NCBI RefSeq assembly: GCF_000381005.1
Contig: NZ_KB908392.1
Coordinates: 1 to 64,000, forward strand
Source of the DNA: Selenomonas bovis DSM 23594
Lineage (GTDB): Bacteria; Bacillota; Negativicutes; Selenomonadales; Selenomonadaceae
DNA: 64,000 nucleotides
Direction: 5' to 3'
Part shown: positions 1 through 64,000 of the stretch, piece by piece
Layout of the letters: the number at the start of each line of letters is the position of its first letter
How positions within the stretch are numbered: the stretch's first letter is position 1
Made by a program: the position numbers and the translations under genes
Notes under the pieces: generated by a model
What the model saw: only the letters and a program-made list of their open reading frames with translations
Told to the model about the DNA's origin: nothing
Database searches by the model: none

Positions 1-278
1 CCACCAACTAGCTAATCAGACGCAGACCCATCGCAAAGCGATAGCTTACAAGTAGAGGCCATCTTTAATATCTCTTCCATGCGGAGGAGATACAACATTC
101 GGTATTAGCAGTCCTTTCGGACTGTTGTCCCCATCTTTGCGGCAGGTTGTCTACGCGTTACTCACCCGTTTGCCACTCGACTCAATAAAAGCAAGCTTCT
201 AAATCGTCTCGTTCGACTTGCATGTGTTAAGCACGCCGCCAGCGTTCGTCCTGAGCCAGGATCAAACTCTCCATGAAA
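1..278 (-). rRNA. rrs: 16S ribosomal RNA, 5' part (gene runs off the left edge)
   Basis: The reverse complement begins with the universal 16S start (AGAGTTTGATCCTGGCTCAG, rc of about 254-273) and continues with GACGAACGCTGGCGGCGTGC and the conserved GTGAGTAACGCG segment. Only about 280 bases of the 5' domain are present. The variable V1-V2 text resembles Selenomonas/Mitsuokella 16S, which is the main taxonomic clue. The exact mature 5' end is uncertain by a few bases. Confidence 0.97.
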
Positions 279-574
279 GATTAGCTCTTAGCGCTTCAGC
301 GCTTAGAGATATCTTTGCCGGTTTTCGTTAGAAAACCAGCTTCCTTTTTGAGTTGATTGGCTCTCTTATCTTTTTGGATCTTGATTTGTGCGAAGCACAA
401 ATCAAGTAAAGAAATTGCCGATTGCTATATGTTCATAGTAATCGATGTTAGATGCTTTCGCATCCAGACATCTGGCTTTACATCATGGTTGCATGATGTT
501 CTGCATTGTTTAGTTTTCAAAGAACACCCGCGATTCCCTCCGGCGCGATGCGCCTTTCGTGAATCAGCTTCTAT
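279..574 (-). other. rRNA operon leader (no protein gene)
   Basis: This stretch lies between the promoters and the 16S start on the minus strand and holds no convincing gene. It contains a perfect 12-bp inverted repeat with a 3-nt loop (380-391 and 395-406). A second, nearly perfect hairpin sits at about 283-309, close to the 16S 5' end. Such structures in rRNA leaders usually serve processing or antitermination; which applies here is inference. Short open frames in this stretch look fortuitous. Confidence 0.7.
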
Positions 575-603
575 ATATTACCTCATCCGTTTCGGCTTGT
601 CAA
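575..603 (-). promoter_or_regulatory. rRNA operon promoter P2 (proximal)
   Basis: On the minus strand, -35 TTGACA (598-603) and -10 TAATAT (575-580) are separated by 17 bp. It reads towards the 16S gene about 300 bp downstream. It is the proximal member of a tandem pair with the promoter at 702-730. Confidence 0.85.
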
Positions 604-701
604 GAACTTTTTGAATTTATTTTCGCAAGGCTCTCAAGGCCGTCTGGGATTCGGCTGCCGGCGGCTTTTACGCTCGTGGCTGTCTGCCGCCGACTTGTAA
701 T

Positions 702-730
702 ATATTACACGGTTCGATGCTCTCTGTCAA
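702..730 (-). promoter_or_regulatory. rRNA operon promoter P1 (distal)
   Basis: On the minus strand, -35 TTGACA (725-730) and -10 TAATAT (702-707) are separated by 17 bp. The hexamers and spacing are the same as in the proximal promoter 127 bp downstream. It starts just after the stop codon of the secreted-protein gene at 751. Confidence 0.85.
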
Positions 731-750
731 GGAGTTTTTTCAAAAACAGT

Positions 751-2109
751 TCAAAAATCCGAATTATTTTTGTCCACCGGCATCATGATCAGCGCCGCGG
801 GCAGATTGGAGGCCCCCGGCGGAGAAAAGAGGAACGATGGCGTACTGTTCGCGTTGTAGCTGCCGATATCCGCAAGCTCCATGCAATCCATGAGGATGCC
901 GAGGCCTGAGGAACGTGCTCGCTCGATGCCGGATGCCTCCGTCATTTCGTCCGAGCCTTCCCCGAAATATGTCCGGTCCGGCGGCGTGAGCAGGAGCTGC
1001 TGCTGACCGCTGCGCACCTGCACGCGCATGGCACCCGCGTACGTGCCGCCGAAGGGGCTCAGATAGAACTGCGTGCGGCTGCGCCCCTGGACAGGGAGCT
1101 CCAGATGGTAGAGGATGCCATAATTGCCGTAATTGAGGACCCGGCTGCCGTCCGTCGCATCGATGCCCGTGCGATAGCGGTCGCTCTCGTTGTCCGCGAG
1201 CAAGACATAGACGATGCCGTCGGCAGCCGGATCATAGGCGCGCTGCGCGCGCAGCGTGCGGTCTGCCTTGGCGAAGGTCCCGCGCAGATGCAGCTCATCT
1301 GCAGGCAGGACGGACGCGTGCTTGAGAAAAACCGGTGCCGTCATGGTCGCCGGGTAGATGACGACCGAGACACGCATCTTCTGTGTGGTAGTGAAATCAT
1401 AGGTGCCGTAGACGAGATCTCCGGGAGCGAGTACCGTCTGCTCCATAGCATCGTCAAGCACTCGCACCTCGCCTTTATCCATGTAAAAGCGGCGGCTTTT
1501 CTGCGTATCGAAATAAAGCGCTTGCGTTTCCTTGCCAACATCGAGATAGTGCGGACTCGGACGACCAGCACCGCTGCGCGAGATCGTGACCATCGAAGTG
1601 CCTGCGCCGACGTTCTCGAGCACGACGGCCACCTTTTTCGGCGCGTCCATCTGGTTTACATGGTAGTAGAGCACACGCGCCGCTCCCTGCACGACATCGC
1701 GGTAGAGAACGCCGTCCTGCGTCGCGTATTCCGGGCTGTCGGAGAAGAGCAGCGTCGCACCGCCGTCCTCCTGCGCGACGGGCCAGGCATGCATGACACG
1801 GGAGAGGCTATGCCCGGCAGGCACGGCTTTTCCTTGCGCCGCGCTGCTTTCGCCGCGTGTGACGAGGCGCGAGTAGCCTGTCGTCGTCTCCGCCTGCGTC
1901 ACACAGCGCGTGTTGTCCTGGTGCGCGCGCAGATCTGTGCGCTCCGCGCCCGTTTCCGGCGCAAGATTTGCTCGCACGTCATCCTGCGGCAGATTTGCCC
2001 CCGCTGCCGCCCCGGACGTCGGCGCAAAGAGCAGGGCAAAGGCCGCTGTCGCGGAGAGCAATGCCGTTCGGCAGAGAATGCGAGGATGGTTTTTATTAGC
2101 AAACTTCAT
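751..2109 (-). CDS. Secreted protein of unknown function
   Basis: This encodes 452 aa. An N-terminal signal peptide is visible: basic residues up to about position 15, a hydrophobic Leu/Ala stretch at about 17-30 and a small-residue cleavage zone (SGAAAGA) near 32-38. The mature part is mostly beta-strand-like with no motif I can assign and no further membrane segment, so it should be exported to the periplasm or surface. AAGGA lies about 12 bases before the ATG at 2109. It is monocistronic between the deacetylase gene and the rRNA promoters. No function can be given; the call as an exported protein is fairly safe. Confidence 0.7.
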   Translation of the reverse strand: MKFANKNHPRILCRTALLSATAAFALLFAPTSGAAAGANLPQDDVRANLAPETGAERTDLRAHQDNTRCVTQAETTTGYSRLVTRGESSAAQGKAVPAGHSLSRVMHAWPVAQEDGGATLLFSDSPEYATQDGVLYRDVVQGAARVLYYHVNQMDAPKKVAVVLENVGAGTSMVTISRSGAGRPSPHYLDVGKETQALYFDTQKSRRFYMDKGEVRVLDDAMEQTVLAPGDLVYGTYDFTTTQKMRVSVVIYPATMTAPVFLKHASVLPADELHLRGTFAKADRTLRAQRAYDPAADGIVYVLLADNESDRYRTGIDATDGSRVLNYGNYGILYHLELPVQGRSRTQFYLSPFGGTYAGAMRVQVRSGQQQLLLTPPDRTYFGEGSDEMTEASGIERARSSGLGILMDCMELADIGSYNANSTPSFLFSPPGASNLPAALIMMPVDKNNSDF

Positions 2110-2208
2110 GTCTTACGATCTTCCTTTTATCTGAAAAATTGGTGCGACAAATGGCGATACGAACGTAAAGGAACTACGGCCTGCGTATGAGGGAGAAGGC
2201 GGCCGCGC

Positions 2209-3039
2209 CTATTCTCCCGCGCCCTCAATATGCTGCCGCCAGCCGAGCCGCGCGAAGAGCTTCGCCTTGAAGAGGCGCAGCCGGAACTCGAGCAGTCCGA
2301 GCCGCGGGTGCGGGATATTGACGCGCTGCAGCAGATAGGGATTGGTCGCAAAGGTATTGAGCCCCGCGTCGCCTGTCACCGCCGCGAGGTATTCATTCTC
2401 CTGCAGGAGCGCCGGCAGCGCTGCGTCGTAGGCGCCATTGGGATAGGAGAAGCTGAATACGGTCGGCAGGCCGTTCCACTCGAGCAGGAGCTTTGAGAGG
2501 TGTATCTCGTCCGCGCGCTCCTGCGCCGTCATGCTCGTGAGCGGCTGATGGTTCGCCGTATGGCTGCCGATCTCGATGCCGCGGCGGCTCATATCGCGCA
2601 GCTCGTCCCAAGTGAGGTAGTCCGGCTGACCGATGTCGTTCGTCACAACGAACACGACGGCGCGCATGCCGCGCGCCTCGAGGAGCGGCAGCATCTGCGT
2701 GTAGTTGTCCTCATAGCCGTCGTCAAACGTGAGGATGATGGGCTTTGCCGGAAGCTGCTGCTTGCCTTTTTTCGCGCGCAGGTAGTCGAGCAGCGTGATG
2801 GTCGTATATCCCTCGCGCTGCAGATAGTCGAGCTGCGCGGCGAACGCCTCCGGCGGCACATTGTAGGGATGACTGTCCTCATCCTCCTGCGTATCGACCA
2901 TGTGATATTCAAGGATCGGCACGCCAGCGGGCGGGCGCAGCGCGACGAAGGCGCAAAAAACCGCCGCAACCGCGAGCAAGACAGCTGCCGCGAAGAGAAT
3001 TCGCCGACCGCGCCTATGATTTCTTTTTTCAAAATACAT
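2209..3039 (-). CDS. Membrane-anchored polysaccharide deacetylase
   Basis: This 276-aa protein has the NodB/carbohydrate esterase 4 fold. Such enzymes remove N- or O-acetyl groups from cell-wall or surface polysaccharides, usually with a bound metal. Visible are the metal-site motif TFDDGYEDN, the second motif SHTANH (H-x3-H) and a later SYPNG motif. A single hydrophobic segment at about residues 14-32 should anchor it outside the membrane. The ATG at 3039 was chosen because AGGTGG lies about 12 bases upstream and the protein then begins just before the anchor; an in-frame extension to 3168 lacks family similarity. It follows whiA on the same strand with a gap of about 140 bp. Confidence 0.85.
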   Translation of the reverse strand: MYFEKRNHRRGRRILFAAAVLLAVAAVFCAFVALRPPAGVPILEYHMVDTQEDEDSHPYNVPPEAFAAQLDYLQREGYTTITLLDYLRAKKGKQQLPAKPIILTFDDGYEDNYTQMLPLLEARGMRAVVFVVTNDIGQPDYLTWDELRDMSRRGIEIGSHTANHQPLTSMTAQERADEIHLSKLLLEWNGLPTVFSFSYPNGAYDAALPALLQENEYLAAVTGDAGLNTFATNPYLLQRVNIPHPRLGLLEFRLRLFKAKLFARLGWRQHIEGAGE

Positions 3040-3177
3040 CTGCAAGGATACACCACCTGTGATTTCATTCGCGCATGCGGCAGGGCGTACGCCGTCCTGT
3101 CGCTGCTTTGCCTTTGCCCCATGCTGTGGGTCCTGATACGGGCGCTGAGAAGCTCCCCCCGCGGGCATGCCGCCTCT

Positions 3178-4122
3178 TCAGTCTGTCACCAGTTCCTCTG
3201 CCATGGCATGGAGCTTGCGCAGGCGGTGGTTGACCCCAGGCTTGCTCACGCAAAGCAGCGCAGCGAGCTCCGCCAGCGAGGCATCGGGGTGCGCGAGGCG
3301 CGCCTCTGCCGTCTCGCGCAGGATGTCCGGCAGCCCCTCAAGCCCCGCCGCCCGCTCGATGCGCCGGATGTCCGCGAGCTGCCGTCCGGCGGCATCGACA
3401 GCCTTCTGCAGGTTCGCCGTCTCGCAGTTGACGAGGCGGTTGACCTGGCCGCGCACCTCCTTGAGGTTGCGCGCGACCTCGAATCTCTCGACGGATTTCT
3501 CCGCCTGCATCATGCCGAGGAAATCAGCAACGGCATCGCCCTCCTTGAGGTAGACGACATAAACATCCCGGCGGTCCGTGATGCCCGCGGGGAAATCGAG
3601 CCGCACCATGAGTGCGTGCAGGAGATCGGCAAAGGCGTAGCTCGGCGTGACGAGCTCGAGATGGTAGCTCGCCTCGGGACGGTTCACACTGCCGCCGCCG
3701 AGGAACGCGCCGCGCAGATAGGCCGCGCGGCAGCAAGACTTCCTAAGGATCGCGAGCCCCTTGCGCTCCTGCCCGAGGTTCAGACTGCCCTCTTGCATGA
3801 GGCCGAGATGCTCGAGGAGCTCCGCGACGCCCGGCTGCGGCGCGATGCGCACGAGGTAGTTGTTGTTCTTCTTGAGGCGGCGCGCGCGCCGCGCCGCGAT
3901 CTCCGTATGGACACCCGCGCCCTCCTGCCGCAGGAGGCCGATCATCTTGCGGGCGACGGCCGCGTTCTCCGTCGTGAAATTAACGCCAAGCATGTGTGAG
4001 GGGCCGAAAGTGATCGTGCCGCCCATGCGCAGGAGCGCCGCCATCTCCGCCGTGCGGTCGCAGCCGCTGTCATACATGAGGCGCGCGATCTCGTTCTTTA
4101 CCTCCGCTGCAAAGGATGCCAT
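3178..4122 (-). CDS. whiA: WhiA-type DNA-binding protein
   Basis: This 314-aa protein belongs to the WhiA (DUF199) family, which joins a degenerate LAGLIDADG-like N-terminal domain to a C-terminal helix-turn-helix. The start (ASFAAEVKNEIARL) and the C-terminal HTH (SLAELAALLCVSKPGVNHRL) are typical. WhiA controls sporulation septation in Streptomyces and affects division and chromosome segregation in Firmicutes. It is the last gene of the conserved rapZ-yvcK-whiA set, 20 bp after yvcK. AGGAGA precedes the ATG. Confidence 0.95.
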   Translation of the reverse strand: MASFAAEVKNEIARLMYDSGCDRTAEMAALLRMGGTITFGPSHMLGVNFTTENAAVARKMIGLLRQEGAGVHTEIAARRARRLKKNNNYLVRIAPQPGVAELLEHLGLMQEGSLNLGQERKGLAILRKSCCRAAYLRGAFLGGGSVNRPEASYHLELVTPSYAFADLLHALMVRLDFPAGITDRRDVYVVYLKEGDAVADFLGMMQAEKSVERFEVARNLKEVRGQVNRLVNCETANLQKAVDAAGRQLADIRRIERAAGLEGLPDILRETAEARLAHPDASLAELAALLCVSKPGVNHRLRKLHAMAEELVTD

Positions 4123-4142
4123 GTATCTCTCCTAGTATTCTC

Positions 4143-5456
4143 CTAGATTTCTCCCATGCCCTCGCTGCCCGGCCGCAGACGATAAACCATCTGCATGACC
4201 GCGCGGCAGAGCTTGTCCGGATCGTGACGGATGACATCCGTCTCGTTGATGATGTCCGCCTTGACGAGCCCGATGCCGAGCGCGTTGACGGCCTCCTCGT
4301 CGATCTTGACCGGATAAGCGCCGCGCGCCGCGTAGTATTCCTTCATCTCATCGGAGATGGGGCGCGCGTTCACGAGCATGAAGTCGATCGCGCCCTTGCC
4401 CGCGTGGTCGATGATGGCCTTCGCGTGCATAGACGCCGTATAGCCGTCCGTCTCACCGGGCTGCGTCATGACGTTGCAGATATAGATCTTGAGCGCGTGG
4501 CTCTTCCGCACCGTCTCCGCGACGCCGTCGACGAGCAGGTTCGGCATGATGCTCGTGTAGAGAGAGCCCGGCCCGAGGATGATGGCATCGGCGGAGGAAA
4601 GCGCCTCGAGCGCCGCGCCCACAGGCTGCGCATGCTCAGGGAACAGGCGCACGCGGCGGATATGCTTGTGCGCCTCCGGAATCTGCGACTCGCCCTCGAC
4701 GACGGTGCCATCCTCCATGATGGCGTCGAGACGCACATGTTCCGTCGATGCCGGCAGCACGCGTCCCTTGACGGCGAGGACCTTCGAGGACTCCTTGAGT
4801 GCCGTCTCCACATCGCCCGTCACCTCCGTCATCGCCGCGATGAAGAGATTGCCGAAGCTGTGCCCCGCAAGCTCGCTCTCACCGCGGAAACGATACTGGA
4901 AGAGCTTCTCCATCAGCGGCTCCGTGTCGGCCAGCGCGACGAGGCAGTTCCTGAGATCCCCCGGCGGAATGATGCCGAGCTCCTCGCGCAGGCGTCCCGA
5001 ACTGCCGCCGTCATCCGCGACCGTCACGACAGCCGTAACATTCGAGGTCGCCGCCTTGATGCCCCGCAACAGCACAGAGAGCCCGTGCCCGCCGCCGATG
5101 ACGGCGACGCTCGGCCCCTTGCCGAGTTTCCTTTTCTCATAGATGATATCGACGAGCCGCTCAGAGTTGTCCGGCAGGAGCACCGTGATGACCGAGCGAA
5201 TGACATAGCGCGTCGCGAGAAGCATCATCGCGATGCCCAGCGCCACGACGACGATGCCCGCGAGCGTCGTCGCCGTGTAGTCGTAACTGCCCCGCCAGAG
5301 ATAGACCGCCCGGAAGATTGCCTCCTCGACCGCGTCGAGATATTTGTAGTTGAAAACAAGCGCAAGTCCCAGGCTCACGAGCATGACGCCGACGGCGAAA
5401 AGAAACAGCCACCGCTTGAAGCGCATGCCCGGATAGAGCCATTTCAAAAGGTGCAT
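4143..5456 (-). CDS. yvcK: YvcK/CofD-like protein (gluconeogenesis factor family)
   Basis: This 437-aa protein is of the YvcK/YbhK (CofD-like) family. Family members bind UDP-sugars and are needed for growth on gluconeogenic carbon sources and for cell shape in Bacillus. The nucleotide-binding glycine-rich start (VAVIGGGHGLSVLLRG) lies near residue 120 and is followed by VTVADDGGSSGRLR and GDLRNCL motifs. The first 90 residues hold two hydrophobic segments (about 15-35 and 60-83), a membrane-bound form common in Firmicutes outside Bacillus. It starts 3 bp after the rapZ stop codon, so translation is probably coupled. Confidence 0.93.
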   Translation of the reverse strand: MHLLKWLYPGMRFKRWLFLFAVGVMLVSLGLALVFNYKYLDAVEEAIFRAVYLWRGSYDYTATTLAGIVVVALGIAMMLLATRYVIRSVITVLLPDNSERLVDIIYEKRKLGKGPSVAVIGGGHGLSVLLRGIKAATSNVTAVVTVADDGGSSGRLREELGIIPPGDLRNCLVALADTEPLMEKLFQYRFRGESELAGHSFGNLFIAAMTEVTGDVETALKESSKVLAVKGRVLPASTEHVRLDAIMEDGTVVEGESQIPEAHKHIRRVRLFPEHAQPVGAALEALSSADAIILGPGSLYTSIMPNLLVDGVAETVRKSHALKIYICNVMTQPGETDGYTASMHAKAIIDHAGKGAIDFMLVNARPISDEMKEYYAARGAYPVKIDEEAVNALGIGLVKADIINETDVIRHDPDKLCRAVMQMVYRLRPGSEGMGEI

Positions 5457-5459
5457 GAC

Positions 5460-6434
5460 TCAGCATTCCTCCCGTACATGTTCCCAGACATCGTTCTTCA
5501 TGAGATCCCTGTGCTCGAGCTTCACCGGATAGCCGCGGCTCCCGAGGCGGTCAAAAATATGCTTCGCGACGAAGACGCTGCGGTGCATGCCGCCCGTGCA
5601 GCCCACGGCAATCACGAACTGGCTCTTGCCCTCCTTGACATACTGCGGCACGAGGAAATCGAGCAGATCGTCGAGCTTTTTCAGGAACTCCTGCGTGACG
5701 GAGAACTTCGCGATATAGTCCGCGACCTCCGGCACAGCGCCGCTCTTGTGGCGCATCGACTCGATGTAGAACGGGTTCGGCAGGAACCGCACATCGAGCA
5801 CCATATCCGCGTCGAGCGGCATGCCGAACTTGAAGCCGAACGAGAGGATGTTGATGTTCATCTGCTCGCCCTCGCTCGTGCCGAACAGCCGGTGGATCTT
5901 GTCGCGCAGCTGCACCTTCTTGAGCTCGGAAGTATCGATGATATACGTCGCTTTCGCACGCACGGGCGCGAGGCGCTCGCGTTCCTTCGCGATGCCCTCC
6001 GTGATGCGCGAGGCCGGCGCCATCGGATGGCGGCGGCGCGTCTCCTTGTAGCGGCGGATGATGGCCGCGTCGGACGCGTCCATGAAGAGCATCTCGTAGT
6101 TCGTGTTGCTCCGATCCATATCCTCGAGCACCTGCACGAACGTATCGAAGAACTCACGGCTCCGCGTATCGACACCGAGCACGACCTTGCTCACATGTCC
6201 GCCCGCATGGGCGCAGAGCTCCACGAACTTCGGAATGAAGACCGGCGGCAGATTGTCCACGCAGAAATACCCGAGATCCTCGAGATAGCGGCTCGCCTGC
6301 GTCTTGCCGCCGCCCGACATCCCCGTGACGATGACGAGCCGAGGTGCGGCCTTCTCCTCTTTCGCCTGGCGCTCTCCCGTTTCCTGCGGGCTGCTTCCCG
6401 CCACCGCCTGCGGCAGTTTCTCCTTCTCGTCCAT
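5460..6434 (-). CDS. rapZ: RapZ/YvcJ nucleotide-binding protein
   Basis: This 324-aa protein is a RapZ/YvcJ P-loop protein. It has Walker A GMSGGGKTQ after a short N-terminal tail of about 35 residues rich in Glu/Lys/Gly, then CVDNLPP and the C-terminal motif VAVGCTGGMHRSV. In E. coli RapZ is an RNA-binding adaptor controlling GlmZ/GlmS; in Firmicutes the gene sits with yvcK and whiA, as here. The ATG at 6434 is preceded by AGGAGG with 9-base spacing, so the longer in-frame start at 6476 is unlikely. It is the first gene of the trio and has its own promoter upstream. Confidence 0.93.
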   Translation of the reverse strand: MDEKEKLPQAVAGSSPQETGERQAKEEKAAPRLVIVTGMSGGGKTQASRYLEDLGYFCVDNLPPVFIPKFVELCAHAGGHVSKVVLGVDTRSREFFDTFVQVLEDMDRSNTNYEMLFMDASDAAIIRRYKETRRRHPMAPASRITEGIAKERERLAPVRAKATYIIDTSELKKVQLRDKIHRLFGTSEGEQMNINILSFGFKFGMPLDADMVLDVRFLPNPFYIESMRHKSGAVPEVADYIAKFSVTQEFLKKLDDLLDFLVPQYVKEGKSQFVIAVGCTGGMHRSVFVAKHIFDRLGSRGYPVKLEHRDLMKNDVWEHVREEC

Positions 6435-6481
6435 AGTCGGCACCTCCTTGCTCGATTCCAACAACTTCCTTTTCATTTTTC

Positions 6482-6510
6482 ATTATACCACATCGGGAAA
6501 ATCCCTGACG
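6482..6510 (-). promoter_or_regulatory. Putative promoter of rapZ-yvcK-whiA
   Basis: On the minus strand there is a perfect -10 TATAAT (6482-6487) with an extended TG one base before it (TGGTATAAT). The -35 region is poor. It lies about 50 bp upstream of the rapZ start. Confidence 0.5.
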
Positions 6511-6558
6511 AGCCCGGCGTCCCGGCAAAGCACGCGTGCCTCGCCGGCTGCTGTGCAT

Positions 6559-7356
6559 TCAGGCGAGCACGAGCTGCTCGATGGCCTTCGCGATGCCGTC
6601 CTCATCGTTCGACGCCGCGTGATACGTCGCGAGCGCCTTCGCCTCGGGCAGGCCGTTTTCCGGCACGACGGCCGTGCCCGCGAAACGCAGCATCGGCAGG
6701 TCGTTGTCCGCGTCGCCGCATGCCATGACCTCCGCGGGCGTGAGCCCGTACTGCTCCATGAGGAACGAGAGCCCGAGCGCCTTCGTCACGCCCGGCGGCG
6801 TGAGGTCGGCACTCGTCCCCGTATTCTGCTGCGCGGCGATCTCGCCCGGCAGTTCCCGCTCGACGACGGCCACCTTTGGCTCGACCGCGCCTGTGAGATC
6901 GCGGATCACGCACTGGATGACGTTCTCCGTATAGGAGAGGAAATCGTCGCCGACCTCCCGCACCTTGAAATCCTCGACCGTGCGGTACGCATGGAAATAC
7001 GCCGCATCGAAATGCTCGACGAAGATCTCGCGTCCGATGTACCAGTTCGCGTACCAGCCGCGCGCGTGGCAGAGCGTGAGCAGACGGCGCACCGTCTCCT
7101 GCGGCAGACAGCGCATGAAAAGCGGCTCCGGCGCGTCCATCCCCTGCACGACGCCGCCGTTGCAGCAGATGAGCGGCGCGTTCACGCCGACCTGCCGGCC
7201 GAAATAGGCCGCGCCGCCGATCATGCGCCCCGTCGCGAGCGTCACATGCACGCCGCGCGCCATCGCGCGCCGGAGCACATCGCGCGTGTACGGCGTAACG
7301 CGCTTCTCCGAGTTCAGCAACGTCCCATCGAGATCGAGCGCAATGAGTTTGATCAT
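6559..7356 (-). CDS. Cof-type HAD-superfamily phosphatase
   Basis: This 265-aa hydrolase shows the Cof/YbiV subfamily layout. Motif I is LDLDGTLLN at the N terminus, ATGRM follows near residue 42, and the C-terminal metal motif is GDADNDLPML. Such enzymes dephosphorylate sugar phosphates or cofactors such as FMN and PLP; the substrate cannot be read from sequence. It overlaps the upstream paralogue by 4 bp (ATGA type), so the two HAD genes form one translationally coupled pair. Confidence 0.9.
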   Translation of the reverse strand: MIKLIALDLDGTLLNSEKRVTPYTRDVLRRAMARGVHVTLATGRMIGGAAYFGRQVGVNAPLICCNGGVVQGMDAPEPLFMRCLPQETVRRLLTLCHARGWYANWYIGREIFVEHFDAAYFHAYRTVEDFKVREVGDDFLSYTENVIQCVIRDLTGAVEPKVAVVERELPGEIAAQQNTGTSADLTPPGVTKALGLSFLMEQYGLTPAEVMACGDADNDLPMLRFAGTAVVPENGLPEAKALATYHAASNDEDGIAKAIEQLVLA

Positions 7357-8150
7357 AATACATACCTCTCAACGGCCTCAGCAAAGCCGCCCGCCTCACA
7401 GTCGCCGACCAAAAGCTCGCAGACCGCCTTGACCGCGGGCTGCGCGTTGCCCATCGCGACGCTGTGTCCCGCCGCCTGGAGCATCGGCAGATCATTGTCG
7501 GAATCACCGATGGCCATAACCGCGTCGAGCGGCACGGCGAGCATTGCCGCGAGTTTCCTGAGTGCCGACGCCTTCGTCACGCCCGGCACGGCGATCTCCG
7601 TATACTCCGGATTGGAGCGCATCACCTGAGCTCGCTCGCCGAGTGCTGCGCGAAGCGCCGCGACGCGCTCCGCTGTCTGCGCCGCATCATCAGAGATCAC
7701 GAGGAGCTTCGCCACATGCTCCGCACGCGCGGCGAGCCCGTCCCAGCCGACCGCCTCTCCGCGCAGCGCCTGATCCGCCTCATACGCCGCGGCATACGCG
7801 TTGCGCTCCGCGAAATAGAGCACATCGTCCGCATAGAGCTGCACATGCCAGCCGCGTGCGCGGCAGAACGCGAGCGCCTCACGCACGACCGCCGGCGACA
7901 GGAAATTCTCATCATAGACCTTCCCCGACACCGACTTGATGACAGCGCCGTTATATGTGATGATGGGCACATCGACGCCGAGCGCACGCGCCACAGGCAG
8001 TGCCGCGCGGTACATGCGCCCCGTCGCGACCGTCACCGTCACGCCCGCGCGCGCGGCGCGCTGCACCGCCTCGACGTTGCGCCGCGGGACCTCCATACCG
8101 GCGGGCAGCAATGTGCCATCGATGTCAGTCACCAACATCTTGATGTTCAT
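7353..8150 (-). CDS. Cof-type HAD-superfamily phosphatase (paralogue)
   Basis: This 265-aa protein has the same family layout as its downstream neighbour: motif I TDIDGTLLP, ATGRMYRA and C-terminal GDSDNDLPML. The two proteins are clearly paralogous but not near-identical, which suggests an old duplication with different substrates. The ATG at 8150 has AAGGAG 8 bases upstream; a GTG nine bases earlier is too close to that site. Confidence 0.9.
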   Translation of the reverse strand: MNIKMLVTDIDGTLLPAGMEVPRRNVEAVQRAARAGVTVTVATGRMYRAALPVARALGVDVPIITYNGAVIKSVSGKVYDENFLSPAVVREALAFCRARGWHVQLYADDVLYFAERNAYAAAYEADQALRGEAVGWDGLAARAEHVAKLLVISDDAAQTAERVAALRAALGERAQVMRSNPEYTEIAVPGVTKASALRKLAAMLAVPLDAVMAIGDSDNDLPMLQAAGHSVAMGNAQPAVKAVCELLVGDCEAGGFAEAVERYVL

Positions 8151-8245
8151 TCCCCTCACTCCTTCTGCAAGTGTCTGCCCCTATTGTCTCATATCCTGGA
8201 AAGAATGCAAGGGAGAATTTACCGGAGAAAGAACACCTCCACACA

Positions 8246-8275
8246 GAAAGAAGCCGGCTATTCCCCAAGGAACAG
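8246..8275 (-). terminator. Putative terminator after the DUF805 gene
   Basis: An interrupted hairpin (AAAGAAGC and GGCT pairing with AGCC and GCTTCTTT) lies 3' of the gene ending at 8314. The right arm is T-rich on the minus strand but there is no long T run after it, so this is a moderate call. Confidence 0.4.
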
Positions 8276-8313
8276 CCAGCTTCTTTCGGACATGAAAAAA
8301 AGAAACTATCTCC

Positions 8314-8829
8314 TCACACCGTTCCCGCCTTTTTCAGGCGGCGTCCCTTTTTCCGTCCCGTCTGCTGCGCTGCCGCCGCCCGTCCCGGCACTGCGCCGTA
8401 GACGTTCCGCCGCGGCTCTCCCGCATGGAAGATCAGCACGATGAAGAGCAGCGTGACAGCCGCGAGCGCCGCCTCGAACGCGTAGAGGCCGAGGCTCCCC
8501 GGCGGCAGCGCCGCGACCTTGCCGAGCAGGAATCCCTGCGGGATGCCGAAGCAGAGATACGCCTGCGCCAGACGCGCGTCCCGACCGATATCATGCAGGC
8601 GCCGCACCATCGGTGAGTAGAGGAACACCGCCGCAAGCGCCGCGAGCACGCCGCTCACGAGATTCGACGCGAACACGCTGCCCGTCTCCTCGATGACGCG
8701 CGAGCCGATCACGAGCACCGCCGCCATGCAGACGAGATTCACACCGAAAAACCGCTTGACAAACGCCGCGCGGTTCATGCGACCTGAGGTAGCAAACCAA
8801 GACACAAATTTCTCTTTCCATGCTTCCAT
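8314..8829 (-). CDS. DUF805 family membrane protein
   Basis: This 171-aa protein has the DUF805 signature: FATSGRMNRAAF near the N terminus, several hydrophobic segments and SPMVRRLHDIGRD in the middle. The family is integral to the inner membrane and has no established biochemical role. The C terminus is a basic Ala/Arg/Lys tail. The ATG at 8829 follows GGGAGG by 9 bases; the longer in-frame start at 8916 would run into the rubrerythrin terminator. Confidence 0.85.
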   Translation of the reverse strand: MEAWKEKFVSWFATSGRMNRAAFVKRFFGVNLVCMAAVLVIGSRVIEETGSVFASNLVSGVLAALAAVFLYSPMVRRLHDIGRDARLAQAYLCFGIPQGFLLGKVAALPPGSLGLYAFEAALAAVTLLFIVLIFHAGEPRRNVYGAVPGRAAAAQQTGRKKGRRLKKAGTV

Positions 8830-8882
8830 AGAGATTTTCCTCCCGATGTCGATGATTCCGTATTTTTCTTCTCTATTATAAC

Positions 8883-8917
8883 AAAAAAAATGCGCTGCAA
8901 CGCAAATGCAGCGCATT
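8883..8917 (-). terminator. Rho-independent terminator of rubrerythrin
   Basis: A perfect 10-bp stem (AATGCGCTGC at 8889-8898 and GCAGCGCATT at 8908-8917) is followed on the minus strand by a run of eight T. It lies 36 bp after the rubrerythrin stop codon. Confidence 0.92.
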
Positions 8918-8952
8918 CTGTCATATCATCCGATCATCGGAACACATCCGAC

Positions 8953-9486
8953 TCAGTAGTTCTTCGCTACCTGCTGGAAATAGCTCTGCGGATGCGCGCA
9001 GACCGGGCAGACCTCCGGGGCCTTGTCCGCCTCGCAGACATAGCCGCAGTTGAGGCACTGCCAGATGATCTTCTCGCTCTTCTTGAACACTTTGTCTTCC
9101 TCGATGTTCTTGAGCAGGAGCTGATAGCGCTCCTCATGCTCCTTCTCGATCTTCGCGACGCCCTCGAAGAGCTTCGCGATCTTCTCGAAGCCTTCCTCGT
9201 GCGCCGTCTTCGCGAAGCCAGGATACATGCTCGTCCACTCGTCATGCTCGCCGGCTGCCGCGTCCTTCAGATTGTCCTTCGTGTCGCCGATACCCGCGAC
9301 GAGCTTGAACCAGATCTTCGCATGCTCCTTCTCATTGTCCGCCGTCTCCGTGAAGATGCGGGAAATCTGCTCGAAGCCGTCCTTCTTCGCCTTCGACGCG
9401 TAATAGGTATACTTGTTCCGTGCCTGAGACTCGCCAGCGAAAGCCGCCCACAGATTTTTCTCCGTCTGAGATCCCTTGAGTTCCAT
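8953..9486 (-). CDS. rbr: Rubrerythrin
   Basis: This 177-aa non-haem iron protein reduces hydrogen peroxide in anaerobes. The N-terminal four-helix ferritin-like domain carries the diiron ligands (ExxH-type motifs in [18 protein letters not shown] and [10 protein letters not shown]). The C-terminal rubredoxin-like domain has two CxxC pairs (CLNCGY and CPVCAHP). Length and order match classical rubrerythrin. It has its own promoter at 9646-9674 and a strong terminator. A family A palindromic repeat lies inside its long 5' leader. The presence of this gene fits an anaerobic host. Confidence 0.95.
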
Positions 9487-9500
9487 GAAAATCTCTCCTT

Positions 9501-9622
9501 CTACATAACAAACTCAACGCACAAACGTCCACTTCGTGGACATTGTGCGCCCATCCTTGCAGCAAATCCAGCCAATCGCGTTGTGCCTGCGGCTTGCGTT
9601 CTTGGGGATTTACATAGCAACA
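9501..9622 (+). repeat. Family A palindromic repeat, copy 1
   Basis: This is an intergenic element of about 120 bp with the hairpin GTCCAC-TTC-GTGGAC nested in GCACAA/TTGTGC. A CTGCGGCTTGCG-type segment follows, and the element closes with GGATTTAC(ATAGCAA), which pairs with the (AG)CAAATCC arm. Near-identical text recurs at 11271-11428, 24562-24668 (inverted) and 54241-54506 (split). This copy lies between the rubrerythrin promoter and its start codon, so it should be in the mRNA leader. Confidence 0.85.
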
Positions 9623-9645
9623 CAATAACCTATCGAACTGTCCCC

Positions 9646-9674
9646 ATTATATCATTTTCGGAAAAGTCCTACAA
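9646..9674 (-). promoter_or_regulatory. Putative rubrerythrin promoter
   Basis: On the minus strand, -35 TTGTAG (9669-9674) and a perfect -10 TATAAT (9646-9651) are separated by 17 bp. It is about 160 bp upstream of the rubrerythrin ATG and close to the 3' end of the GGDEF gene. Confidence 0.65.
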
Positions 9675-9728
9675 GGAACTCAGGCGTAAAAAGGCAAAAA
9701 ACATAAGAATCAACCAGAGCTGCCACCC

Positions 9729-11156
9729 TCAGCGCATATCGTGCATCTCCTTCTTGAACTTCTGCTTGCAGAGATACATCGCCTGATCCGCCTCGCGCAC
9801 GAGGGCCTCGAGGCTTTTCTCCTCCCCTGCCGCGCGCGTCGCCACGCCGTGGGAGGACGTGATCCAGTAGCAGTACGGGAGCCGCCGGCTCTCCTCGATG
9901 AGCTCGAGCTCGACCTGCTGCCACGCCTCGAGCACGACCGCCTCCGACACCTCCGTCATGATGACGACGAACTCATCGCCGCCCGCGCGCGCCGTGAAAC
10001 CAAGCGTGCCGTCGAACACGCGGCTCAGCACGCGCGCGAACGTGATGAGCAAAAGATCGCCCTGCTCATGTCCGAACGTATCATTGACATACTTGAAGCG
10101 GTTGAGATCGGCGTAGAGCACCGTGACGGAGATATCGCGCCGCGGCTCGAGCCTCTCCAGCAGCTGCTGCATCGCCGTGCGGCTGCCGCAGGGGCAGAGC
10201 GGGTCCGTGTAGAGGATCTCATCGCTGTGCTGCCAGCTCCTGAGGATATGCGCGAGCGCGAACAGCATGAGCAGCGCGAGCACGGCAATGACGAAGAGCG
10301 CCCGCTCCATCCAGACCGTACTGCGCGTCACCTCCGCTGCCGGCACGCAGACCATGACGACCCAGGGCGCCTTGCTGAGCACCGCGATGCTCGCGTATTG
10401 GTCTGCGCCATCGATTTTCACCTCGCCGTCGAGATCGTCGCCTGACTCGTAGACCTGCTCGAGGAGCGCCACCTCCGCATCCGAGCTGCCCGTCAGCGAG
10501 TCGTAACTCCAGCTGTTGTCCCCATCGAGAGAGATATGGCGCCCCTCCTTGTCGAGGACATAGCACTTGCCGCCGTAGATGACCTGGTTGTCATCGATGG
10601 CGTTCTGCACATTGCTCAGGTAGAACGCGCCGCAGAGCGTGCCGACGCGCGTGCCGTCCGGCCTGCGGATGGCGACGCATACCGTCGTGATCGGTCCGTC
10701 ATCCTTGAGGAAAGGATCCGTCACGAAGTCATCGTGCGTCGAGATATCTTGGAAGAACTGCTCCCCTGCCTGGTTCCTGTACGTGCCGCCGTTCTCGAGC
10801 GGATACCAGCCCTGCCCGTTGTTATCGACAAAGAAAAGATGCGAAAACCCGGAGGATGCCGTCCAGCGCGCGGCAAAGGCGCGCTGCCGCTCGAGGTTCA
10901 TGCTGTAGACATCCGGCTGCTGCGCGAGCAGCTTGAGCATCTCGATGCGCCCGACGAGATAGACATCGAGCTGGTTGCGCTGGTTCGCAGCGAGCGTATG
11001 AGAGACACGCACCGTCGAGACGACCGCCTCCCTCTGGTAGGCAGAAAGCATCGCGAGCAATGCGAAGAACACGAGGATCATCGTGACGGGAACTGCGACG
11101 AGCAGGCTGCGGTCCATGCGGCTCAGCCTTAATTTCAGCTTGATATCCTTCTCCAT
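9729..11156 (-). CDS. Membrane diguanylate cyclase with extracytoplasmic Cache sensor
   Basis: This 475-aa protein has a transmembrane segment at about residues 18-40, a periplasmic dCache-like sensor domain (about 45-270), a second transmembrane segment (about 285-308) and a C-terminal GGDEF domain with intact RAGGDEF. GGDEF domains make cyclic di-GMP from two GTP. The usual DPLTGLxNR entry motif is altered to DPLCPCGSR, and the RxxD inhibitory site is not at the standard distance from GGDEF. The Cache domain should sense a small extracellular ligand; which one cannot be told. Confidence 0.92.
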   Translation of the reverse strand: MEKDIKLKLRLSRMDRSLLVAVPVTMILVFFALLAMLSAYQREAVVSTVRVSHTLAANQRNQLDVYLVGRIEMLKLLAQQPDVYSMNLERQRAFAARWTASSGFSHLFFVDNNGQGWYPLENGGTYRNQAGEQFFQDISTHDDFVTDPFLKDDGPITTVCVAIRRPDGTRVGTLCGAFYLSNVQNAIDDNQVIYGGKCYVLDKEGRHISLDGDNSWSYDSLTGSSDAEVALLEQVYESGDDLDGEVKIDGADQYASIAVLSKAPWVVMVCVPAAEVTRSTVWMERALFVIAVLALLMLFALAHILRSWQHSDEILYTDPLCPCGSRTAMQQLLERLEPRRDISVTVLYADLNRFKYVNDTFGHEQGDLLLITFARVLSRVFDGTLGFTARAGGDEFVVIMTEVSEAVVLEAWQQVELELIEESRRLPYCYWITSSHGVATRAAGEEKSLEALVREADQAMYLCKQKFKKEMHDMR

Positions 11157-11206
11157 CCTCGCGCCCTCCTTTCCTAATTTATCAGTTTTTCGTCCTATTC
11201 GCCATC

Positions 11207-11235
11207 ATTATAGCGCGAAATACCCATGGCGCAAA
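11207..11235 (-). promoter_or_regulatory. Putative promoter of the Cache-GGDEF gene
   Basis: On the minus strand, TTTGCG (11230-11235), a 17-bp spacer and a perfect TATAAT (11207-11212) lie about 50 bp upstream of the start codon. Confidence 0.55.
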
Positions 11236-11270
11236 GTACAGATAACGGAACACAATACGAGAAAACACGC

Positions 11271-11428
11271 TAATCGCGCTGCGCCTGCGGCTTGCGCTCT
11301 TGGGGATTTACATAGCAAACTCAACGCACAAACGTCCACTTCGTGGACATTGTGCGCCCGCCCTTGCAGTAAATCCAGCCAATCGCGCTGCGCCTGCGGC
11401 TTGCGCTCTTGGGGATTTACATAGCAAA
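11271..11428 (+). repeat. Family A palindromic repeats, one partial and one full copy in tandem
   Basis: A right-half copy (about 11271-11318) runs directly into a full copy (about 11311-11428); the CGCGCTGCGCCTGCGGCTTGC segment followed by CTCTTGGGGATTTACATAGCAAA occurs twice. The full copy contains the GTCCAC-TTC-GTGGAC hairpin. It fills most of the gap between the diguanylate cyclase gene and the serS terminator. Confidence 0.85.
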
Positions 11429-11474
11429 AAGCCGCCGACCGCCTGAGACAACATCTCAGGCGGTCGGCGGCTTT
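11426..11474 (-). terminator. Rho-independent terminator of serS
   Basis: A 19-bp stem (rc AGCCGCCGACCGCCTGAGA with its complement, loop of about 5 bases) is followed by a T run on the minus strand. It lies about 25 bp after the serS stop codon. Confidence 0.92.
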
Positions 11475-11499
11475 CGTGGGCGCCAGGAACGCGGCAATC

Positions 11500-13006
<1,507 letters not shown>

Positions 13007-13074
13007 ATGACTGAAATATACCTGAGATTTTCCAAAACAATGCCACCATTCACGACTGCGGGGGAGAACGTATC

Positions 13075-16000
13075 ATGGAGTCCAATTTTACATTCCTGCG
13101 CGAGCGCTTCCCGGTGCTCGCCCGCTTTGGCGAGCAGGCGGAGCGCTATTTTCGATCCGACGCCAACTCTTGCCTCATGAAGCTCGGCATGATCGGCGAG
13201 ACCATCGTCCACCTCATCTACGACACCGACGGCATCGAGCTGCCCGTGCCGGACGACGCCGTGCACCGCATCCGCCGGCTCGCGCGCGAGGACTACATTC
13301 CGCGCGACATCGAAAGCATCCTCCACACCCTGCGCAAGAAACGCAACCTCGCCGTCCACGAGAGCTACGACTCCGTCGAGGATGCCCGCGTCCTGCTGCC
13401 GCTCGCCTACACGCTGACCGAGTGGTTCTACGAGACGTACGGCGACTACCGCTACGAGCACCGCGACTTCGTTCCGCCTGAAACCATCGAGGCGCGCCAG
13501 ACCGAGGCCGAGCGCGCCGCCGAGGCGAAGCACGACGAGGAGATCGCCGCCCGCGCGAGCGCCTCCGCCCGCGCCGAGATCCTCTCGCGCACCGAGCGCC
13601 AGCAGCGCGCGAGCCTCGCCGCCCAGCACCGCCACAAGAGCGAGGCCGAGACGCGCCTGCTCATCGACGAGCAGCTCAGAAGCGTCGGCTGGGAGGCCGA
13701 CACCCGGACGCTCCGCTACAGCTGCGGCACGCGCCCCGCCAAGGGGAGGAACCTCGCCATCGCCGAATGGCCGACCGCCACCGGCCCGGCGGACTACGCC
13801 CTCTTCTGCGGCCTGCGGCTCGTCGCCATCATCGAGGCCAAGGCGCGCCACCGCGACGTCGCGAGCGTCCTCGACGGCCAGGCGAAACGCTACGCCGCCG
13901 CGCCCCTTCCAGCGGACCTCGCCGCCGACGCGCAGACGCCCTACGGCGGCGAGGAGCCCGCCGCCTACCGCGTCCCTTTCATCTTCGCGACGAACGGCCG
14001 CCCCTACCTCGAGCAGTACAAGGAGAAATCCGGCATCTGGTTCCAGGACCTGCGCGACCCCATGAACATCCCGCACGCCCTGCGCGGCTGGATGTCCCCG
14101 GACGGCCTCAAAGACCTCCTGCGCGAGGACAAGAAAGCCGCCGCCAAAGCCCTCGCCGCCGAGCCCTACGACGAGCTGCGCGACAGCGCGGGCCTCGCCC
14201 TCAGAGACTACCAGATCCGCGCCATCGAAGCGGCGGAGCGCGCCATCGCGGGCGGCGCGCGCTCCGTCCTCCTCGCCCTCGCCACGGGCACAGGCAAGAC
14301 ACGCCTCACCCTCGCGATGATCTACCGCTTCCTCAAGACCGGCCGCTTCCGCCGCATCCTCTTCCTCGTCGACCGCAACGTCCTCGGCAGCCAGGCGGAG
14401 GACACCTTCCGCGAGGTCAAGCTCGCCGAACTCCAGACCCTCACGCAGATCTACAACATCCAGGGCATCGGCGACGACGCGCCGCTCGCGCGTGAGACGA
14501 GCCTCCAGATCGCGACCGTGCAGAGCCTCGTGCGCCGCATCCTCTACCGCGAGGAAGGCCCCGCCCCCGCCGTCAGCGACTTCGACCTCGTCATCATCGA
14601 CGAAGCCCACCGCGGCTACATCCTCGACAAAGACATGACCGACGACGAGCTCCTCTACCGCGACCAGCGCGACTACCTCAGCAAATACAGGAGCGTCGTC
14701 GACTACTTCGACGCCGTGAAGATCGCCCTCACCGCCACCCCCGCGCTCCACACGACGCAGATCTTCGGCGCGCCCGTCTTCACCTACTCCTACCGCGAGG
14801 CCGTCGTCGACGGCTACCTCGTCGACCACAACGCCCCCATCCACATCGCGACCGAGCTCAGCGAAAACGGCATCCACTACGAAAAGGGCGACACCGCCAT
14901 CCTGCTCGACCCCGAGACCGGCGAGATCGAGAACAGCGCCACCCTCGCCGACGAGCTGGACTTCGACCTCGGCGACTTCAACCGCACCATCATCACCGAG
15001 GGCTTCAACCGCGCCGTCCTCGGGGAAATCGCGAAAAACTTCGACCCGACCGAGCGCCAGCAGGGGAAAATGCTCATCTTCGCCGAAAACGACCAGCACG
15101 CCGACCTCATCGTCCGCCTGCTGCGCGAGACCTACGAGGGACAGGCCCCCGCCGCCGCCATCCGGAAAATCACCGGCACCATCGAGAACGGCAGCCAGAA
15201 GAAAATCCGCGAAGCCGTGCAGCACTTCAAGAACGAGCAATACCCGAGCATCGTCGTCACCGTCGACCTCCTCACGACCGGCGTCGACGTCCCCGAGATC
15301 ACGACGCTCGTCTTCCTGCGCCGCGTGAAATCCCGCATCCTCTTTGAGCAGATGCTCGGCCGCGCCACGCGCCTCTGCCCCGCCATCAAAAAGGAAGCCT
15401 TCGACATCTACGACCCCATCGGCACCTACGCCGCCCTCGAGAAAGTCAGCAACATGAAGCCCGTCGCCGCGAGCCCCAAAGAGACCTTTAGAAGTCTCCT
15501 CGACGGCCTCGCAGACGAATCCCTCCGCGGCATGGAACATGACGCGGGCGAAAGCGACGGCGCACAAGGCGGCGAAAACGCCGCAGACACAGCCGGCAGC
15601 ACGGCCACGAGCGGCGTCCCCGGCAGCCGCGGCGGCGCAGACGCGCCCGCCGGCACGCCTGGCGGCACGGACGAGCACGGCGACACGCAGAGCGCCGCAG
15701 GCCGCGCAGACGAGACCGACGCGCGGCAGAAACGCCTCACCGCCCGCCTCGGCATCCTCACAGGCCGCCTGCGCCGCAAGGCGAAACTCCTCACCCCCGC
15801 GCAATCGCAGGACGCCGCGGCCGCCCTGCGCCTGCCAAATCCCGACGGCGAGACACCCACGCCAGCGGCGAACGCGCGCGCCACGGCCGCACCGCCCCCG
15901 GGCGATACATCAGCCCCGGACGGCGCGCCGCGCCTCCCCGTCACCCCCGCCACCCTCGCGGACTTCATCGCCGCCGTACAGGCCCTCCCGCCGGAGCGCG

Positions 16001-16683
16001 CCCGCGCCGTCCTGCTCGCGAACCGCGCCGCCATCGAGGACCTCGACCGCATCCACCGCACGCGCAAAGGCGCCATCGTCATCGACCCGCGCGCCGACCG
16101 CGTCACCGCCGTCACGCGCGGCTACGGCGAGGGCGAGACGCGCCCCGAGGACTACCTCGAGGCCTTCACCCGCTGGATCCGCGAGAACCGCGACCAGGTC
16201 GAGGCCCTGCGCCTCGCCTGCACGAGCCCGCGCGACCTCACGCGGAGCGAGCTCAAAGCCCTGCGCAAGCAGCTCAGCCTCGCCCACTTCAGCGAGCGCC
16301 AGCTCACCGAAGCCTACACCGGCGGCACGAAAGGCGACCTCACCGCCGACATCATCAGCCTCATCCGCCGCGCGACCATCGGCGCCCCCCTCACGAGCCA
16401 CGAGGAACGCATCCACCGCGCCATCGACCGCCTCATCACCGAGCTGCGCGCGGAGCCCGGCTTCACGAAGATGCAGGAAAACTTCCTGCGCAAAATCGAG
16501 AAATACTTCCTCGCTGATGAAAACTACGTCGTGAGCATGCAGATGTTCCACGACGACCCGCGCTTCACCCGCCAGGGCAACATCGCCCACTTCGACAAAC
16601 TCTTCGGCGGCCGCCTCGCTGCGACCATCGACAAGCTCAGCACCTATCTCTATGACGACACCGATGGAGGAAAACTCGCATGA
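13075..16683 (+). CDS. hsdR: Type I restriction enzyme, R subunit
   Basis: This 1202-aa ATP-dependent translocase/endonuclease subunit cuts unmodified DNA with HsdM and HsdS. The order is an N-terminal DUF4145-like helical domain (about 1-130), a charged linker, a PD-(D/E)xK nuclease region with IIEAKAR (about 250), a DEAD/ResIII helicase with Walker A ATGTGKTR (about 402) and DEAH (about 508), a second helicase domain (about 660-790) and an EcoEI-type C-terminal domain (about 955-1195). A low-complexity Gly/Ala/Asp/Pro/Thr linker occupies about 820-955. GGGGGAG precedes the ATG by 8 bases. It overlaps hsdM by 4 bp (ATGA). Codon use is extremely GC-biased. Confidence 0.95.
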   Translation: MESNFTFLRERFPVLARFGEQAERYFRSDANSCLMKLGMIGETIVHLIYDTDGIELPVPDDAVHRIRRLAREDYIPRDIESILHTLRKKRNLAVHESYDSVEDARVLLPLAYTLTEWFYETYGDYRYEHRDFVPPETIEARQTEAERAAEAKHDEEIAARASASARAEILSRTERQQRASLAAQHRHKSEAETRLLIDEQLRSVGWEADTRTLRYSCGTRPAKGRNLAIAEWPTATGPADYALFCGLRLVAIIEAKARHRDVASVLDGQAKRYAAAPLPADLAADAQTPYGGEEPAAYRVPFIFATNGRPYLEQYKEKSGIWFQDLRDPMNIPHALRGWMSPDGLKDLLREDKKAAAKALAAEPYDELRDSAGLALRDYQIRAIEAAERAIAGGARSVLLALATGTGKTRLTLAMIYRFLKTGRFRRILFLVDRNVLGSQAEDTFREVKLAELQTLTQIYNIQGIGDDAPLARETSLQIATVQSLVRRILYREEGPAPAVSDFDLVIIDEAHRGYILDKDMTDDELLYRDQRDYLSKYRSVVDYFDAVKIALTATPALHTTQIFGAPVFTYSYREAVVDGYLVDHNAPIHIATELSENGIHYEKGDTAILLDPETGEIENSATLADELDFDLGDFNRTIITEGFNRAVLGEIAKNFDPTERQQGKMLIFAENDQHADLIVRLLRETYEGQAPAAAIRKITGTIENGSQKKIREAVQHFKNEQYPSIVVTVDLLTTGVDVPEITTLVFLRRVKSRILFEQMLGRATRLCPAIKKEAFDIYDPIGTYAALEKVSNMKPVAASPKETFRSLLDGLADESLRGMEHDAGESDGAQGGENAADTAGSTATSGVPGSRGGADAPAGTPGGTDEHGDTQSAAGRADETDARQKRLTARLGILTGRLRRKAKLLTPAQSQDAAAALRLPNPDGETPTPAANARATAAPPPGDTSAPDGAPRLPVTPATLADFIAAVQALPPERARAVLLANRAAIEDLDRIHRTRKGAIVIDPRADRVTAVTRGYGEGETRPEDYLEAFTRWIRENRDQVEALRLACTSPRDLTRSELKALRKQLSLAHFSERQLTEAYTGGTKGDLTADIISLIRRATIGAPLTSHEERIHRAIDRLITELRAEPGFTKMQENFLRKIEKYFLADENYVVSMQMFHDDPRFTRQGNIAHFDKLFGGRLAATIDKLSTYLYDDTDGGKLA

Positions 16684-18095
16684 CCAACCAAGAAATCGTA
16701 GCCAAGCTCTGGAACCTCTGCAACGTCCTCAGGGACGACGGCATCACCTACCACCAATACGTCACCGAGCTCACCTACATCCTCTTCCTCAAGATGGCGA
16801 AGGAAACCGACACCGAGGACGCCATCCCCGCCGCCTACCGCTGGGACGCCCTCAAAGACCGCAAAGGCCTCGACCTCAAGAACTACTACAAAGAACTCCT
16901 CGACCGCCTCGGCACCGAGACCACCGGCCGCGTGCGCGAAATCTACGCCGGCGCCGCGACCAACATCACCGAGCCGAAGAACCTCGAGAAAATCATCACG
17001 AGCATCGACGAACTCGACTGGTTCTCCGCCAAGGAAGAAGGTCTCGGCGGCCTCTACGAAGGACTCCTCGAGAAAAACGCCGGCGAAAAGAAATCCGGCG
17101 CGGGCCAATACTTCACCCCGCGCGTCCTCATCGACGTCATGACGCGCCTCATAAAGCCCCAGCCCGGCGAGCGCTGCAACGACCCCGCCTGCGGCACGTT
17201 CGGCTTCATGATCGCCGCCGCGCAGGCCGTGCGCGACGCCACCGACGACTACGACGACCTCACCGTCGACGAAGCGAACTTCGAGATCAAGGAGGCCTTC
17301 ACCGGCTGCGAACTCGTCCACGACACCCACCGCCTCGCGCTCATGAACGCCATGCTCCACGGCATCGAGGGCGAGATCTACCTCGGCGACACCCTCTCGA
17401 ACTTCGGCAAGCGGCTGAAGGACTACGACGTCGTCCTCACGAATCCCCCCTTCGGCACGAAAAAGGGCGGCGAGCGCGCCACGCGCGACGACTTCACCTA
17501 CGCGACGAGCAACAAGCAGCTCAACTTCCTCCAGCACATCTACCGCAGCCTCAAGGCGGACGGCAAGGCGCGCGCCGCCGTCGTCCTGCCGGACAACGTC
17601 CTCTTCGCCGACGGCGACGGCCAGGCCATCCGCCGCGACCTCATGGAGAAATGCGACCTCCACACCATCCTGCGCCTGCCCACCGGCATCTTCTACGCGC
17701 AGGGCGTCAAGACGAACGTCCTCTTCTTCACACGCGGCGCGGGCGACCAGGGCAACACGCGCGAAGTCGCCTTCTACGACCTGCGCACGAACATGCCCTC
17801 CTTCGGCAAGACCCACCCGCTGAAAAAGGAATACTTCGCGGGCTTCATCGCCGCCTACGAGGCCGCCGACCGTCACGCCGTCCGCGACGAGCGCTGGCAC
17901 ATCTACACGCGCGAGGAGATCGCCGCGAAAGGCGACAGCCTCGACCTCGGCCTCATCAAGGACGATTCCATCATCGACTACGAAGACCTGCCCGACCCCG
18001 TCGAGAGCGCCGAGAGCGCCATCGCCAGCCTCCAAGAAGCCGCCAAGCTCCTGCAGGAAGTCGCCGACGAACTGCGCGCAGCAAAGGAGAAGTGA
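16680..18095 (+). CDS. hsdM: Type I DNA methyltransferase, M subunit
   Basis: This 471-aa N6-adenine methyltransferase has an N-terminal HsdM helical domain (about 1-130), the SAM-binding motif DPACGTFGF (about residue 163) and the catalytic motif NPPFGTKKGG (about 256). With HsdS it methylates the recognition sequence and protects host DNA. The start overlaps the hsdR stop as ATGA, and hsdS begins 1 bp after its stop, so the three genes form one operon. Length is usual for the family. Confidence 0.95.
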   Translation: MTNQEIVAKLWNLCNVLRDDGITYHQYVTELTYILFLKMAKETDTEDAIPAAYRWDALKDRKGLDLKNYYKELLDRLGTETTGRVREIYAGAATNITEPKNLEKIITSIDELDWFSAKEEGLGGLYEGLLEKNAGEKKSGAGQYFTPRVLIDVMTRLIKPQPGERCNDPACGTFGFMIAAAQAVRDATDDYDDLTVDEANFEIKEAFTGCELVHDTHRLALMNAMLHGIEGEIYLGDTLSNFGKRLKDYDVVLTNPPFGTKKGGERATRDDFTYATSNKQLNFLQHIYRSLKADGKARAAVVLPDNVLFADGDGQAIRRDLMEKCDLHTILRLPTGIFYAQGVKTNVLFFTRGAGDQGNTREVAFYDLRTNMPSFGKTHPLKKEYFAGFIAAYEAADRHAVRDERWHIYTREEIAAKGDSLDLGLIKDDSIIDYEDLPDPVESAESAIASLQEAAKLLQEVADELRAAKEK

Positions 18096-18096
18096 C

Positions 18097-19410
18097 ATGG
18101 CAAAGAACAAGAAAGAAATGACACCAGAAGAACGCCTTGCCGCCGCCCTTGTGCCAGAGGAAGAGCAGCCATATGAGTTGCCAGAGGGCTGGGAGTGGGT
18201 GCGACTCAGTGGTATCGCTGAAATCGTTCGTGGTGGATCACCACGCCCCATAAAATCATTTCTGACAACAGAAGATACTGGCGTAAACTGGATAAAAATT
18301 GGTGATGGTGAGCGATACGGAAAATACATTACTAGTACGGCACAAAAAATCATAACTACTGGTATGTCCAAAAGTCGATTCGTACATAGTGGAACGTTAT
18401 TGCTGAGTAATTCCATGAGCTTTGGCCGTCCGTATATTCTAAAAATAGATGGTTGTATCCATGATGGGTGGTTAGCCATATTTGACTATGAAAAACTATT
18501 CAATCAAAACTATTTGTACTATTTACTATGCTCACCTTTGCTATATAATCAATTTGCATCTAAGGCGGCAGGAGCAGTGGTACAAAATCTCAATAAAGAT
18601 AAGGTAAAGGCATCTCTCGTTCCTTTGCCGCCGCTCTATGAACAGCAGCGCCTTGTTGCGCGCATTGAGTCATTGTTTGTCAAGCTCGATGCCGCCAGGG
18701 AAAAAGTCCAGTCCGTCCTCGACTCCCACGAAACCCGCAAAGCCGCCCTGCTGCACGACGCTTTCACGGGGAAACTGACGGCGAAGTGGCGGGAGGAACA
18801 GGGCCTACCGGAAAAAATATATAAGACCGTGCCACTAAATCAAGTATGCGATAGCATATTTGATGGCGACCATATGCCGCCACCAAAATCAAATAGCGGT
18901 ATTCCTTTTTTGGTGATTGCGAACGTGAATAAAGGAAAACTAAACTTTACCGGCACGCGATTTGTTCCACAAGACTATTACGAATCATTGACCGATACAC
19001 GAAAGCCACAAAACGGCGATGTACTATATACGCTAGTAGGAACGTATGGTATCCCCGTTTTAGTAGACACAGACGAAAAGTTCTGCTTCCAGCGTCATAT
19101 GGCTCTGCTGAAACCTAACAAATCATCTATCCTGCAAAAATACTTATGGTATACACTTCAAGAAAAAGATTTTTATCAGCAAGCAACAAAAATCGCAAAA
19201 GGAACGGCGCAACTAACTGTGCCGATAAAAGGATTACGTCAACTGACAATACCTCTCCCCTCTCTCCCCGAGCAGCAAGAAATCGTCCGCATCCTAGACC
19301 GCCTGCTCGCGCGTGAGCAGCGCGCCCGGCAGGCGGCGGAGGAAACGCTGACCGCCATCGACCGCATGAAACAATCCATCCTCGCCCGCGCCTTCCGCGG
19401 AGAGCTCTAG
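18097..19410 (+). CDS. hsdS: Type I specificity subunit (mosaic base composition)
   Basis: This 437-aa protein chooses the DNA target for the R2M2S complex. Two target recognition domains (about residues 38-175 and 242-385) are each followed by a conserved helical spacer; the spacers begin LPPLYEQQRLVARIE and LPSLPEQQEIVRIL. The nucleotide sequence of both recognition domains (about 18210-18620 and 18815-19250) is strikingly AT-rich, while the start and spacers keep the high GC of hsdR and hsdM. That pattern is expected if recognition domains were swapped in from another genome. The gene appears intact. Confidence 0.94.
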   Translation: MAKNKKEMTPEERLAAALVPEEEQPYELPEGWEWVRLSGIAEIVRGGSPRPIKSFLTTEDTGVNWIKIGDGERYGKYITSTAQKIITTGMSKSRFVHSGTLLLSNSMSFGRPYILKIDGCIHDGWLAIFDYEKLFNQNYLYYLLCSPLLYNQFASKAAGAVVQNLNKDKVKASLVPLPPLYEQQRLVARIESLFVKLDAAREKVQSVLDSHETRKAALLHDAFTGKLTAKWREEQGLPEKIYKTVPLNQVCDSIFDGDHMPPPKSNSGIPFLVIANVNKGKLNFTGTRFVPQDYYESLTDTRKPQNGDVLYTLVGTYGIPVLVDTDEKFCFQRHMALLKPNKSSILQKYLWYTLQEKDFYQQATKIAKGTAQLTVPIKGLRQLTIPLPSLPEQQEIVRILDRLLAREQRARQAAEETLTAIDRMKQSILARAFRGEL

Positions 19411-19490
19411 GGGCAACTAAGCAAGTACAGAAGGAATTCGCTCTTGTCGAAGTGTGTATTCGTATGTATAATATAGATGAGGTGAACGGA

Positions 19491-19685
19491 ATGACATATG
19501 CAGAGCTCATACGGTTCTTGAAAAAGAATGGTTGCATCCTTTCTTCTCATAACAGCAACCATGACATGTATTACAGTCCGATCACCGGAAAACGATTCCC
19601 CGTCGGGCGTCACGTCAAACAAGAAGTGCGTCCGGGGACGCTGAACTGTATCCTTCTACAAGCCGGACTAAAAAACAAGAAATAA
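19491..19685 (+). CDS. hicA: HicA-type toxin (mRNA interferase)
   Basis: This small 64-aa protein is of the HicA/YcfA dsRBD-like toxin family, which cleaves mRNA unless bound by HicB. Seen are the start MTYAELIRFLKKNGC, an NSNHDMYY segment where the family has its active-site histidine, then VGRHVKQEVRPGTL and a C-terminal LKNKK. The ATG at 19491 has GAGGTG about 6 bases upstream; the in-frame ATG at 19452 adds unrelated residues. It lies 80 bp after hsdS and 12 bp before the hicB-like gene, the usual toxin-first order. Confidence 0.85.
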   Translation: MTYAELIRFLKKNGCILSSHNSNHDMYYSPITGKRFPVGRHVKQEVRPGTLNCILLQAGLKNKK

Positions 19686-19697
19686 GAAGGTGTTCCC

Positions 19698-20099
19698 ATG
19701 AAATACAATTATCCTGCTATCCTGACCCCTGGAGATGGCGGCGTCTATGTGGGATTCCCAGATCTTCCCGAATGCTTTACAGATGGCGACAATATGGATG
19801 ATGCCATCCGCATGGCCAATGATGCTCTCTCGCTTTGTCTCTACGAGCGTGAGGAGCACAAGGAGGAGATTCCCAAGGCAACATCTGCGGACAACCTCCC
19901 CATCCCGCAAGGCTCTTTCATCGCCATCATCCAGGCAGATACCACACCGGTTCGCAAGCTGAACGAGAAAAGATCTGTCCGCAAGAACATCACGATCCCT
20001 GCCTATCTTGACACTCTCATCAAGGAGCATCATCTGAATCTCTCGAATTTCGTCCAAAACGCTTTGATGAAGAAATTCCGCATGTCTTCGGTTCATTGA
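19698..20099 (+). CDS. hicB: HicB-type antitoxin
   Basis: This 133-aa protein has an N-terminal HicB partial RNase H-like fold (YPAILTPGDGGVYVGFPDLPECFTDG pattern, about 1-70) and a C-terminal region (about 95-130, NITIPAYLDTLIKEH then NLSNFVQNAL) resembling a ribbon-helix-helix DNA-binding domain. It should neutralise HicA and repress the pair. AAGAAGG precedes the ATG. Linkage to a type I restriction island is common for defence loci. It is followed by a cluster of hairpins. Confidence 0.87.
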   Translation: MKYNYPAILTPGDGGVYVGFPDLPECFTDGDNMDDAIRMANDALSLCLYEREEHKEEIPKATSADNLPIPQGSFIAIIQADTTPVRKLNEKRSVRKNITIPAYLDTLIKEHHLNLSNFVQNALMKKFRMSSVH

Positions 20100-20122
20100 T
20101 ATCAAGCACAGCACGCATTCTG

Positions 20123-20167
20123 AAAAAAAGCGTTCCGGCGAGAAACCGGGCTGTGAGCCCGGAACGC
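20123..20167 (-). terminator. Hairpin with T run on the minus strand
   Basis: GCGTTCCGG (20130-20138) pairs with CCGGAACGC (20159-20167), with an inner GGGCT/AGCCC stem and a run of seven T on the minus strand (20123-20129). It would back up termination of the gene ending at 20339. Confidence 0.65.
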
Positions 20168-20177
20168 CCGAAGACGC

Positions 20178-20226
20178 GAACTGTCCGCATGACCTGCCTG
20201 TCCCCGGGCAGTCATGCGGACAGTTC
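20178..20226. other. Long perfect stem-loop between hicB and the next gene
   Basis: A perfect 16-bp stem (20178-20193 with 20211-20226), extended by a TGCC/GGCA inner stem, has no adjacent T run. It sits between two terminator-like hairpins. Its role is unclear; it could block transcription from either side. Confidence 0.7.
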
Positions 20227-20230
20227 TATA

Positions 20231-20287
20231 TGAAAAAACGATGCTGCACAGGCGTGAGATTTCACGTTTGTGCAGCATCGTTTTGTT
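20231..20287. terminator. Bidirectional terminator
   Basis: A 16-bp stem (20235-20250 with 20269-20284) has A-rich and T-rich flanks, so a T run follows it on both strands. It serves the minus-strand gene ending at 20339 and the plus-strand hicAB transcript. Confidence 0.85.
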
Positions 20288-20338
20288 CGATTTTCTGACG
20301 CGCTCCTCGTGTCTCAACGGGGAACGCTGTCAGCCCCT

Positions 20339-21223
20339 TCACGCATCGATACGATACCGATCGACCCAGGCGGCGTGATCCTTCGCGTAGAGGCGCAGGA
20401 CGGTGAGACCGTCGGCCTGTGGCATGCCGGATTTGATGAGGCGGTAGGCGCCGCCCATGTCGTCCTCCATGTCCTTCCAGCCCGTCTGTCCGCTCCAGTA
20501 GTGCGCCGCCACGATGCGCTCCGTGCCCTGCGGGAGGTTCACGGCCTTCTTGAGGAACTTGATCTCGAGCGTGTCGCCCGCGACATTCTTGACCGTGTCC
20601 CACTCCCAGTAGATGAGGTTGTCACCCTTGCGGCGCATGGTCGTCGTGTCGGCGATGGCGGTCGTCGTGAGGCCGTCCACCTCGCTCGTCCAGAGATCCT
20701 GCCAGCGGTCCTGCGCCACGCGGCGCTCGAGCTCGTGCTGGTGGAACACGTGGTCGACGATGGCGTCATAGTACTGTTCGTCGAACGACTGGGAGTTGAT
20801 CTCCTTCTCCCGGCCGTCCGTATGCGACCAGAGCACGCGGCCGCTCGCGTCGTAGAGGTCCTCCTTCATATACTGCACCATGCGGTTCTGCGGGTTCACC
20901 TTGAGGAGCGCCACGCTGAACGCGAGCTGCGCAGGGTCAGGGATGACCTCGCCGATGCCGTAGGCCGCGATGGTCTCCTGCGCGCCGCCGTAGCTGTAAC
21001 CGGTCTTGATGTAGGCCTCGATCTCGGTCGGCACCCTGCCGCGCGCTGTCTCGACGCTCGCGGTCGCGACGACCGATGCGGGATCGAAGAAGTTGCTGTA
21101 TTTCTCATCCGACGACAGCCAGTACCAGTCCATCCCGCCGGCATCGTCAGCAAACGCGAACGACGTTGCGCAGAGACAGAGGACGAACATCAGGAGCGCA
21201 GCTGTCAAACGAAGTTTTTTCAT
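20339..21223 (-). CDS. Secreted protein of unknown function
   Basis: This 294-aa protein has a clear signal peptide (MKKLRLTAALLMFVLCL, cleavage near SFAFA-DD). Two repeats of a theme are visible: WYWLSSDEKYSNFF near residue 30 and a second segment with DNLIYWEWDTVKN near 200. Such two-repeat, aromatic-rich exported proteins are common in Negativicutes, but no biochemical role is known to me. The ATG at 21223 follows GAGGTG by 6 bases; the upstream GTG and ATG of the same frame are too close to it. It lies 37 bp after hydF on the same strand. Confidence 0.75.
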   Translation of the reverse strand: MKKLRLTAALLMFVLCLCATSFAFADDAGGMDWYWLSSDEKYSNFFDPASVVATASVETARGRVPTEIEAYIKTGYSYGGAQETIAAYGIGEVIPDPAQLAFSVALLKVNPQNRMVQYMKEDLYDASGRVLWSHTDGREKEINSQSFDEQYYDAIVDHVFHQHELERRVAQDRWQDLWTSEVDGLTTTAIADTTTMRRKGDNLIYWEWDTVKNVAGDTLEIKFLKKAVNLPQGTERIVAAHYWSGQTGWKDMEDDMGGAYRLIKSGMPQADGLTVLRLYAKDHAAWVDRYRIDA

Positions 21224-21260
21224 TCTCATCACCTCATAACGAAATCATGGGAAGTCCATC

Positions 21261-22493
21261 TCAGGCCTCCGCCGTCTCCGGCAGAGCGACGTCTGGGAGG
21301 ATGCCGAGGAGCGCGGCGATCGCGAGCCCGTAGTTCGTCATCGGCACGCCCGCCGCGCGCGCCTCCGCGACGCGGCAGAGCACGTAGCTGCGGTTGAACA
21401 TGCAGCTGCCGCAGTGGATGACGATATCGTAGCCCGTGAGATCCTCGGGGAAGTCCTTGCCCGAGACGATATCGAGGGCGATCTCGCCGCCGAGCTCCCG
21501 GCGCAACAGGCGCGGCAGCTTCACGCGGCCGATGTCCTCCGCGAGCGGCTTGTGCGTGCAGGCCTCCGCGATGAGGATGCGGTGCGTGCCGCCCGCCGCG
21601 CGGAGCGCCATGAGCTGCCGCGCGCCCGCGAGGAAGTAGGCAAGATCCCCCTTGAGCGCCGCGAAGAGCACGGAGAACGATGTGAGCAGGCTCGCCGCCG
21701 GCTTTTTCGCGTGCACGATGCGGAACGCCTGCGAGTCCGTGATGATGAGGTGCGGCGGCCGCCGGAGCAACGCGAGCGCCTCGTCGAGCTTGTCCGTCGT
21801 GCAGGAGAGGACGAGCGCGTGCTTGTCGAAGAGCTCGCGCAGCGTCTGCACCTGCGGCAGGATGAGGCGCCCCTTCGGCGCCTGGATGTCCTGCGGCATC
21901 ACGAGCAGCACGGTATCGCCCTCGCGGCAGAGGCTTCCCGTGATGGAGCGCAGCGCGTAGTCCTCAGGCAGCAGGCGCGCGATCTCGCGGCGAAGCGCCT
22001 CCATCCCGCGGCGCTCCCGCGCGCTCACGGCGAGCACGGGCACGCGCGCCGACGCGCGCAGGGCCGCCACGCGCGCCGCGCCGCCGTCCGCGAGCCGGTC
22101 CGCCTGGCTCACGACGGCGAGCACGGGACGCCCCATCTCCCGCAGGTGCGCGGCGAAGCGCAGCGCCTCCGCGTCGCCCGCCGCCTCAGGCGGGAAGAGC
22201 ACGAGCGCGATGTCCGTCTCCTGCGCCGCGCGCTCCGTCTGCCGCACGCGCGCCGCGCCGAGCTCCGCCTCGTCGTCGTCGAAGCCCGCCGTATCGATGA
22301 ATACCACGGGGCCCATCCCCGCGACCTCCATCGACTTGTAGACGGGATCCGTCGTCGTGCCGGGCTTCGCGGAGACGATGGCGAGCTGCTGTCCCGTCAG
22401 CGCGTTTAGGAGCGACGATTTCCCGCTGTTGCGCCGCCCGAAGAGCCCGATGTGCAGCCGGCTCGCCCGCGGCGTATCCTGAAGCGTTGTCAT
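21261..22493 (-). CDS. hydF: [FeFe]-hydrogenase maturation GTPase HydF
   Basis: This 410-aa scaffold protein receives the diiron subcluster made by HydE and HydG and delivers it to the [FeFe]-hydrogenase. The N-terminal Era-like GTPase domain has GRRNSGKSS (P-loop, about 18) and DTAGFDD (about 62). The C-terminal cluster-binding motif is present as CTH (about residue 327) and HCGSC further on. No hydE, hydG or hydrogenase gene is in the window. The ATG at 22493 gives the family start and follows AAAGGGTG. Confidence 0.93.
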   Translation of the reverse strand: MTTLQDTPRASRLHIGLFGRRNSGKSSLLNALTGQQLAIVSAKPGTTTDPVYKSMEVAGMGPVVFIDTAGFDDDEAELGAARVRQTERAAQETDIALVLFPPEAAGDAEALRFAAHLREMGRPVLAVVSQADRLADGGAARVAALRASARVPVLAVSARERRGMEALRREIARLLPEDYALRSITGSLCREGDTVLLVMPQDIQAPKGRLILPQVQTLRELFDKHALVLSCTTDKLDEALALLRRPPHLIITDSQAFRIVHAKKPAASLLTSFSVLFAALKGDLAYFLAGARQLMALRAAGGTHRILIAEACTHKPLAEDIGRVKLPRLLRRELGGEIALDIVSGKDFPEDLTGYDIVIHCGSCMFNRSYVLCRVAEARAAGVPMTNYGLAIAALLGILPDVALPETAEA

Positions 22494-22646
22494 ACCATTC
22501 ACACCCTTTCCTCTCCAGTATATCACGCGCCCGCCGTCCTGTGGTAAAATGTAAATAAAAATCCTGCGTCATGCAGGAAGAGAAACAACGGATGCCCGCG
22601 CGCCGCAAGGCGCAGTGCGCAGGCATCGCGCAAAGGAGTCCTCACC

Positions 22647-23210
22647 ATGTCCAACTATCAATCCTTCACCGTCGGCGAGCCGTTCCCCCTGCCCATCGTC
22701 CACCAGGCGGACGGCGGCATGTTCCAGGTCGACGGCAGCGGCGCCATGTTCATCCTCCAGCTCAGCCGCGCCGACGTCATCGCGGCCGAGGCGTTCCGCA
22801 CGGGCGCGATGGAGCTCGCGCTCTACGAGGAGGCGGGCATCCTCTTCCTCCTCTACCGCATCGACGGCATCTTCAAGGAGGGCTGGGGCGACTGCCCGCT
22901 CGCGCTCCATCTCGTGAAGCGCGAGCACCAGCCGACCGCGGCGAGCCTGCGCGACCATACGCTCCACCTCTATCTCGTCGACACGCGGCTGCAGCTCCTG
23001 CTCGCGCTGCGCGACGCTGCCATGACGCCGGCGTTCCAGCGCGTCCTCACGGACTATGTGACGGCGCACGCGGGCGAGACAGTCGATGCCGCCGACTTCT
23101 CGCGGCGGCTCCAGTCCGTCTGGGCCGCGCGCACGAGCGCCGCCATGCGCGAGCGCGCCGCCGCCGTCCTCTCCCTCCCGTTCACGCTCGGCGCATCCCA
23201 AAAGAAATGA
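22647..23210 (+). CDS. Unrecognised 187-aa protein
   Basis: This cytoplasmic-looking protein lacks a signal peptide and transmembrane segments. It begins MSNYQSFTVGEPFPLPIVHQ, and a mixed beta region to about residue 110 is followed by an alpha-helical Ala/Arg-rich half. AAAGGAG lies 9 bases before the ATG, and codon bias matches neighbouring genes, so I take it as real. It is divergent from hydF; an extended -10 (TGTGGTAAAAT, near 22543-22551) may drive it. No family recognised. Confidence 0.7.
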   Translation: MSNYQSFTVGEPFPLPIVHQADGGMFQVDGSGAMFILQLSRADVIAAEAFRTGAMELALYEEAGILFLLYRIDGIFKEGWGDCPLALHLVKREHQPTAASLRDHTLHLYLVDTRLQLLLALRDAAMTPAFQRVLTDYVTAHAGETVDAADFSRRLQSVWAARTSAAMRERAAAVLSLPFTLGASQKK

Positions 23211-23347
23211 TAGAAAAGCCGCCTGCTTTATGATATGATATTTCCTATGGGATATATCATAAGCTGCGGCCTAAAAGCGCGCCTCATAGCTAGCGCTTCC
23301 CCCACCTGCTTCTGATACGGGAAAATGAGTAAAGGAGATCGGAAACC

Positions 23348-24493
23348 ATGCTGCGCCTCTCTGTCAAAGACCTCAAAAAGGGCATGATCGTCGCCCAAAG
23401 CATCTACAACAACCACGGAGGCAGCTACCTCGTCCGGGGCAGCGCCATCACGCCGGAATATATCCGCCAGCTGCAGAAGATCGGCATCCCGACCGTCAAC
23501 GTGACCTCCGCGGATCCGAATTTCCAGCTCCTGCCGCCGGAGGACGTCGTGCAGGAGACGACGCGCATCGATGCCATCCAGCATGTGTTCGAGGCGTTCC
23601 AAAGCATCGAGCAGGAGGGGCGTCTCGACGCCGAGGCGATGGAGCGCGTCTCCGACAACATCCTCATCGACCTCATCCAGCGCAAGGAGAACCTCATCCA
23701 GCTCACGGACATCCGCCTGCACGACACCTACACGTTCGCGCACAGCGTCAACGTCGCCATCCTCTCCGCCATGCTCGGCCTGCACTGCCACTATACGAAA
23801 AAGGATCTCACCCTCCTCACGCTCGGCGCGCTGCTCCACGACCTCGGGAAGATCGGCATCCCCGCAGAGATCCTCACGAAGAACACGCGCCTCACCGACG
23901 AGGAGTTCGCTACCATCAAACAGCATCCAGAGCTCGGCGCAAAGCGCATTCACGAGATGGACCATATCCTCCCCTCGACGAGCCTGCTCGCCGCCATCGC
24001 GCGCGAGCACCACGAGCACATCGACGGGCGCGGCTACCCGCGCGGCCTCGATGGAGAGAAAATCCACCGCTTCGCGAAGATCGTCGCCATCGCCGACGTC
24101 TACGACGCACTCACGAGCGAGCGCCCCTACAAGCGCGCCTACACGCCGAACGTCGCCTACAACATCATGAAGAACGTCAACATCGGCCAGTTCGACGAGA
24201 CGCTGCTCGATATCTTCTTCAACAACGTCGCCATCTACCCTGTCGGCACCATCCTCAAGACCACCTGGGGCTATGCCATCGTCAAGCAATGCGAGTTCGG
24301 CAAGACGGAGTCACCGACCATCATCCTCTTCGCCGATCTCGATGGCAAGGTGCTCAAGGAGCCCATCACCATCCACCTCGCGGACGACCCGCGCGGCACG
24401 AAGGCCATCCAGATGGTCATCGCCGACAACGAGCTCCGTCATTTCATCCACTCTCTCAGCGTCGATCCCTCCATCTATCTGCAGGAGGCGTGA
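23348..24493 (+). CDS. HD-GYP domain cyclic di-GMP phosphodiesterase
   Basis: This 381-aa protein has an N-terminal region of about 110 residues of the type often preceding HD-GYP domains (LKKGMIVAQSIYNNHGG). The HD-GYP domain spans about 115-310 and contains HDLGKIGIP and the diagnostic HHEHIDGRGYP. A C-terminal beta domain of about 70 residues follows. HD-GYP proteins hydrolyse cyclic di-GMP, so it could counter the diguanylate cyclase at 9.7 kb. AAAGGAG precedes the ATG at 23348. It stands alone on the plus strand. Confidence 0.93.
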   Translation: MLRLSVKDLKKGMIVAQSIYNNHGGSYLVRGSAITPEYIRQLQKIGIPTVNVTSADPNFQLLPPEDVVQETTRIDAIQHVFEAFQSIEQEGRLDAEAMERVSDNILIDLIQRKENLIQLTDIRLHDTYTFAHSVNVAILSAMLGLHCHYTKKDLTLLTLGALLHDLGKIGIPAEILTKNTRLTDEEFATIKQHPELGAKRIHEMDHILPSTSLLAAIAREHHEHIDGRGYPRGLDGEKIHRFAKIVAIADVYDALTSERPYKRAYTPNVAYNIMKNVNIGQFDETLLDIFFNNVAIYPVGTILKTTWGYAIVKQCEFGKTESPTIILFADLDGKVLKEPITIHLADDPRGTKAIQMVIADNELRHFIHSLSVDPSIYLQEA

Positions 24494-24561
24494 GGCGCAG
24501 CAAGTCCATATACCGCAAGGGCGGCGCACGCGATCCGCAAACGATCGCGTGCGCCGCCCTT

Positions 24562-24668
24562 GTGCTATGTAAATCCCCAAGAACGCAAGCCGCAGGCGCA
24601 GCGTGATTGGTTGGATTTACTGTAAGGGCAATGCACAATGTCCACGAAGTGGACGTTTGTGCATGTAG
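24562..24668 (-). repeat. Family A palindromic repeat, copy 3 (inverted)
   Basis: This is the reverse complement of the element seen at 9.5 and 11.3 kb: GCTATGTAAATCCCCAAGA, the GCCGCAGGCGCAGCG segment, GGATTTACTGTAAGGGC and the GTCCAC/GTGGAC hairpin. The last 10-15 bases of the full copy are missing. It lies between two convergent genes. Its CTGTAAGGGC text is the uninterrupted counterpart of the copy at 54.3 kb. Confidence 0.85.
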
Positions 24669-24684
24669 TTTTCCATCCTCTGTC

Positions 24685-25509
24685 CTACCGCAGTTCCGTC
24701 AGGTACTCCTCGAACGGCAGGCCGTAGTTCCAGGGGAGGTCGAGCGCGACGGCGTAGGTGAGGCATTTGCTGATGAAGTCGGCGGCCTTCTTTACGGCGT
24801 CGGTGAGCGATGCGCCCCGCACGAGGCTCGCGGCGACGATGGCGGCGAAGGCGTCGCCGCTGCCGCTGCGGTCGCCGCCGACCTTTTTCTCCTTGAGCAG
24901 CGTGCCGCGCCCCGCCTCATAGACGAAGTTCTCAATCATCTCGCCCTCGCTGAGGCCCGTGATGACGACCTGCGATGGCCCTTGCGCCGCGAGCTCCGCT
25001 GCCATGTACTCGAGCTCCGCCGCCTCGACGCGGCCGCCCTCAGGGTACGGGCGGTCGAGCAGGCGGCAGGCCTCTGTGAGGTTCGGCGTCACGATGTCCG
25101 CGAGCGCGAGCAGGCGTTTCATCCCGTCGCACATCTCCTGCGTATAGGAGGAGTAGAGCTTGCCGTAGTCGCCCATGACGGGATCGACCATGACGCGCGT
25201 GCCCGGCTGCTTGAACATGCGGATGAAGTCCGCGACGATGGCGATCTGCTCCGCCGAGCCGAGGAAGCCCGTGCAGATGCCGTCGAACTGGACGCCGTTC
25301 TGCTGCCAGTCCTCCATGTAGGGACGCATGCGGCTCGTATAGTCGTCGATGAAGTGCGTCGGAAAGCCCGTATGGCACGAGAGGATGGCCGTCGGCAGCG
25401 GGCAGGCCTGCACCTTGAGCGCGGAGATGAGCGGCAGCTCGACGGCGACAGAGCAGCGGCCGAACCCCGTCACATCGTTGACGAGCGCGATGCGCTTCTG
25501 CCGCTTCAT
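24685..25509 (-). CDS. Pyridoxal/pyridoxamine kinase-like protein
   Basis: This 274-aa protein is of the ribokinase superfamily, PdxK/PdxY group, which phosphorylates pyridoxal, pyridoxamine or pyridoxine for B6 salvage. Visible are [10 protein letters not shown] near the N terminus, [12 protein letters not shown] (about 110), [11 protein letters not shown] and the ATP/anion-hole motif [11 protein letters not shown] (about 215). It overlaps queF by 4 bp (ATGA) and is the last gene of the operon with the GGDEF-EAL protein. Substrate preference among B6 vitamers is not readable. Confidence 0.88.
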
Positions 25510-26000
25510 CGGTTATCCACCTTGTCGAGGGCGTAGAGGTCGTGCTCCATGAAGCGGTGCTCGGCGAGCTTTTCATACTTCGTCCCCGGACGGCCATAGT
25601 TGGCAAAGGGATCGATGGAGATGCCGCCGCGCGGCAGGAATTTCCCCCAGACCTCGATGTATTTCGGCTCCATGAGGCGGATGAGGTCCTTCATGATGAC
25701 GTTGACGACATCCTCGTGGAAGTCGCCGTGGTTGCGGAAGCTCACGAGATAGAGCTTCAGCGACTTGCTCTCGACCATGCGCCTGCCCGGCACATAGGAG
25801 ATGTAGATGGTCGCGTAGTCCGGCTGGCCCGTGATCGGGCAGAGCGCCGTGAACTCCGGACAGTTGAATTTCACCCAGTAATCGTTATCCGGGTGACGGT
25901 TCTCGAACGTCTCGAGGATCTCCGGGCAGTAGTCGTAGTGGTAGTTGACGTTTTTCTTGCCGAGGAGCGTGATGTCCTCGGCTGCTTTATCTCGTGGCAT
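25506..26000 (-). CDS. queF: NADPH-dependent preQ0 reductase (QueF, unimodular)
   Basis: This 164-aa enzyme reduces 7-cyano-7-deazaguanine (preQ0) to preQ1 in queuosine biosynthesis. The tunnelling-fold motif [15 protein letters not shown] is present, as is the catalytic cysteine context [14 protein letters not shown]. The length is that of the short, YkvM-like type. Its start lies inside the end of the upstream GGDEF-EAL gene (14-bp overlap) and its end overlaps the kinase gene. The other queuosine genes are not in the window. Confidence 0.94.
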
Positions 26001-27735
26001 AGCTTGGTTCCCCTTTGTCTGTTGGCAGGATGTGGTCAGGATAGGGCGCGATGAACTTCGCCGTGAAGTTCTCCGGCGCCTCGGGATGGCCGAATAGATA
26101 GCCCTGGATGACGTCTGCCTGGCAGGTGTCGCGCAGGCACTCGTAAGCGCTCTCCTCCTCGACGCCCTCGACGCAGACCCGCATGCCGATGCTGTGGCAG
26201 AGTGATGTCACGGCGCAGACGAGCTCCTGGTCAAAGCCGCCGTCCGTGATGCCCTGGACGAACGCGCGGTCGAGCTTCACGATATCGCAGGAGAGGTTCT
26301 TGAGCGAGGCGAGCGAGGAATACCCCGTGCCGAAATCATCCATCGCGATGCGGATGCCCTGCCTGCGGTACTCGTCGAACTGCTCGTTGACGAAATGCCA
26401 GTCCGCGACGATGCGGCTCTCCGTGAGCTCTAGCGTCACGGCCTCCGGCGGCACGCTATGGCGCGCGAGGCAGGCGGGCACGAACTCGCGGAACGAGAGG
26501 TCGCGCACCTGCTCGTAGCTCATGTTGACGCTCATGCGGAAGTCCGGCAGCAGCGCGCGCCAGGCTTTCACCTGCTGCACGGCCTGCTCGAGGAGCCATT
26601 TGCCGACGGGCAGGATGAGCTTCGTCTCCTCGAGCAGCGGGATGAACTCCATCGGCGCGACCATGCGCCCGCGCGGGCTGCGCCAGCGCAGCAGCGCCTC
26701 CGCGCCGATGAGGCGGCGCGTCCGCGCGTCGACCTGCGGCTGGTACATGAGGCGGAACGCGCTGCAGCCCTCCTCCACGCTCGCGCGCAGGTCGTCGCGC
26801 ATCGAGATGGAACGCACCCAGCGGTTGTACTGCTCCTTGCTGAACAGGCAGTTGCGGTTCTTGCCCGCGCGCTTCGCGAGATCCATGGCCGCCTCCGCGT
26901 GTTTCTGCAGCACGAGGTAGTCCTTGCCCGCCTGCGGGTAGAGCACCGTGCCCGCCGAGACCGTGAGGAAGATGCGGTGCCCGTCGAGGTCGAACGGCTG
27001 CGTGAGCGCTTTCTGCACGTTTTCGTAGAGCCGCTGCGCTGTCTCTGCATCTGCCATCGGATAAATGATGCCGTACTCGTCGCCGTCGAGCTTGTAGAGC
27101 GTGAGCTCCTCCGGCAAGAGCGCGAGGATGACGTCGGCGACGAGCTTCAGTACGCGGTCGCCGAACATGCGGTTGAACGTCTCATTGACGATCTTGAAAT
27201 TATCGATGCCGAGCACGAGCACGGCCCCGCCCTGCCCCGTGATGCGATACGCCGAGAGCGCGACGCGCAGGCTGTGCTCGAACTGGTATTTATTGAGGAG
27301 GCCCGTGATGTCGTCCGCCTGGTTGCGGTTCGCCATGCGGCGGATCTCGCTCACGAAGATTGGCTGCGCGCCGTCCTTGCCGAGCGCGCCGACGCGGCCG
27401 CGCGAGCGCAGCCAGACATAGACGCCGCTGCGATCCCGCACGCGGTATTCCATCGCGTGCTCGAAGACGTTGAGCCGGTCCATGATCGCGCTGAGCGAGG
27501 CCGCGAGCTGGTCCCGTTCCTCCGGGTGCACCAGCGGCGTCCATGCCGCGCCGAAATCAGCAACGACCTCCGCCGGCAGGCCGAAATCCCGCACGAGATT
27601 CGGCGAGAGCAGCGCCGTGCGCGTCTCGATGTCGACGAATACGAGATATTCGTCCGTCGTGCGCTTGATGAGATCGAACAGCGCCTTGCAGCGCCGGAGC
27701 AGCGGACTCAGCGGCGCCCTTCCCTGTTTGCCCAT
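25987..27735 (-). CDS. PAS-GGDEF-EAL protein, probable cyclic di-GMP phosphodiesterase
   Basis: This 582-aa soluble protein has a PAS-like domain (about 20-140), a GGDEF domain (about 150-310) and an EAL domain (about 320-565). The GGDEF signature is degenerate (DGDEY), so cyclase activity is doubtful. The EAL domain keeps [36 protein letters not shown] and QGY, so it should hydrolyse cyclic di-GMP. The ATG at 27735 follows GAAAGAG; the in-frame start at 27777 would overlap the small upstream gene. It overlaps queF by 14 bp. Confidence 0.92.
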
Positions 27736-27748
27736 AACATTCACTCTT

Positions 27749-27976
27749 TCAATGTTCGTCCGGTGTCTCTGTGCCATGCTGATGGCCGAGCGCCGCCGCC
27801 GTCGCCGCGTCGATGAGCCCGCCGTGGGCGAAGACCGTGACGAGGCGGTCGTTCATTTCCTTGTAGATCTCATAGATACCAGCCGGCTCGCCCGCGCGGA
27901 TGCGGGCATGGTAGGCAAGCTTTGCCAGGCGGTTGATCCGGTAGTAGGCCTGTTTCCTGATGAATGGTTGCTTCAT
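27749..27976 (-). CDS. Small unrecognised protein upstream of the GGDEF-EAL gene
   Basis: This 75-aa protein begins MKQPFIRKQAYYRINRLAKL; a helical, basic N-terminal half is followed by an Ala/His-rich tail. AAAGGAG lies 9 bases before the ATG at 27976. It ends 13 bp before the GGDEF-EAL start, so the two are probably cotranscribed. No domain is recognisable. Good ribosome-binding site and tight linkage support it as a real gene. Confidence 0.6.
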   Translation of the reverse strand: MKQPFIRKQAYYRINRLAKLAYHARIRAGEPAGIYEIYKEMNDRLVTVFAHGGLIDAATAAALGHQHGTETPDEH

Positions 27977-28136
27977 AGATTCTGCGCTCCTTTCTCGTTT
28001 TCCCGTACAGTCCCTTTGTCTGCCAGAGAGTCGGCAGGGGCCGCTTGGGCTGCTTGCTTTTTTATTCTTATTCGCGATTCTCCGCGGGATTTCCTCTTTC
28101 CTGCCTGAGATTCTCCTCCGATTCTCCCGCACATGC

Positions 28137-28162
28137 AAAAAGGCTCCCCAAACGGGGAGCCT
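28137..28162 (-). terminator. Rho-independent terminator of the SLH porin
   Basis: AGGCTCCCC (28141-28149) and GGGGAGCCT (28154-28162) form a 9-bp stem with a 4-base loop, followed by a T run on the minus strand. It lies about 25 bp after the porin stop. Confidence 0.92.
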
Positions 28163-28184
28163 GTGGATTCCTTGCGGAGTTCAA

Positions 28185-29432
28185 TCAGAAGAAGAAGCTC
28201 ACGCGGCCGAAGAGGGTCTTCGTCTTGATATCGGAGTTGGCGAGATCCTTGCCGTCGAAGTAGGAAGCATACGTGTGGATGTTCTTGAACGGAACATACT
28301 CAGCGCCGACTTCCCAGCCCTTCTTGTTCTTGATGTTGCTATACGTATCATACGTCGGAGCGAACGCCGTGTTCTCACCGAGGTAACGATAAGCGGCATA
28401 AGCGCCCCAAGTGCCGGCGTTCTCGTTCTGCGCGCCCTTGTAAGCGAGCTCGACATTGTATGCCTTATCGAAATCATCGGCTTCCGTGTTCTGCGCGTAA
28501 GCGCCGCCGAGCTTCCAGTTGCTGTCGAAGCGATAGCCGAGACCGACGCTCCAGACGTTCGCCGTATCTTCGTTGTTATCCTTGCTGTATTTCGTGAAGC
28601 CCTTGAGCGCATCGGAAGTGAAGTGACGATATGCAGCACCAGCGGAGAGCTTGCCCTCATCGCCCGTGAATGCGATACCCTGATAGTTCGCAGCCTGATC
28701 CTTGATGCTATTGATGCCGGACCAACGACCAGCCTCGAGCGTCGTCTTCAGGACGTTGCCGAACTGCACGCGCGCGCCGGAGAACTCATCATCGAGGGTC
28801 ATGCCCTCGGACTCATCAGAGAAGAGCCCCATCTTGCCGAGGCGGATGTCAAAGTTGTCGTACTTGCCTTCCGCATAGACGCGCTTCAGCTTTGCCGTGC
28901 TCGTGCTGGTATCGTCATTTTTCATGTTCATATCAGCATCCAGACGTGCGTGAACAGCCCAGTTGCTGTTCACCTCAGCGGTCGGATTCAGGCGGAAGCG
29001 GAGCAGGTCCTTGTTTTCTTTCGGCTGGCCGTCCTTGCGGTCGCTGTAATAGCGATAACGCATCTCGCCGTTCCACTTCACCATGTCAGCATTCTTCTCG
29101 AGGTTCGCGACGCGGACGCCGAGGTTGTTGAGCTCATCGGAGAACTCAGCGGCAAGCTTGTCGATCATGGCCTTGTCAGCAGCGGAGACGTCCTTCTTTG
29201 CCATAGCCTTTGCGACCATCTGTGCCATCTCATAGCGCGTGATGTTCTTGTCGCCCTGGAACGTAGCGTCGCCATAGCCCTCGATGACGCCGTCAGCAGC
29301 GAGCTGGGAAACAGCGTCATACGCCCAATGGTCAGCCGGGACATCGGAGAACGGGTTCGCAGCAGCGAACGTCGTGGATGCAGCGCCGACAACGAGAGCC
29401 GTCGTCAGTGCGGATACGAGAGTCTTTTTCAT
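28185..29432 (-). CDS. SLH-domain outer-membrane porin (OmpM/Mep45 type)
   Basis: This 415-aa protein has a signal peptide (cleavage after TTFAA), one SLH domain (about 25-80: DVPADHWAYDAV, GYGDATFQG, ITRYEMAQM), a short coiled-coil (about 85-115) and a beta-barrel (about 120-415) ending in Phe (RVSFFF). In Negativicutes such proteins tether the outer membrane to cadaverinated peptidoglycan through SLH and form pores. AGGAGG precedes the ATG. It has its own promoter and terminator, as expected for a major envelope protein. This gene is strong evidence for a Selenomonas-like host. Confidence 0.95.
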   Translation of the reverse strand: MKKTLVSALTTALVVGAASTTFAAANPFSDVPADHWAYDAVSQLAADGVIEGYGDATFQGDKNITRYEMAQMVAKAMAKKDVSAADKAMIDKLAAEFSDELNNLGVRVANLEKNADMVKWNGEMRYRYYSDRKDGQPKENKDLLRFRLNPTAEVNSNWAVHARLDADMNMKNDDTSTSTAKLKRVYAEGKYDNFDIRLGKMGLFSDESEGMTLDDEFSGARVQFGNVLKTTLEAGRWSGINSIKDQAANYQGIAFTGDEGKLSAGAAYRHFTSDALKGFTKYSKDNNEDTANVWSVGLGYRFDSNWKLGGAYAQNTEADDFDKAYNVELAYKGAQNENAGTWGAYAAYRYLGENTAFAPTYDTYSNIKNKKGWEVGAEYVPFKNIHTYASYFDGKDLANSDIKTKTLFGRVSFFF

Positions 29433-29567
29433 AAGTAACTCCTCCTCAGGAAGCTCTGCAGCACGCAGGCTCCCTCAACAAAAAAACCGGAGTTCCGGCG
29501 GAGAAGCAGGCCCTGATACGAGTGTCCATGTTTCCTCGATCGCACTGCCCTCGCCTGGAACACGTTT

Positions 29568-29596
29568 ATGTTAGCACAGGAACCCCACGGGTTCAA
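29568..29596 (-). promoter_or_regulatory. Putative porin promoter with a dyad over the -35
   Basis: On the minus strand, -35 TTGAAC (29591-29596) and -10 TAACAT (29568-29573) are separated by 17 bp. The inverted repeat GAACCC-CAC-GGGTTC (29580-29594) overlaps the -35, so it could be an operator. The leader to the porin ATG is about 135 bp. I see no gene in 29433-29820. Confidence 0.6.
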
Positions 29597-29820
29597 GGGA
29601 AGTAAAGAAATTCTAACGGAAACGGGAAGAAGATATTGGGAACAAACGACAATACGCGCATAAAACAAGAATCTGCGCCATTTTCTGTCAAGAGTGTGTG
29701 GCGAGACAAATCGTTCGATTCCCGACGAAAGCACCTCCTTCGAGAACACTGATGAACGCAAGCATTTTACCACTCACCTTGAGTGGATGAGCACACACTT
29801 CCTTCAGGCTCCTTGTGCGC

Positions 29821-29860
29821 AAAAAAGCCCCGCAGGGAACTTTTCGATCCCTGCGGGGCT
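29821..29860 (-). terminator. Rho-independent terminator of the sdh/fum operon
   Basis: A 13-bp stem (29826-29838 with 29848-29860) is followed by six T on the minus strand, 44 bp after the sdhB stop codon. Confidence 0.93.
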
Positions 29861-29903
29861 TCCGCTGTGACGGAGGAATGACTTTGCGCAAGCCGTCCGC
29901 GTC

Positions 29904-30659
29904 TTAGTGGTTGAAGATATTCTTGAGCGCCTGCTTGTTGACGTCGCGGTTGAGCTGTGCGAGGTACGTCGTAAGCTTGATGTTCTTCGGGCAGACCTCG
30001 ACGCAGTTCTGGCTGTTGCCGCAGCTCGTGATACCGCCTTTCGCCATGAGCGCGTTGAGGCGCTTCGGCGCATCGAACTTTCCGAGCGGATGCAGGTTGA
30101 AGAGATACGCCTGCACCGTCGGCGCCGGGCCGATGAAGTCGGACTGCGGACCGACGTTCGGGCATGCCTCGAGGCAGCAGCCGCAGGTCATGCAGTGCGA
30201 GATCTCGTAGGCCGTCTGTGCCGTGTACGGGTTCTGGATTGGCGCGTCCTTGACCTCCCATGTGCCGTCGATCTCGACCCAGCCCTGGATGCGCTTGAGG
30301 CTCTCGAACATGACGGAGCGGTCGATGAGGAGATCGCGGATGACCGGGAACGTGCGGGCCGGCGCGAGGTGGATCGGCTGGTCGAGCTTGTCGACGAGCG
30401 AGCAGCACGCCTGGCGCGCCTTGCCGTTGATGACCATCATGCAGGCACCGCAGACCTTCTCGAGGCAGTTGCACTCCCAGGTGACGGGCGCGACGCGCTT
30501 GCCGTCAACCGTGACGGGGTGCTTCTGGATCTCCATGAGCGCTGCAACGACGTTGAGGCCGGGGCGATAGTCCACATCGAACTCCTGCGTGTACGGCTTC
30601 TCATTCGGGCCGTCCTGGCGCTCGATGACGAATCTGACTTTTTTCTGTTCTTCTGCCAT
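29904..30659 (-). CDS. sdhB: Succinate dehydrogenase/fumarate reductase iron-sulfur subunit
   Basis: This 251-aa electron-transfer subunit has an N-terminal ferredoxin fold with the [2Fe-2S] cysteines (CNCLEKVCGAC then RQAC, about 63-85). The C-terminal domain carries a [4Fe-4S] motif CMTCGCCLEACP and a [3Fe-4S]-type motif CGNSQNCVEVCP. It passes electrons between the flavoprotein and the quinone-binding membrane subunit. In a succinate-forming anaerobe it probably works as menaquinol:fumarate reductase, but direction cannot be read from sequence. It is the last gene of sdhCAB. Confidence 0.95.
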   Translation of the reverse strand: MAEEQKKVRFVIERQDGPNEKPYTQEFDVDYRPGLNVVAALMEIQKHPVTVDGKRVAPVTWECNCLEKVCGACMMVINGKARQACCSLVDKLDQPIHLAPARTFPVIRDLLIDRSVMFESLKRIQGWVEIDGTWEVKDAPIQNPYTAQTAYEISHCMTCGCCLEACPNVGPQSDFIGPAPTVQAYLFNLHPLGKFDAPKRLNALMAKGGITSCGNSQNCVEVCPKNIKLTTYLAQLNRDVNKQALKNIFNH

Positions 30660-30676
30660 TTTCTATGTCCTCCCTC

Positions 30677-32578
30677 TTACTCTTTCTTCGCGACAGCGTA
30701 GTTACGGAGACGCGGTTTGATGAGAGAGTGCTCGAAATCGCGGTAAGAAACGACCGGCATCTCATTTTCCTTGTCGAAATTGACGATTGTCGTCCGCATG
30801 AACTTCGTGTCGTCACGCTCCATGAAGACGAGGTCGCCCTTGTCGTCCGTCGCGCGGCCCGTCTCCTTGTCGAAGTGGAACTCGCCGTGCTTCTTCGTGA
30901 CGCGCTCCTTGAGGTCGGGCGCCATCTCGTTCCAGTCCTTCTCGAGGATGATCTTCGCGTGGGCGCCGCGGCTCTCATCGCGCTGCAGTGCGGACTGCGT
31001 GATCGCCATCGCGTAGATGATCATGTTGCGGAGCTGGCGCACGAACATCGCCTCCTGGTTCGCCCAGTGGCCGCGGTCCGTGATGCCGATGTTCTCCCAG
31101 CGCTTGAGGATCTTCTTGAGCTCCTCGACGCACTCGCGGAGGCCGTTGTTGTCGCGCTCGACGGAGACGTACTTGTACATGATGTCGCCGAGCTCGTGAT
31201 GGAGCTGATGCGCGTTCTCCGGGCCGTTCATCTGGAGGATCTTCTCGAACTCGTCGACGGCGGACTGGCGCGCAGCCTCCATCTCAGCGTCCGTCAGCGG
31301 CTCGCCGTTCTTGCCGGAGCGTGCGTAGCGCAGGCTCTCCGGGCCGGAGATCGTGCCGGAGTACGCAGCCGAGAGCAGGGAGTTCGCACCGAGGCGGTTC
31401 GCGCCGTGGTACTGGTAGTCGCACTCGCCGGATGCCATGAGGCCCGGGATGTTCGTATGATGCTCGCGGTCGACCCAGATGCCGCCCATGGAGTAATGGA
31501 TGGACGGGAAGATCTCCATCGGCACCTTGCGCGGATCCTTGCCTACGAAATCATCGTACATCTCGAGGATGCCGCCGAGCTTGCGCTCGAGGTAGTCAGC
31601 CGGAATGTGCGAGAGGTCGAGGTAGACGCGGTTCGGGTTGTGCATGCCGAGACCCATGTGCACGACGACCTTGTAGATGGCGCGGGACGCGACGTCACGC
31701 GGCACGAGGTTGCCGTAGGCCGGGTACATATCCTCGAGGAAGTACCAGCGCTCTTTCTCGCCCGTCTGCGGGTTCTTGCGGTAGACCCAGACGCGTCCGC
31801 CCTCGCCGCGGCAAGCCTCGCTCATCAGGCGGTTCTTGTCGGAGCCCGGGATGGCCGTCGGATGGATCTGCAGGAACTCGGGGTTGCCGAGCTCCGCACC
31901 CTGCTGATAGACGGAGGAGACGGCGGAGCCGTTGCAGATCGTCGACGCCGTGCAGCGGCCGTAGACCTGGCCCGGGCCGCCCGTCGCGAGGATGACGACG
32001 TCAGCGGGGAACGAGACGATCTCCATCGAGTTCATGTTCTGCGCAACGATGCCGCGGCAGATGCCGTCCTTGTTCTTGATGATGCGGATGAACTCCCAGA
32101 ACTCGTACTTTTTCACGCCGCCCTTGACTTCCCAGCGGCGGACCTGCTCGTCGAGCGCGTAGAGGAGCTGCTGGCCCGTCGTGGAGCCGGCGAAGCAGGT
32201 GCGCTTGTTCTTCTGGCCGCCGAAGTTGCGGAGGTCGAGAACGCCCTCCGGCGTGCGCGTGAACGGCACGCCCATGCGGTCGAACATCTTGATGAGCTTC
32301 GGCGCGGCCTCGACCATGCCCTTGACAGCGAGCTGGTCGGCGAGGAAGTCGCCGCCGTAGACCGTGTCATCGAAATGCTCGTAGATGGAATCATGCTCGC
32401 CCTTCGTGTCCATGCAGGCGTTGATGCCGCCCTGGGCGCAGAGGGAGTGGGAGCGCTTGACGGGGCAGTAGGAGAAGAGGTCTACCTTGCCGCCGCCCTC
32501 GCAAATCTTGAGCGTCGCCATGAGGCCGGAGAGGCCGCCGCCGACGACGATGATCTTATTTTCTGGTTTGTTAGCCAT
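30677..32578 (-). CDS. sdhA: Succinate dehydrogenase/fumarate reductase flavoprotein subunit
   Basis: This 633-aa catalytic subunit with covalent FAD interconverts fumarate and succinate. Seen are the dinucleotide fold VVGGGLSGLMA at the N terminus, the FAD-histidine context HSLCAQGGINA (about 44), ATGGPGQVYG (about 196), the substrate-binding HPTAIPG (about 243) and GGIWVDREHHTNIPGL (about 367). The length and B. subtilis/epsilon-type layout match type B enzymes with one large cytochrome subunit, consistent with the adjacent sdhC. It starts 77 bp after the sdhC stop codon. Confidence 0.96.
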   Translation of the reverse strand: MANKPENKIIVVGGGLSGLMATLKICEGGGKVDLFSYCPVKRSHSLCAQGGINACMDTKGEHDSIYEHFDDTVYGGDFLADQLAVKGMVEAAPKLIKMFDRMGVPFTRTPEGVLDLRNFGGQKNKRTCFAGSTTGQQLLYALDEQVRRWEVKGGVKKYEFWEFIRIIKNKDGICRGIVAQNMNSMEIVSFPADVVILATGGPGQVYGRCTASTICNGSAVSSVYQQGAELGNPEFLQIHPTAIPGSDKNRLMSEACRGEGGRVWVYRKNPQTGEKERWYFLEDMYPAYGNLVPRDVASRAIYKVVVHMGLGMHNPNRVYLDLSHIPADYLERKLGGILEMYDDFVGKDPRKVPMEIFPSIHYSMGGIWVDREHHTNIPGLMASGECDYQYHGANRLGANSLLSAAYSGTISGPESLRYARSGKNGEPLTDAEMEAARQSAVDEFEKILQMNGPENAHQLHHELGDIMYKYVSVERDNNGLRECVEELKKILKRWENIGITDRGHWANQEAMFVRQLRNMIIYAMAITQSALQRDESRGAHAKIILEKDWNEMAPDLKERVTKKHGEFHFDKETGRATDDKGDLVFMERDDTKFMRTTIVNFDKENEMPVVSYRDFEHSLIKPRLRNYAVAKKE

Positions 32579-32655
32579 TCTTTATCTCCTTTGCTCGGAA
32601 CACGCGAGGCAGCGGAAAACCGCCCCGCATCCGGTTGACTTCAGGTATGCGCGAC

Positions 32656-33279
32656 TCAGAACAGGACGTAGTGCGCCATGAACGCAATCGTCACGAGGCT
32701 GAGTGCCGCGCACAGGAGCATGGACAGCACGCTCACGACATTCTGGACGCGCGGGCCCTTCGCGATGCCCCAGGTCATGCAGAACGTCGTGATGCCGTTG
32801 CAGAAATGGAAGATCGCCGCGAGCATACCGATGACGTAGAGCACGACGACCACAGGGTTCTGGAAGTAGCTGTCGAGGAGCTCATAGGAAATGGGCACGC
32901 CGCAGATGCCTTTCAGATAAATGCGGAGATAGAAGACGTGCCAGAGAAGGAACGGTACGAGGTACCAGGCAGTCCAGCGCTGCAGCGTGAACATCCAGTT
33001 GCGGATGTAGCCGAAGCGGCCGGGGTTGCAGTTCGCCTGCAGCGCGATGTAGACGCCGTAGACCGCATGGAAGATCAGCGGAATCGCGATGCCGAAGATC
33101 TCGAGTCCGTAGAAGATGGGGCGCGGGATGAGCTCCATCATCGCGAGGCCGCCGTTCAGGGCCTCCGGGCCGCCGAGCGACGTCGCATTCGTGAAGACGT
33201 GCTCAAGGATGACGATGCCGAGCACGAACAGGCCAACGAGCGAATGCAGGCGGCGCAGGTAAAAAGATACGTTATACAT
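32656..33279 (-). CDS. sdhC: Succinate dehydrogenase cytochrome b558 subunit
   Basis: This 207-aa integral membrane protein has five hydrophobic segments and histidines placed for two haem b groups (for example RRLHSLVG, VLEHVFT, FHAVYGVY, LLWHVFY, FHFCNGI). It is the single large anchor of type B succinate:quinone oxidoreductases. It anchors SdhAB and exchanges electrons with menaquinone. It follows the fumarase genes by about 95 bp and precedes sdhA. Confidence 0.93.
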   Translation of the reverse strand: MYNVSFYLRRLHSLVGLFVLGIVILEHVFTNATSLGGPEALNGGLAMMELIPRPIFYGLEIFGIAIPLIFHAVYGVYIALQANCNPGRFGYIRNWMFTLQRWTAWYLVPFLLWHVFYLRIYLKGICGVPISYELLDSYFQNPVVVVLYVIGMLAAIFHFCNGITTFCMTWGIAKGPRVQNVVSVLSMLLCAALSLVTIAFMAHYVLF

Positions 33280-33374
33280 TCTAAACCTCCTAAAATAATA
33301 CCCCGAGGCATGAGGAAGCGCCGCGTGGCCGCCCCGCAGGGGAGCGGCGCCGCGGATTCCCCTTCCTCCTTATA

Positions 33375-33941
33375 TCAGTACCCCTTGAGGGTGCGATATT
33401 TCTCCTGGTTGACCTCGTAGAGGCTATTGCCCTCGCAGTCGATGACGCAGATGGCGGGGAAATCCTCGACCGTCAGCTTCGCGAGCGCCTCCGGGCCGAG
33501 CTCCGGATACGCGAGGACTTCGTATTTCTTCACGGACTTCGCGATGAGCGCCGCAGCGCCGCCGACAGCCGCGAAATACGTGACGTGGTTCTTCTTCATG
33601 GACTCGATGACTTCCTTCGAGCGGGAGCCTTTGCCGATCATGCCCTTGATGCCCTGGTCGAGCATCGTCGGCGTGTAGGCGTCCATGCGGCCGGAGGTCG
33701 TCGGACCGCAGGAGCCGATGGGGTCGCCCGGTTTCGCCGGCGTCGGGCCGAGGTAGTAGACCATCTTGTCATGCCAGTCGATGGGGAGCTTCTCGCCTTT
33801 GGCGAGCGCCTCGCACATCTTCTTGTGCGCCGCGTCACGCGCCGCGTAAATCTCGCCGGTGATGAGCACCGCGTCGCCGATATGGAATTTCTTCGACATC
33901 TCCTCCGTGAAAGGAGTATGGATCTTGATAGGTTCTGCCAT
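33375..33941 (-). CDS. Fumarate hydratase class I, beta (C-terminal) subunit
   Basis: This 188-aa protein has the fumarase C-terminal fold (Fumerase_C) with GEIYAARDAAHK near residue 30, GPTTSGRMD (about 82) and the swivelling-domain ending AICVIDCEGNSLYEV. With the alpha subunit it hydrates fumarate to malate (or the reverse) using an oxygen-sensitive [4Fe-4S] cluster. It lies 23 bp after the alpha subunit and in front of sdhC, linking malate, fumarate and succinate in one operon. L(+)-tartrate dehydratases share the fold, but the sdh context favours fumarase. Confidence 0.92.
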   Translation of the reverse strand: MAEPIKIHTPFTEEMSKKFHIGDAVLITGEIYAARDAAHKKMCEALAKGEKLPIDWHDKMVYYLGPTPAKPGDPIGSCGPTTSGRMDAYTPTMLDQGIKGMIGKGSRSKEVIESMKKNHVTYFAAVGGAAALIAKSVKKYEVLAYPELGPEALAKLTVEDFPAICVIDCEGNSLYEVNQEKYRTLKGY

Positions 33942-33964
33942 GATGCTTCCTCCTCTTCCTCAAA

Positions 33965-34807
33965 TCAAAGCGTGCGCGTCTTGTGACGGCAGGCGTGGCA
34001 GCAGATCGTCACAGCGACCGGCAGGCCGGCGATGTGCGTCGGGCCCCACTCGATGTTGACGCCGAGGCAGGTCGTCGTGCCGCCGAGCTGCGGGCCGATG
34101 CCCGTCTGGTTGATGAGTTCGAGGAGCTCGTCTTCGAGCTTTGCGTATTCCGGCATGGGATTGTGCGAGTCCACGGGACGCGTGAGCGCGATCTTGCTCA
34201 TGACGGCCGCCTTGTCCATCGTGCCGCCGATGCCTATGCCGATGACCGTCGGCGGGCAGGGGTTCATGCTCGCGTGGAGGATGATGTCCATGACAGCCTT
34301 CTTCACGCCCTCGACGCCGTCCGCCGGCACGAGCATCTTGATGCCGCCCTTGTTCTCCGAGCCGAAGCCCTTGGGCTCGACCGTGATCTTGAGCTTGTCG
34401 CCCGGCACGATCTTCGTGTAGATGGCGCCCGGCGTGTTGTTGCCCGTGTTCACGCGGTTGAAGAGCGGCTCGCTCACGACGGATTTCCTGAGATAGCCGT
34501 CCGTGTAGCCCTTGGCGATGCCGTCGTTGACGGCCTGCTCGAGGTCGCCGCCCACGATGTGGAGATCCTGACCGACCTCGAGGAAGACGATCGTGAAGCC
34601 CGTATCCTGGCAATAGGGGCGATCCTCGTTTTTCGCAATCTCCGCGTTCTTGATGATCTGATCGAGTACGTTCTGGCCGACCGGGGACTTCTCCGTCTCG
34701 CGGCCGCGCTTGAGTGCCGCGTAGACATCGTCAGGAAGATAGTAGGCTGCTTCCTTACACATCTGGGCTACGTTTTCAGTGATTGTTTTTGCGTCGAGTT
34801 CTCGCAA
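33965..34807 (-). CDS. Fumarate hydratase class I, alpha (N-terminal) subunit
   Basis: This 280-aa subunit holds the [4Fe-4S] cluster; cluster-type cysteines are in RPYCQDTGF (about 64), MNPCPPTVIG and TTTCLGVNIEW. The start is probably the TTG at 34807: GGAGGG lies 6 bases before it and the protein then begins (M)RELDAKTITENV as in relatives; a GTG at 34822 lies upstream of that site. First gene of the fum-sdh operon, with a promoter at 34931-34959. Confidence 0.92.
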   Translation of the reverse strand: MRELDAKTITENVAQMCKEAAYYLPDDVYAALKRGRETEKSPVGQNVLDQIIKNAEIAKNEDRPYCQDTGFTIVFLEVGQDLHIVGGDLEQAVNDGIAKGYTDGYLRKSVVSEPLFNRVNTGNNTPGAIYTKIVPGDKLKITVEPKGFGSENKGGIKMLVPADGVEGVKKAVMDIILHASMNPCPPTVIGIGIGGTMDKAAVMSKIALTRPVDSHNPMPEYAKLEDELLELINQTGIGPQLGGTTTCLGVNIEWGPTHIAGLPVAVTICCHACRHKTRTL

Positions 34808-34930
34808 AGTAATCCCTCCCACTTAGAAGGAGCGCCGTCCCGCGCCTCCCCACAGCAATCAATAGAAAACCGCAGGGAAAGCGTCTGTCAGAGACCGCAC
34901 TCCGATAAAAAATCATACGCTCGTAAGGTA

Positions 34931-34959
34931 ATTCTATCACATTTGTTCCCTTGGTTCAA
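34931..34959 (-). promoter_or_regulatory. Putative promoter of the fumarase-sdhCAB operon
   Basis: On the minus strand, TTGAAC (34954-34959) and TAGAAT (34931-34936) are separated by 17 bp. It shares the TTGAAC -35 and spacing with the porin promoter. It begins just after the terminator of the rph-rdgB-yfcE operon. Confidence 0.65.
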
Positions 34960-34961
34960 GC

Positions 34962-34987
34962 AAGAGAAAAGCGGCGCGAGGCCGCTA
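34962..34987 (-). terminator. Putative terminator of rph-rdgB-yfcE
   Basis: AGCGGC and GCCGCT form a short GC stem (34970-34975 with 34981-34986) followed on the minus strand by TTTTCTCTT. It is 17 bp after the phosphodiesterase stop. Confidence 0.65.
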
Positions 34988-35003
34988 AAATAGTGAACTT
35001 TAT

Positions 35004-35492
35004 TCATTTTTGACCGAGCCTGTGCAGGCGCACCTCGGGCGCTTTTCCCGGCGCGAGATCCACCGTCATGAACGAACCGCGCGCAGCGTCGCGCGGGCGC
35101 GCAGCCGAGCCGGGATTGAGCACGGTGATCGGCGTGCCGGGAGTGTACTCCGCGACGTGCGTGTGGCCGTAGACGGCGATGTCGCAGTTCGCTTCCGCCG
35201 CCGCCTCGACGAGGAAGCGCGTGCCGTACTGGACGCCGTAGACATGACCGTGCGTGAGGAGGATGCGGTGCCCCGCCGCCTCGACAACGATCGTCTCGGG
35301 CGTGTTCGGGTTCGGCCAGTCGCAGTTGCCGGGCACGAAGCGGACATCTGTCTGCGCGATGGTCGCGAGGTACTGCGCGTCGCCCACGACGTCGCCCGCG
35401 TAGAGCCAGAGCTCCGCGTCAGGCGCCATGGCGAACACCGTATCGACGACATCGATCGCGCCGTGGGTGTCGCTGAGGATGCCGATCTTCAT
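35004..35492 (-). CDS. YfcE/MJ0936-type metallophosphodiesterase
   Basis: This 162-aa calcineurin-like phosphoesterase has metal ligands in GILSDTHG (N terminus), AGDVVGD (about 34), PGNCDW (about 55), TLLTHGH-like LLTHGHVYG (about 78) and YGHTHVAEY (about 110). Small family members act on phosphodiesters; the natural substrate is unknown. Its start overlaps the rdgB stop by 4 bp, so it is the third gene of an rph-rdgB-yfcE operon, an arrangement common in Firmicutes. Confidence 0.92.
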   Translation of the reverse strand: MKIGILSDTHGAIDVVDTVFAMAPDAELWLYAGDVVGDAQYLATIAQTDVRFVPGNCDWPNPNTPETIVVEAAGHRILLTHGHVYGVQYGTRFLVEAAAEANCDIAVYGHTHVAEYTPGTPITVLNPGSAARPRDAARGSFMTVDLAPGKAPEVRLHRLGQK

Positions 35493-36079
35493 GCGAGCAC
35501 CTCCTCCAGCTGCCGGACGAGCGCGCGCAGCGCCCTGCCCCGGTGGCTGATGGCGTCCTTTTCCGCAAAGGTGAGCTCCGCCATGCTCTTCTCCCCGACG
35601 TAGAAATACGGATCATAGCCAAAGCCGCCCTCGCCGCGCGGCTGCGTGCGGACTGTGCCGTCGCAGCGCCCGTCCGCCGTATACACCGTGCCGTCCGTAT
35701 CCTCGAAGACGAGCGCGCAGCGGTAGTCGGCCGCGGACTGCGTGAGGCCGCGCGCTGCAAGCTCCGCCACGAGCTTTTCGTTGTTCGCCGCGTCGTCGCC
35801 GTGCGTCCCAGAGAAGCGCGCGGAGTGCACCCCCGGCGCGCCGCCGAGCGCCGCGACCTCGAGGCCCGAGTCGTCCGCGACGCAGGCGCAGTGCGTCGCC
35901 AGCGCGTAGGCATGCGCCTTGATACGCGCGTTCTCCTCGAACGTCGCGCCGTCCTCGACAGGCTCTGGGACCTCCGCGAACGCGTCGAGCGCCACCACCT
36001 CGACGGGGAGATGCGCGAACGCCTGGCGCATCTCCCGCAGTTTTCCCTGGTTCTTCGTGGCAATCACAATCTTTTTCAT
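35489..36079 (-). CDS. rdgB: XTP/dITP (non-canonical purine NTP) pyrophosphatase
   Basis: This 196-aa enzyme of the HAM1/RdgB family removes ITP, dITP and XTP from the nucleotide pool. Family motifs are present: IATKNQGKLREM at the N terminus, VADDSGLEV (about 68), ARFSGTHGDDAANNEKL (about 85), GFGYDPYF (about 150) and the ending DAISHRGRAL. It lies between rph and the phosphodiesterase, with a 36-bp gap to rph. Confidence 0.95.
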   Translation of the reverse strand: MKKIVIATKNQGKLREMRQAFAHLPVEVVALDAFAEVPEPVEDGATFEENARIKAHAYALATHCACVADDSGLEVAALGGAPGVHSARFSGTHGDDAANNEKLVAELAARGLTQSAADYRCALVFEDTDGTVYTADGRCDGTVRTQPRGEGGFGYDPYFYVGEKSMAELTFAEKDAISHRGRALRALVRQLEEVLA

Positions 36080-36115
36080 GACTCCGGCCTCCTTTTCCCT
36101 GCTTTCCCTGCGCGC

Positions 36116-36862
36116 CTAGCCGACACGGCCGACGAGCCAGACGAGCTCACCGCCGAGTACATCCTTCTGATAGGAGATGAGCTCTCGGCAGCCTTTCTCC
36201 CCGTAGTCGAGGAGCGTCGTGAGCTCCGCGCGGCTGAACGGCCGCCCCTCGCCCGTGCCCTGCACCTCGACGAAGCGGCCGTCGCCCGTCATGACGACGT
36301 TCATATCGACGATGGCCTGCGAGTCCTCCTCGTAACAGAGGTCGAGGATGGGCGCGCCCTCATGGCTCACGCCGACGCTGACCGCCGAGACGAAGTCGCG
36401 CACGGGGAACGTGCCGCCCTTCTCGTAGAACGAGGCGCACGCCTCGACGAGCGCGACGAACGCGCCCGTGATCGACGCCGTGCGCGTGCCGCCGTCCGCC
36501 TGGATGACGTCGCAGTCGATCTGGATCGTGCGCTCCCCGAGCGCCTTCATGTCGACGACGGAGCGCAGCGCGCGCCCGATGAGCCGCTGGATCTCCTGCG
36601 TGCGGCCGTTCTGCCTGCCGCGCACTGCCTCACGCTGCGTGCGCGTGCTCGTCGCGCTCGGCAGTAGCGAGTACTCCGCCGCGATCCACCCCTCTCCCGT
36701 GCCGCGCTGGAAAAAGGGCACGCGGTCCTCGACGCTCGCCGCGCAGATCACCCGTGTCGCGCCCATCTCGATGAGCACCGAGCCCGCGGGATAGCGCTGG
36801 AAATGTCGCTGCATCGCATACGGCCGGAGCGCGTCCGGCGCTCGCCTGTCTGGTCTTGGCAT
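36116..36862 (-). CDS. rph: Ribonuclease PH
   Basis: This 248-aa phosphorolytic 3' exoribonuclease trims tRNA 3' ends. The N-terminal [58 protein letters not shown] and [14 protein letters not shown] motifs are all typical. It is the first gene of the operon with rdgB and yfcE. The gap upstream is filled by MITE sequences, and I see no clear promoter there. Confidence 0.96.
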
Positions 36863-36922
36863 CTATCTGACTTCCTCTCTGATATACATTGATGATAGCA
36901 CCACGAGCTATATTCCCGCTTA

Positions 36923-37084
36923 AGGAAGCACTGATTAAATGAAGTGCTCCGGATTTACGTGGATGCGCTGTATCTCTCTAGGAGACAAACCGCAGGCGTA
37001 GCCGAAGCTACGCTGAGGTTTGTCGACGACGAGAGGACAGCGCAGACGCGTGAAGACGGAGTGCTGAATTAATCAGTGCTTCCT
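36923..37084. mobile_element. Family B MITE, copy 1 (about 162 bp)
   Basis: The 16-bp terminal inverted repeats are AGGAAGCACTGATTAA (left) and its complement (right). TA dinucleotides flank both ends (36921-36922, 37085-37086). The inside is one long imperfect palindrome with core GCGTAGC-CGAA-GCTACGC. It has no coding capacity. Related copies are at 54299-54461 and 58479-58640. TA target and size suggest mobilisation by an IS630/Tc1-mariner-type transposase; that is inference. Confidence 0.88.
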
Positions 37085-37086
37085 TA

Positions 37087-37172
37087 AGGAAACGCTGATT
37101 AATAGTTGAACCGCGCATCCACTTTATCCACTTCAAGTAAGTGGAAAAATCTTGCATTAATCAGCGCTTCCT
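37087..37172. mobile_element. Short family B derivative (86 bp) abutting copy 1
   Basis: The ends AGGAAACGCTGATTAA and (complement of) AGGAAGCGCTGATTAA match the family B termini with one mismatch. The interior is different and shorter and holds a CCACTT...AAGTGG hairpin. It shares the TA at 37085-37086 with copy 1; the right flank is GA, not TA. Confidence 0.75.
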
Positions 37173-37202
37173 GAAAAAACCTCCCCGCATGGGAAGGTTT
37201 TT
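37173..37202. terminator. Putative bidirectional terminator
   Basis: AAAAAACCT-CCC pairs with GGGA-AGGTTTTT around a short loop, giving A- and T-rich flanks on both sides. It is in the gap between the CofE-like gene and rph. A second perfect 13-bp stem (CATCAGCGCAGGC with its complement, about 37204-37246) lies just before the CofE-like stop codon. Confidence 0.6.
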
Positions 37203-37274
37203 CAGCATCAGCGCAGGCGCCTTTTCGCTAGTTGCCTGCGCTGATGATGGAACCTCGCCCGGCATCTGCCGTGC

Positions 37275-37949
37275 TCAGCGGTTCCCGTGTTTACTTTCCT
37301 GGTACTGCCGATAGTTCTTGATGATGCAGATCGGCGTCTTCTGGCTCGCGTTGCCGAACGGATTGTCGAGCAGGAGCTTCGCCGCGAGCGGGCCGTCCAC
37401 CTTGTCCGTCACGCCGACGACGCGGCTGCGCTTGAGGTCGTTGACATCGGCGATCATCGCGCCGAAGCAGCCGAGACGCTGCTGGAGCTTCTTGACGACC
37501 TCGTTCGGATCCTTCGGCCCATAGACGATGCATTTGTCGAACGGCGGCATCGTGCCCGTCACATCGTCGATGAGCGCCGTCTGCTCGCCGCCCCATTTAT
37601 AAAAGAGGCCGCCCTGTCCCACGAGCTTGCCGAGGAAGCCGGCGAAGAGCGCGAACGCCACGCGCCATTTCCCCTCGACGTCCATGAGCGACTGCATGCC
37701 GTGCGGCGACGCGAGGCTGCCGTAGTCCGGGATGAACCGGCAGCAGAACTGCGCGACGCGGGAGATCTTGAGATCCTCCGGGCGCACGAAACGCCCCTGC
37801 GTGATGGCGACGACGCTCTCCGCCGTGCAGAGCAGGTCGTCTGGGCCGATCTTCCCCTTCGTGTACTGCTCGATGCAGTCGACAATATCATCTTTCTCGG
37901 TCAGGATGCGCGTCGGGACCGGGATGCGTTCTACCTTTGCTTCTGCCAT
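37275..37949 (-). CDS. CofE/FbiB-like (F420:glutamate ligase domain) protein
   Basis: This 224-aa protein has the F420_ligase (CofE) fold pattern: [10 protein letters not shown] near the N terminus, [10 protein letters not shown] (about 44), and later the metal-site-like [12 protein letters not shown] and [30 protein letters not shown]. True CofE adds glutamate to coenzyme F420, a cofactor not expected in Negativicutes, so the substrate is probably something else. It follows the membrane-anchored unknown gene by 12 bp in one operon with a thioesterase. The family assignment is good; the function is open. Confidence 0.78.
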
Positions 37950-37961
37950 GCTCTCTCCCCC

Positions 37962-38513
37962 TTAGTCCTTGGCGAGCGTAACGCCCGCGAGCTGCGCGAT
38001 CTCCTCTGCCGTGAGCGTGAACCGCACCTTCGTGTAGTGCCACGGCGTGCGGCCCGTCTCCATCCAGATGAAATCGATCGGCACATCGACCATGTGGGAG
38101 AGCGCCTCGGCGAGGCTCAGCCCCTTGCGCGCGGTGAGCCTGATCTTCGCGAAGATGTGCAGCTTGTCCTCGCCGTTCTTGTCGCCCTTTTTCTGGATGA
38201 GCACGGCCTCGAAATAGTCGTCCTCACGCGGCGCGCCCTCGCGCTCCGCCTTGCCGCGCGCCTCGACGGCGTCATACTGCTCATACGGCAGCTGCGGACG
38301 GGCGATCGCGTCCATGATGGTCGCGCACGAGCCGCCCTCGTTGAGGAACGTGAGCTCCTTGCTCAGCACGATGCTCTGCTCATCCATCTGCTCCTTCACG
38401 AACGGCGCGTCCGTCTTCACGACGACGTTCTCCTTGCCGAGGCTCGCGAGCACGAGCCTGCCCAGCACATAGACCGCCAGGCAGACGACGAGAATCCAAA
38501 AAATGATTTCCAT
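37962..38513 (-). CDS. Membrane-anchored protein of unknown function
   Basis: This 183-aa protein has one N-terminal transmembrane segment (about 3-24, IIFWILVVCLAVYVLGRLVL) and a hydrophilic domain that I cannot assign. Its start codon shares a base with the stop of the thioesterase gene (TAATG), and the CofE-like gene begins 12 bp after it, so the three are cotranscribed and probably act together. The globular part contains DFIWMETGRTPWHYTKV near residue 145 but no known catalytic motif. Confidence 0.7.
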   Translation of the reverse strand: MEIIFWILVVCLAVYVLGRLVLASLGKENVVVKTDAPFVKEQMDEQSIVLSKELTFLNEGGSCATIMDAIARPQLPYEQYDAVEARGKAEREGAPREDDYFEAVLIQKKGDKNGEDKLHIFAKIRLTARKGLSLAEALSHMVDVPIDFIWMETGRTPWHYTKVRFTLTAEEIAQLAGVTLAKD

Positions 38514-38980
38514 TACGCTTCCCCTTTTCCCTGCGGAGCGGCTGATGTGCTCAGCGCTCCCTGTTTCTTCTCCTGCTCCATCGCCCGCTTGAGGATGGAC
38601 CAGTATTTATCAGTCAGCCGCTCGATATGGCCTGTCTCGCGGCTCGTATAGACATTCTGCGTGTGACCTGTCACGAGGACGGTGCCCGTCTGTGCGTCGA
38701 GGATGCGGTAGTCGAACGCCATCTTCGCCTTCGTGAGCGCCGTCGGCGTCGTCTCGATGAGCAGCTCTTCGTCGAAATGTCCCGGCGAGAGATACTTCGC
38801 CCGCACCTCTGTGATGGGGAAGACGTAGCCGTCGTCCATGAGCATATCGAGCGTGATGCCGATGGAGCGCAGATACTCCACGCGGCCGATTTCGAACCAG
38901 CGGATATAGTTCGCGTGATGGACGACCGCCATCGCATCTGTATCGTAGAAATTCACGCGGTGTTTCACCGTCACAGGCAT
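38513..38980 (-). CDS. YbgC/4-hydroxybenzoyl-CoA thioesterase family protein
   Basis: This 155-aa hot-dog-fold acyl-CoA thioesterase has the catalytic region FYDTDAMAVVHHANYIRWFE near the N terminus, with the active-site Asp. The ATG at 38980 has AAGGGGAG about 6 bases upstream; a start at 39019 is less likely. Family members hydrolyse short or aromatic acyl-CoA or acyl-ACP. It is the first gene of the three-gene operon with the membrane-anchored unknown and the CofE-like protein. Confidence 0.9.
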   Translation of the reverse strand: MPVTVKHRVNFYDTDAMAVVHHANYIRWFEIGRVEYLRSIGITLDMLMDDGYVFPITEVRAKYLSPGHFDEELLIETTPTALTKAKMAFDYRILDAQTGTVLVTGHTQNVYTSRETGHIERLTDKYWSILKRAMEQEKKQGALSTSAAPQGKGEA

Positions 38981-39133
38981 GAAAAACTCCCCTTTCCGAC
39001 GCCCCGCAATATGCCGCAAAGCGTGCGCCCCAAAGAATCAGTGATTCCTTAGATTCCTTAATAAGACTAAAGCAAACGCCGCAGAAAGTCAAGAAACCGC
39101 ACGTCCCAAACGCGCGCAGCTCCCCGCCCGTCC

Positions 39134-39916
39134 TCAGAGCGCGTACACGCGGTCGAGCTGGCGCAGATAGCGCTCGATGCGCGCGAGCTCCTGCGGCGCC
39201 GTCACGCGGCGCCCCGAGTAGTAATACGTCGTCGCGCTCATCCCCGCCTGCGCGAGCTCGCCGCGCGCTCGCAGACGGCGCACGAGCTCGTTCACCGTCC
39301 CCTCGTTGCCGTCGACGAAGCGCACCGAGGGCGGCACGACCTCGCGCAGCGCCGCCTTGAAATAATTGAAATGCGTGCAGCCGAGCACGAGCGCCGAATA
39401 CGCCTCGAGCGGATACGGCGCGAGCTCCCGCTGCAGGTACGCGCGCACGGCGGGCGAGTCGAACTCCTGCCGCTCGGCGAACGTCACGAGCTCCGGCAGC
39501 GCGAGGCGGTCGACGAGATGCTCCTTGTCCACGCGCTCGATGAGCGTCTCGAGTTTCGCGCCCGCGATCGTGATTGGCGTCGCCACGACGAGCACGCGGC
39601 GGTTGCCGTCGAGCGCGAGCGCCTTCTTCGCCGCGGGCTCCATGCCGATGATGGGCAGATCGTAGCGCGCGCGCATCGCGGGCACCGCGACCGACGTCGC
39701 TGTATTGCAGGCGACGACGATGGCATCGACGCCCTGCCGCACGAGGAACGCGAACGCCTCCGCCACGAACGCCTCGACCTCCGCGCGCGTCTTTGTCCCG
39801 TAGGGCACATGCGCCTCATCCGCATAAAAGAGGAACTCCTCATGCGGCAGCACACGGCGCGCATGATGCAGCACGGAGAGCCCGCCCATGCCCGAGTCAA
39901 AAAACGCAATCTTCAA
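39134..39916 (-). CDS. murI: Glutamate racemase
   Basis: This 260-aa cofactor-independent racemase makes D-glutamate for peptidoglycan. The two active-site cysteines are in VVACNTATS (about 71) and LGCTHFNY (about 182), and the start FFDSGMGGLSVL is typical. The start is probably TTG at 39916, with AAGGGAG about 9 bases upstream; the longer open frame to 40078 runs backwards through the tRNA-Ser gene and cannot be coding. It lies just downstream of tRNA-Ser, separated by a probable terminator. Confidence 0.94.
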   Translation of the reverse strand: MKIAFFDSGMGGLSVLHHARRVLPHEEFLFYADEAHVPYGTKTRAEVEAFVAEAFAFLVRQGVDAIVVACNTATSVAVPAMRARYDLPIIGMEPAAKKALALDGNRRVLVVATPITIAGAKLETLIERVDKEHLVDRLALPELVTFAERQEFDSPAVRAYLQRELAPYPLEAYSALVLGCTHFNYFKAALREVVPPSVRFVDGNEGTVNELVRRLRARGELAQAGMSATTYYYSGRRVTAPQELARIERYLRQLDRVYAL

Positions 39917-39949
39917 GCGGAAAACTCCCTTCAAGAAATCATTCCATTC

Positions 39950-39981
39950 TAACAATAAAGGAAGCCGCCCGCAGGCGGCTC
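39950..39981 (-). terminator. Putative terminator after tRNA-Ser
   Basis: AGCCGCC and GGCGGCT (39963-39969 with 39974-39980) form a GC-rich hairpin followed on the minus strand by TCCTTTATTGTT. It sits between tRNA-Ser and murI. Confidence 0.6.
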
Positions 39982-39991
39982 CCGAATTCGC

Positions 39992-40084
<93 letters not shown>

Positions 40085-40095
40085 GCGACTTGTTT

Positions 40096-40125
40096 ATTAT
40101 AGCAAGGCAGCTGCGCTGTTGTCAA
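40096..40125 (-). promoter_or_regulatory. tRNA-Ser promoter
   Basis: On the minus strand, TTGACA (40120-40125) and TATAAT (40096-40101) are separated by 18 bp, 11 bp upstream of the tRNA. Both hexamers are perfect. Confidence 0.85.
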
Positions 40126-40148
40126 ATCAGCGAGGCGGCCACGCGCGC

Positions 40149-40811
40149 TCAGTTCGCCTCATACGGACGGACGCGGAGCGTCAGGCCCTTCTCCTCGCAG
40201 AGCTCCCGGCAGCGCTCGATCTCCTCCGGCCCCTCGACATGGTCGACGATCGTGAGGACGACGTGCGGCACATGCGCCTTCGCGCGCACTGCGAAATCGA
40301 GCATGCCGTCATAGGACGCGAGGCCGTACTTCGCGCGCGTGAGCTCATAGTAACGCTGCGCGTTGCTCGCGTTGAGGCTGATGGAGATCGTATCGAGGAT
40401 CCCCGCGAAGCGCGGCGTGATATCCTGCCCGTACTCGAGATTCGCGAGCCCGTTCGTATTGAGCCGCGTCGGCAGCTCCGGCTGCAGCTTCTTCGCGTAG
40501 GCAAGCAGCTCGAGCAGCACCTCGAGCCGCATCGTCGGCTCGCCGAAGCCGCAGAACACAAGTTCCTTCGCGTACGCCCAAGGCGCGCCATCGAGCGCCG
40601 CCTTGAGCTCCTCCACCGTCGGCTCCTGACCGTGGAACCAGAGCGTCGAGCTCTCCGCCATCTGCTTCTTCTGCCGCAGGCAGAACGTGCAGGCGCAGTT
40701 GCATTTGTTCGTGATATTCACATAGAAACCGCGCTTCCCCTCCGGCATCACCGCAAGGCTTTCCTCGAGCGGGAGATAGCGCCCTCCCGCATGCGTCGCG
40801 TAAATCAGCAT
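40149..40811 (-). CDS. Radical SAM protein, TatD-associated type
   Basis: This 220-aa radical SAM enzyme has the cluster motif CNCACTFC (CxxxCxxC, about residues 38-45) after VNITNKC, and GFGEPTMR (about 90) for SAM binding. The short length and sequence fit the family usually found beside or fused to TatD nuclease genes. No TatD gene is next to it here. The reaction is not established. It lies between tRNA-Ser and the polysaccharide cluster. Confidence 0.85.
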   Translation of the reverse strand: MLIYATHAGGRYLPLEESLAVMPEGKRGFYVNITNKCNCACTFCLRQKKQMAESSTLWFHGQEPTVEELKAALDGAPWAYAKELVFCGFGEPTMRLEVLLELLAYAKKLQPELPTRLNTNGLANLEYGQDITPRFAGILDTISISLNASNAQRYYELTRAKYGLASYDGMLDFAVRAKAHVPHVVLTIVDHVEGPEEIERCRELCEEKGLTLRVRPYEAN

Positions 40812-40866
40812 GAAACGGCCTTCCTTTCCTCATCCACAATATCTGCTGCCGGCCTCAATCCAGCGC

Positions 40867-42306
40867 TCAGTACGCGCCCTTCGAGGTCAGCACCGCCTTG
40901 AACGTCTTGAAAAGATACATGAGATCCACCCAGACGGACCAGTTCCGCACGTACCAGGTATCCATCGCCACACGCTCCTCATACGTCGTATCGCTGCGCC
41001 CGCTCGCCTGCCACATCCCCGTGATGCCCGGCGGCACCATGTAATACTCGCGGATATTCTCCCCGTAGCGCGGCACCTCCTCCTTGACAATAGGACGCGG
41101 CCCGACGAGACTCATCTCGCCCTTGAGCACATTGACGATCTGCGGCAGTTCATCAAGGCTCGTGCGGCGCAGGAACGCACCGAACTTCGTCACGCGCGGA
41201 TCGTGGGCGAGCTTGAAATTCTCCTGCCATTCCTCCCGCGCCGCCGGATGCGCCGCGAGATACGCCGCGAGCTTCTCTTCCGCGTCTGGTACCATCGTCT
41301 GGAACTTATAACAGGGGAACATCCGCCCGTCCTGCCCTACGCGCGGATGCACGAAAATCACATGGCCATGATTCTCGACAGCGACGATGATCACGAGCAG
41401 CAGCAAGAACGGCGAGAGCACCACGCTCCCGAACAGCGTGCAGACGATGTCGAAAACGCGCTTGAATACACGGTTCCGCTTCCGCGCGAGATTGTTCTGC
41501 AGCTTCAGCATGAGGATCTTCTCACTGAAGAGGATATCTACCTGCGCGCCCGCCATCGGCGTGCCGATGAGATCGGGAATGAACGAGATATCCTTCACAT
41601 ACGGCTGGATGCGCACGATGAGCTCCTGCATCCTGTCCCTCTCCATGCCGGGCGCAGCGATGAGCACCGTCTGCACGCCCGCGTCACGCACGATCTGCTC
41701 GGCATCCGCCACGCGTCCGAGCAGCAGGAACCGCCCCGCCACCTTCGCCGAAATGGGCGCGTCATCAATCAAGCCGATGATGTCATACCGATAACCGAGA
41801 TCTCCAGCGAAAAACCGCAGCAAGCACTCCGCCGTCTTGCCCGCGCCGATGAGGACAACCGGCTCCTCGAAGAACCGTCCGAGCTTGAGCGCCTTGAGCG
41901 TAATATAGCGGAACATATAGATTGACAGCAAGACAAACACCGAGAACAATGCGAGATACAGGCGGCTCACCTGCAGGTCGCCGCGGAATACATACAGCAT
42001 GATGATCGTCGCCGCCACGCCGTAGACGACGGAATAGAAAATATCGCGAATCGTATCGAGGATCGGCCGCATCTGCTGATAGACCTGCGAGCGGCTAAGG
42101 AACAGCAGAAACAAGAGCGGCACCCAGAAATAAAGATACGCCGCGCGCAAGACATAGTGGCCGCCCTGCCAATACACCGCCAGCGCATTGCGGGCCGCCA
42201 GCGCGGAATGCTCCGCCACGATGACGGCAAGATAATCGAGCAGTAGGAACGTCATGACCAGGAAATACCTTTGATACCGCCGCATCCAAGAGATACGATC
42301 GACCAT
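40867..42306 (-). CDS. Undecaprenyl-phosphate sugar-phosphate transferase (WbaP/EpsE type)
   Basis: This 479-aa polyprenyl glycosylphosphotransferase starts repeat-unit synthesis by moving a sugar-1-phosphate (often galactose or glucose) onto undecaprenyl phosphate. It has four hydrophobic segments in the first 120 residues, a Rossmann-like CoA-binding middle domain (VLIGAGKTAECLL, about 153) and a C-terminal catalytic domain with FDIVCTLFGSV, SLDELPQIVNVLKGEMSLVGPRP and the ending KTFKAVL. The ATG at 42306 has AGGAGA 8 bases upstream. It heads the surface polysaccharide region. Confidence 0.92.
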   Translation of the reverse strand: MVDRISWMRRYQRYFLVMTFLLLDYLAVIVAEHSALAARNALAVYWQGGHYVLRAAYLYFWVPLLFLLFLSRSQVYQQMRPILDTIRDIFYSVVYGVAATIIMLYVFRGDLQVSRLYLALFSVFVLLSIYMFRYITLKALKLGRFFEEPVVLIGAGKTAECLLRFFAGDLGYRYDIIGLIDDAPISAKVAGRFLLLGRVADAEQIVRDAGVQTVLIAAPGMERDRMQELIVRIQPYVKDISFIPDLIGTPMAGAQVDILFSEKILMLKLQNNLARKRNRVFKRVFDIVCTLFGSVVLSPFLLLLVIIVAVENHGHVIFVHPRVGQDGRMFPCYKFQTMVPDAEEKLAAYLAAHPAAREEWQENFKLAHDPRVTKFGAFLRRTSLDELPQIVNVLKGEMSLVGPRPIVKEEVPRYGENIREYYMVPPGITGMWQASGRSDTTYEERVAMDTWYVRNWSVWVDLMYLFKTFKAVLTSKGAY

Positions 42307-42510
42307 GCGCACCTTCTCCTTTTCGTAAAATTCATCTTCTCATTCTAGCGTAGTTTGCCCAAGACTGCAAGCCGATGACGTGGAAACCATAGCCGCGCTC
42401 GCTCGAGAAACGACACCACGCGCCCCATCTCCGCCCGAAGACCAGGAAGCGGCCCCCTGCCTTTACAGGAAGCCGCAGCACAGGCAATCGCACGGCACAC
42501 CACGCGCCGT

Positions 42511-43512
42511 TCACCACCTATAGTAGGCATGATGCCAATCCGCGAAGCGCGCCAATCCCTCCTCGATGCGCGTCTTCGGCTGGAACGCGAAATCTCGCGC
42601 GAGATCGCTCACATCGGCGTACGTCTGGTACACATCTCCGGGCTGCATGGGCAGGAATTCCTTCTCCGCCCGCTTCCCGAGCGCGGCTTCGAGCACCTCG
42701 ATGAAATGCATGAGCTGCTCCGGTTTATGATTACCGATATTATAGATCTTGTACCGGTCTCCCGCCGCATCCGGCACCGGCGGATTCATCAGCATGTGCT
42801 CGATACCCGTCACGATATCATCCACATAGGTGAAGTCCCGGTACATGTCCCCGTGGTTATAAATCTGGATGGCTTCCCCCCGGCGGATCTTATCCGCGAA
42901 CTTGAAATAGGCCATATCCGGACGACCATACGGCCCATACACCGTAAAGAAGCGCAGCCCCGTCGCAGGAATCCCATAGAGATGACTGTACGTATAGGCC
43001 ATGAGCTCGTCTGATTTCTTCGTCGCCGCGTAAAGGCTGATGGGGCGGTCCACCGGATCCGCCGTCGAAAACGGCGTCTTCTGCTGATTGCCGTAGACAG
43101 ACGAGCTCGAAGCAAAGAGCAAATGCAACACCTCATGATGGCGGCAAGCCTCTAGAACATTGAAAAACCCGATGATATTCGAGTCGATATACGAACGCGG
43201 GTGATCGATGCTGTAACGCACCCCTGCCTGCGCCGCGAGATTCACCACGATATCCGGCGCGAAGGAAGCGAACGCCGCCTCTGCCGCCGCTGCATCCGCC
43301 AAGTCTCCCTTCACAAACGAAAATTTTGGAAACCCGCGCAGGATCTCCAGCCGGCACTCTTTCAGACGCACGTCATAATAATCATTGAGATTGTCAAACC
43401 CGCAGACCGCCGCCCCCATCTCCAGCAGGTGCTTCGCGAGATGGAAACCGATGAAACCGGCCGCGCCAGTGATGAGAACTTTCCTTGACGCATCGAACGG
43501 ACGATAAGACAT
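42511..43512 (-). CDS. NAD-dependent epimerase, probable UDP-glucuronate 4-epimerase
   Basis: This 333-aa extended short-chain dehydrogenase has GAAGFIGFHLA (NAD-binding, about 17), DNLNDYYDVRLKE, the active-site SSSVYGNQ with YAATKK, and RFFTVYGPYGRPDMA. These match CapI/GAE-type UDP-glucuronate 4-epimerases, which make UDP-galacturonate. The upstream ugd gene supplies UDP-glucuronate, which supports the call. It begins 14 bp after the ugd stop. Confidence 0.88.
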   Translation of the reverse strand: MSYRPFDASRKVLITGAAGFIGFHLAKHLLEMGAAVCGFDNLNDYYDVRLKECRLEILRGFPKFSFVKGDLADAAAAEAAFASFAPDIVVNLAAQAGVRYSIDHPRSYIDSNIIGFFNVLEACRHHEVLHLLFASSSSVYGNQQKTPFSTADPVDRPISLYAATKKSDELMAYTYSHLYGIPATGLRFFTVYGPYGRPDMAYFKFADKIRRGEAIQIYNHGDMYRDFTYVDDIVTGIEHMLMNPPVPDAAGDRYKIYNIGNHKPEQLMHFIEVLEAALGKRAEKEFLPMQPGDVYQTYADVSDLARDFAFQPKTRIEEGLARFADWHHAYYRW

Positions 43513-43526
43513 GACACCCTCTCCTC

Positions 43527-44693
43527 TCAGTCGCGCGAGAAAATATCCCGCGTATAGACCTTATCCCGCACATCCGCCAGCTCATCCGACCAGCGATTCG
43601 CTAGGATCACATCACTCAGCTGCTTGAACGCTGCGAGATCACGGACCACACGCGAGCGGAAAAACGACGCCTCCTCCAGTGTCGGCTCATAGACCACGAC
43701 CTCGATGCCCTTCGCCTTGATGCGCTTCATTACTCCCTGGATGGCCGACGCGCGGAAATTATCCGATTGGCTCTTCATCGTCAGCCGATACACGCCGACC
43801 ACCCCAGGATTCCGCCGGATGATCTCGTCAGCGATGTGGTCCTTCCTCGTGCGATTCGCCGCTACGACCGCCGAGATGAGATTCTGCGGTACATCGCGAT
43901 AATTCGCGAGCAGCTGCTTCGTATCCTTCGGCAAACAGTAGCCGCCGTACCCAAAAGATGGATTATTATAAAAATCGCCGATGCGCGGATCGAGACAGAC
44001 CCCGCGGATGATCTCCGCCGTACTGAGCCCCCGTGCCTCCGCGTAGGAATCCAGCTCATTGAAATACGAAACGCGCAGCGCGAGATACGTATTCGCGAAA
44101 AGCTTGATGGCTTCCGCCTCTGTCGAACCCGTGAAGAGCATCGGAATGTCCTTCTTCACCGCCCCCTCCGCGAGCAAGCCCGCAAAAACACGTGCGCGCT
44201 CCGACCGCTCGCCGACCACGATGCGCGACGGATAAAGATTGTCATGGAGTGCCTTGCCCTCGCGCAGGAACTCCGGCGAAAAGATGATGCGACCCGTATG
44301 ATAACGCTGCTTTACCTGCTCCGTATACCCCACCGGCACCGTCGACTTGATGACCATTACCGCCTGAGGATTGACCTCCTGGACCTCCTCGATCACTTGC
44401 TCCACCGACGACGTATCGAAGAAATTCTTCTCCGGGTCATAGTTCGTCGGCGTCGAGATGATGACGAACTCCGCCCCTCTAAACGCCATTTCAGCATCGA
44501 GCGTCGCCTGGAAATGGATCTCCTTGCGCCGCAGGAACGAGGCGATATCTTCATCGATGATCGGCGATATCCTCTGATTCAGCTTACGGACTTTCTCCTC
44601 ATCGATGTCCAAGGCCACAACATCATGATGCTGCGCCAAAAGCATGCCATTCGACAGGCCGACATATCCTGTGCCAGCAACTGCAATCTTCAT
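43527..44693 (-). CDS. ugd: UDP-glucose 6-dehydrogenase
   Basis: This 388-aa enzyme oxidises UDP-glucose to UDP-glucuronate with two NAD. It has [14 protein letters not shown] (NAD site), IISTPTNYD (about 87), [12 protein letters not shown], the catalytic cysteine context [14 protein letters not shown] (about 250) and the C-terminal domain. The GYGGYCLP motif is that of the Cps/Ugd subgroup of about 390 aa. It is grouped with the epimerase downstream, giving a source of acidic sugars for the surface polysaccharide. Confidence 0.94.
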
Positions 44694-44714
44694 AACGTAC
44701 GCACTTCTTCCTCG

Positions 44715-45713
44715 TCATCTACTGATTTTATAGCGAATCCGCAGGACACTGTACCAGAACATCCCCTTCAGGAAATCCCAGAAATGCCCCTCTCCCTTGC
44801 GATAGTATCCCCAGTACTTGAAATCATGATAGTTCTCCGGTGATTTCACAGGGAGGAGATTCGTCAGCGTCTCCCAGGGCGACAAGGCATTGTACCTGCG
44901 CCACTGCGCATCAAACGCCGACATGACCATCTGCCACGGCTTCCGTCGGCCGGTCCAATGGACGATGATACTGTGGCCATCATCATAACCGCCGCCATCA
45001 TAAACATTGTAACCAGCCGGCAGGAATGCATTCGCCCCATCGAAGACCAGATTCAGCACATCCTGACTCTGCCCGAGGAAGCGCTTGCGCGGCTCGCACT
45101 GATAGGAAAACGCTTTTTCCGTGATATGCTGCTGCTCCCACACCAGGATATCCACCAGCATGACACCATCATTGAAGTATTTCCCATGCTTCAAATGCAA
45201 GAATCCCGCGCGATAATCCACCGCAGACGCGCGCTCCGAGACAGCGCCCATCGCCGCTCCCGCGAGATCCGTGTGCCAGAGCTGCGCAAGCGGCGCCACA
45301 CACATCGTATCCGCGTCAAGATAGATATAACGCGCAGCGTAATCCCTGACAATCTTCGGCATATAGAGCCGCGCATACGTGATACGCGAGAATCGCTCCA
45401 CCTTGATATGGAAATCCTGGAAAGGCTCCATATCGAGTTTATACAGGATGCAGGTACAACGCCACCGCTTGGCCAAGGCAGCGATTTTCTCCGCATTCTC
45501 TTCACGATACCCGTCGGTGAACAGATGGAATGTGATGGGTACGCCCTGATTGTTCTCCAGCACCGAAACCATCGACGCGCCCATGATGGGAATGAACGCA
45601 TCGTTCACATTGTAGCAGATATGATAACCGCCCGCATGCTCCGCATAGCGATAGACTTTTCGCGAAACAACGAAGTTCTCTATTGCAAAAAAATCGTCAT
45701 CAAATGTCTTCAT
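44715..45713 (-). CDS. Family 8 glycosyltransferase
   Basis: This 332-aa GT8 enzyme has NVNDAFIPIMGASMVSVLEN near residue 35, the metal-binding DxD in YLDADTMCV (about 134) and GYNVYDGGG further on, with IVHWTGRRKPW near the C terminus. Such enzymes add galactose or glucose to LPS core or O-chain from UDP-sugars with a retaining mechanism. It ends 21 bp upstream of the ugd start. Confidence 0.9.
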   Translation of the reverse strand: MKTFDDDFFAIENFVVSRKVYRYAEHAGGYHICYNVNDAFIPIMGASMVSVLENNQGVPITFHLFTDGYREENAEKIAALAKRWRCTCILYKLDMEPFQDFHIKVERFSRITYARLYMPKIVRDYAARYIYLDADTMCVAPLAQLWHTDLAGAAMGAVSERASAVDYRAGFLHLKHGKYFNDGVMLVDILVWEQQHITEKAFSYQCEPRKRFLGQSQDVLNLVFDGANAFLPAGYNVYDGGGYDDGHSIIVHWTGRRKPWQMVMSAFDAQWRRYNALSPWETLTNLLPVKSPENYHDFKYWGYYRKGEGHFWDFLKGMFWYSVLRIRYKISR

Positions 45714-45869
45714 TTACTCACCTGCCATATAGGAATCACGGATTCATTCGGCACTCCGTCTCACGCGTCCGCACGGTTCTCCCGCCGCCCTACAATCCTC
45801 AACACAAAGCTACATGCACAGCCCTCCACGCCCTGGACAGCGCACATCATCCTATCCTCATATAGAAAA

Positions 45870-46988
45870 TCAGCCCTGTTCCAGGCGCAGACTGCATCCC
45901 GTGACAAACCACAGCGTCTTCACCGCGGCCGACATCCCCCAGGTATAGTCGAACATCCCCACGACGGCAAAGCCGATCCACGCACAGAAGCCGACTAAAG
46001 CATACGGGTGACGCCAATGCCGGAACATCCACAATGAATAACCGATACATACCAAGAGACCGGCCAGCCCCAGGAGGCCGCTGTCCACTGTCGTCTGCAC
46101 ATAGATGTTATGGAAATGCCCCAGCCCCTGTGTATCCGCTGCTGTCCGATATTTTTGCAAATAGACCTTCCCGCCCTGCAGGATGCCATAGCCGATGACA
46201 GGTTTCTCCCGCACCATGATGGCCGCACCCTTCCAAGCTTCGACGCGATCACCGTTCGAGCGATCCGTCGTGATGTCCACGATGGACTCCGCGCGCTGGC
46301 TCAGCTGCGGATTTGCCGTCACCAACCCTGCCACACAGGCAAACACGGCGACAATCACGAGGCTCTTTTTCGGGCTCCAGCGCAACCCCTGCGCAAGTAC
46401 AAACGGCATGACAGCAAAAATGCCCACCCAGGAACTCCGCGTCCCGCTGGCGATAGCCCCTAGTACGATGCAGACAGCGCAAAGCAGCAACCCGTTCTTA
46501 TGCGGGATGTCCGTTTTCCGCGAAAGCCATAAAACGATGCTGGCAGGAAATACCGTAGCAACAATACTCGCATGACGAAGCAAACCATCGCCGATTCCAT
46601 GCGCGCGCGGCGTCTGTGTGACGAGCTTCTCAGCAACGGTTGCCAAACCATCCACGGCCATAAAGACAATCAAACAGAGCAGGGCCTTCTCAATCGCCTC
46701 CCTATCGATCTTGAGGAACAGCAGCATGACCAGCACGAAGAAGCGCACTGCAAAATAGTCCACATACTTCGGGAAAGAATATCCCTGTGCCAAACCGAAG
46801 ATCGCTGACGGCAATATGGTCAAAGCAAAGAATAAATATACCAAGAAATATCGTTTAACCTGTGCCGACAAGAAAAACTTCTCGCCAGAACGATGCCGCC
46901 GATACGTATCGATGACAAAAAATACAATAGAAAATGCATAAAACACATTTCCGGCGGCAATTGAAAGCCGCTGTGTGCACATTGCCAA
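45870..46988 (-). CDS. O-antigen ligase/polymerase-like membrane protein
   Basis: This protein of about 372 aa has some ten hydrophobic segments and a large periplasmic loop containing GYGILQGGKVYLQKY and the HFHNIYVQTTVDSGLLG motif of Wzy_C/WaaL proteins (about 280-300). It should join or polymerise surface polysaccharide on the outer side of the membrane. The start is uncertain: the frame opens with TTG-GCA-ATG, but hydrophobic residues continue upstream without an ATG or GTG, and GAGGGAG lies further out at about 47038-47044. The true start may be an unusual codon there. Confidence 0.82.
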   Translation of the reverse strand: MAMCTQRLSIAAGNVFYAFSIVFFVIDTYRRHRSGEKFFLSAQVKRYFLVYLFFALTILPSAIFGLAQGYSFPKYVDYFAVRFFVLVMLLFLKIDREAIEKALLCLIVFMAVDGLATVAEKLVTQTPRAHGIGDGLLRHASIVATVFPASIVLWLSRKTDIPHKNGLLLCAVCIVLGAIASGTRSSWVGIFAVMPFVLAQGLRWSPKKSLVIVAVFACVAGLVTANPQLSQRAESIVDITTDRSNGDRVEAWKGAAIMVREKPVIGYGILQGGKVYLQKYRTAADTQGLGHFHNIYVQTTVDSGLLGLAGLLVCIGYSLWMFRHWRHPYALVGFCAWIGFAVVGMFDYTWGMSAAVKTLWFVTGCSLRLEQG

Positions 46989-47102
46989 AGTAAGCGCGAC
47001 AAGGCAGAGTTGATTCCATTTTATTCTTTGTATGATACTCCCTCTTTCCTCTTACTATAAAGTTAATGTTGCAAAATAACGGATCAGCACATAACCATCA
47101 AT

Positions 47103-47831
47103 TCACCATAATAGCTTCCTTCTCAACCATGCTCGTTCAACACCATACACTTCTTGGCTTGTAACTTTCAAATTTTCATGGTGCAGCCATACCGTAAACA
47201 ATCTCTCACTCAGGAAACCAAATACACGTCTTTGATACATATCATAATCGCTAATATCAATTCTTTTTTCCAATTCAAACAAAATATCAAATAACCAAGA
47301 ACAATAGCGATTACAAAGGGTTTTCTTCATGCAGAACATATTAAAGAACCAGCCTTTTGAACCGTTCATGATTGCATTAAAATCATTTATATATTCAGGA
47401 TATTTTTCGTTGATAATCTTTCCACATTCAATGATATCTTTTACATGGTGTCTCTCAGCATATTGATCAAAAACTGTTTTAGATAAAGTTAACGGCGTTG
47501 GCAACAAGACATCTGCACGATCCATTGCTTCTGCAAAATCATGATACCGATTAATATGCAATTTGAGTCCTAAAAAACGTTTTATGAAGTATCTTCTGTA
47601 ATGAACAAGTCCAATATATTCGCAATCAAGATTTTTCCAAGCCCAGTACAAACCTGTCAATTCGCAAAAATTTGGATTCTTAGCAGATATATTATCTCCA
47701 GTATCATCGCCAATACATTGCCAATCACTTTGCCTGCCACATTTTCCAACAAAAATAGGCAAGTAGACAGGATCTTTTGCTACCCAATATTTTTTATGCA
47801 TAGCAACCAATATCTTAATATCTTTCTTCAT
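47103..47831 (-). CDS. DUF4422 family glycosyltransferase-like protein
   Basis: This 242-aa protein has the DUF4422 pattern: KILVAMHKKYW at the start, IGDDTGDNISAKNPNFCELTGLYWAWKN (about 40-67), GLVHYRRYF (about 74) and a C-terminal FLSERLFTVWL. The family occurs in capsule and LPS clusters and is annotated as glycosyltransferase. The gene is much richer in A and T than its neighbours, suggesting recent transfer. It ends about 115 bp from the ligase-like gene. Confidence 0.85.
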   Translation of the reverse strand: MKKDIKILVAMHKKYWVAKDPVYLPIFVGKCGRQSDWQCIGDDTGDNISAKNPNFCELTGLYWAWKNLDCEYIGLVHYRRYFIKRFLGLKLHINRYHDFAEAMDRADVLLPTPLTLSKTVFDQYAERHHVKDIIECGKIINEKYPEYINDFNAIMNGSKGWFFNMFCMKKTLCNRYCSWLFDILFELEKRIDISDYDMYQRRVFGFLSERLFTVWLHHENLKVTSQEVYGVERAWLRRKLLW

Positions 47832-47926
47832 CGTATCCCCACCATATTATTTCATATAAGTCCCAATATGTAATATCCCCAAACAAAGAAGTATTTCTTG
47901 TTCACAAGCCACACGCTTCCTGTTCA

Positions 47927-47956
47927 TTGACGTTCCCATGTTATATTTGTTATAAT
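47927..47956 (+). promoter_or_regulatory. Promoter of the plus-strand glycosyltransferase-like gene
   Basis: On the plus strand, TTGACG (47927-47932) and a perfect TATAAT (47951-47956) are separated by 18 bp. It is about 50 bp upstream of the TTG start at 48004. Confidence 0.75.
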
Positions 47957-48003
47957 TTACATAAAGCATTATATTATTTTATCTGTTAAAAAGGAAGTAT
48001 GTT

Positions 48004-48987
48004 TTGAAATTTATTAAAAATCATCATATTCTCATTCTCGGCTGGCCACTACGACCACAGCAGGACTGGCTATCTCATTATCCTGAGGTATCTGCTGTAC
48101 GCATTTACCGCGAGGATCTGCCTCGCTCACAGAAGCGCCTAAAGGATCTTTCCTTCCATATGCCGCGCGCGTTGCAGTTCGTGGACAGTGTGACGCCCAG
48201 CCATTGGTATGGGGGCTGGAAAGATTACATCGAGGAATACGATACGGTCATCCTCATCGACGAGGTACGCGGCCGCGATGTTTTCGACTATATTCTCTCA
48301 CGTAATCCGGATTGCAATCTCTGTGCCTTTTACGACTCGCCTGTCCGCCTTGGCACACCGAAGGAGCCGTCGCGCTATACAGATTTACCTATACATTTCT
48401 ATACGTGTGACCGACAGATAGCGGAGAGATATCATGCGACATTCGCACCTTACTTCTACATCTTCTCCCCCTGTGACTTCGATGCATATGATACACTCGC
48501 GCAGGAAGATATTCAGCGCGACGTATTCTTTATCGGCGAAGAAAAAGGTGATCGCCGCTCACGCATAAATGCCATCACGGAGATTCTCGACCAGGCAGGG
48601 CTCACCCATGAACTGCGGCTCGTACCACAGAACCGGCATCATGGTCTATTCCATCGTCACAGTCCTGCGAACGAAAGTTACATGCCATATTCGGTCGTTC
48701 AGGAGCGCGTGCGTACAAGTCGCGCGATCCTCGAGTTGATTTCTGACGGTCAAACAGGTCTGACGCAACGATCCTTTGAGGCGCTGTTCCTGCACAAAAA
48801 ACTCATCACGACCAGTCCGGAAATCAAATTCTACGATTTCTATCATCCTCAGAACATTTTCGTCCTCGGTGAGCGTTCCCTAGCGGAGTTGCCTGACTTT
48901 CTGCGCAGTCCGTTTCACCTCATCACACCTGAAATCGTACAACAATATACGCTCACCGGCTGGCTGAAACACTTCTCACGCGCGTAA
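48004..48987 (+). CDS. Putative GT-B type glycosyltransferase of the polysaccharide cluster
   Basis: This 327-aa protein has no signal peptide. Its ending resembles GT-B glycosyltransferases: a segment DGQTGLTQRSFEALFLHKKLITTS near residue 245, where a conserved Glu contacts the nucleotide sugar, then IFVLGERSLAELP. The N-terminal half has ILILGWPLRPQQDW and IDEVRGRDVFDYI. The start is TTG at 48004 behind AAGGAAG. It is the only plus-strand gene in this block and has its own promoter; it ends by overlapping the VirK-like gene by 12 bp tail to tail. The donor sugar is unknown. Confidence 0.65.
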   Translation: MKFIKNHHILILGWPLRPQQDWLSHYPEVSAVRIYREDLPRSQKRLKDLSFHMPRALQFVDSVTPSHWYGGWKDYIEEYDTVILIDEVRGRDVFDYILSRNPDCNLCAFYDSPVRLGTPKEPSRYTDLPIHFYTCDRQIAERYHATFAPYFYIFSPCDFDAYDTLAQEDIQRDVFFIGEEKGDRRSRINAITEILDQAGLTHELRLVPQNRHHGLFHRHSPANESYMPYSVVQERVRTSRAILELISDGQTGLTQRSFEALFLHKKLITTSPEIKFYDFYHPQNIFVLGERSLAELPDFLRSPFHLITPEIVQQYTLTGWLKHFSRA

Positions 48988-49875
48988 CGCCTGGATACTT
49001 GCCGCGATGCTGGCATCAATCTCATCCAAGAGAGCAAACCGCTTACGGTAGTTTGCTCTTTTTCTCGTGGGGATTTCTTCCATCGTCTTGCGGTACTCCG
49101 TCAGCGGGAGCGCGTAGAAGCGTTTGTCCTCACAGAGCCTGCCGCCCGACTCCTCCCAGAATTTTCCAAAGTCGGTCTTGAGCTTGCGATCGCGCCGCAC
49201 GTGATTGTTGGCGTAATAGCCGTAGTTCGTCACGGCGTAGATGCGCTTGAGGCCGAGTGCCTTTGCGACTTCCTGCGTGGCATGCAGGATGAGGTTCTTC
49301 GTGCGATACGCATGGCAGCGCTTCGTGATTTTCTTGATGACCTCGCGCGAATGATCCATGTTCGGCCCCTGCATGGCTCCGATGAAAAGCGACCAAGCGC
49401 CCGCCTTGTCCTTTGCGATCCAGAACATCATCTGATAGAGCGCCTGCCCCTCGTAATCCAGCCAGACGGACAGCAACCCTTCCTTGCGCTGCCCCGGGTG
49501 ATAGGAAAGTTCCAGTATCAGAGGATCTCCCTCGTCCTGCGACTGCCAAAGCTCGATCGACTGCTTGCGATAGAGGTTGACGGCTGTGTCGCCCTTGAGA
49601 TGCTCCGTCAGATATGTCATATGTTCCTCGACGAGCTGAATGCGCTCGTCGAACGTCGACTTGTTGTAGAAAAAGGCGCGTGTCGGCTGCTCATATACGA
49701 AGCCGTACGCCTCCGCAATGCGGGCCAGCTTCTCGTTGCTGGCAAAGAATCTCTGCAAGCGCTTCATCTTCTGCGGATGCAGGAGGCAGCGGATGACAAA
49801 GACGACGCAGCGCCGTGCTTCGCTCGGATTCTTCATATTATAAATCTGCCGGCCCACGCGAATCGCATCAAACAT
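48976..49875 (-). CDS. VirK/YbjX (DUF535) family protein
   Basis: This protein of about 299 aa is of the DUF535 family, named after VirK of Shigella and YbjX of Salmonella, which are linked to envelope properties and virulence without a known reaction. Seen are LSYHPGQRKEGLLSVWL (about 130), IGAMQGPN and ILHATQEVAKALGLKRIYAVTNYGYYANNH (about 210). The ATG at 49875 was preferred; one at 49893 sits directly against the possible ribosome site. Its 3' end overlaps the plus-strand gene by 12 bp. Confidence 0.85.
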   Translation of the reverse strand: MFDAIRVGRQIYNMKNPSEARRCVVFVIRCLLHPQKMKRLQRFFASNEKLARIAEAYGFVYEQPTRAFFYNKSTFDERIQLVEEHMTYLTEHLKGDTAVNLYRKQSIELWQSQDEGDPLILELSYHPGQRKEGLLSVWLDYEGQALYQMMFWIAKDKAGAWSLFIGAMQGPNMDHSREVIKKITKRCHAYRTKNLILHATQEVAKALGLKRIYAVTNYGYYANNHVRRDRKLKTDFGKFWEESGGRLCEDKRFYALPLTEYRKTMEEIPTRKRANYRKRFALLDEIDASIAASIQALRA

Positions 49876-49897
49876 AGTGTCCCATACTCCCAATCTA

Positions 49898-50842
49898 TCA
49901 AAATACCGTAAAGAATCGCTGCCAGAAGTCAGCCAGCTTCAGCCGGCGCAGCTGGCGCGCGATGGAACGCCCCCTGCGGCGGGGATCCGGCTGCGGCATC
50001 GCTGCATCGCGGAACGCCGTCTGCCGCAGGTACTCATAATACTTGGCATTGAAGGCTGTATATACATCGTACTCCCAAGGCTTGTACCCTCCCGCATAGT
50101 GGAGGATGCTGATGTGCTGCCGCGCCTCGATTGCCAGGCGTCGGAAATCCCGCCGCCTTAGGATCTTGAAAAACAGATACCAGACTGGCGGTATGACATT
50201 CCACCGCAGCGGCAGCGGCTGCCAGTTCCGATGGAAGAGCGCGTTGAGTGCATCCTGATCGTGGTGGCGATACGCGTTCTTTGCCGCAAGCTGCTCGGCC
50301 TGCCTGCCGTAATCGTGTGCACGCCAGGCCGCTAGATCCACCATGAGGACACCGGAATTGAAATAGCGATCTCTCTTTGAGAAGCCCAGCCGTTCCTGTT
50401 TCCCGCGCCAGTCTTTACTCGACGCCATGATCCCCAAGTCCATCACCGCCGCTAGCGGATGGCCCCCCATATCATGATCCCAAAGCGCCGCGATATCATC
50501 GAGGACGAGCAGATCGCAGTCGAGATAGATGACCCTCTCAACTGTGCTCGGCAGCAGATGCCCCATCTCGAGGCGAAAATACGCCGCGCGGCTCAGCTGT
50601 CCGCTGACGAAGAACGACGCGAACTGATCCGCCGCCACCTCGCAGAAGTGAATCGCGGCATGCGCCTGCTCGATGGATGTCCGCATCTTTCGCTTGACCG
50701 ATAGGTCTATCTGATCGTCCAGCAGGTAGAACACGATACGCGTCGGATCTACTGTGTTCTTCAGGATGGACATCATGGCCACAGTCGCATGCTGCGCGTA
50801 GTTGCTGTCACAGGCAAAGACGATGTTGATGTTTCCGCTCAC
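49898..50842 (-). CDS. Family 8 glycosyltransferase
   Basis: This 314-aa GT8 enzyme begins (M)SGNINIVFACDSNYAQHATVAM, has DxD as YLDCDLLVLDD (about 105) and HDQDALNALF (about 190), and ends with the HYAGGYKPW motif. The start is GTG at 50842, which overlaps the stop of the upstream GT2 gene (GTGA); longer in-frame starts lie inside that gene. A retaining galactosyl- or glucosyltransferase of LPS assembly is likely. Confidence 0.9.
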   Translation of the reverse strand: MSGNINIVFACDSNYAQHATVAMMSILKNTVDPTRIVFYLLDDQIDLSVKRKMRTSIEQAHAAIHFCEVAADQFASFFVSGQLSRAAYFRLEMGHLLPSTVERVIYLDCDLLVLDDIAALWDHDMGGHPLAAVMDLGIMASSKDWRGKQERLGFSKRDRYFNSGVLMVDLAAWRAHDYGRQAEQLAAKNAYRHHDQDALNALFHRNWQPLPLRWNVIPPVWYLFFKILRRRDFRRLAIEARQHISILHYAGGYKPWEYDVYTAFNAKYYEYLRQTAFRDAAMPQPDPRRRGRSIARQLRRLKLADFWQRFFTVF

Positions 50843-51603
50843 TTGCAGCCCCCGTCCTGGCATCGATAGAGATTGATGAGCTTCAGATATTTGACGAACG
50901 TATACACCGATGCCATCACCGACATCGTGAACCCCGGGAAGCCATCGAGGAAACCGCCCCTGAGCAGATAGTCGCGGAGGAACGTGAATACCGCGTGCCC
51001 CAGCGCCCCAGCTTCCCCTACGCGCTTGTTCCGCTCGTACATGGACTGCGCCGCGAGGCTCGTATACTGGTTGAACTTCGCGAAATACTGCTGCCATGTC
51101 GTATAGGTGTAGTGGCGCAGGACATCGTGCAGGGTCTTGCGCGGCAGGTCGGTCTCGATGCCTTCATGGACCTTGCCTCGCCAGCGAATGGCCGTGCGCG
51201 GATAGAGGCGGTCGACGAAGTCCGGGCGATGGCCACCATGACGCATGAGCTGACCGAAGACGATATTCTTCCGCTCCACCCGATAGGCAGCTGGTAGATC
51301 CTCTGATACGATCCTGCGGATTTCCTCCGCAGCCGCCGCCTCGATCCGCTCATCCGCGTCGAGATAGAACACCCAGTCCGCCGTCGTCTGCGTCAGGGCA
51401 AAATTCCGCTGCCCTGCAAAGCCATCATCGCCCATCGGATGCGTGACGAACCGCGCCCCCATAGACTCCGCGATTGCCTGTGTCCGGTCAGTGCTGCCCG
51501 AGTCGACGACAACAATCTCATCCGCAAACGACGCACTCTCCATACACGCCTCGATATGCACCTCTTCATTCCGCGTCAATATCAGAATTGCCAACCTCGA
51601 CAT
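50839..51603 (-). CDS. Family 2 glycosyltransferase, WaaE/KdtX-like
   Basis: This 254-aa inverting GT2 enzyme begins LAILILTRNEEVHIEACMES with VDSGSTDRTQAIA (about 37) and YLDADERIE (about 85), then GGHRPDFVDRLYPR. The pattern fits WaaE-like transferases that add glucose to the LPS inner core. The ATG at 51603 follows GAGGAG by 7 bases. It forms a coupled pair with the GT8 gene downstream. Confidence 0.88.
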   Translation of the reverse strand: MSRLAILILTRNEEVHIEACMESASFADEIVVVDSGSTDRTQAIAESMGARFVTHPMGDDGFAGQRNFALTQTTADWVFYLDADERIEAAAAEEIRRIVSEDLPAAYRVERKNIVFGQLMRHGGHRPDFVDRLYPRTAIRWRGKVHEGIETDLPRKTLHDVLRHYTYTTWQQYFAKFNQYTSLAAQSMYERNKRVGEAGALGHAVFTFLRDYLLRGGFLDGFPGFTMSVMASVYTFVKYLKLINLYRCQDGGCK

Positions 51604-51674
51604 GCGAACACTCCTCATGTACGTTTCTTTGATAGAATCACACTTCGTCCAACGCGCGTAAGGTATCTTCCGGA

Positions 51675-51703
51675 TTTACGAACAGCTTCATCCGTGCTAA
51701 AAT
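51675..51703 (+). promoter_or_regulatory. Putative promoter towards the sulfatase-fold transferase
   Basis: On the plus strand, TTTACG (51675-51680) and TAAAAT (51698-51703) are separated by 17 bp. The same hexamers and spacing occur on the other strand at 51920-51948. It is about 370 bp before the TTG start at 52073. Confidence 0.5.
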
Positions 51704-51919
51704 GTTTCTGTTCCGCAACGATGCTCCTCCGTTCGCGACGTATACCGCAGCCATTCCATCGCAGAAATTACTGGTCATGCCGCCAAGGCGCACGATACCC
51801 GCGCAGCGGCAGTCAATGTCGGACTTTGTTTTTGAGGAGCGTTTCCTGCCGCAAGGAACGATGAAACCTGCGATATAAATATTATATTAGAAAAACTCAT
51901 CCGAGTAAGATTCTGTTTC

Positions 51920-51948
51920 ATTTTAGCACACCCCGCAATCTTCGTAAA
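51920..51948 (-). promoter_or_regulatory. Putative promoter towards the GT2-GT8 pair
   Basis: On the minus strand, TTTACG (51943-51948), a 17-bp spacer ending GTGTGC and TAAAAT (51920-51925). It is about 315 bp before the GT2 start codon. Confidence 0.5.
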
Positions 51949-52072
51949 GGAAGCGTTGCTTCCATTGTTTACTCTGATTGCGCGCTGCTGTGCAGAGTCA
52001 TGAATGGCGCAAGGCAGAATTTCTAACCTAGGCAGAACCAACCCCAATCTATCTTATAAGGAAGGGATCATC

Positions 52073-54094
52073 TTGGATTTTTCTTATTTCTTTTCCGGCA
52101 TCCAGACGGATTTTTGTCTCATGCTGCTCGCACCGCTTGCCTGCGCGGTGTTCCGAGCGATTTTCCTCTGGCGCTACCATACGCATGCGATTCCGCGACG
52201 ACAACTCCTGACTTGCTTCCACTATGGTTTTTGGTGGGGCATGGATTTCAACGCTTACGTGTTCCTGATCCTGCTTCTATGCGTGAGCCTGCCGTCGGCC
52301 ATTTTCCCGTCTGTCCGCCCGTTCGCGGACGGACTTCGCTGCGCGCTTGTCACAGCGTATCTCGGCATTCTCTATCTCGCGTTCATCGGCAAGATGATTT
52401 TCTACGATCATTTCCATGACACGTTCAACGTCACCATCCACCTCGGCATCCATGCAGATAAGAAGAATTTCGCCGATATTTTCTTCCACCAGCATCATGG
52501 CGGGCTTGTCCTGCTCGGCATTCCAGTCTATCTCGCTATCTGCGTGCTGGCCGCGCGAGCGCTGCTCATGCTGCCGCATTTGCCGTATGATATGATCGCG
52601 CCGCCTGACGGCGCGGCGAGGATTGCCTGCAATGTTCTCTGCTTCGTGAGCGCGATCGTGCTGTTTTACTGGCTGCGCTACGGCGGCACACTGAATCACC
52701 GCAAAAAGCCGGAGTGGGATGAGGTTCCTCCTCTAGTAAAGGAAGATGCCGTACTCGCAAAAGCCACGATTGATGATCTCATCGCTCTCGAGCTCGCCTG
52801 GAAAAAGCGCGTAAGTGACGCTACACGTCATTCCGATGACGAAGCTCGGCGCTATCTCGCACCAATTCTGCCTGAAAACTATCCCCCCCATACGGACAAT
52901 CCACTTCCGTTTTTTCAACAGCTCGCCGCTGGCCCGCGCATCGCGCGTCCCTCGCATATCTTCTTTCTTCTTGGGGAAAGCCACGCACAGGCACCGCTAG
53001 ACCCCGTATATCAGCGTCTCGGCCTCATGGAAGCAAGTCTCCGTTTTCGTGCGAATCCGCACACCGTATCCTTCCCTCATTTTTTATCCGCTGGCATGAT
53101 TTCCCAGCCGTCTCTCGTGAGTCTCTTATCGGGGATTTACGATGCCGATATGGAATTAAATGAAAATGTTTCCTTCTGGGAAGGATGCCTGCCATCTACT
53201 CTGCCAATTCAATTAAACAAGCTGGGGTATCGCACGGAGTTCTGGTATGGAGGCGGCTTGAACTGGGGCAGTCTCGACCATTTCGTGCCAAAGATCGGCT
53301 TCGATGCCTGGCACGCTGGCCCTGAGATCTGCGGTGCAGACGCGCCGCAGACCTGGCTCGGCGTCTATGACCATATCTTCCTCGAGGAGGCCGCCGCGCG
53401 GATCAAGGCGAGCACAGAGGACGGGCCTGTGTTCCATTTCCTCTATACGACCTCAAACCACGGACCTTATCACATGCCATACGAGAAATACGGCTTCGAT
53501 CTCTCGCGCGTGATGAAGGACGCGCCGGAGGTCGCGCGGCGCATCGCAGGCGACAAGAAAACCCGGCGCCGCATGGCGAGTATCTGGTATGCCGATCAGG
53601 CGCTGATCCGCTTTGCCGAGCGGATGAAACAGGATTTCCCTGACAGTCTCATCATCATCACCGGCGATCATTCCTTCGGCGCGCTGCCCTATGAGTACGA
53701 TGTGGCGAAGCGGCGGGAGCCGACGATCCGGGAGGCTGTCCTGACGTCGTTTGCCATGTATCACCGCGAGCTCACGCCTGATATGCTGCCGTCGAAGATC
53801 GGCGGCCACATGAATATCCTGCCGACGCTCCTCGAGCTCATCGCGCCGCAGGGCTTCTCCTATCTCTCGCCGTTCACGCCGCTCACGCAGCCGCTCTCCC
53901 ACGTCGTGACGCCCTACTGCTGGGAGACGGAGGATACCATCGGCGATTTCCGCAGCGGCGAGGCACAGCCGCTGAAAATCACCGACGGGCCGCTCCCCAC
54001 GGAGCATCTCGTCCGCTTCCAGGAGGAGCGCGATGCACTCTGCGAGCTCACAGGCTGGTACGTGCGGCATCCGGAGCTGTTAGAGCAGCGCTGA
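52073..54094 (+). CDS. Membrane sulfatase-fold transferase (LTA synthase/MdoB-like)
   Basis: This 673-aa protein has about five transmembrane segments in the first 210 residues and an extracytoplasmic alkaline phosphatase/sulfatase-fold domain (about 290-600). Metal-site motifs are LLGESHAQA (about 303), SQPSLVSLLSGIY with the probable nucleophile Ser (about 345), YTTSNHGPYH (about 460) and ITGDHSFGALPYEYD. In a diderm this class may move phosphoglycerol or phosphoethanolamine onto LPS or glycans. The start is TTG at 52073 after AAGGAAGGG; the ATG at 52004 lies beyond that site. Confidence 0.85.
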   Translation: MDFSYFFSGIQTDFCLMLLAPLACAVFRAIFLWRYHTHAIPRRQLLTCFHYGFWWGMDFNAYVFLILLLCVSLPSAIFPSVRPFADGLRCALVTAYLGILYLAFIGKMIFYDHFHDTFNVTIHLGIHADKKNFADIFFHQHHGGLVLLGIPVYLAICVLAARALLMLPHLPYDMIAPPDGAARIACNVLCFVSAIVLFYWLRYGGTLNHRKKPEWDEVPPLVKEDAVLAKATIDDLIALELAWKKRVSDATRHSDDEARRYLAPILPENYPPHTDNPLPFFQQLAAGPRIARPSHIFFLLGESHAQAPLDPVYQRLGLMEASLRFRANPHTVSFPHFLSAGMISQPSLVSLLSGIYDADMELNENVSFWEGCLPSTLPIQLNKLGYRTEFWYGGGLNWGSLDHFVPKIGFDAWHAGPEICGADAPQTWLGVYDHIFLEEAAARIKASTEDGPVFHFLYTTSNHGPYHMPYEKYGFDLSRVMKDAPEVARRIAGDKKTRRRMASIWYADQALIRFAERMKQDFPDSLIIITGDHSFGALPYEYDVAKRREPTIREAVLTSFAMYHRELTPDMLPSKIGGHMNILPTLLELIAPQGFSYLSPFTPLTQPLSHVVTPYCWETEDTIGDFRSGEAQPLKITDGPLPTEHLVRFQEERDALCELTGWYVRHPELLEQR

Positions 54095-54205
54095 TGGGAG
54101 TGCAATAGTTCGCACCCTCGCATGGTCCAGGTTCCCTGTTCCAGGCACGGATGGATACACCAGAAAAAGCTCTACTGACGAGTCCTTGCGCCACATGGCA
54201 TCATC

Positions 54206-54240
54206 AAAAAAAGGCATCCTGCATCGGGATGCCTTTTCTT
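54206..54240 (+). terminator. Terminator after the sulfatase-fold gene
   Basis: AAGGCATCC (54211-54219) and GGATGCCTT (54227-54235) form a hairpin followed by TTCTT, and an A run lies on the other side, so it may act in both directions. Confidence 0.8.
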
Positions 54241-54506
54241 ATGCAAAATTCCAAGAACGCGAGCCGCAGGCGCAGCGCGATTGGCAGGAAATCCTCTAGG
54301 GAACCGCTGATTAATTCGGCACTCCGTCTTCACGCGTCTGCACTGTCCTCTCGTCGTCAACAAATCCTCAGCGTAGCTTCGGCTACGCCTGCGGTTTGTC
54401 TCCTAGAGAGATACAGCGCATCCACGTAAATCCGGAGCACCTCATTTAATCAGCGGTTCCCTAAGGGCGGGCGCACAATGTCCACAAAGTGGACGTTTGT
54501 GCATAT
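54241..54506 (-). repeat. Family A palindromic repeat, copy 4, split by a MITE
   Basis: The left part (54241-54296) carries CCAAGAACGCGAGCCGCAGG; the right part (54464-54506) carries GGGCGGGCGCACAATG and the GTCCAC/GTGGAC hairpin. Together they match the inverted copy at 24562-24668, with a 163-bp MITE inserted at the TA of the element. Confidence 0.85.
54299..54461. mobile_element. Family B MITE, copy 2, inserted in a family A repeat
   Basis: Perfect 16-bp inverted termini GGGAACCGCTGATTAA (54299-54314, complement at 54446-54461) are flanked by TA on both sides (54297-54298, 54462-54463). The interior is the reverse complement of copies 1 and 3 with small differences. The uninterrupted family A text has a single TA at this point. 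Confidence 0.9.
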
Positions 54507-54510
54507 CGTT

Positions 54511-54600
54511 TGCTGTGCAGGAAAATCTTCCTGATCTCGTCGCCCATCTCGAGCGTCGCGTCCTCCGCGCAGGTCTCGCGGAAGGTGTCCGAACTGAGGT
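54511..54600 (-). pseudogene. Fragment of an Rpn-family nuclease gene
   Basis: About 85 bases closely match an internal part of the adjacent intact gene (about 54925-55010). The minus strand translates to SDTFRETCAEDATLEMGDE followed by IRKIF, against YTFRETCTEDATLEMGDE in the intact protein. The fragment abuts the intact gene's stop codon. It is a remnant of a second, diverged copy. Confidence 0.85.
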
Positions 54601-55421
54601 TAATTGGTCGCGAGCTTCTGAAAACGCTCCTTCAGATGATCCTCTGACATGCCGACCGCAGCCGCGGCGTCTTTCAGACTCAGAAGGTTCGCGGCGACGA
54701 GTGACTTCAATGCTTCCAACCGGCCTTCTTCGCGGCCGCGTTCTTCACTTCTGCGCAGTTCCATGTAGTAGGTCATGTACTCCACCTTCATTTCCTTGTT
54801 TTCTTTCGCAGTTTCTACGGCACTAGCAAATGTTTCAGTGAATTTTCCTTTTGGTGCTTTGCCCTCGATGTAGTCGAGGAGAGCGGCGAGGTCGCGGTCG
54901 ATGCCCTCGCGGCGCCCTTTGCTGTTCAGGAAGATTTTCGTCGTCTCGTCGCCCATCTCGAGCGTCGCGTCCTCCGTACAGGTCTCGCGGAAGGTATACT
55001 GGCTGAGATTCCGGTCAAAGGGATCAAACGTGCAAATAAAGATGATATAGGTCTTCCGCAGCTTTGTATAGAACTCGCCTCTGTTGAGCACGTCCATGTC
55101 CATCATGGCCTGATAGTAACGCGTGCGCTTAGGAAGCTCGGCAGGGTCGGCGTAGTTGGTTGTCTGCATCTCGATGTCGTAGAGGACGCCCTTGTCGTCT
55201 TCGACGTAGACGTCAAGGCGCACACTTTTGCTGTCGCGACGAACGCGGATGTCTTTTTCGGTCTCCGGGAACATGATTTTCCGGATTTTGATGTGCAGGA
55301 CTTTCTCGATGAAACGCTTGCAAAGGCGTTTCTTGCGCATGACTTTCTGAAAGATGAAGTTGTCCGCGATGGTCAGGTTTTCCCAGATCTTATCGGCCTC
55401 GCGCCGCGTCATTTCCTCCAT
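54600..55421 (-). CDS. Rpn family nuclease (PD-(D/E)XK, recombination-promoting type)
   Basis: This 273-aa protein is of the PF12784-like Rpn/transposase_31 group. It shows NFIFQKVM near residue 25, the nuclease core RLDVYVEDDKGVLYDIEMQ (D...E-x-Q, about 70-88), YYQAMMDMDVL and a C-terminal charged helix (RSEERGREEGRLEALKSL) with a short helix-turn-helix-like end. Family members are DNA nucleases whose biological role is uncertain. The ATG at 55421 has AAAGGAG 8 bases upstream. A fragment of a paralogue lies directly downstream. Confidence 0.87.
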   Translation of the reverse strand: MEEMTRREADKIWENLTIADNFIFQKVMRKKRLCKRFIEKVLHIKIRKIMFPETEKDIRVRRDSKSVRLDVYVEDDKGVLYDIEMQTTNYADPAELPKRTRYYQAMMDMDVLNRGEFYTKLRKTYIIFICTFDPFDRNLSQYTFRETCTEDATLEMGDETTKIFLNSKGRREGIDRDLAALLDYIEGKAPKGKFTETFASAVETAKENKEMKVEYMTYYMELRRSEERGREEGRLEALKSLVAANLLSLKDAAAAVGMSEDHLKERFQKLATN

Positions 55422-55631
55422 GAGCGCCACTCCTTTCTAGCTCAATTATACGCTGACAGGAATCCTGTTGGCAAGGAGATTCATTCGGGGGACTTCCGAT
55501 GAATAACAGAAGCGGCAGCGAAGCAAAATGCTCGGCTGCCGCTTGTCATCTTTTGCGTTTTTGGGGAAGTATACCGGGATATACTTGCGAAAGCAAGGAT
55601 GCAATCACAATCAGCGTTTCCTCGACGGTCG

Positions 55632-56270
55632 TCATTCTACTGCCGCCCTGACGAGCGCCAGCAGGCTGCCGCCCTCATAGCGCACGCCCCGGATGCCCGC
55701 GTTGCGCGCGCAGGCCATGTCACTCTCCGTGTCGCCGACGAAATAGGAGCTCGCCTTGTCGATGGCGAATTCCTCGCAGGCGCGGTCGACGAGACCGGGG
55801 CTCGGCTTGCGGCAAACGCAGGTCTTCGTGTAGCGCGGCACGCTGCCGTCCGGGTGGTGCGGGCAGTAGTAGAGGGCGTCGAGATGGGCGCCGCTGCGCT
55901 GCAGCTCGGCGTTCATCCAGTCGTAGACGCGCACGACGTCGCTCTCCGGATAGTAGCCGCGCGCGACGCCGCTCTGGTTCGTGACGAGAATGGCGAGGTA
56001 GCCGCGGTCGTTGACGTATTTGATGGCCTCCTGCGCGCCGGGGATCCACTGGAAGTCCTCCGGCCGGTGCAAGTAGTGGATGTCGACGTTGAGCGTGCCG
56101 TCACGGTCGAAAAAGACGGCTTTCGCACGGCGGCGCCTGCCTGCCCCCGCCGGAGACGCTGCACTGCTGCCAGGCTGCGCCTGCATGTGCCGCGGCGCTA
56201 CACCTGCGCCTTCCGGCGCATCCGCTGCGACAGCTGACGGTTCCGCCCGCGCGGGCTGCTCATTCCCCAT
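55632..56270 (-). CDS. gmhB: D-glycero-D-manno-heptose 1,7-bisphosphate phosphatase
   Basis: This HAD phosphatase of the GmhB/HisB-N family (212 aa) removes the C7 phosphate in ADP-heptose synthesis. Motif I FFDRDGTLN (about 54), VTNQSGVARGYY (about 96), a CxH-type zinc loop CPHHPDGSVPRYTKTCVCRKP (about 135) and VGDTESDM (about 178) are present. The first 50 residues are an Ala/Gly/Pro/Arg-rich extension not usual in the family, so an internal start is possible. It overlaps the hldD stop by 11 bp. Confidence 0.93.
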   Translation of the reverse strand: MGNEQPARAEPSAVAADAPEGAGVAPRHMQAQPGSSAASPAGAGRRRRAKAVFFDRDGTLNVDIHYLHRPEDFQWIPGAQEAIKYVNDRGYLAILVTNQSGVARGYYPESDVVRVYDWMNAELQRSGAHLDALYYCPHHPDGSVPRYTKTCVCRKPSPGLVDRACEEFAIDKASSYFVGDTESDMACARNAGIRGVRYEGGSLLALVRAAVE

Positions 56271-57246
56271 AGGTGAAATAGCCGCCGTTGTCGAGGAAGT
56301 CGACGTATTCCTTCACGGCGTCCTCCATCTTGTGGAAGCCCTGGTCGTAGCCGGCTTCCTCGAGGTGCGTGCGGTCGGCCTGCGTGTAGTTCTGGTATTT
56401 GCCCTTGAGCACCTCGGGGAAGTCGCGGTAAGCGATCTCGCCCTTGCCCATCGCGGCGATGACGGCGCGCGCGACCTCGTTGTAGGTATGGCTCTCGCCC
56501 GTGCCGCAGTTGTAGATGCCGGACGGCGCGCCGTTTTCCCAGAACCAGAGGTTGACGTTCACGACGTCTTTGACGTAGACGAAGTCGCGGCGCTGCTCGC
56601 CGTCAGCGACCGGCTTGCCCGCGATCGTGCCGTAGCCGCGGAAGAGGTGCGCCTTGCCCGTCTCGTTGATCTGGTTGTAGAGCTGGTAGAAGATGGACGC
56701 CATCTTTCCCTTGTGGTGCTCCTGCGGGCCGTAGACGTTGAAATAGCGCAGGCCGACGATCTGGCTGCGCGCCTCGGGCATGACCTGGCGCACATAGCGG
56801 TCGAAGGCGAGCTTGCTGAAGGCGTACGGGTTCAGCGCATCCTCAGAGGCGTCGCCCTCGCGGAAGCCGTGCAGGCCGCCGCCGTAGGTCGAGGCGGAGG
56901 ATGCGTAGAGGAACGGGATGCGGTGCTGCAGGCAGAAATGCAGGAGTGCCTTGGAGTACTCGTAGTTGACGCGCATCATGAAATTCACGTCGTACTCCAT
57001 CGTGTCGGAGCAGGCGCCCTCGTGGAAGACGGCGTCGATGTCCGTGCCGTCAAAATCGTCGTCCTCGATGGATTTCAGGAAGTCGTCCTTGTGCTGGTAG
57101 TCGATGAACTGCAGGCCGCGCAGATTCTTGTAGTTCTCGCCGTCCTTGAGGTCGTCGACGACGAGGATGTCCGTGCGCCCGCGGCGGTTGAGTTCCTTGA
57201 CGATGTTGCTGCCGATGAAGCCGGCAGCGCCTGTGACAATGATCAT
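56260..57246 (-). CDS. hldD: ADP-L-glycero-D-manno-heptose 6-epimerase
   Basis: This 328-aa epimerase makes the final L,D-form of ADP-heptose for LPS inner core. It has GAAGFIGSNIVKELN at the N terminus, VDDLKDGENYKNLRGL, HEGACSDTMEYD (about 76), the active-site YASSASTYGGG with AFSKLAFDRYVRQ, and GLRYFNVYGPQEHHKGKMAS. The ATG at 57246 follows GGGAGG; an in-frame extension to 57339 is unlikely. It overlaps gmhB by 11 bp. Confidence 0.96.
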   Translation of the reverse strand: MIIVTGAAGFIGSNIVKELNRRGRTDILVVDDLKDGENYKNLRGLQFIDYQHKDDFLKSIEDDDFDGTDIDAVFHEGACSDTMEYDVNFMMRVNYEYSKALLHFCLQHRIPFLYASSASTYGGGLHGFREGDASEDALNPYAFSKLAFDRYVRQVMPEARSQIVGLRYFNVYGPQEHHKGKMASIFYQLYNQINETGKAHLFRGYGTIAGKPVADGEQRRDFVYVKDVVNVNLWFWENGAPSGIYNCGTGESHTYNEVARAVIAAMGKGEIAYRDFPEVLKGKYQNYTQADRTHLEEAGYDQGFHKMEDAVKEYVDFLDNGGYFTYGE

Positions 57247-57418
57247 GATGGTTCCTCCCATGTCAGATAAGGGTATCACTAGAATGTCCGCATGTCGCGG
57301 CGCCCGCAGCAGTCCTACCGGTGCAGGCCGCCGTTTCATCGCGTGTGCCGCGCATGAGGCTCCGCCTGCCGCACCGCTTTCAATAACGGCAGCGGCGCGC
57401 GGCCAGCAGGCCTGCGGC

Positions 57419-58417
57419 TCAGCCCTCGCTTTCCTCCAGGCCGCGCAGCGCTGTGAGCAACTCCGGACGGCTCACGGCGTAGGTGCCGAGCTTCGCGACG
57501 ACGACGCTCGCGGCGAGGTTCGCGAGGAACGCGCTCGCGCCGCTCGAAAGCCCGCCCGCGAGTCCCGCCGCAAAGACAGCGATGACCGTATCGCCGGCGC
57601 CGGAGACGTCGAAGACCTCCTGCGCGCGCGTCGGGATATGCGTCGTCTTTCCCTCCTGCACGAGGGAAAGGCCCGCCTCCGAGCGCGTGGCGATGACGTT
57701 TTTGATCTTATACTTCCGCATGACGTAGTGCGCCGCGCGCTCGACGGCCTCGTCCTTGTTGCGGATGGGCTCGAGGAGCACCTCGTTGATCTCCTTGAGG
57801 TTCGGCGTGATGTAGTCCGCGTGCTCATACTTCGTCCAGTTGCTCCCCTTGGGGTCGATGATGACGGGCACGCCGTGCGCGTGCGCCGCGTTGATGATCG
57901 CCTGACACGACTGCTGCGTGCAGGCGCCCTTGCCGTAGTCCGAGATGATGAGCGCGTCGAGGCTCTCGTTGAGCTTCTGCTCGATGTAATTCTGCAGGCG
58001 CTCGCGATAGACGGGCGCTGGCGGGTCGATCTCCTCGAAGTCGAGCCGCAGCATCTGCTGATGCCCGCCGATGACGCGCAGCTTCGTCGTCGTCGGCTGG
58101 TTCGTATGCACGAGCCCGCGGAAATCAATGGCGCGCGCCGTGAGCCGTTCCTCGAGGCTCTGGCAGTGGTAGTCCTCGCCGACGAACCCCGCGAGGCTCG
58201 TCTGGCAGCCGAGCAGCGCGAGGTTGTGCGCGACGTTCGCCGCGCCGCCGAGCGTCTCCTTCGTCGAGAGCACATGCGTGACGGGAACCGGCGCCTCCGG
58301 CGAGATGCGCGTGACCTCGCCGTAGTAATACTTGTCGAGCATGACGTCGCCGACGACGAGGATGTTGCATTTCTGCGTCGTCTCAGCGACGAATGAATAG
58401 AGTTGCTCCTTGTCCAT
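57419..58417 (-). CDS. Heptose-7-phosphate kinase-like PfkB protein (HldE N-terminal domain type)
   Basis: This 332-aa protein has the RfaE1/HldE kinase pattern: VVGDVMLDKYYYGEVTRISPEAPVPV, GGAANVAHNLALLG, DYGKGACT (about 158), IDPKGSNW, and the catalytic FDVSGAGDTVIA (about 270). It should phosphorylate D-glycero-D-manno-heptose 7-phosphate at C1. No adenylyltransferase domain is fused. A second kinase of the same type lies at 61424-62431; which of the two serves ADP-heptose synthesis is unclear. Confidence 0.88.
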   Translation of the reverse strand: MDKEQLYSFVAETTQKCNILVVGDVMLDKYYYGEVTRISPEAPVPVTHVLSTKETLGGAANVAHNLALLGCQTSLAGFVGEDYHCQSLEERLTARAIDFRGLVHTNQPTTTKLRVIGGHQQMLRLDFEEIDPPAPVYRERLQNYIEQKLNESLDALIISDYGKGACTQQSCQAIINAAHAHGVPVIIDPKGSNWTKYEHADYITPNLKEINEVLLEPIRNKDEAVERAAHYVMRKYKIKNVIATRSEAGLSLVQEGKTTHIPTRAQEVFDVSGAGDTVIAVFAAGLAGGLSSGASAFLANLAASVVVAKLGTYAVSRPELLTALRGLEESEG

Positions 58418-58478
58418 CTCTTCACCTCAGCATTTCTAACTATCTCTCAGGTTTTCTCCAGGAAGCGCCGGATCCTTA

Positions 58479-58640
58479 AGGAAGCGCTGATTAAATGAAG
58501 TACTCCGGATTTACGCGGATGCGCTGTATCTCTCTAGGAGACAAACCGCAGGCGTAGCCGAAGCTACGCTGAGGTTTGTCGACGACGAGAGGACAGCGCA
58601 GACGCGTGAAGACGGAGTGCTGAATTAATCAGTGCTTCCT
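58479..58640. mobile_element. Family B MITE, copy 3, at the end of a heptosyltransferase gene
   Basis: Terminal repeats AGGAAGCGCTGATTAA and complement of AGGAAGCACTGATTAA are flanked by TA (58477-58478 and 58641-58642). The interior is nearly identical to copy 1. The right end and its TA form the stop codon of the gene at 58640-59800. Confidence 0.9.
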
Positions 58641-59800
58641 TAAAGCTCTACGATCCGGCAGGCATGGCTGCCCGCGCCGCTGCGCGGCAGCTCGCGCGCA
58701 GGGCGGCCGCCGTACGCCGCCAAAAGCTCGTGCACGTAGCGCATGACGACGGCGACGGGGATGTGCTTCATGCAGGCCATGTGCGCCACGCCCTTTTTCG
58801 GGCAGTCGTGGATACCGCAGGGGTGGCAGGGCTCCGGCGTCTTGATGAGGATGTCCTTCGCGTCGTAGGGGTAGAAGGTCGGCACGGGGCTCGCGCCGAA
58901 CATCGTGACGATGGGGACGTTCATCGCGACGCCGACGTGCATGGGGCCGGAGTCCGTCGTGAGGAAGAGGCACGAGCGCTCGAGAAGCCCCGCGAGCACG
59001 GCGAGGCTGACCTTGCCCGTGAGCACGTGGAGGCGCGGGCTCTGCCGCTCCTCCATGAGGGCGGTGCAGCCCGCGACGAGCGCGACGTCCGTCGGCCCGC
59101 CGAGGAAGAGCACGTCGTAGCCCTCGCGCAGGAGCGCATCGGCGCAGGCGGCGAAATAATCCGCCGGCCAGCGCTTCGTCGCCCAGCTCGCGCCGATGTT
59201 GAACGCGACGACCTGCGGCGGCGTTTTCCCATCGCGCCTGCCGCCCTCGCCGCGCAGGATATGCTCCTGCCAGAGGCGCTCCGCCTGCTGCTCGGCCTCC
59301 TCCGGCAGCCACATCTCGAGGCCCCGGTCGTCGATGCGCGTGACGCCCGCAGCCTCGCGCAGCACATCGAGGTGGCAGAGCACCTGATGCTTCACACGGT
59401 CCGGCGGCGTGTCCGCCATGGCGTTATTCGGCAGCACCTGGTCGAAAAAGCGGCGGAAAAAGGGCTGTGCGTAGCCGACAATGCGCTTCGCGCCGGAAAA
59501 GGCCGCGATGGCGCTCGCGCGCTCGTTGCGGTGCAGGTTGATGACGAGGTCGAAATGGCGCCTGCGGATGCGGCGGATGAAACGCACGAGCGCGAGCAGG
59601 CCTTTGTCCGCGCCGTGCTTGTCGATGAGCAGGCACTCGTCGATGTTCCTGTTGCAGCGCACGAGATCGCCGAGCGGCTTGTCCGTGAGCAGCGTGATCT
59701 CGGCCTCCGGATAGCTTTCGCGCAGCGTCCGCAGCGCCGGCGTCACGAGCATGAGGTCGCCGATATGCATGGTGTTGATGACGAGGATCGTTCGGTACAT
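58640..59800 (-). CDS. Family 9 glycosyltransferase (heptosyltransferase, WaaF/WaaQ-like)
   Basis: This 386-aa GT9 enzyme moves heptose from ADP-heptose to the LPS inner core. It has ILVINTMHIGDLMLVTPALRTLRE at the N terminus, FDLVINLHRNERA (about 88), FNIGASWATKRWPADYF (about 203) and the ADP-binding TTDSGPMHVGVAMNVPIVTMFG (about 283), then CHPCGIHDCPKKGVAHMACM. The stop codon TAA is made by the end of a family B MITE, so the native C terminus may have been altered. The gene is 46 bp downstream of the next heptosyltransferase. Confidence 0.92.
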   Translation of the reverse strand: MYRTILVINTMHIGDLMLVTPALRTLRESYPEAEITLLTDKPLGDLVRCNRNIDECLLIDKHGADKGLLALVRFIRRIRRRHFDLVINLHRNERASAIAAFSGAKRIVGYAQPFFRRFFDQVLPNNAMADTPPDRVKHQVLCHLDVLREAAGVTRIDDRGLEMWLPEEAEQQAERLWQEHILRGEGGRRDGKTPPQVVAFNIGASWATKRWPADYFAACADALLREGYDVLFLGGPTDVALVAGCTALMEERQSPRLHVLTGKVSLAVLAGLLERSCLFLTTDSGPMHVGVAMNVPIVTMFGASPVPTFYPYDAKDILIKTPEPCHPCGIHDCPKKGVAHMACMKHIPVAVVMRYVHELLAAYGGRPARELPRSGAGSHACRIVEL

Positions 59801-59846
59801 CGAGACATTCCTTTCCTGTGGACAGTACGGATTCCACGCGACCCGC

Positions 59847-60878
59847 TCACGCGAGGCGCAACAGCGCCCCGATTTTTCTCTCCACCTGCTCCGGCGCGAT
59901 GGCCGCGAGGCAGTCGAGGCCTTTCGGGCAGGCGCGCTTCATGCACTCACAGCAGGGATGATCCGCGACGAGGACGTTCTCCATCTGGCCGTAGAGGCCC
60001 GTGCGCTGCGGGTAGGTCGGCCCCATGAGCATGACGCTCGGCGCGCCGAGCCCCGCGGCGAGGTGCGTCGGCCCTGTATCGCCGCCGACGACGCAGGCCG
60101 CCCGCTGGAACACGAAAGCGAGCTCCTGGAGGCTCATGCGGCCGACGAGATTGACGGGCGGGATCTCCGCCGCGCGCTCGATGCGCGCAGCCGTCTGCGC
60201 CTCGACGACGCCGCTGCCAACGAGCACGGGGATGCGCCCCTGCTCGTAGAGCCAGTCCGCGAGCGCGGCGAAATGCTCCGCGGGCCAGCATTTCGTCGGC
60301 CAGCTCGCGCCCACGATGAGCGCGACGTAGGGATTTTCCATGCGCGCGCCCGCCTGCGCGAAGAGCGCCTGCGCCCGCCCCTGCGCCCTCTCGGGCACAC
60401 GCAGCGGCATGCGCACCTCGCGCACCGCGCAGCCGATGGCGCGTGCGACGTCGAGGTAGCGCTCGATGACATGCGCGTGCGCGTGCGGCCCGACGACAGG
60501 CGCCGAGACGAGCTGGCTGCCCTCGCGCATGTTCCACATGCCGTATTTTCTCCCCTTCGGCGCGGGAGCGAGATAGGCGATGGCCGCGGACTTGAAGAGC
60601 CCCTGCAGGTCGAGCACGGCATCGTAGCGGCGCGCCTGCAGCTTCTCTTTGAGCGGGCCGAACGCCCGCAGGAAACCGCCCGGCGAGCGGAATTCCTTTT
60701 TCCGAAAGACGATGATCTCATCGACGCACGCGTCCATCGCGACGATGTCGTAGGCGGGCGGCTCAACGACCCAGGTGAGATGCGCCTCCGGGTACGTTTC
60801 CTTGATGGCGTAGGAAACGGGAAGCGCATGAATGACATCGCCGATCGAGCTGAGCTTGACGATGAGGATGCTTCTCAT
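59847..60878 (-). CDS. Family 9 glycosyltransferase (heptosyltransferase I, WaaC-like)
   Basis: This 343-aa GT9 enzyme begins RSILIVKLSSIGDVIHALPV, the typical WaaC-type start, with DAVLDLQGLFKSA (about 88), VGASWPTKCWPAEHF (about 198) and GGDTGPTHLAAGLGAPSVMLMGPT (about 272). It should add the first heptose to Kdo. The ATG at 60878 overlaps the stop of the adenylyltransferase gene (ATGA) and is supported by GGGAG upstream; the longer frame to 61319 is a shadow of that gene. Confidence 0.93.
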   Translation of the reverse strand: MRSILIVKLSSIGDVIHALPVSYAIKETYPEAHLTWVVEPPAYDIVAMDACVDEIIVFRKKEFRSPGGFLRAFGPLKEKLQARRYDAVLDLQGLFKSAAIAYLAPAPKGRKYGMWNMREGSQLVSAPVVGPHAHAHVIERYLDVARAIGCAVREVRMPLRVPERAQGRAQALFAQAGARMENPYVALIVGASWPTKCWPAEHFAALADWLYEQGRIPVLVGSGVVEAQTAARIERAAEIPPVNLVGRMSLQELAFVFQRAACVVGGDTGPTHLAAGLGAPSVMLMGPTYPQRTGLYGQMENVLVADHPCCECMKRACPKGLDCLAAIAPEQVERKIGALLRLA

Positions 60879-61351
60879 GGCTCCCTGGCCCCCTCCTGGA
60901 TTTTCTCGATGACATGCGTCGTCGAGCGTCCCGCGACCATTGGAACGAAGGCGACACGCCCGCCCCAGCGCCGCACGACGTCCGCCTCGGGCAGGGGCTT
61001 TCCCTCGTAGTCCGCGCCCTTGACGTAGACGTCTGGGTGCACCTTCTCGATGATGGCCTCGGCCGTCTTCTCGCCGAAGAGCACGACGTAGTCGACGGCG
61101 CGCAGCGCCCCGACGACAGCCGCGCGGTCGCGCTCGCTGTTGATGGGACGCCGCGGGCCCTTGTTCTCTCGCACAGAGGCATCGGTATTGAGCCCGAGCA
61201 CGAGGATATCGCCGTACGACTTCGCCTGCTCGAGGTAGCGCACATGGCCCGCGTGCAGGATGTCGAAGCAGCCGTTCGTGAAGACGACGGTCGCGCCCGC
61301 CTCGCGCAGCGTCGCGCAAAAGGATGCAATCTTATCGGGATGTATCAGCAT
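60875..61351 (-). CDS. Heptose-1-phosphate adenylyltransferase (HldE C-terminal domain type)
   Basis: This 158-aa nucleotidyltransferase has the FTNGCFDILHAGHVRYLEQAK signature (HxGH, about 28-42) and the second motif region PRRPINSERDRA and GADYEGKPLPEADVV. It corresponds to RfaE2, which makes ADP-D,D-heptose from the 1-phosphate. In E. coli it is fused to the kinase; here it is a separate gene between a kinase and a heptosyltransferase, overlapping the latter by 4 bp. Confidence 0.94.
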   Translation of the reverse strand: MLIHPDKIASFCATLREAGATVVFTNGCFDILHAGHVRYLEQAKSYGDILVLGLNTDASVRENKGPRRPINSERDRAAVVGALRAVDYVVLFGEKTAEAIIEKVHPDVYVKGADYEGKPLPEADVVRRWGGRVAFVPMVAGRSTTHVIEKIQEGAREP

Positions 61352-61423
61352 TTCTTCTCCTCCGTCTGTGCTCGTAATGCCTGCGGCGGCGCCTCTGCGA
61401 GCCGCCCACGGCAGCCCGCAGCT

Positions 61424-62431
61424 TCAGTCCGCCGCGTCGCCCTGCGCGTCGAGCGCGCGCACAAGCTCCGCTGCGCTCACGGTCGCCGTGCCGAGCTTGC
61501 GCACGGCGATGCCGCTCGCGACGTTGCTGAGGCGCGCGGCCTCCGGCGCCTCGATGCCCGCAGCGAGGGCGAGGATGACGGTCGCAACGCAGGTATCGCC
61601 CGCGCCGGAGACGTCGTAGACCTCGCTCCTATCGCTCACGGGGATGTCCGTGACCGCGCCGTCTCGCGAGAAAAGCATCATGCCCTGCTCGCCGCGCGTG
61701 ACGAGCACGCCGTCCGCAGAGAGCTCCGTGAGGAGCTCGCGCCCAGCGGCCATGAGGGCCGCCTCGTCCGGCAGCTCCCGTCCGACGGCCGCAGAGAGCT
61801 CCGCGTCGTTCTGCTTGACATAGCCGATGTCGCGGAACCGCCGGATGTCGTAGCGCGAGTCGACGATGCTCGGCAGGCCGTGCTCGCGGGCGTAGCCGAT
61901 GAGCTTGTCCTTGACCGCCTCCGTGATGGTGCCTGAGCCGTAGTCTGAGAGCACGATGCCCTCCATCTGCGGCAGGATCTCATCGAGATAACGCAGCATC
62001 GCCTGCTCCGTCTCGCGGCGCAGCGGCGCGTGGCTCTCCTTGTCGAGGCGCACGATCTGCTGGCTGACCGTCGCGCGGCCGCCCGCGATGATGCGCGTCT
62101 TGGAGATGGTCGGCCGCGCGGCGTCGCGGAAAAGCCCCGCCGTCTGGACGCCTTTTTCCGCGAGGATGTCCGCGAGCCCCTGCGCCGCGGCGTCCTCGCC
62201 GAGCAGGCCGACGGCGTAGACAGAGCCGCCGAGCGTCTGCGCGTTGTGCGCGACATTCGCCGCGCCGCCCGCGACGATTTTCTCTCCCGCCTGCTCGAGT
62301 ACGAGCACGGGCGCCTCGCGCGAGATGCGCGAGATGCGCCCATCGATATAGATATCCGCCACCATATCCCCGATGACGAGGATGCGGCGGCCCGCCAGGC
62401 GCTTCACGAGATCAGCAGTATCCCTTCCCAT
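61424..62431 (-). CDS. Heptose-7-phosphate kinase-like PfkB protein (second paralogue)
   Basis: This 335-aa PfkB kinase of the RfaE1 type has VIGDMVADIYIDGRISRISREAPV, GGAANVAHNAQTLG, SDYGSGTIT (about 158), VDSRYDIRRF (about 185) and the catalytic YDVSGAGDTCVA (about 275). It lies directly upstream of the adenylyltransferase gene, making it the stronger candidate for HldE-type kinase, although VDSRYDI replaces the usual DPKG-like segment seen in the 57.4-kb paralogue. The ATG at 62431 follows GAGGAG. It starts 12 bp after the LptD-like gene. Confidence 0.88.
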   Translation of the reverse strand: MGRDTADLVKRLAGRRILVIGDMVADIYIDGRISRISREAPVLVLEQAGEKIVAGGAANVAHNAQTLGGSVYAVGLLGEDAAAQGLADILAEKGVQTAGLFRDAARPTISKTRIIAGGRATVSQQIVRLDKESHAPLRRETEQAMLRYLDEILPQMEGIVLSDYGSGTITEAVKDKLIGYAREHGLPSIVDSRYDIRRFRDIGYVKQNDAELSAAVGRELPDEAALMAAGRELLTELSADGVLVTRGEQGMMLFSRDGAVTDIPVSDRSEVYDVSGAGDTCVATVILALAAGIEAPEAARLSNVASGIAVRKLGTATVSAAELVRALDAQGDAAD

Positions 62432-62442
62432 CGTCTCTCTCC

Positions 62443-63990
62443 TCACCACGGCGTGAACTGCCACTGCACCTTCCAGGTATCCTGCTTCGAGCGATAGCGC
62501 AGGATGAGCTGCGTGCAGTGGAAATCATGGAACCAGTAATAATCAAGGTCATTGAGCTCGCCGTCCTGCGCATTCCACTCGAGCGCTGCCGCCACGCGGT
62601 CGCGGTCCGTAATGCGGTAGCTGAGTCCAGTCTGTATCTTCTGCGAGTAATCGTCAAGATCGAAGTCGAAAAGCGAGTTCTGCGTGTTGTTCTTGCTGTA
62701 GCTATATGCCGCATAAGCCGCCCAACGCTGATCGAAATCCTTGAGCAGCGCTGCGTCGAACGTGAGGCCCTTGACCGTCGAGTCGTCATAGCTTTCCTTC
62801 GTGATGGAGTAGCCAGCGCCGAGCGTCAGGTACCAGCGGTGGAACACGATGGGCGCGCGGCTGACTCCGAAGCTGTAGACCGTATGCGTACTCTCGATAC
62901 CGTTCGACTGGTTCTCCCAGCGGCCGACACGGTAGCTCAGGCCGTAGCTGAACGGTGTCCCCTTGATGGGATGCCCATAGTTCCAGTCAAGATTCGGCTT
63001 GCGCTTCACCCAGTTCTCATCGCTGTCCTCGTAATAGCCGTAGGATAGCGCGAACGTTCCCGCCTTCTTCGTCGCCCAATCGAAATCGCCATAGCTCCGT
63101 CCGCCATGCTTCGTAGACGCATAGAGATGCTCATGCGTCCAGACGCGGTTCGCGACAGGCTGGGAGAGATCCTGCTTGAGCCAGACGCCCGCATCCTTGC
63201 TGTAGCCGATGCGCGGCAGCTGATCCAGAGGCTCCTCTTTTGTGAGGTCCTTCTCGTAGCGGTCGCGCGCGAAGAGCACTGCTCCCCTGGCCCAGAATTT
63301 CGCCTTGTAGAGGATCATCTTGTCATTCGGATAGATCTCAATGCGCTCGGCGCTCAGGTGATAATCGGGACGAATCGCGCCGCATTTCGTCGTTGTGCCG
63401 TCGTAGATGACAATATGGTCGGGATAGAACTCGAACCGCTTGCCCGAGACATACTGATGATCCACCTTGCCCTTCGCGCTCTCCATCGAGCCCGTTTTCG
63501 CGCCGTAGCGGTAGAACGCGCGGTAGCCGTCGAGCTCTACGCGCGACTGCCCAGGCGTGATCTGTATGACATGCGCCTTCCCCGGAAGCTCGACCTGCTG
63601 CTTCTGCAGGTTGCCGCGCACGCTGTCCGGTGAATCGAACGAATGGCCGTCCATCTGCACGACATGCACCTTGCCGACTGCTGTGAACTCGCCCGTCGTC
63701 TGATCGTAAGTGAGCTCGTCGCCCTCGAAGGATGCCGGCACGGGCTGGTCCGGCCGCACAGGGTAGCGCAGGTGCTTCTGCATCTCCTGCACCTCAGAGA
63801 TGAGTTTCTGCTCCGCCTCCGAGAGCCGGTTCTCCCGTTCCAAGCGATGCTGATTCTCGATGAAATCGAGGCGGCTCATGCCCGCGTCGCTCGATCCCCG
63901 GTAAGCCGCTTGTACCGTTCCCGGCAGGAAAAGCCCTGCCGCTATCATGCCAAGACATAGAGAAACCTGTTTGTGTGTCAACGATTTCAT
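62443..63990 (-). CDS. LptD/OstA-like outer-membrane protein
   Basis: This 515-aa protein has a signal peptide (cleavage after TVQA, about 29), a helical linker (about 38-75), an OstA/LptA-like beta-jellyroll (about 85-230, beginning ASFEGDELTYDQTTGEFTAVGKV) and a C-terminal beta-barrel ending in an aromatic residue (VQWQFTPW). LptD inserts LPS into the outer leaflet. It is much shorter than the LptD of proteobacteria (about 780 aa), mainly in the barrel. It is the first visible gene of the heptose/heptosyltransferase operon; its start is 10 bp from the right edge. Confidence 0.82.
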   Translation of the reverse strand: MKSLTHKQVSLCLGMIAAGLFLPGTVQAAYRGSSDAGMSRLDFIENQHRLERENRLSEAEQKLISEVQEMQKHLRYPVRPDQPVPASFEGDELTYDQTTGEFTAVGKVHVVQMDGHSFDSPDSVRGNLQKQQVELPGKAHVIQITPGQSRVELDGYRAFYRYGAKTGSMESAKGKVDHQYVSGKRFEFYPDHIVIYDGTTTKCGAIRPDYHLSAERIEIYPNDKMILYKAKFWARGAVLFARDRYEKDLTKEEPLDQLPRIGYSKDAGVWLKQDLSQPVANRVWTHEHLYASTKHGGRSYGDFDWATKKAGTFALSYGYYEDSDENWVKRKPNLDWNYGHPIKGTPFSYGLSYRVGRWENQSNGIESTHTVYSFGVSRAPIVFHRWYLTLGAGYSITKESYDDSTVKGLTFDAALLKDFDQRWAAYAAYSYSKNNTQNSLFDFDLDDYSQKIQTGLSYRITDRDRVAAALEWNAQDGELNDLDYYWFHDFHCTQLILRYRSKQDTWKVQWQFTPW

Positions 63991-64000
63991 ATCTAAATGA

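Follow-up and report, generated by a model that had tools for sequence, protein, structure and literature searches.

The split repeat and its empty site

A copy of one repeat (family A) at positions 54241-54506 of the first 64,000 nucleotides of contig NZ_KB908392.1 of Selenomonas bovis DSM 23594 (this whole stretch is hereafter called the window) is split by a second repeat (B), which raises the question of which transposase placed B there, which target it duplicated and what B itself is. A MITE is usually regarded as the dead remains of a single insertion sequence, and the Correia/NEMIS and RUP elements are of IS630 type with TA duplications. The initial annotation had assigned this insert, too, to an IS630/Tc1-mariner transposase with TA as its target.

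Family A is an abundant repeat of ~100 bp, with at least 40 scored hits, and also occurs in tandem arrays that repeat every ~108-109 bp. Several copies come after a T run (window 24571-24670 and 11272-11418; loci L160, L164 and L179). As annotated, one copy is intact at 24571-24670 (+) and another is split, at 54296-54464. The split copy reads CCTCTA (54293-54298), then 163 bp (54299-54461), then TAAGGGCG from 54462 (whole reading 54293-54469). The perfect 16-bp inverted ends described for the insert, GGGAACCGCTGATTAA, were seen at 54299-54314 (+) and 54446-54461 (-), and TA was present at both flanks. Sites resembling the B end with at most 3 mismatches numbered 9 in the window, against 0.41 expected, and none of 100 shuffles reached 9. 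An ORF of 276 aa, which we take to resemble an Rpn-type PD-(D/E)XK nuclease, adjoins the locus (54600-55430, -).

We aligned family A copies of this genome with the split copy after removal of B. The alignment contained 30 loci (two in the window), and three pairs of rows each represented a single copy within a tandem array, leaving 27 distinct copies; only full-length hits were used, drawn from 40 scored of 113 candidates, so that the count of A is a lower bound. All 27 distinct copies were without B. The exact empty form of the filled site, GGAAATCCTCTAAGGGC with one TA, was present in an intact copy elsewhere in the genome (L170, C10:56333-56430); it is a better empty site than TTTACTGTAAGGGC, which had been quoted before. 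Because L170 has the same local variant GGAAATCCTCTAAGGGC as the split copy, B entered an existing A copy, and the earlier view that A is older than B at this locus was borne out.

In the alignment, the left part of the split copy spans 54241-54295 (+) and the right part 54465-54506 (+). Family A sequence lay within 30 bp of B on both sides only at the window copy (1 of 62 B copies), and on one side only at two others. As a MITE insertion, the event is ordinary. A 2-bp TA duplication fits the flanks of the window copy exactly, and a 4-bp reading gives CTAG/CTAA, with 3 of 4 bases equal. Since this copy, taken by itself, is also compatible with TA, the whole B family was needed to decide the length of the duplication.

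Ends and target duplication of the B family

We scored 40 of 127 candidate B copies in the genome and paired convergent ends in the fetched loci, which yielded 80 elements; 62 of 150-180 bp with both flanks were used, and 18 were set aside because their length differed or a flank was cut. The 62 full copies measured 158-161 bp (48 copies) or 176-178 bp (14 copies). Counted from GGAA to TTCC, an exact 4-bp duplication was found in 44 of the 62 (1000 shuffles: mean 11.1, maximum 21), and duplications of 1, 2, 3 or 5-10 bp occurred in 0-2 copies each. Position by position, the 4-bp flanks agreed in 57, 55, 56 and 56 of 62 copies. The exact words included TTAA (20), TCAA (4), TAAA (4), TTAG (4) and CTAA (3), and 14 of the 44 had no central TA (TCAA, TTGA, TAAA, TTTA, CTTA, CCAA). 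YTAR is therefore a preference in B duplications, not a rule. The proposed TA flanks held in part across the genome, with a central TA on both sides in 34 of 62 copies; as the target itself, TA was contradicted by the exact 4-bp duplications, above all by the 14 without it.

The limits of the element also had to be moved, since the 62 full copies place its ends at GGAA...TTCC and not at the 163 bp between the two TAs. Element B of the window is a 161-bp MITE (GGAACC...GGTTCC; 54300-54460, +), and its identity as a MITE stood, the element being gene-less and multicopy. Its left terminal inverted repeat, of 15 bp and of IS5 type, occupies 54300-54314 (+) and the right one 54446-54460 (-). The target was CTAA, of which the right copy persists at 54461-54464 and the left copy, at 54296-54299, is now CTAG (no strand applies to either).

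Two further full copies lie in the window, at 36924-37083 (-) and 58480-58639 (-), both flanked by TTAA/TTAA. The former is followed by an 84-bp element with B-type ends (37088-37171, no strand assigned; right flank TGAA), and the two share a single TTAA. Several more such head-to-tail pairs were found in the genome, as expected when an element inserts into the duplication left by another. The copies lie between genes: none of 42 copies with 500-bp flanks was inside a long ORF by simple ORF picking. Identity among the 48 copies of ~160 bp was 75-100%, with a median of 88%. The 14 longer copies form a second subfamily of 176-178 bp with the same ends (G000 C2:34341, C2:128721, C5:91626, C21:13050 and others). 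Longer elements combine B-type ends with another interior, at C49:298-529 (232 bp, TTAA/TTAA) and C26:26160-26426 (267 bp, TAAA/CTAA) of the same genome.

A 27-bp form consisting of the ends only was present in 4 exact copies (L268-L271; G000 C1:128950, C8:80781, C10:68124 and C19:10497). The flanks of three were read (C1, C8, C10), and two had exact 4-bp duplications. We read this form as a junction of the left 21 bp with the final 6, the expected product of a deletion between TCAGC repeats; such elements may be scars of recurrent deletion or else mobile units of very small size. Outside this genome, B homologues were found in 43 of 189 genomes of the family, the window's own included, and were 94-95% identical in some other genera. 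B had no match among phage and plasmid records, and the element of genome G051 had none among plasmids.

Relation to IS5-family elements

We searched 60 genomes for B-type ends (19 bases, at most 2 mismatches) and found them in 21, the own genome included, with 0-1 hits per strand and genome for the reversed pattern. One locus of the window's family, L071, is a complete insertion sequence of 1263 bp flanked by TTAA/TTAA, with the same type of ends, GGAAnCnCTGATTAA, and a 333-aa transposase. This protein matched NF033581, 'IS5 family transposase', with 318 bits (cut-off 140), and also PF01609 and PF05598. Among loci encoding relatives of it (the best 80 of 587), 68 of 80 had both B-type ends at no more than 3 mismatches in 15, and the reversed-pattern control had 0 of 80; at 4 mismatches the figures were 71 and 9 of 80, hence the stricter threshold. 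Exact 4-bp flanks were found in 39 of the 68 two-ended loci (re-dealt flanks: mean 13.7, maximum 25). IS5 is described as duplicating YTAR (PMC10359306, in the portion available). By sequence comparison, the ends GGAAnCnCTGATTAA are those of IS5-family elements with YTAR-like targets.

In the own genome, the sole match to the L071 transposase was a relic of 34 residues, YYGLAKNHDMFMILFASANLYLCSMSGR, corresponding to residues 296-329; it sits in a 465-bp element with the same ends as B and TTAA/TTAA flanks. A complete transposase of the L071 type was not found in this draft of 75 contigs, and such a copy has presumably been lost or lies in assembly gaps. Two DDE_Tnp_1 hits of the own genome, L061 and L062, were considered as helpers and rejected, as neither was surrounded by a pair of B-type ends; L062 had one such end outside the gene. 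The motif GATAAA occurred in the MITEs and in at least one insertion sequence end in Selenomonas massiliensis and in genome G025, and GATTAA in the own genome and in L071. The ends of B-type elements thus seem to follow the local insertion sequence.

B shares with the IS5 (YTAR) group of the IS5 family the terminal repeats GGAAnCnCTGATTAA, a 4-bp YTAR-like duplication and, through the elements with these ends, the transposase profile NF033581; it differs in having no transposase gene and in an interior unmatched in the 80 IS5 loci, although not every MITE is expected to take its interior from the helper. B was most likely moved by an IS5-type and not an IS630-type enzyme, as far as mobilisation can be judged from sequence. 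That B is a MITE of IS630/Tc1-mariner type which duplicates a 2-bp TA is very improbable: the exact TA on both sides of the window copy and the one TA of its empty site would fit, but the 4-bp duplication is exact in 44 of 62 copies and lacks a central TA in 14 of these, the ends are common to IS5-group elements, and DDE_3 (PF13358), the only profile used in the search for an IS630-type transposase, had no match in the genome. The assignment of the locus is thereby corrected from IS630/TA to IS5/YTAR. We propose that an IS5-family transposase acting in trans would have cut out the non-autonomous B and inserted it into CTAA of an existing A copy, that 4 bp would have been duplicated, and that the left copy would afterwards have changed to CTAG. 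At the window site, a counterpoint is that one of the four bases is not the same in the two 4-bp copies and that the TA duplication is exact.

A strand-specific hairpin core

We aligned the interior of B from one element per genome in 15 genomes, after leaving out 5 of 20 elements as too different. The conserved core of the window copy is at 54318-54443; it is assigned to the minus strand, which folds best, and the covariance-model match is written on the plus strand. On the minus (reverse complement) strand, the alignment gave 62 pairs at -91.4 kcal/mol with 96.5% of cells paired, and 26 of the 62 pairs showed two-sided changes (25 by an alternative count). Many core positions on this strand swap among G-U, G-C and A-U. 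None of 500 shuffles was as good on any of five measures, these controls leaving the kinship among the 15 sequences in place, and a slid alignment was 37-45% paired. The plus strand gave 43 pairs at -39.7 kcal/mol, with 16 pairs two-sided. An early idea taken from the plus-strand count, that absent G-U pairs pointed to a DNA-level cause, was dropped, as the minus strand with its 62 pairs is the right one. The core of B is predicted to form a covarying hairpin of ~160 nt.

The strand difference was consistent. The window copy folded at -102.2 kcal/mol as the minus strand (161 nt) and at -74.3 as the plus strand (163 nt). When the elements were oriented by their sequence, the better fold was that of the minus strand in 20/20 elements, 48/48 own copies and 13/13 chosen distant elements, and DNA energies favoured the same strand in 20/20, 48/48 and 13/13. 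Among all examined loci of other genomes, taken with a fixed length and 14 of them from the window's family, the minus strand was better in 51 of 54, against 26 of 53 control pieces; the three exceptions were plasmid loci, so that 3 of 8 plasmid loci lacked the difference in the expected direction. The unpaired words GCGTY, CTYG, CTGCG and CCTTG recurred in the core. An Rfam scan over the core of the own copy and of distant elements revealed no family at gathering score; the weak matches overlapping B were MIR918 (25.8 bits, gathering 268) and sR60 (15.6 bits, gathering 50).

The core in distant genomes and plasmids

Of 398 genomes in the own phylum, 9 were matched by a covariance model without the ends: besides the window's genome, these were three others of its family and five from outside its class. 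Covariance model R2 is weak (15 pairs), since the distant sequences align poorly. A second, broader model matched 9 of 38 genomes chosen for holding IS5 relatives, and 29 had none. Selenomonas massiliensis and Centipeda periodontii had at least 92 matches each; 2-10 each were found in a Pyramidobacter MAG (Synergistota), a Lawsonibacter MAG, Ruminiclostridium, a Gallionellaceae MAG, a Burkholderiaceae MAG and two Roseateles. The core thus occurs in other Bacillota, in a Synergistota genome and in Pseudomonadota. In the Gallionellaceae MAG, a match to the Rfam sRNA sX9 at gathering score (44 bits; L326, 1709-1785) lies near a core-bearing element.

The ends around the core varied. Distant elements ended in GGGACTATCAAG, GGACCTGTTAAG or GGGCGTGT (mostly adjoining TA); in GAACCTGT with TAA/TAA or TTA/TTA; in TGTCGCAAACC or TGTGGTGTCCC, each with CTAG/CTAG; or in GGACCCTCTGC with CTAG/TTAG. 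The Pyramidobacter elements have IS5-like ends, GGAGACrCTGATTAA. In L295 and L296 (genomes G210 and G008) the core lies within perfect ends GGGCGTGTTGATTAA, not GGAAnCnCTGATTAA, and G008 also has IS5-type ends. No convincing inverted ends were seen in 4 of 16 loci of the first distant set (L298, L300, L309, L314), and a script found none in 2 of 28 loci of the second (L324, L351). No helper insertion sequence for ends of the GAACCTGT type was seen in the fetched loci of two genomes.

Distant full-length elements were mostly ~160 bp (mean 159.6, sd 3.5 for the 13 chosen, from which four of the 8 plasmid loci, of 89, 101, 102 and 132 bp, and other rows were left out). Some loci measured 89-141 bp, among them L305 and L311 with 124 and 141 bp. 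The ~55-bp centre of the core was 77-87% identical in plasmids of Cupriavidus, Comamonas, Mitsuaria, Variovorax and Martelella, and all plasmid loci lay between listed genes of an incomplete gene table. It is the middle of the element, rather than its ends, that is kept across very distant bacteria.

Possible roles of the core

That the folded middle turns up in distant bacteria between differing ends suggests that this part of the element has a role of its own. B would be one of a wider set of elements, mostly of ~160 bp, that share a covarying hairpin core and differ in ends and duplications, and a folded single strand equal to the window minus strand, more likely RNA than ssDNA, would be under selection and would serve the element, not the neighbouring gene. 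As a whole, the explanation by an IS5 transposase in trans, a 4-bp CTAA duplication and a selected folded core appears highly probable to us.

Relative to neighbouring genes, B lay in one orientation 13 times and in the other 15 times in 28 tandem settings; this lack of bias makes it unlikely that the core regulates the adjacent gene. Of the Centipeda copies listed (62 out of at least 92), 36 pointed with the leading strand, with switch points estimated from 20 samples, which gives no clear sign of lagging-strand dependence. With neither bias, nothing points directly to a transcript or to ssDNA of the lagging strand. We would give action as RNA about one half of the weight, as ssDNA about one third, and neither the rest. 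One-strand G-U pairing speaks for a folded RNA, but the DNA energies have the same sign.

We raise only tentatively, with a chance that we put at about a third, a superfamily of bacterial mini-transposons across phyla, built around one conserved core of up to ~160 nt that folds in a strand-specific manner as RNA or ssDNA and persists as the ends are exchanged or co-evolve so that different transposases serve them; it would be a parasite of several transposon groups and not the remnant of one. Selection of the core as folded ssDNA or as a cruciform, recognised for instance by a second recombinase or by the transposase complex, and not as RNA, appears rather unlikely: the DNA energies that favour the minus strand in every set and the lack of orientation bias to genes agree with it, but the many positions that switch from Watson-Crick to G-U pairing and back on a single strand are best tolerated by RNA, and no clear replichore bias was seen in Centipeda. 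Long hairpins are prone to arm-to-arm correction by template switching, and the frequent two-sided changes would fit a functionless hairpin kept solely in that way; such correction predicts perfect, strand-symmetric arms, however, whereas conserved internal loops and one-strand G-U pairs persist across phyla, and we regard this origin as improbable. Slightly more doubtful still is that the core is an internal-deletion remnant of IS5-type elements, the MITEs arising repeatedly by deletion and the core having no role. The shared ends and the internally deleted forms in the own genome (the 465-bp relic and the 27-bp scars) speak for it, but the core profile matched 0 of 80 IS5 loci, so that B did not arise from those elements by simple deletion, and the covarying pairs and unpaired words are kept as the ends vary. 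If the selected folded core is real, bacterial MITEs include a lineage that carries one, and this would account for the persistence of elements without genes and for their change of helpers.

Comparison with known small elements

The strand-specific core conserved across different ends is the part of this analysis worth following, its novelty being bounded by the scope of the literature and by the unfound helpers for other end types. No published description of the B core was found in the titles, abstract openings and text portions searched. The named bacterial MITEs NEMIS, RUP, Nezha and ERIC are, like B, short, gene-less and hairpin-forming with inverted ends (PMC3733652); the available portions of that article do not describe a core common to different ends, which B has.

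The MITEs, PATEs and SMRs of Haloquadratum resemble B in that MITE interiors are unrelated to the helper transposon, some have no functional helper in the genome, and elements are nested (PMC3119063); a folded core common to different ends is not described in the available text. The PATEs are unlike B in being IS605-related and without inverted ends, and B as a PATE, with near-terminal palindromes of the IS605 type, was rejected, because B is bounded by 15-bp inverted repeats and duplicates 4 bp of its target. CGTC- and GTAG-tagged REPs are also small structured repeats found in several phyla, and the CGTC REPs have no dedicated transposase; according to the portions available, they are palindromes of 20-40 bp (PMC3733652), whereas B is ~160 bp long, with transposon ends and target duplications.
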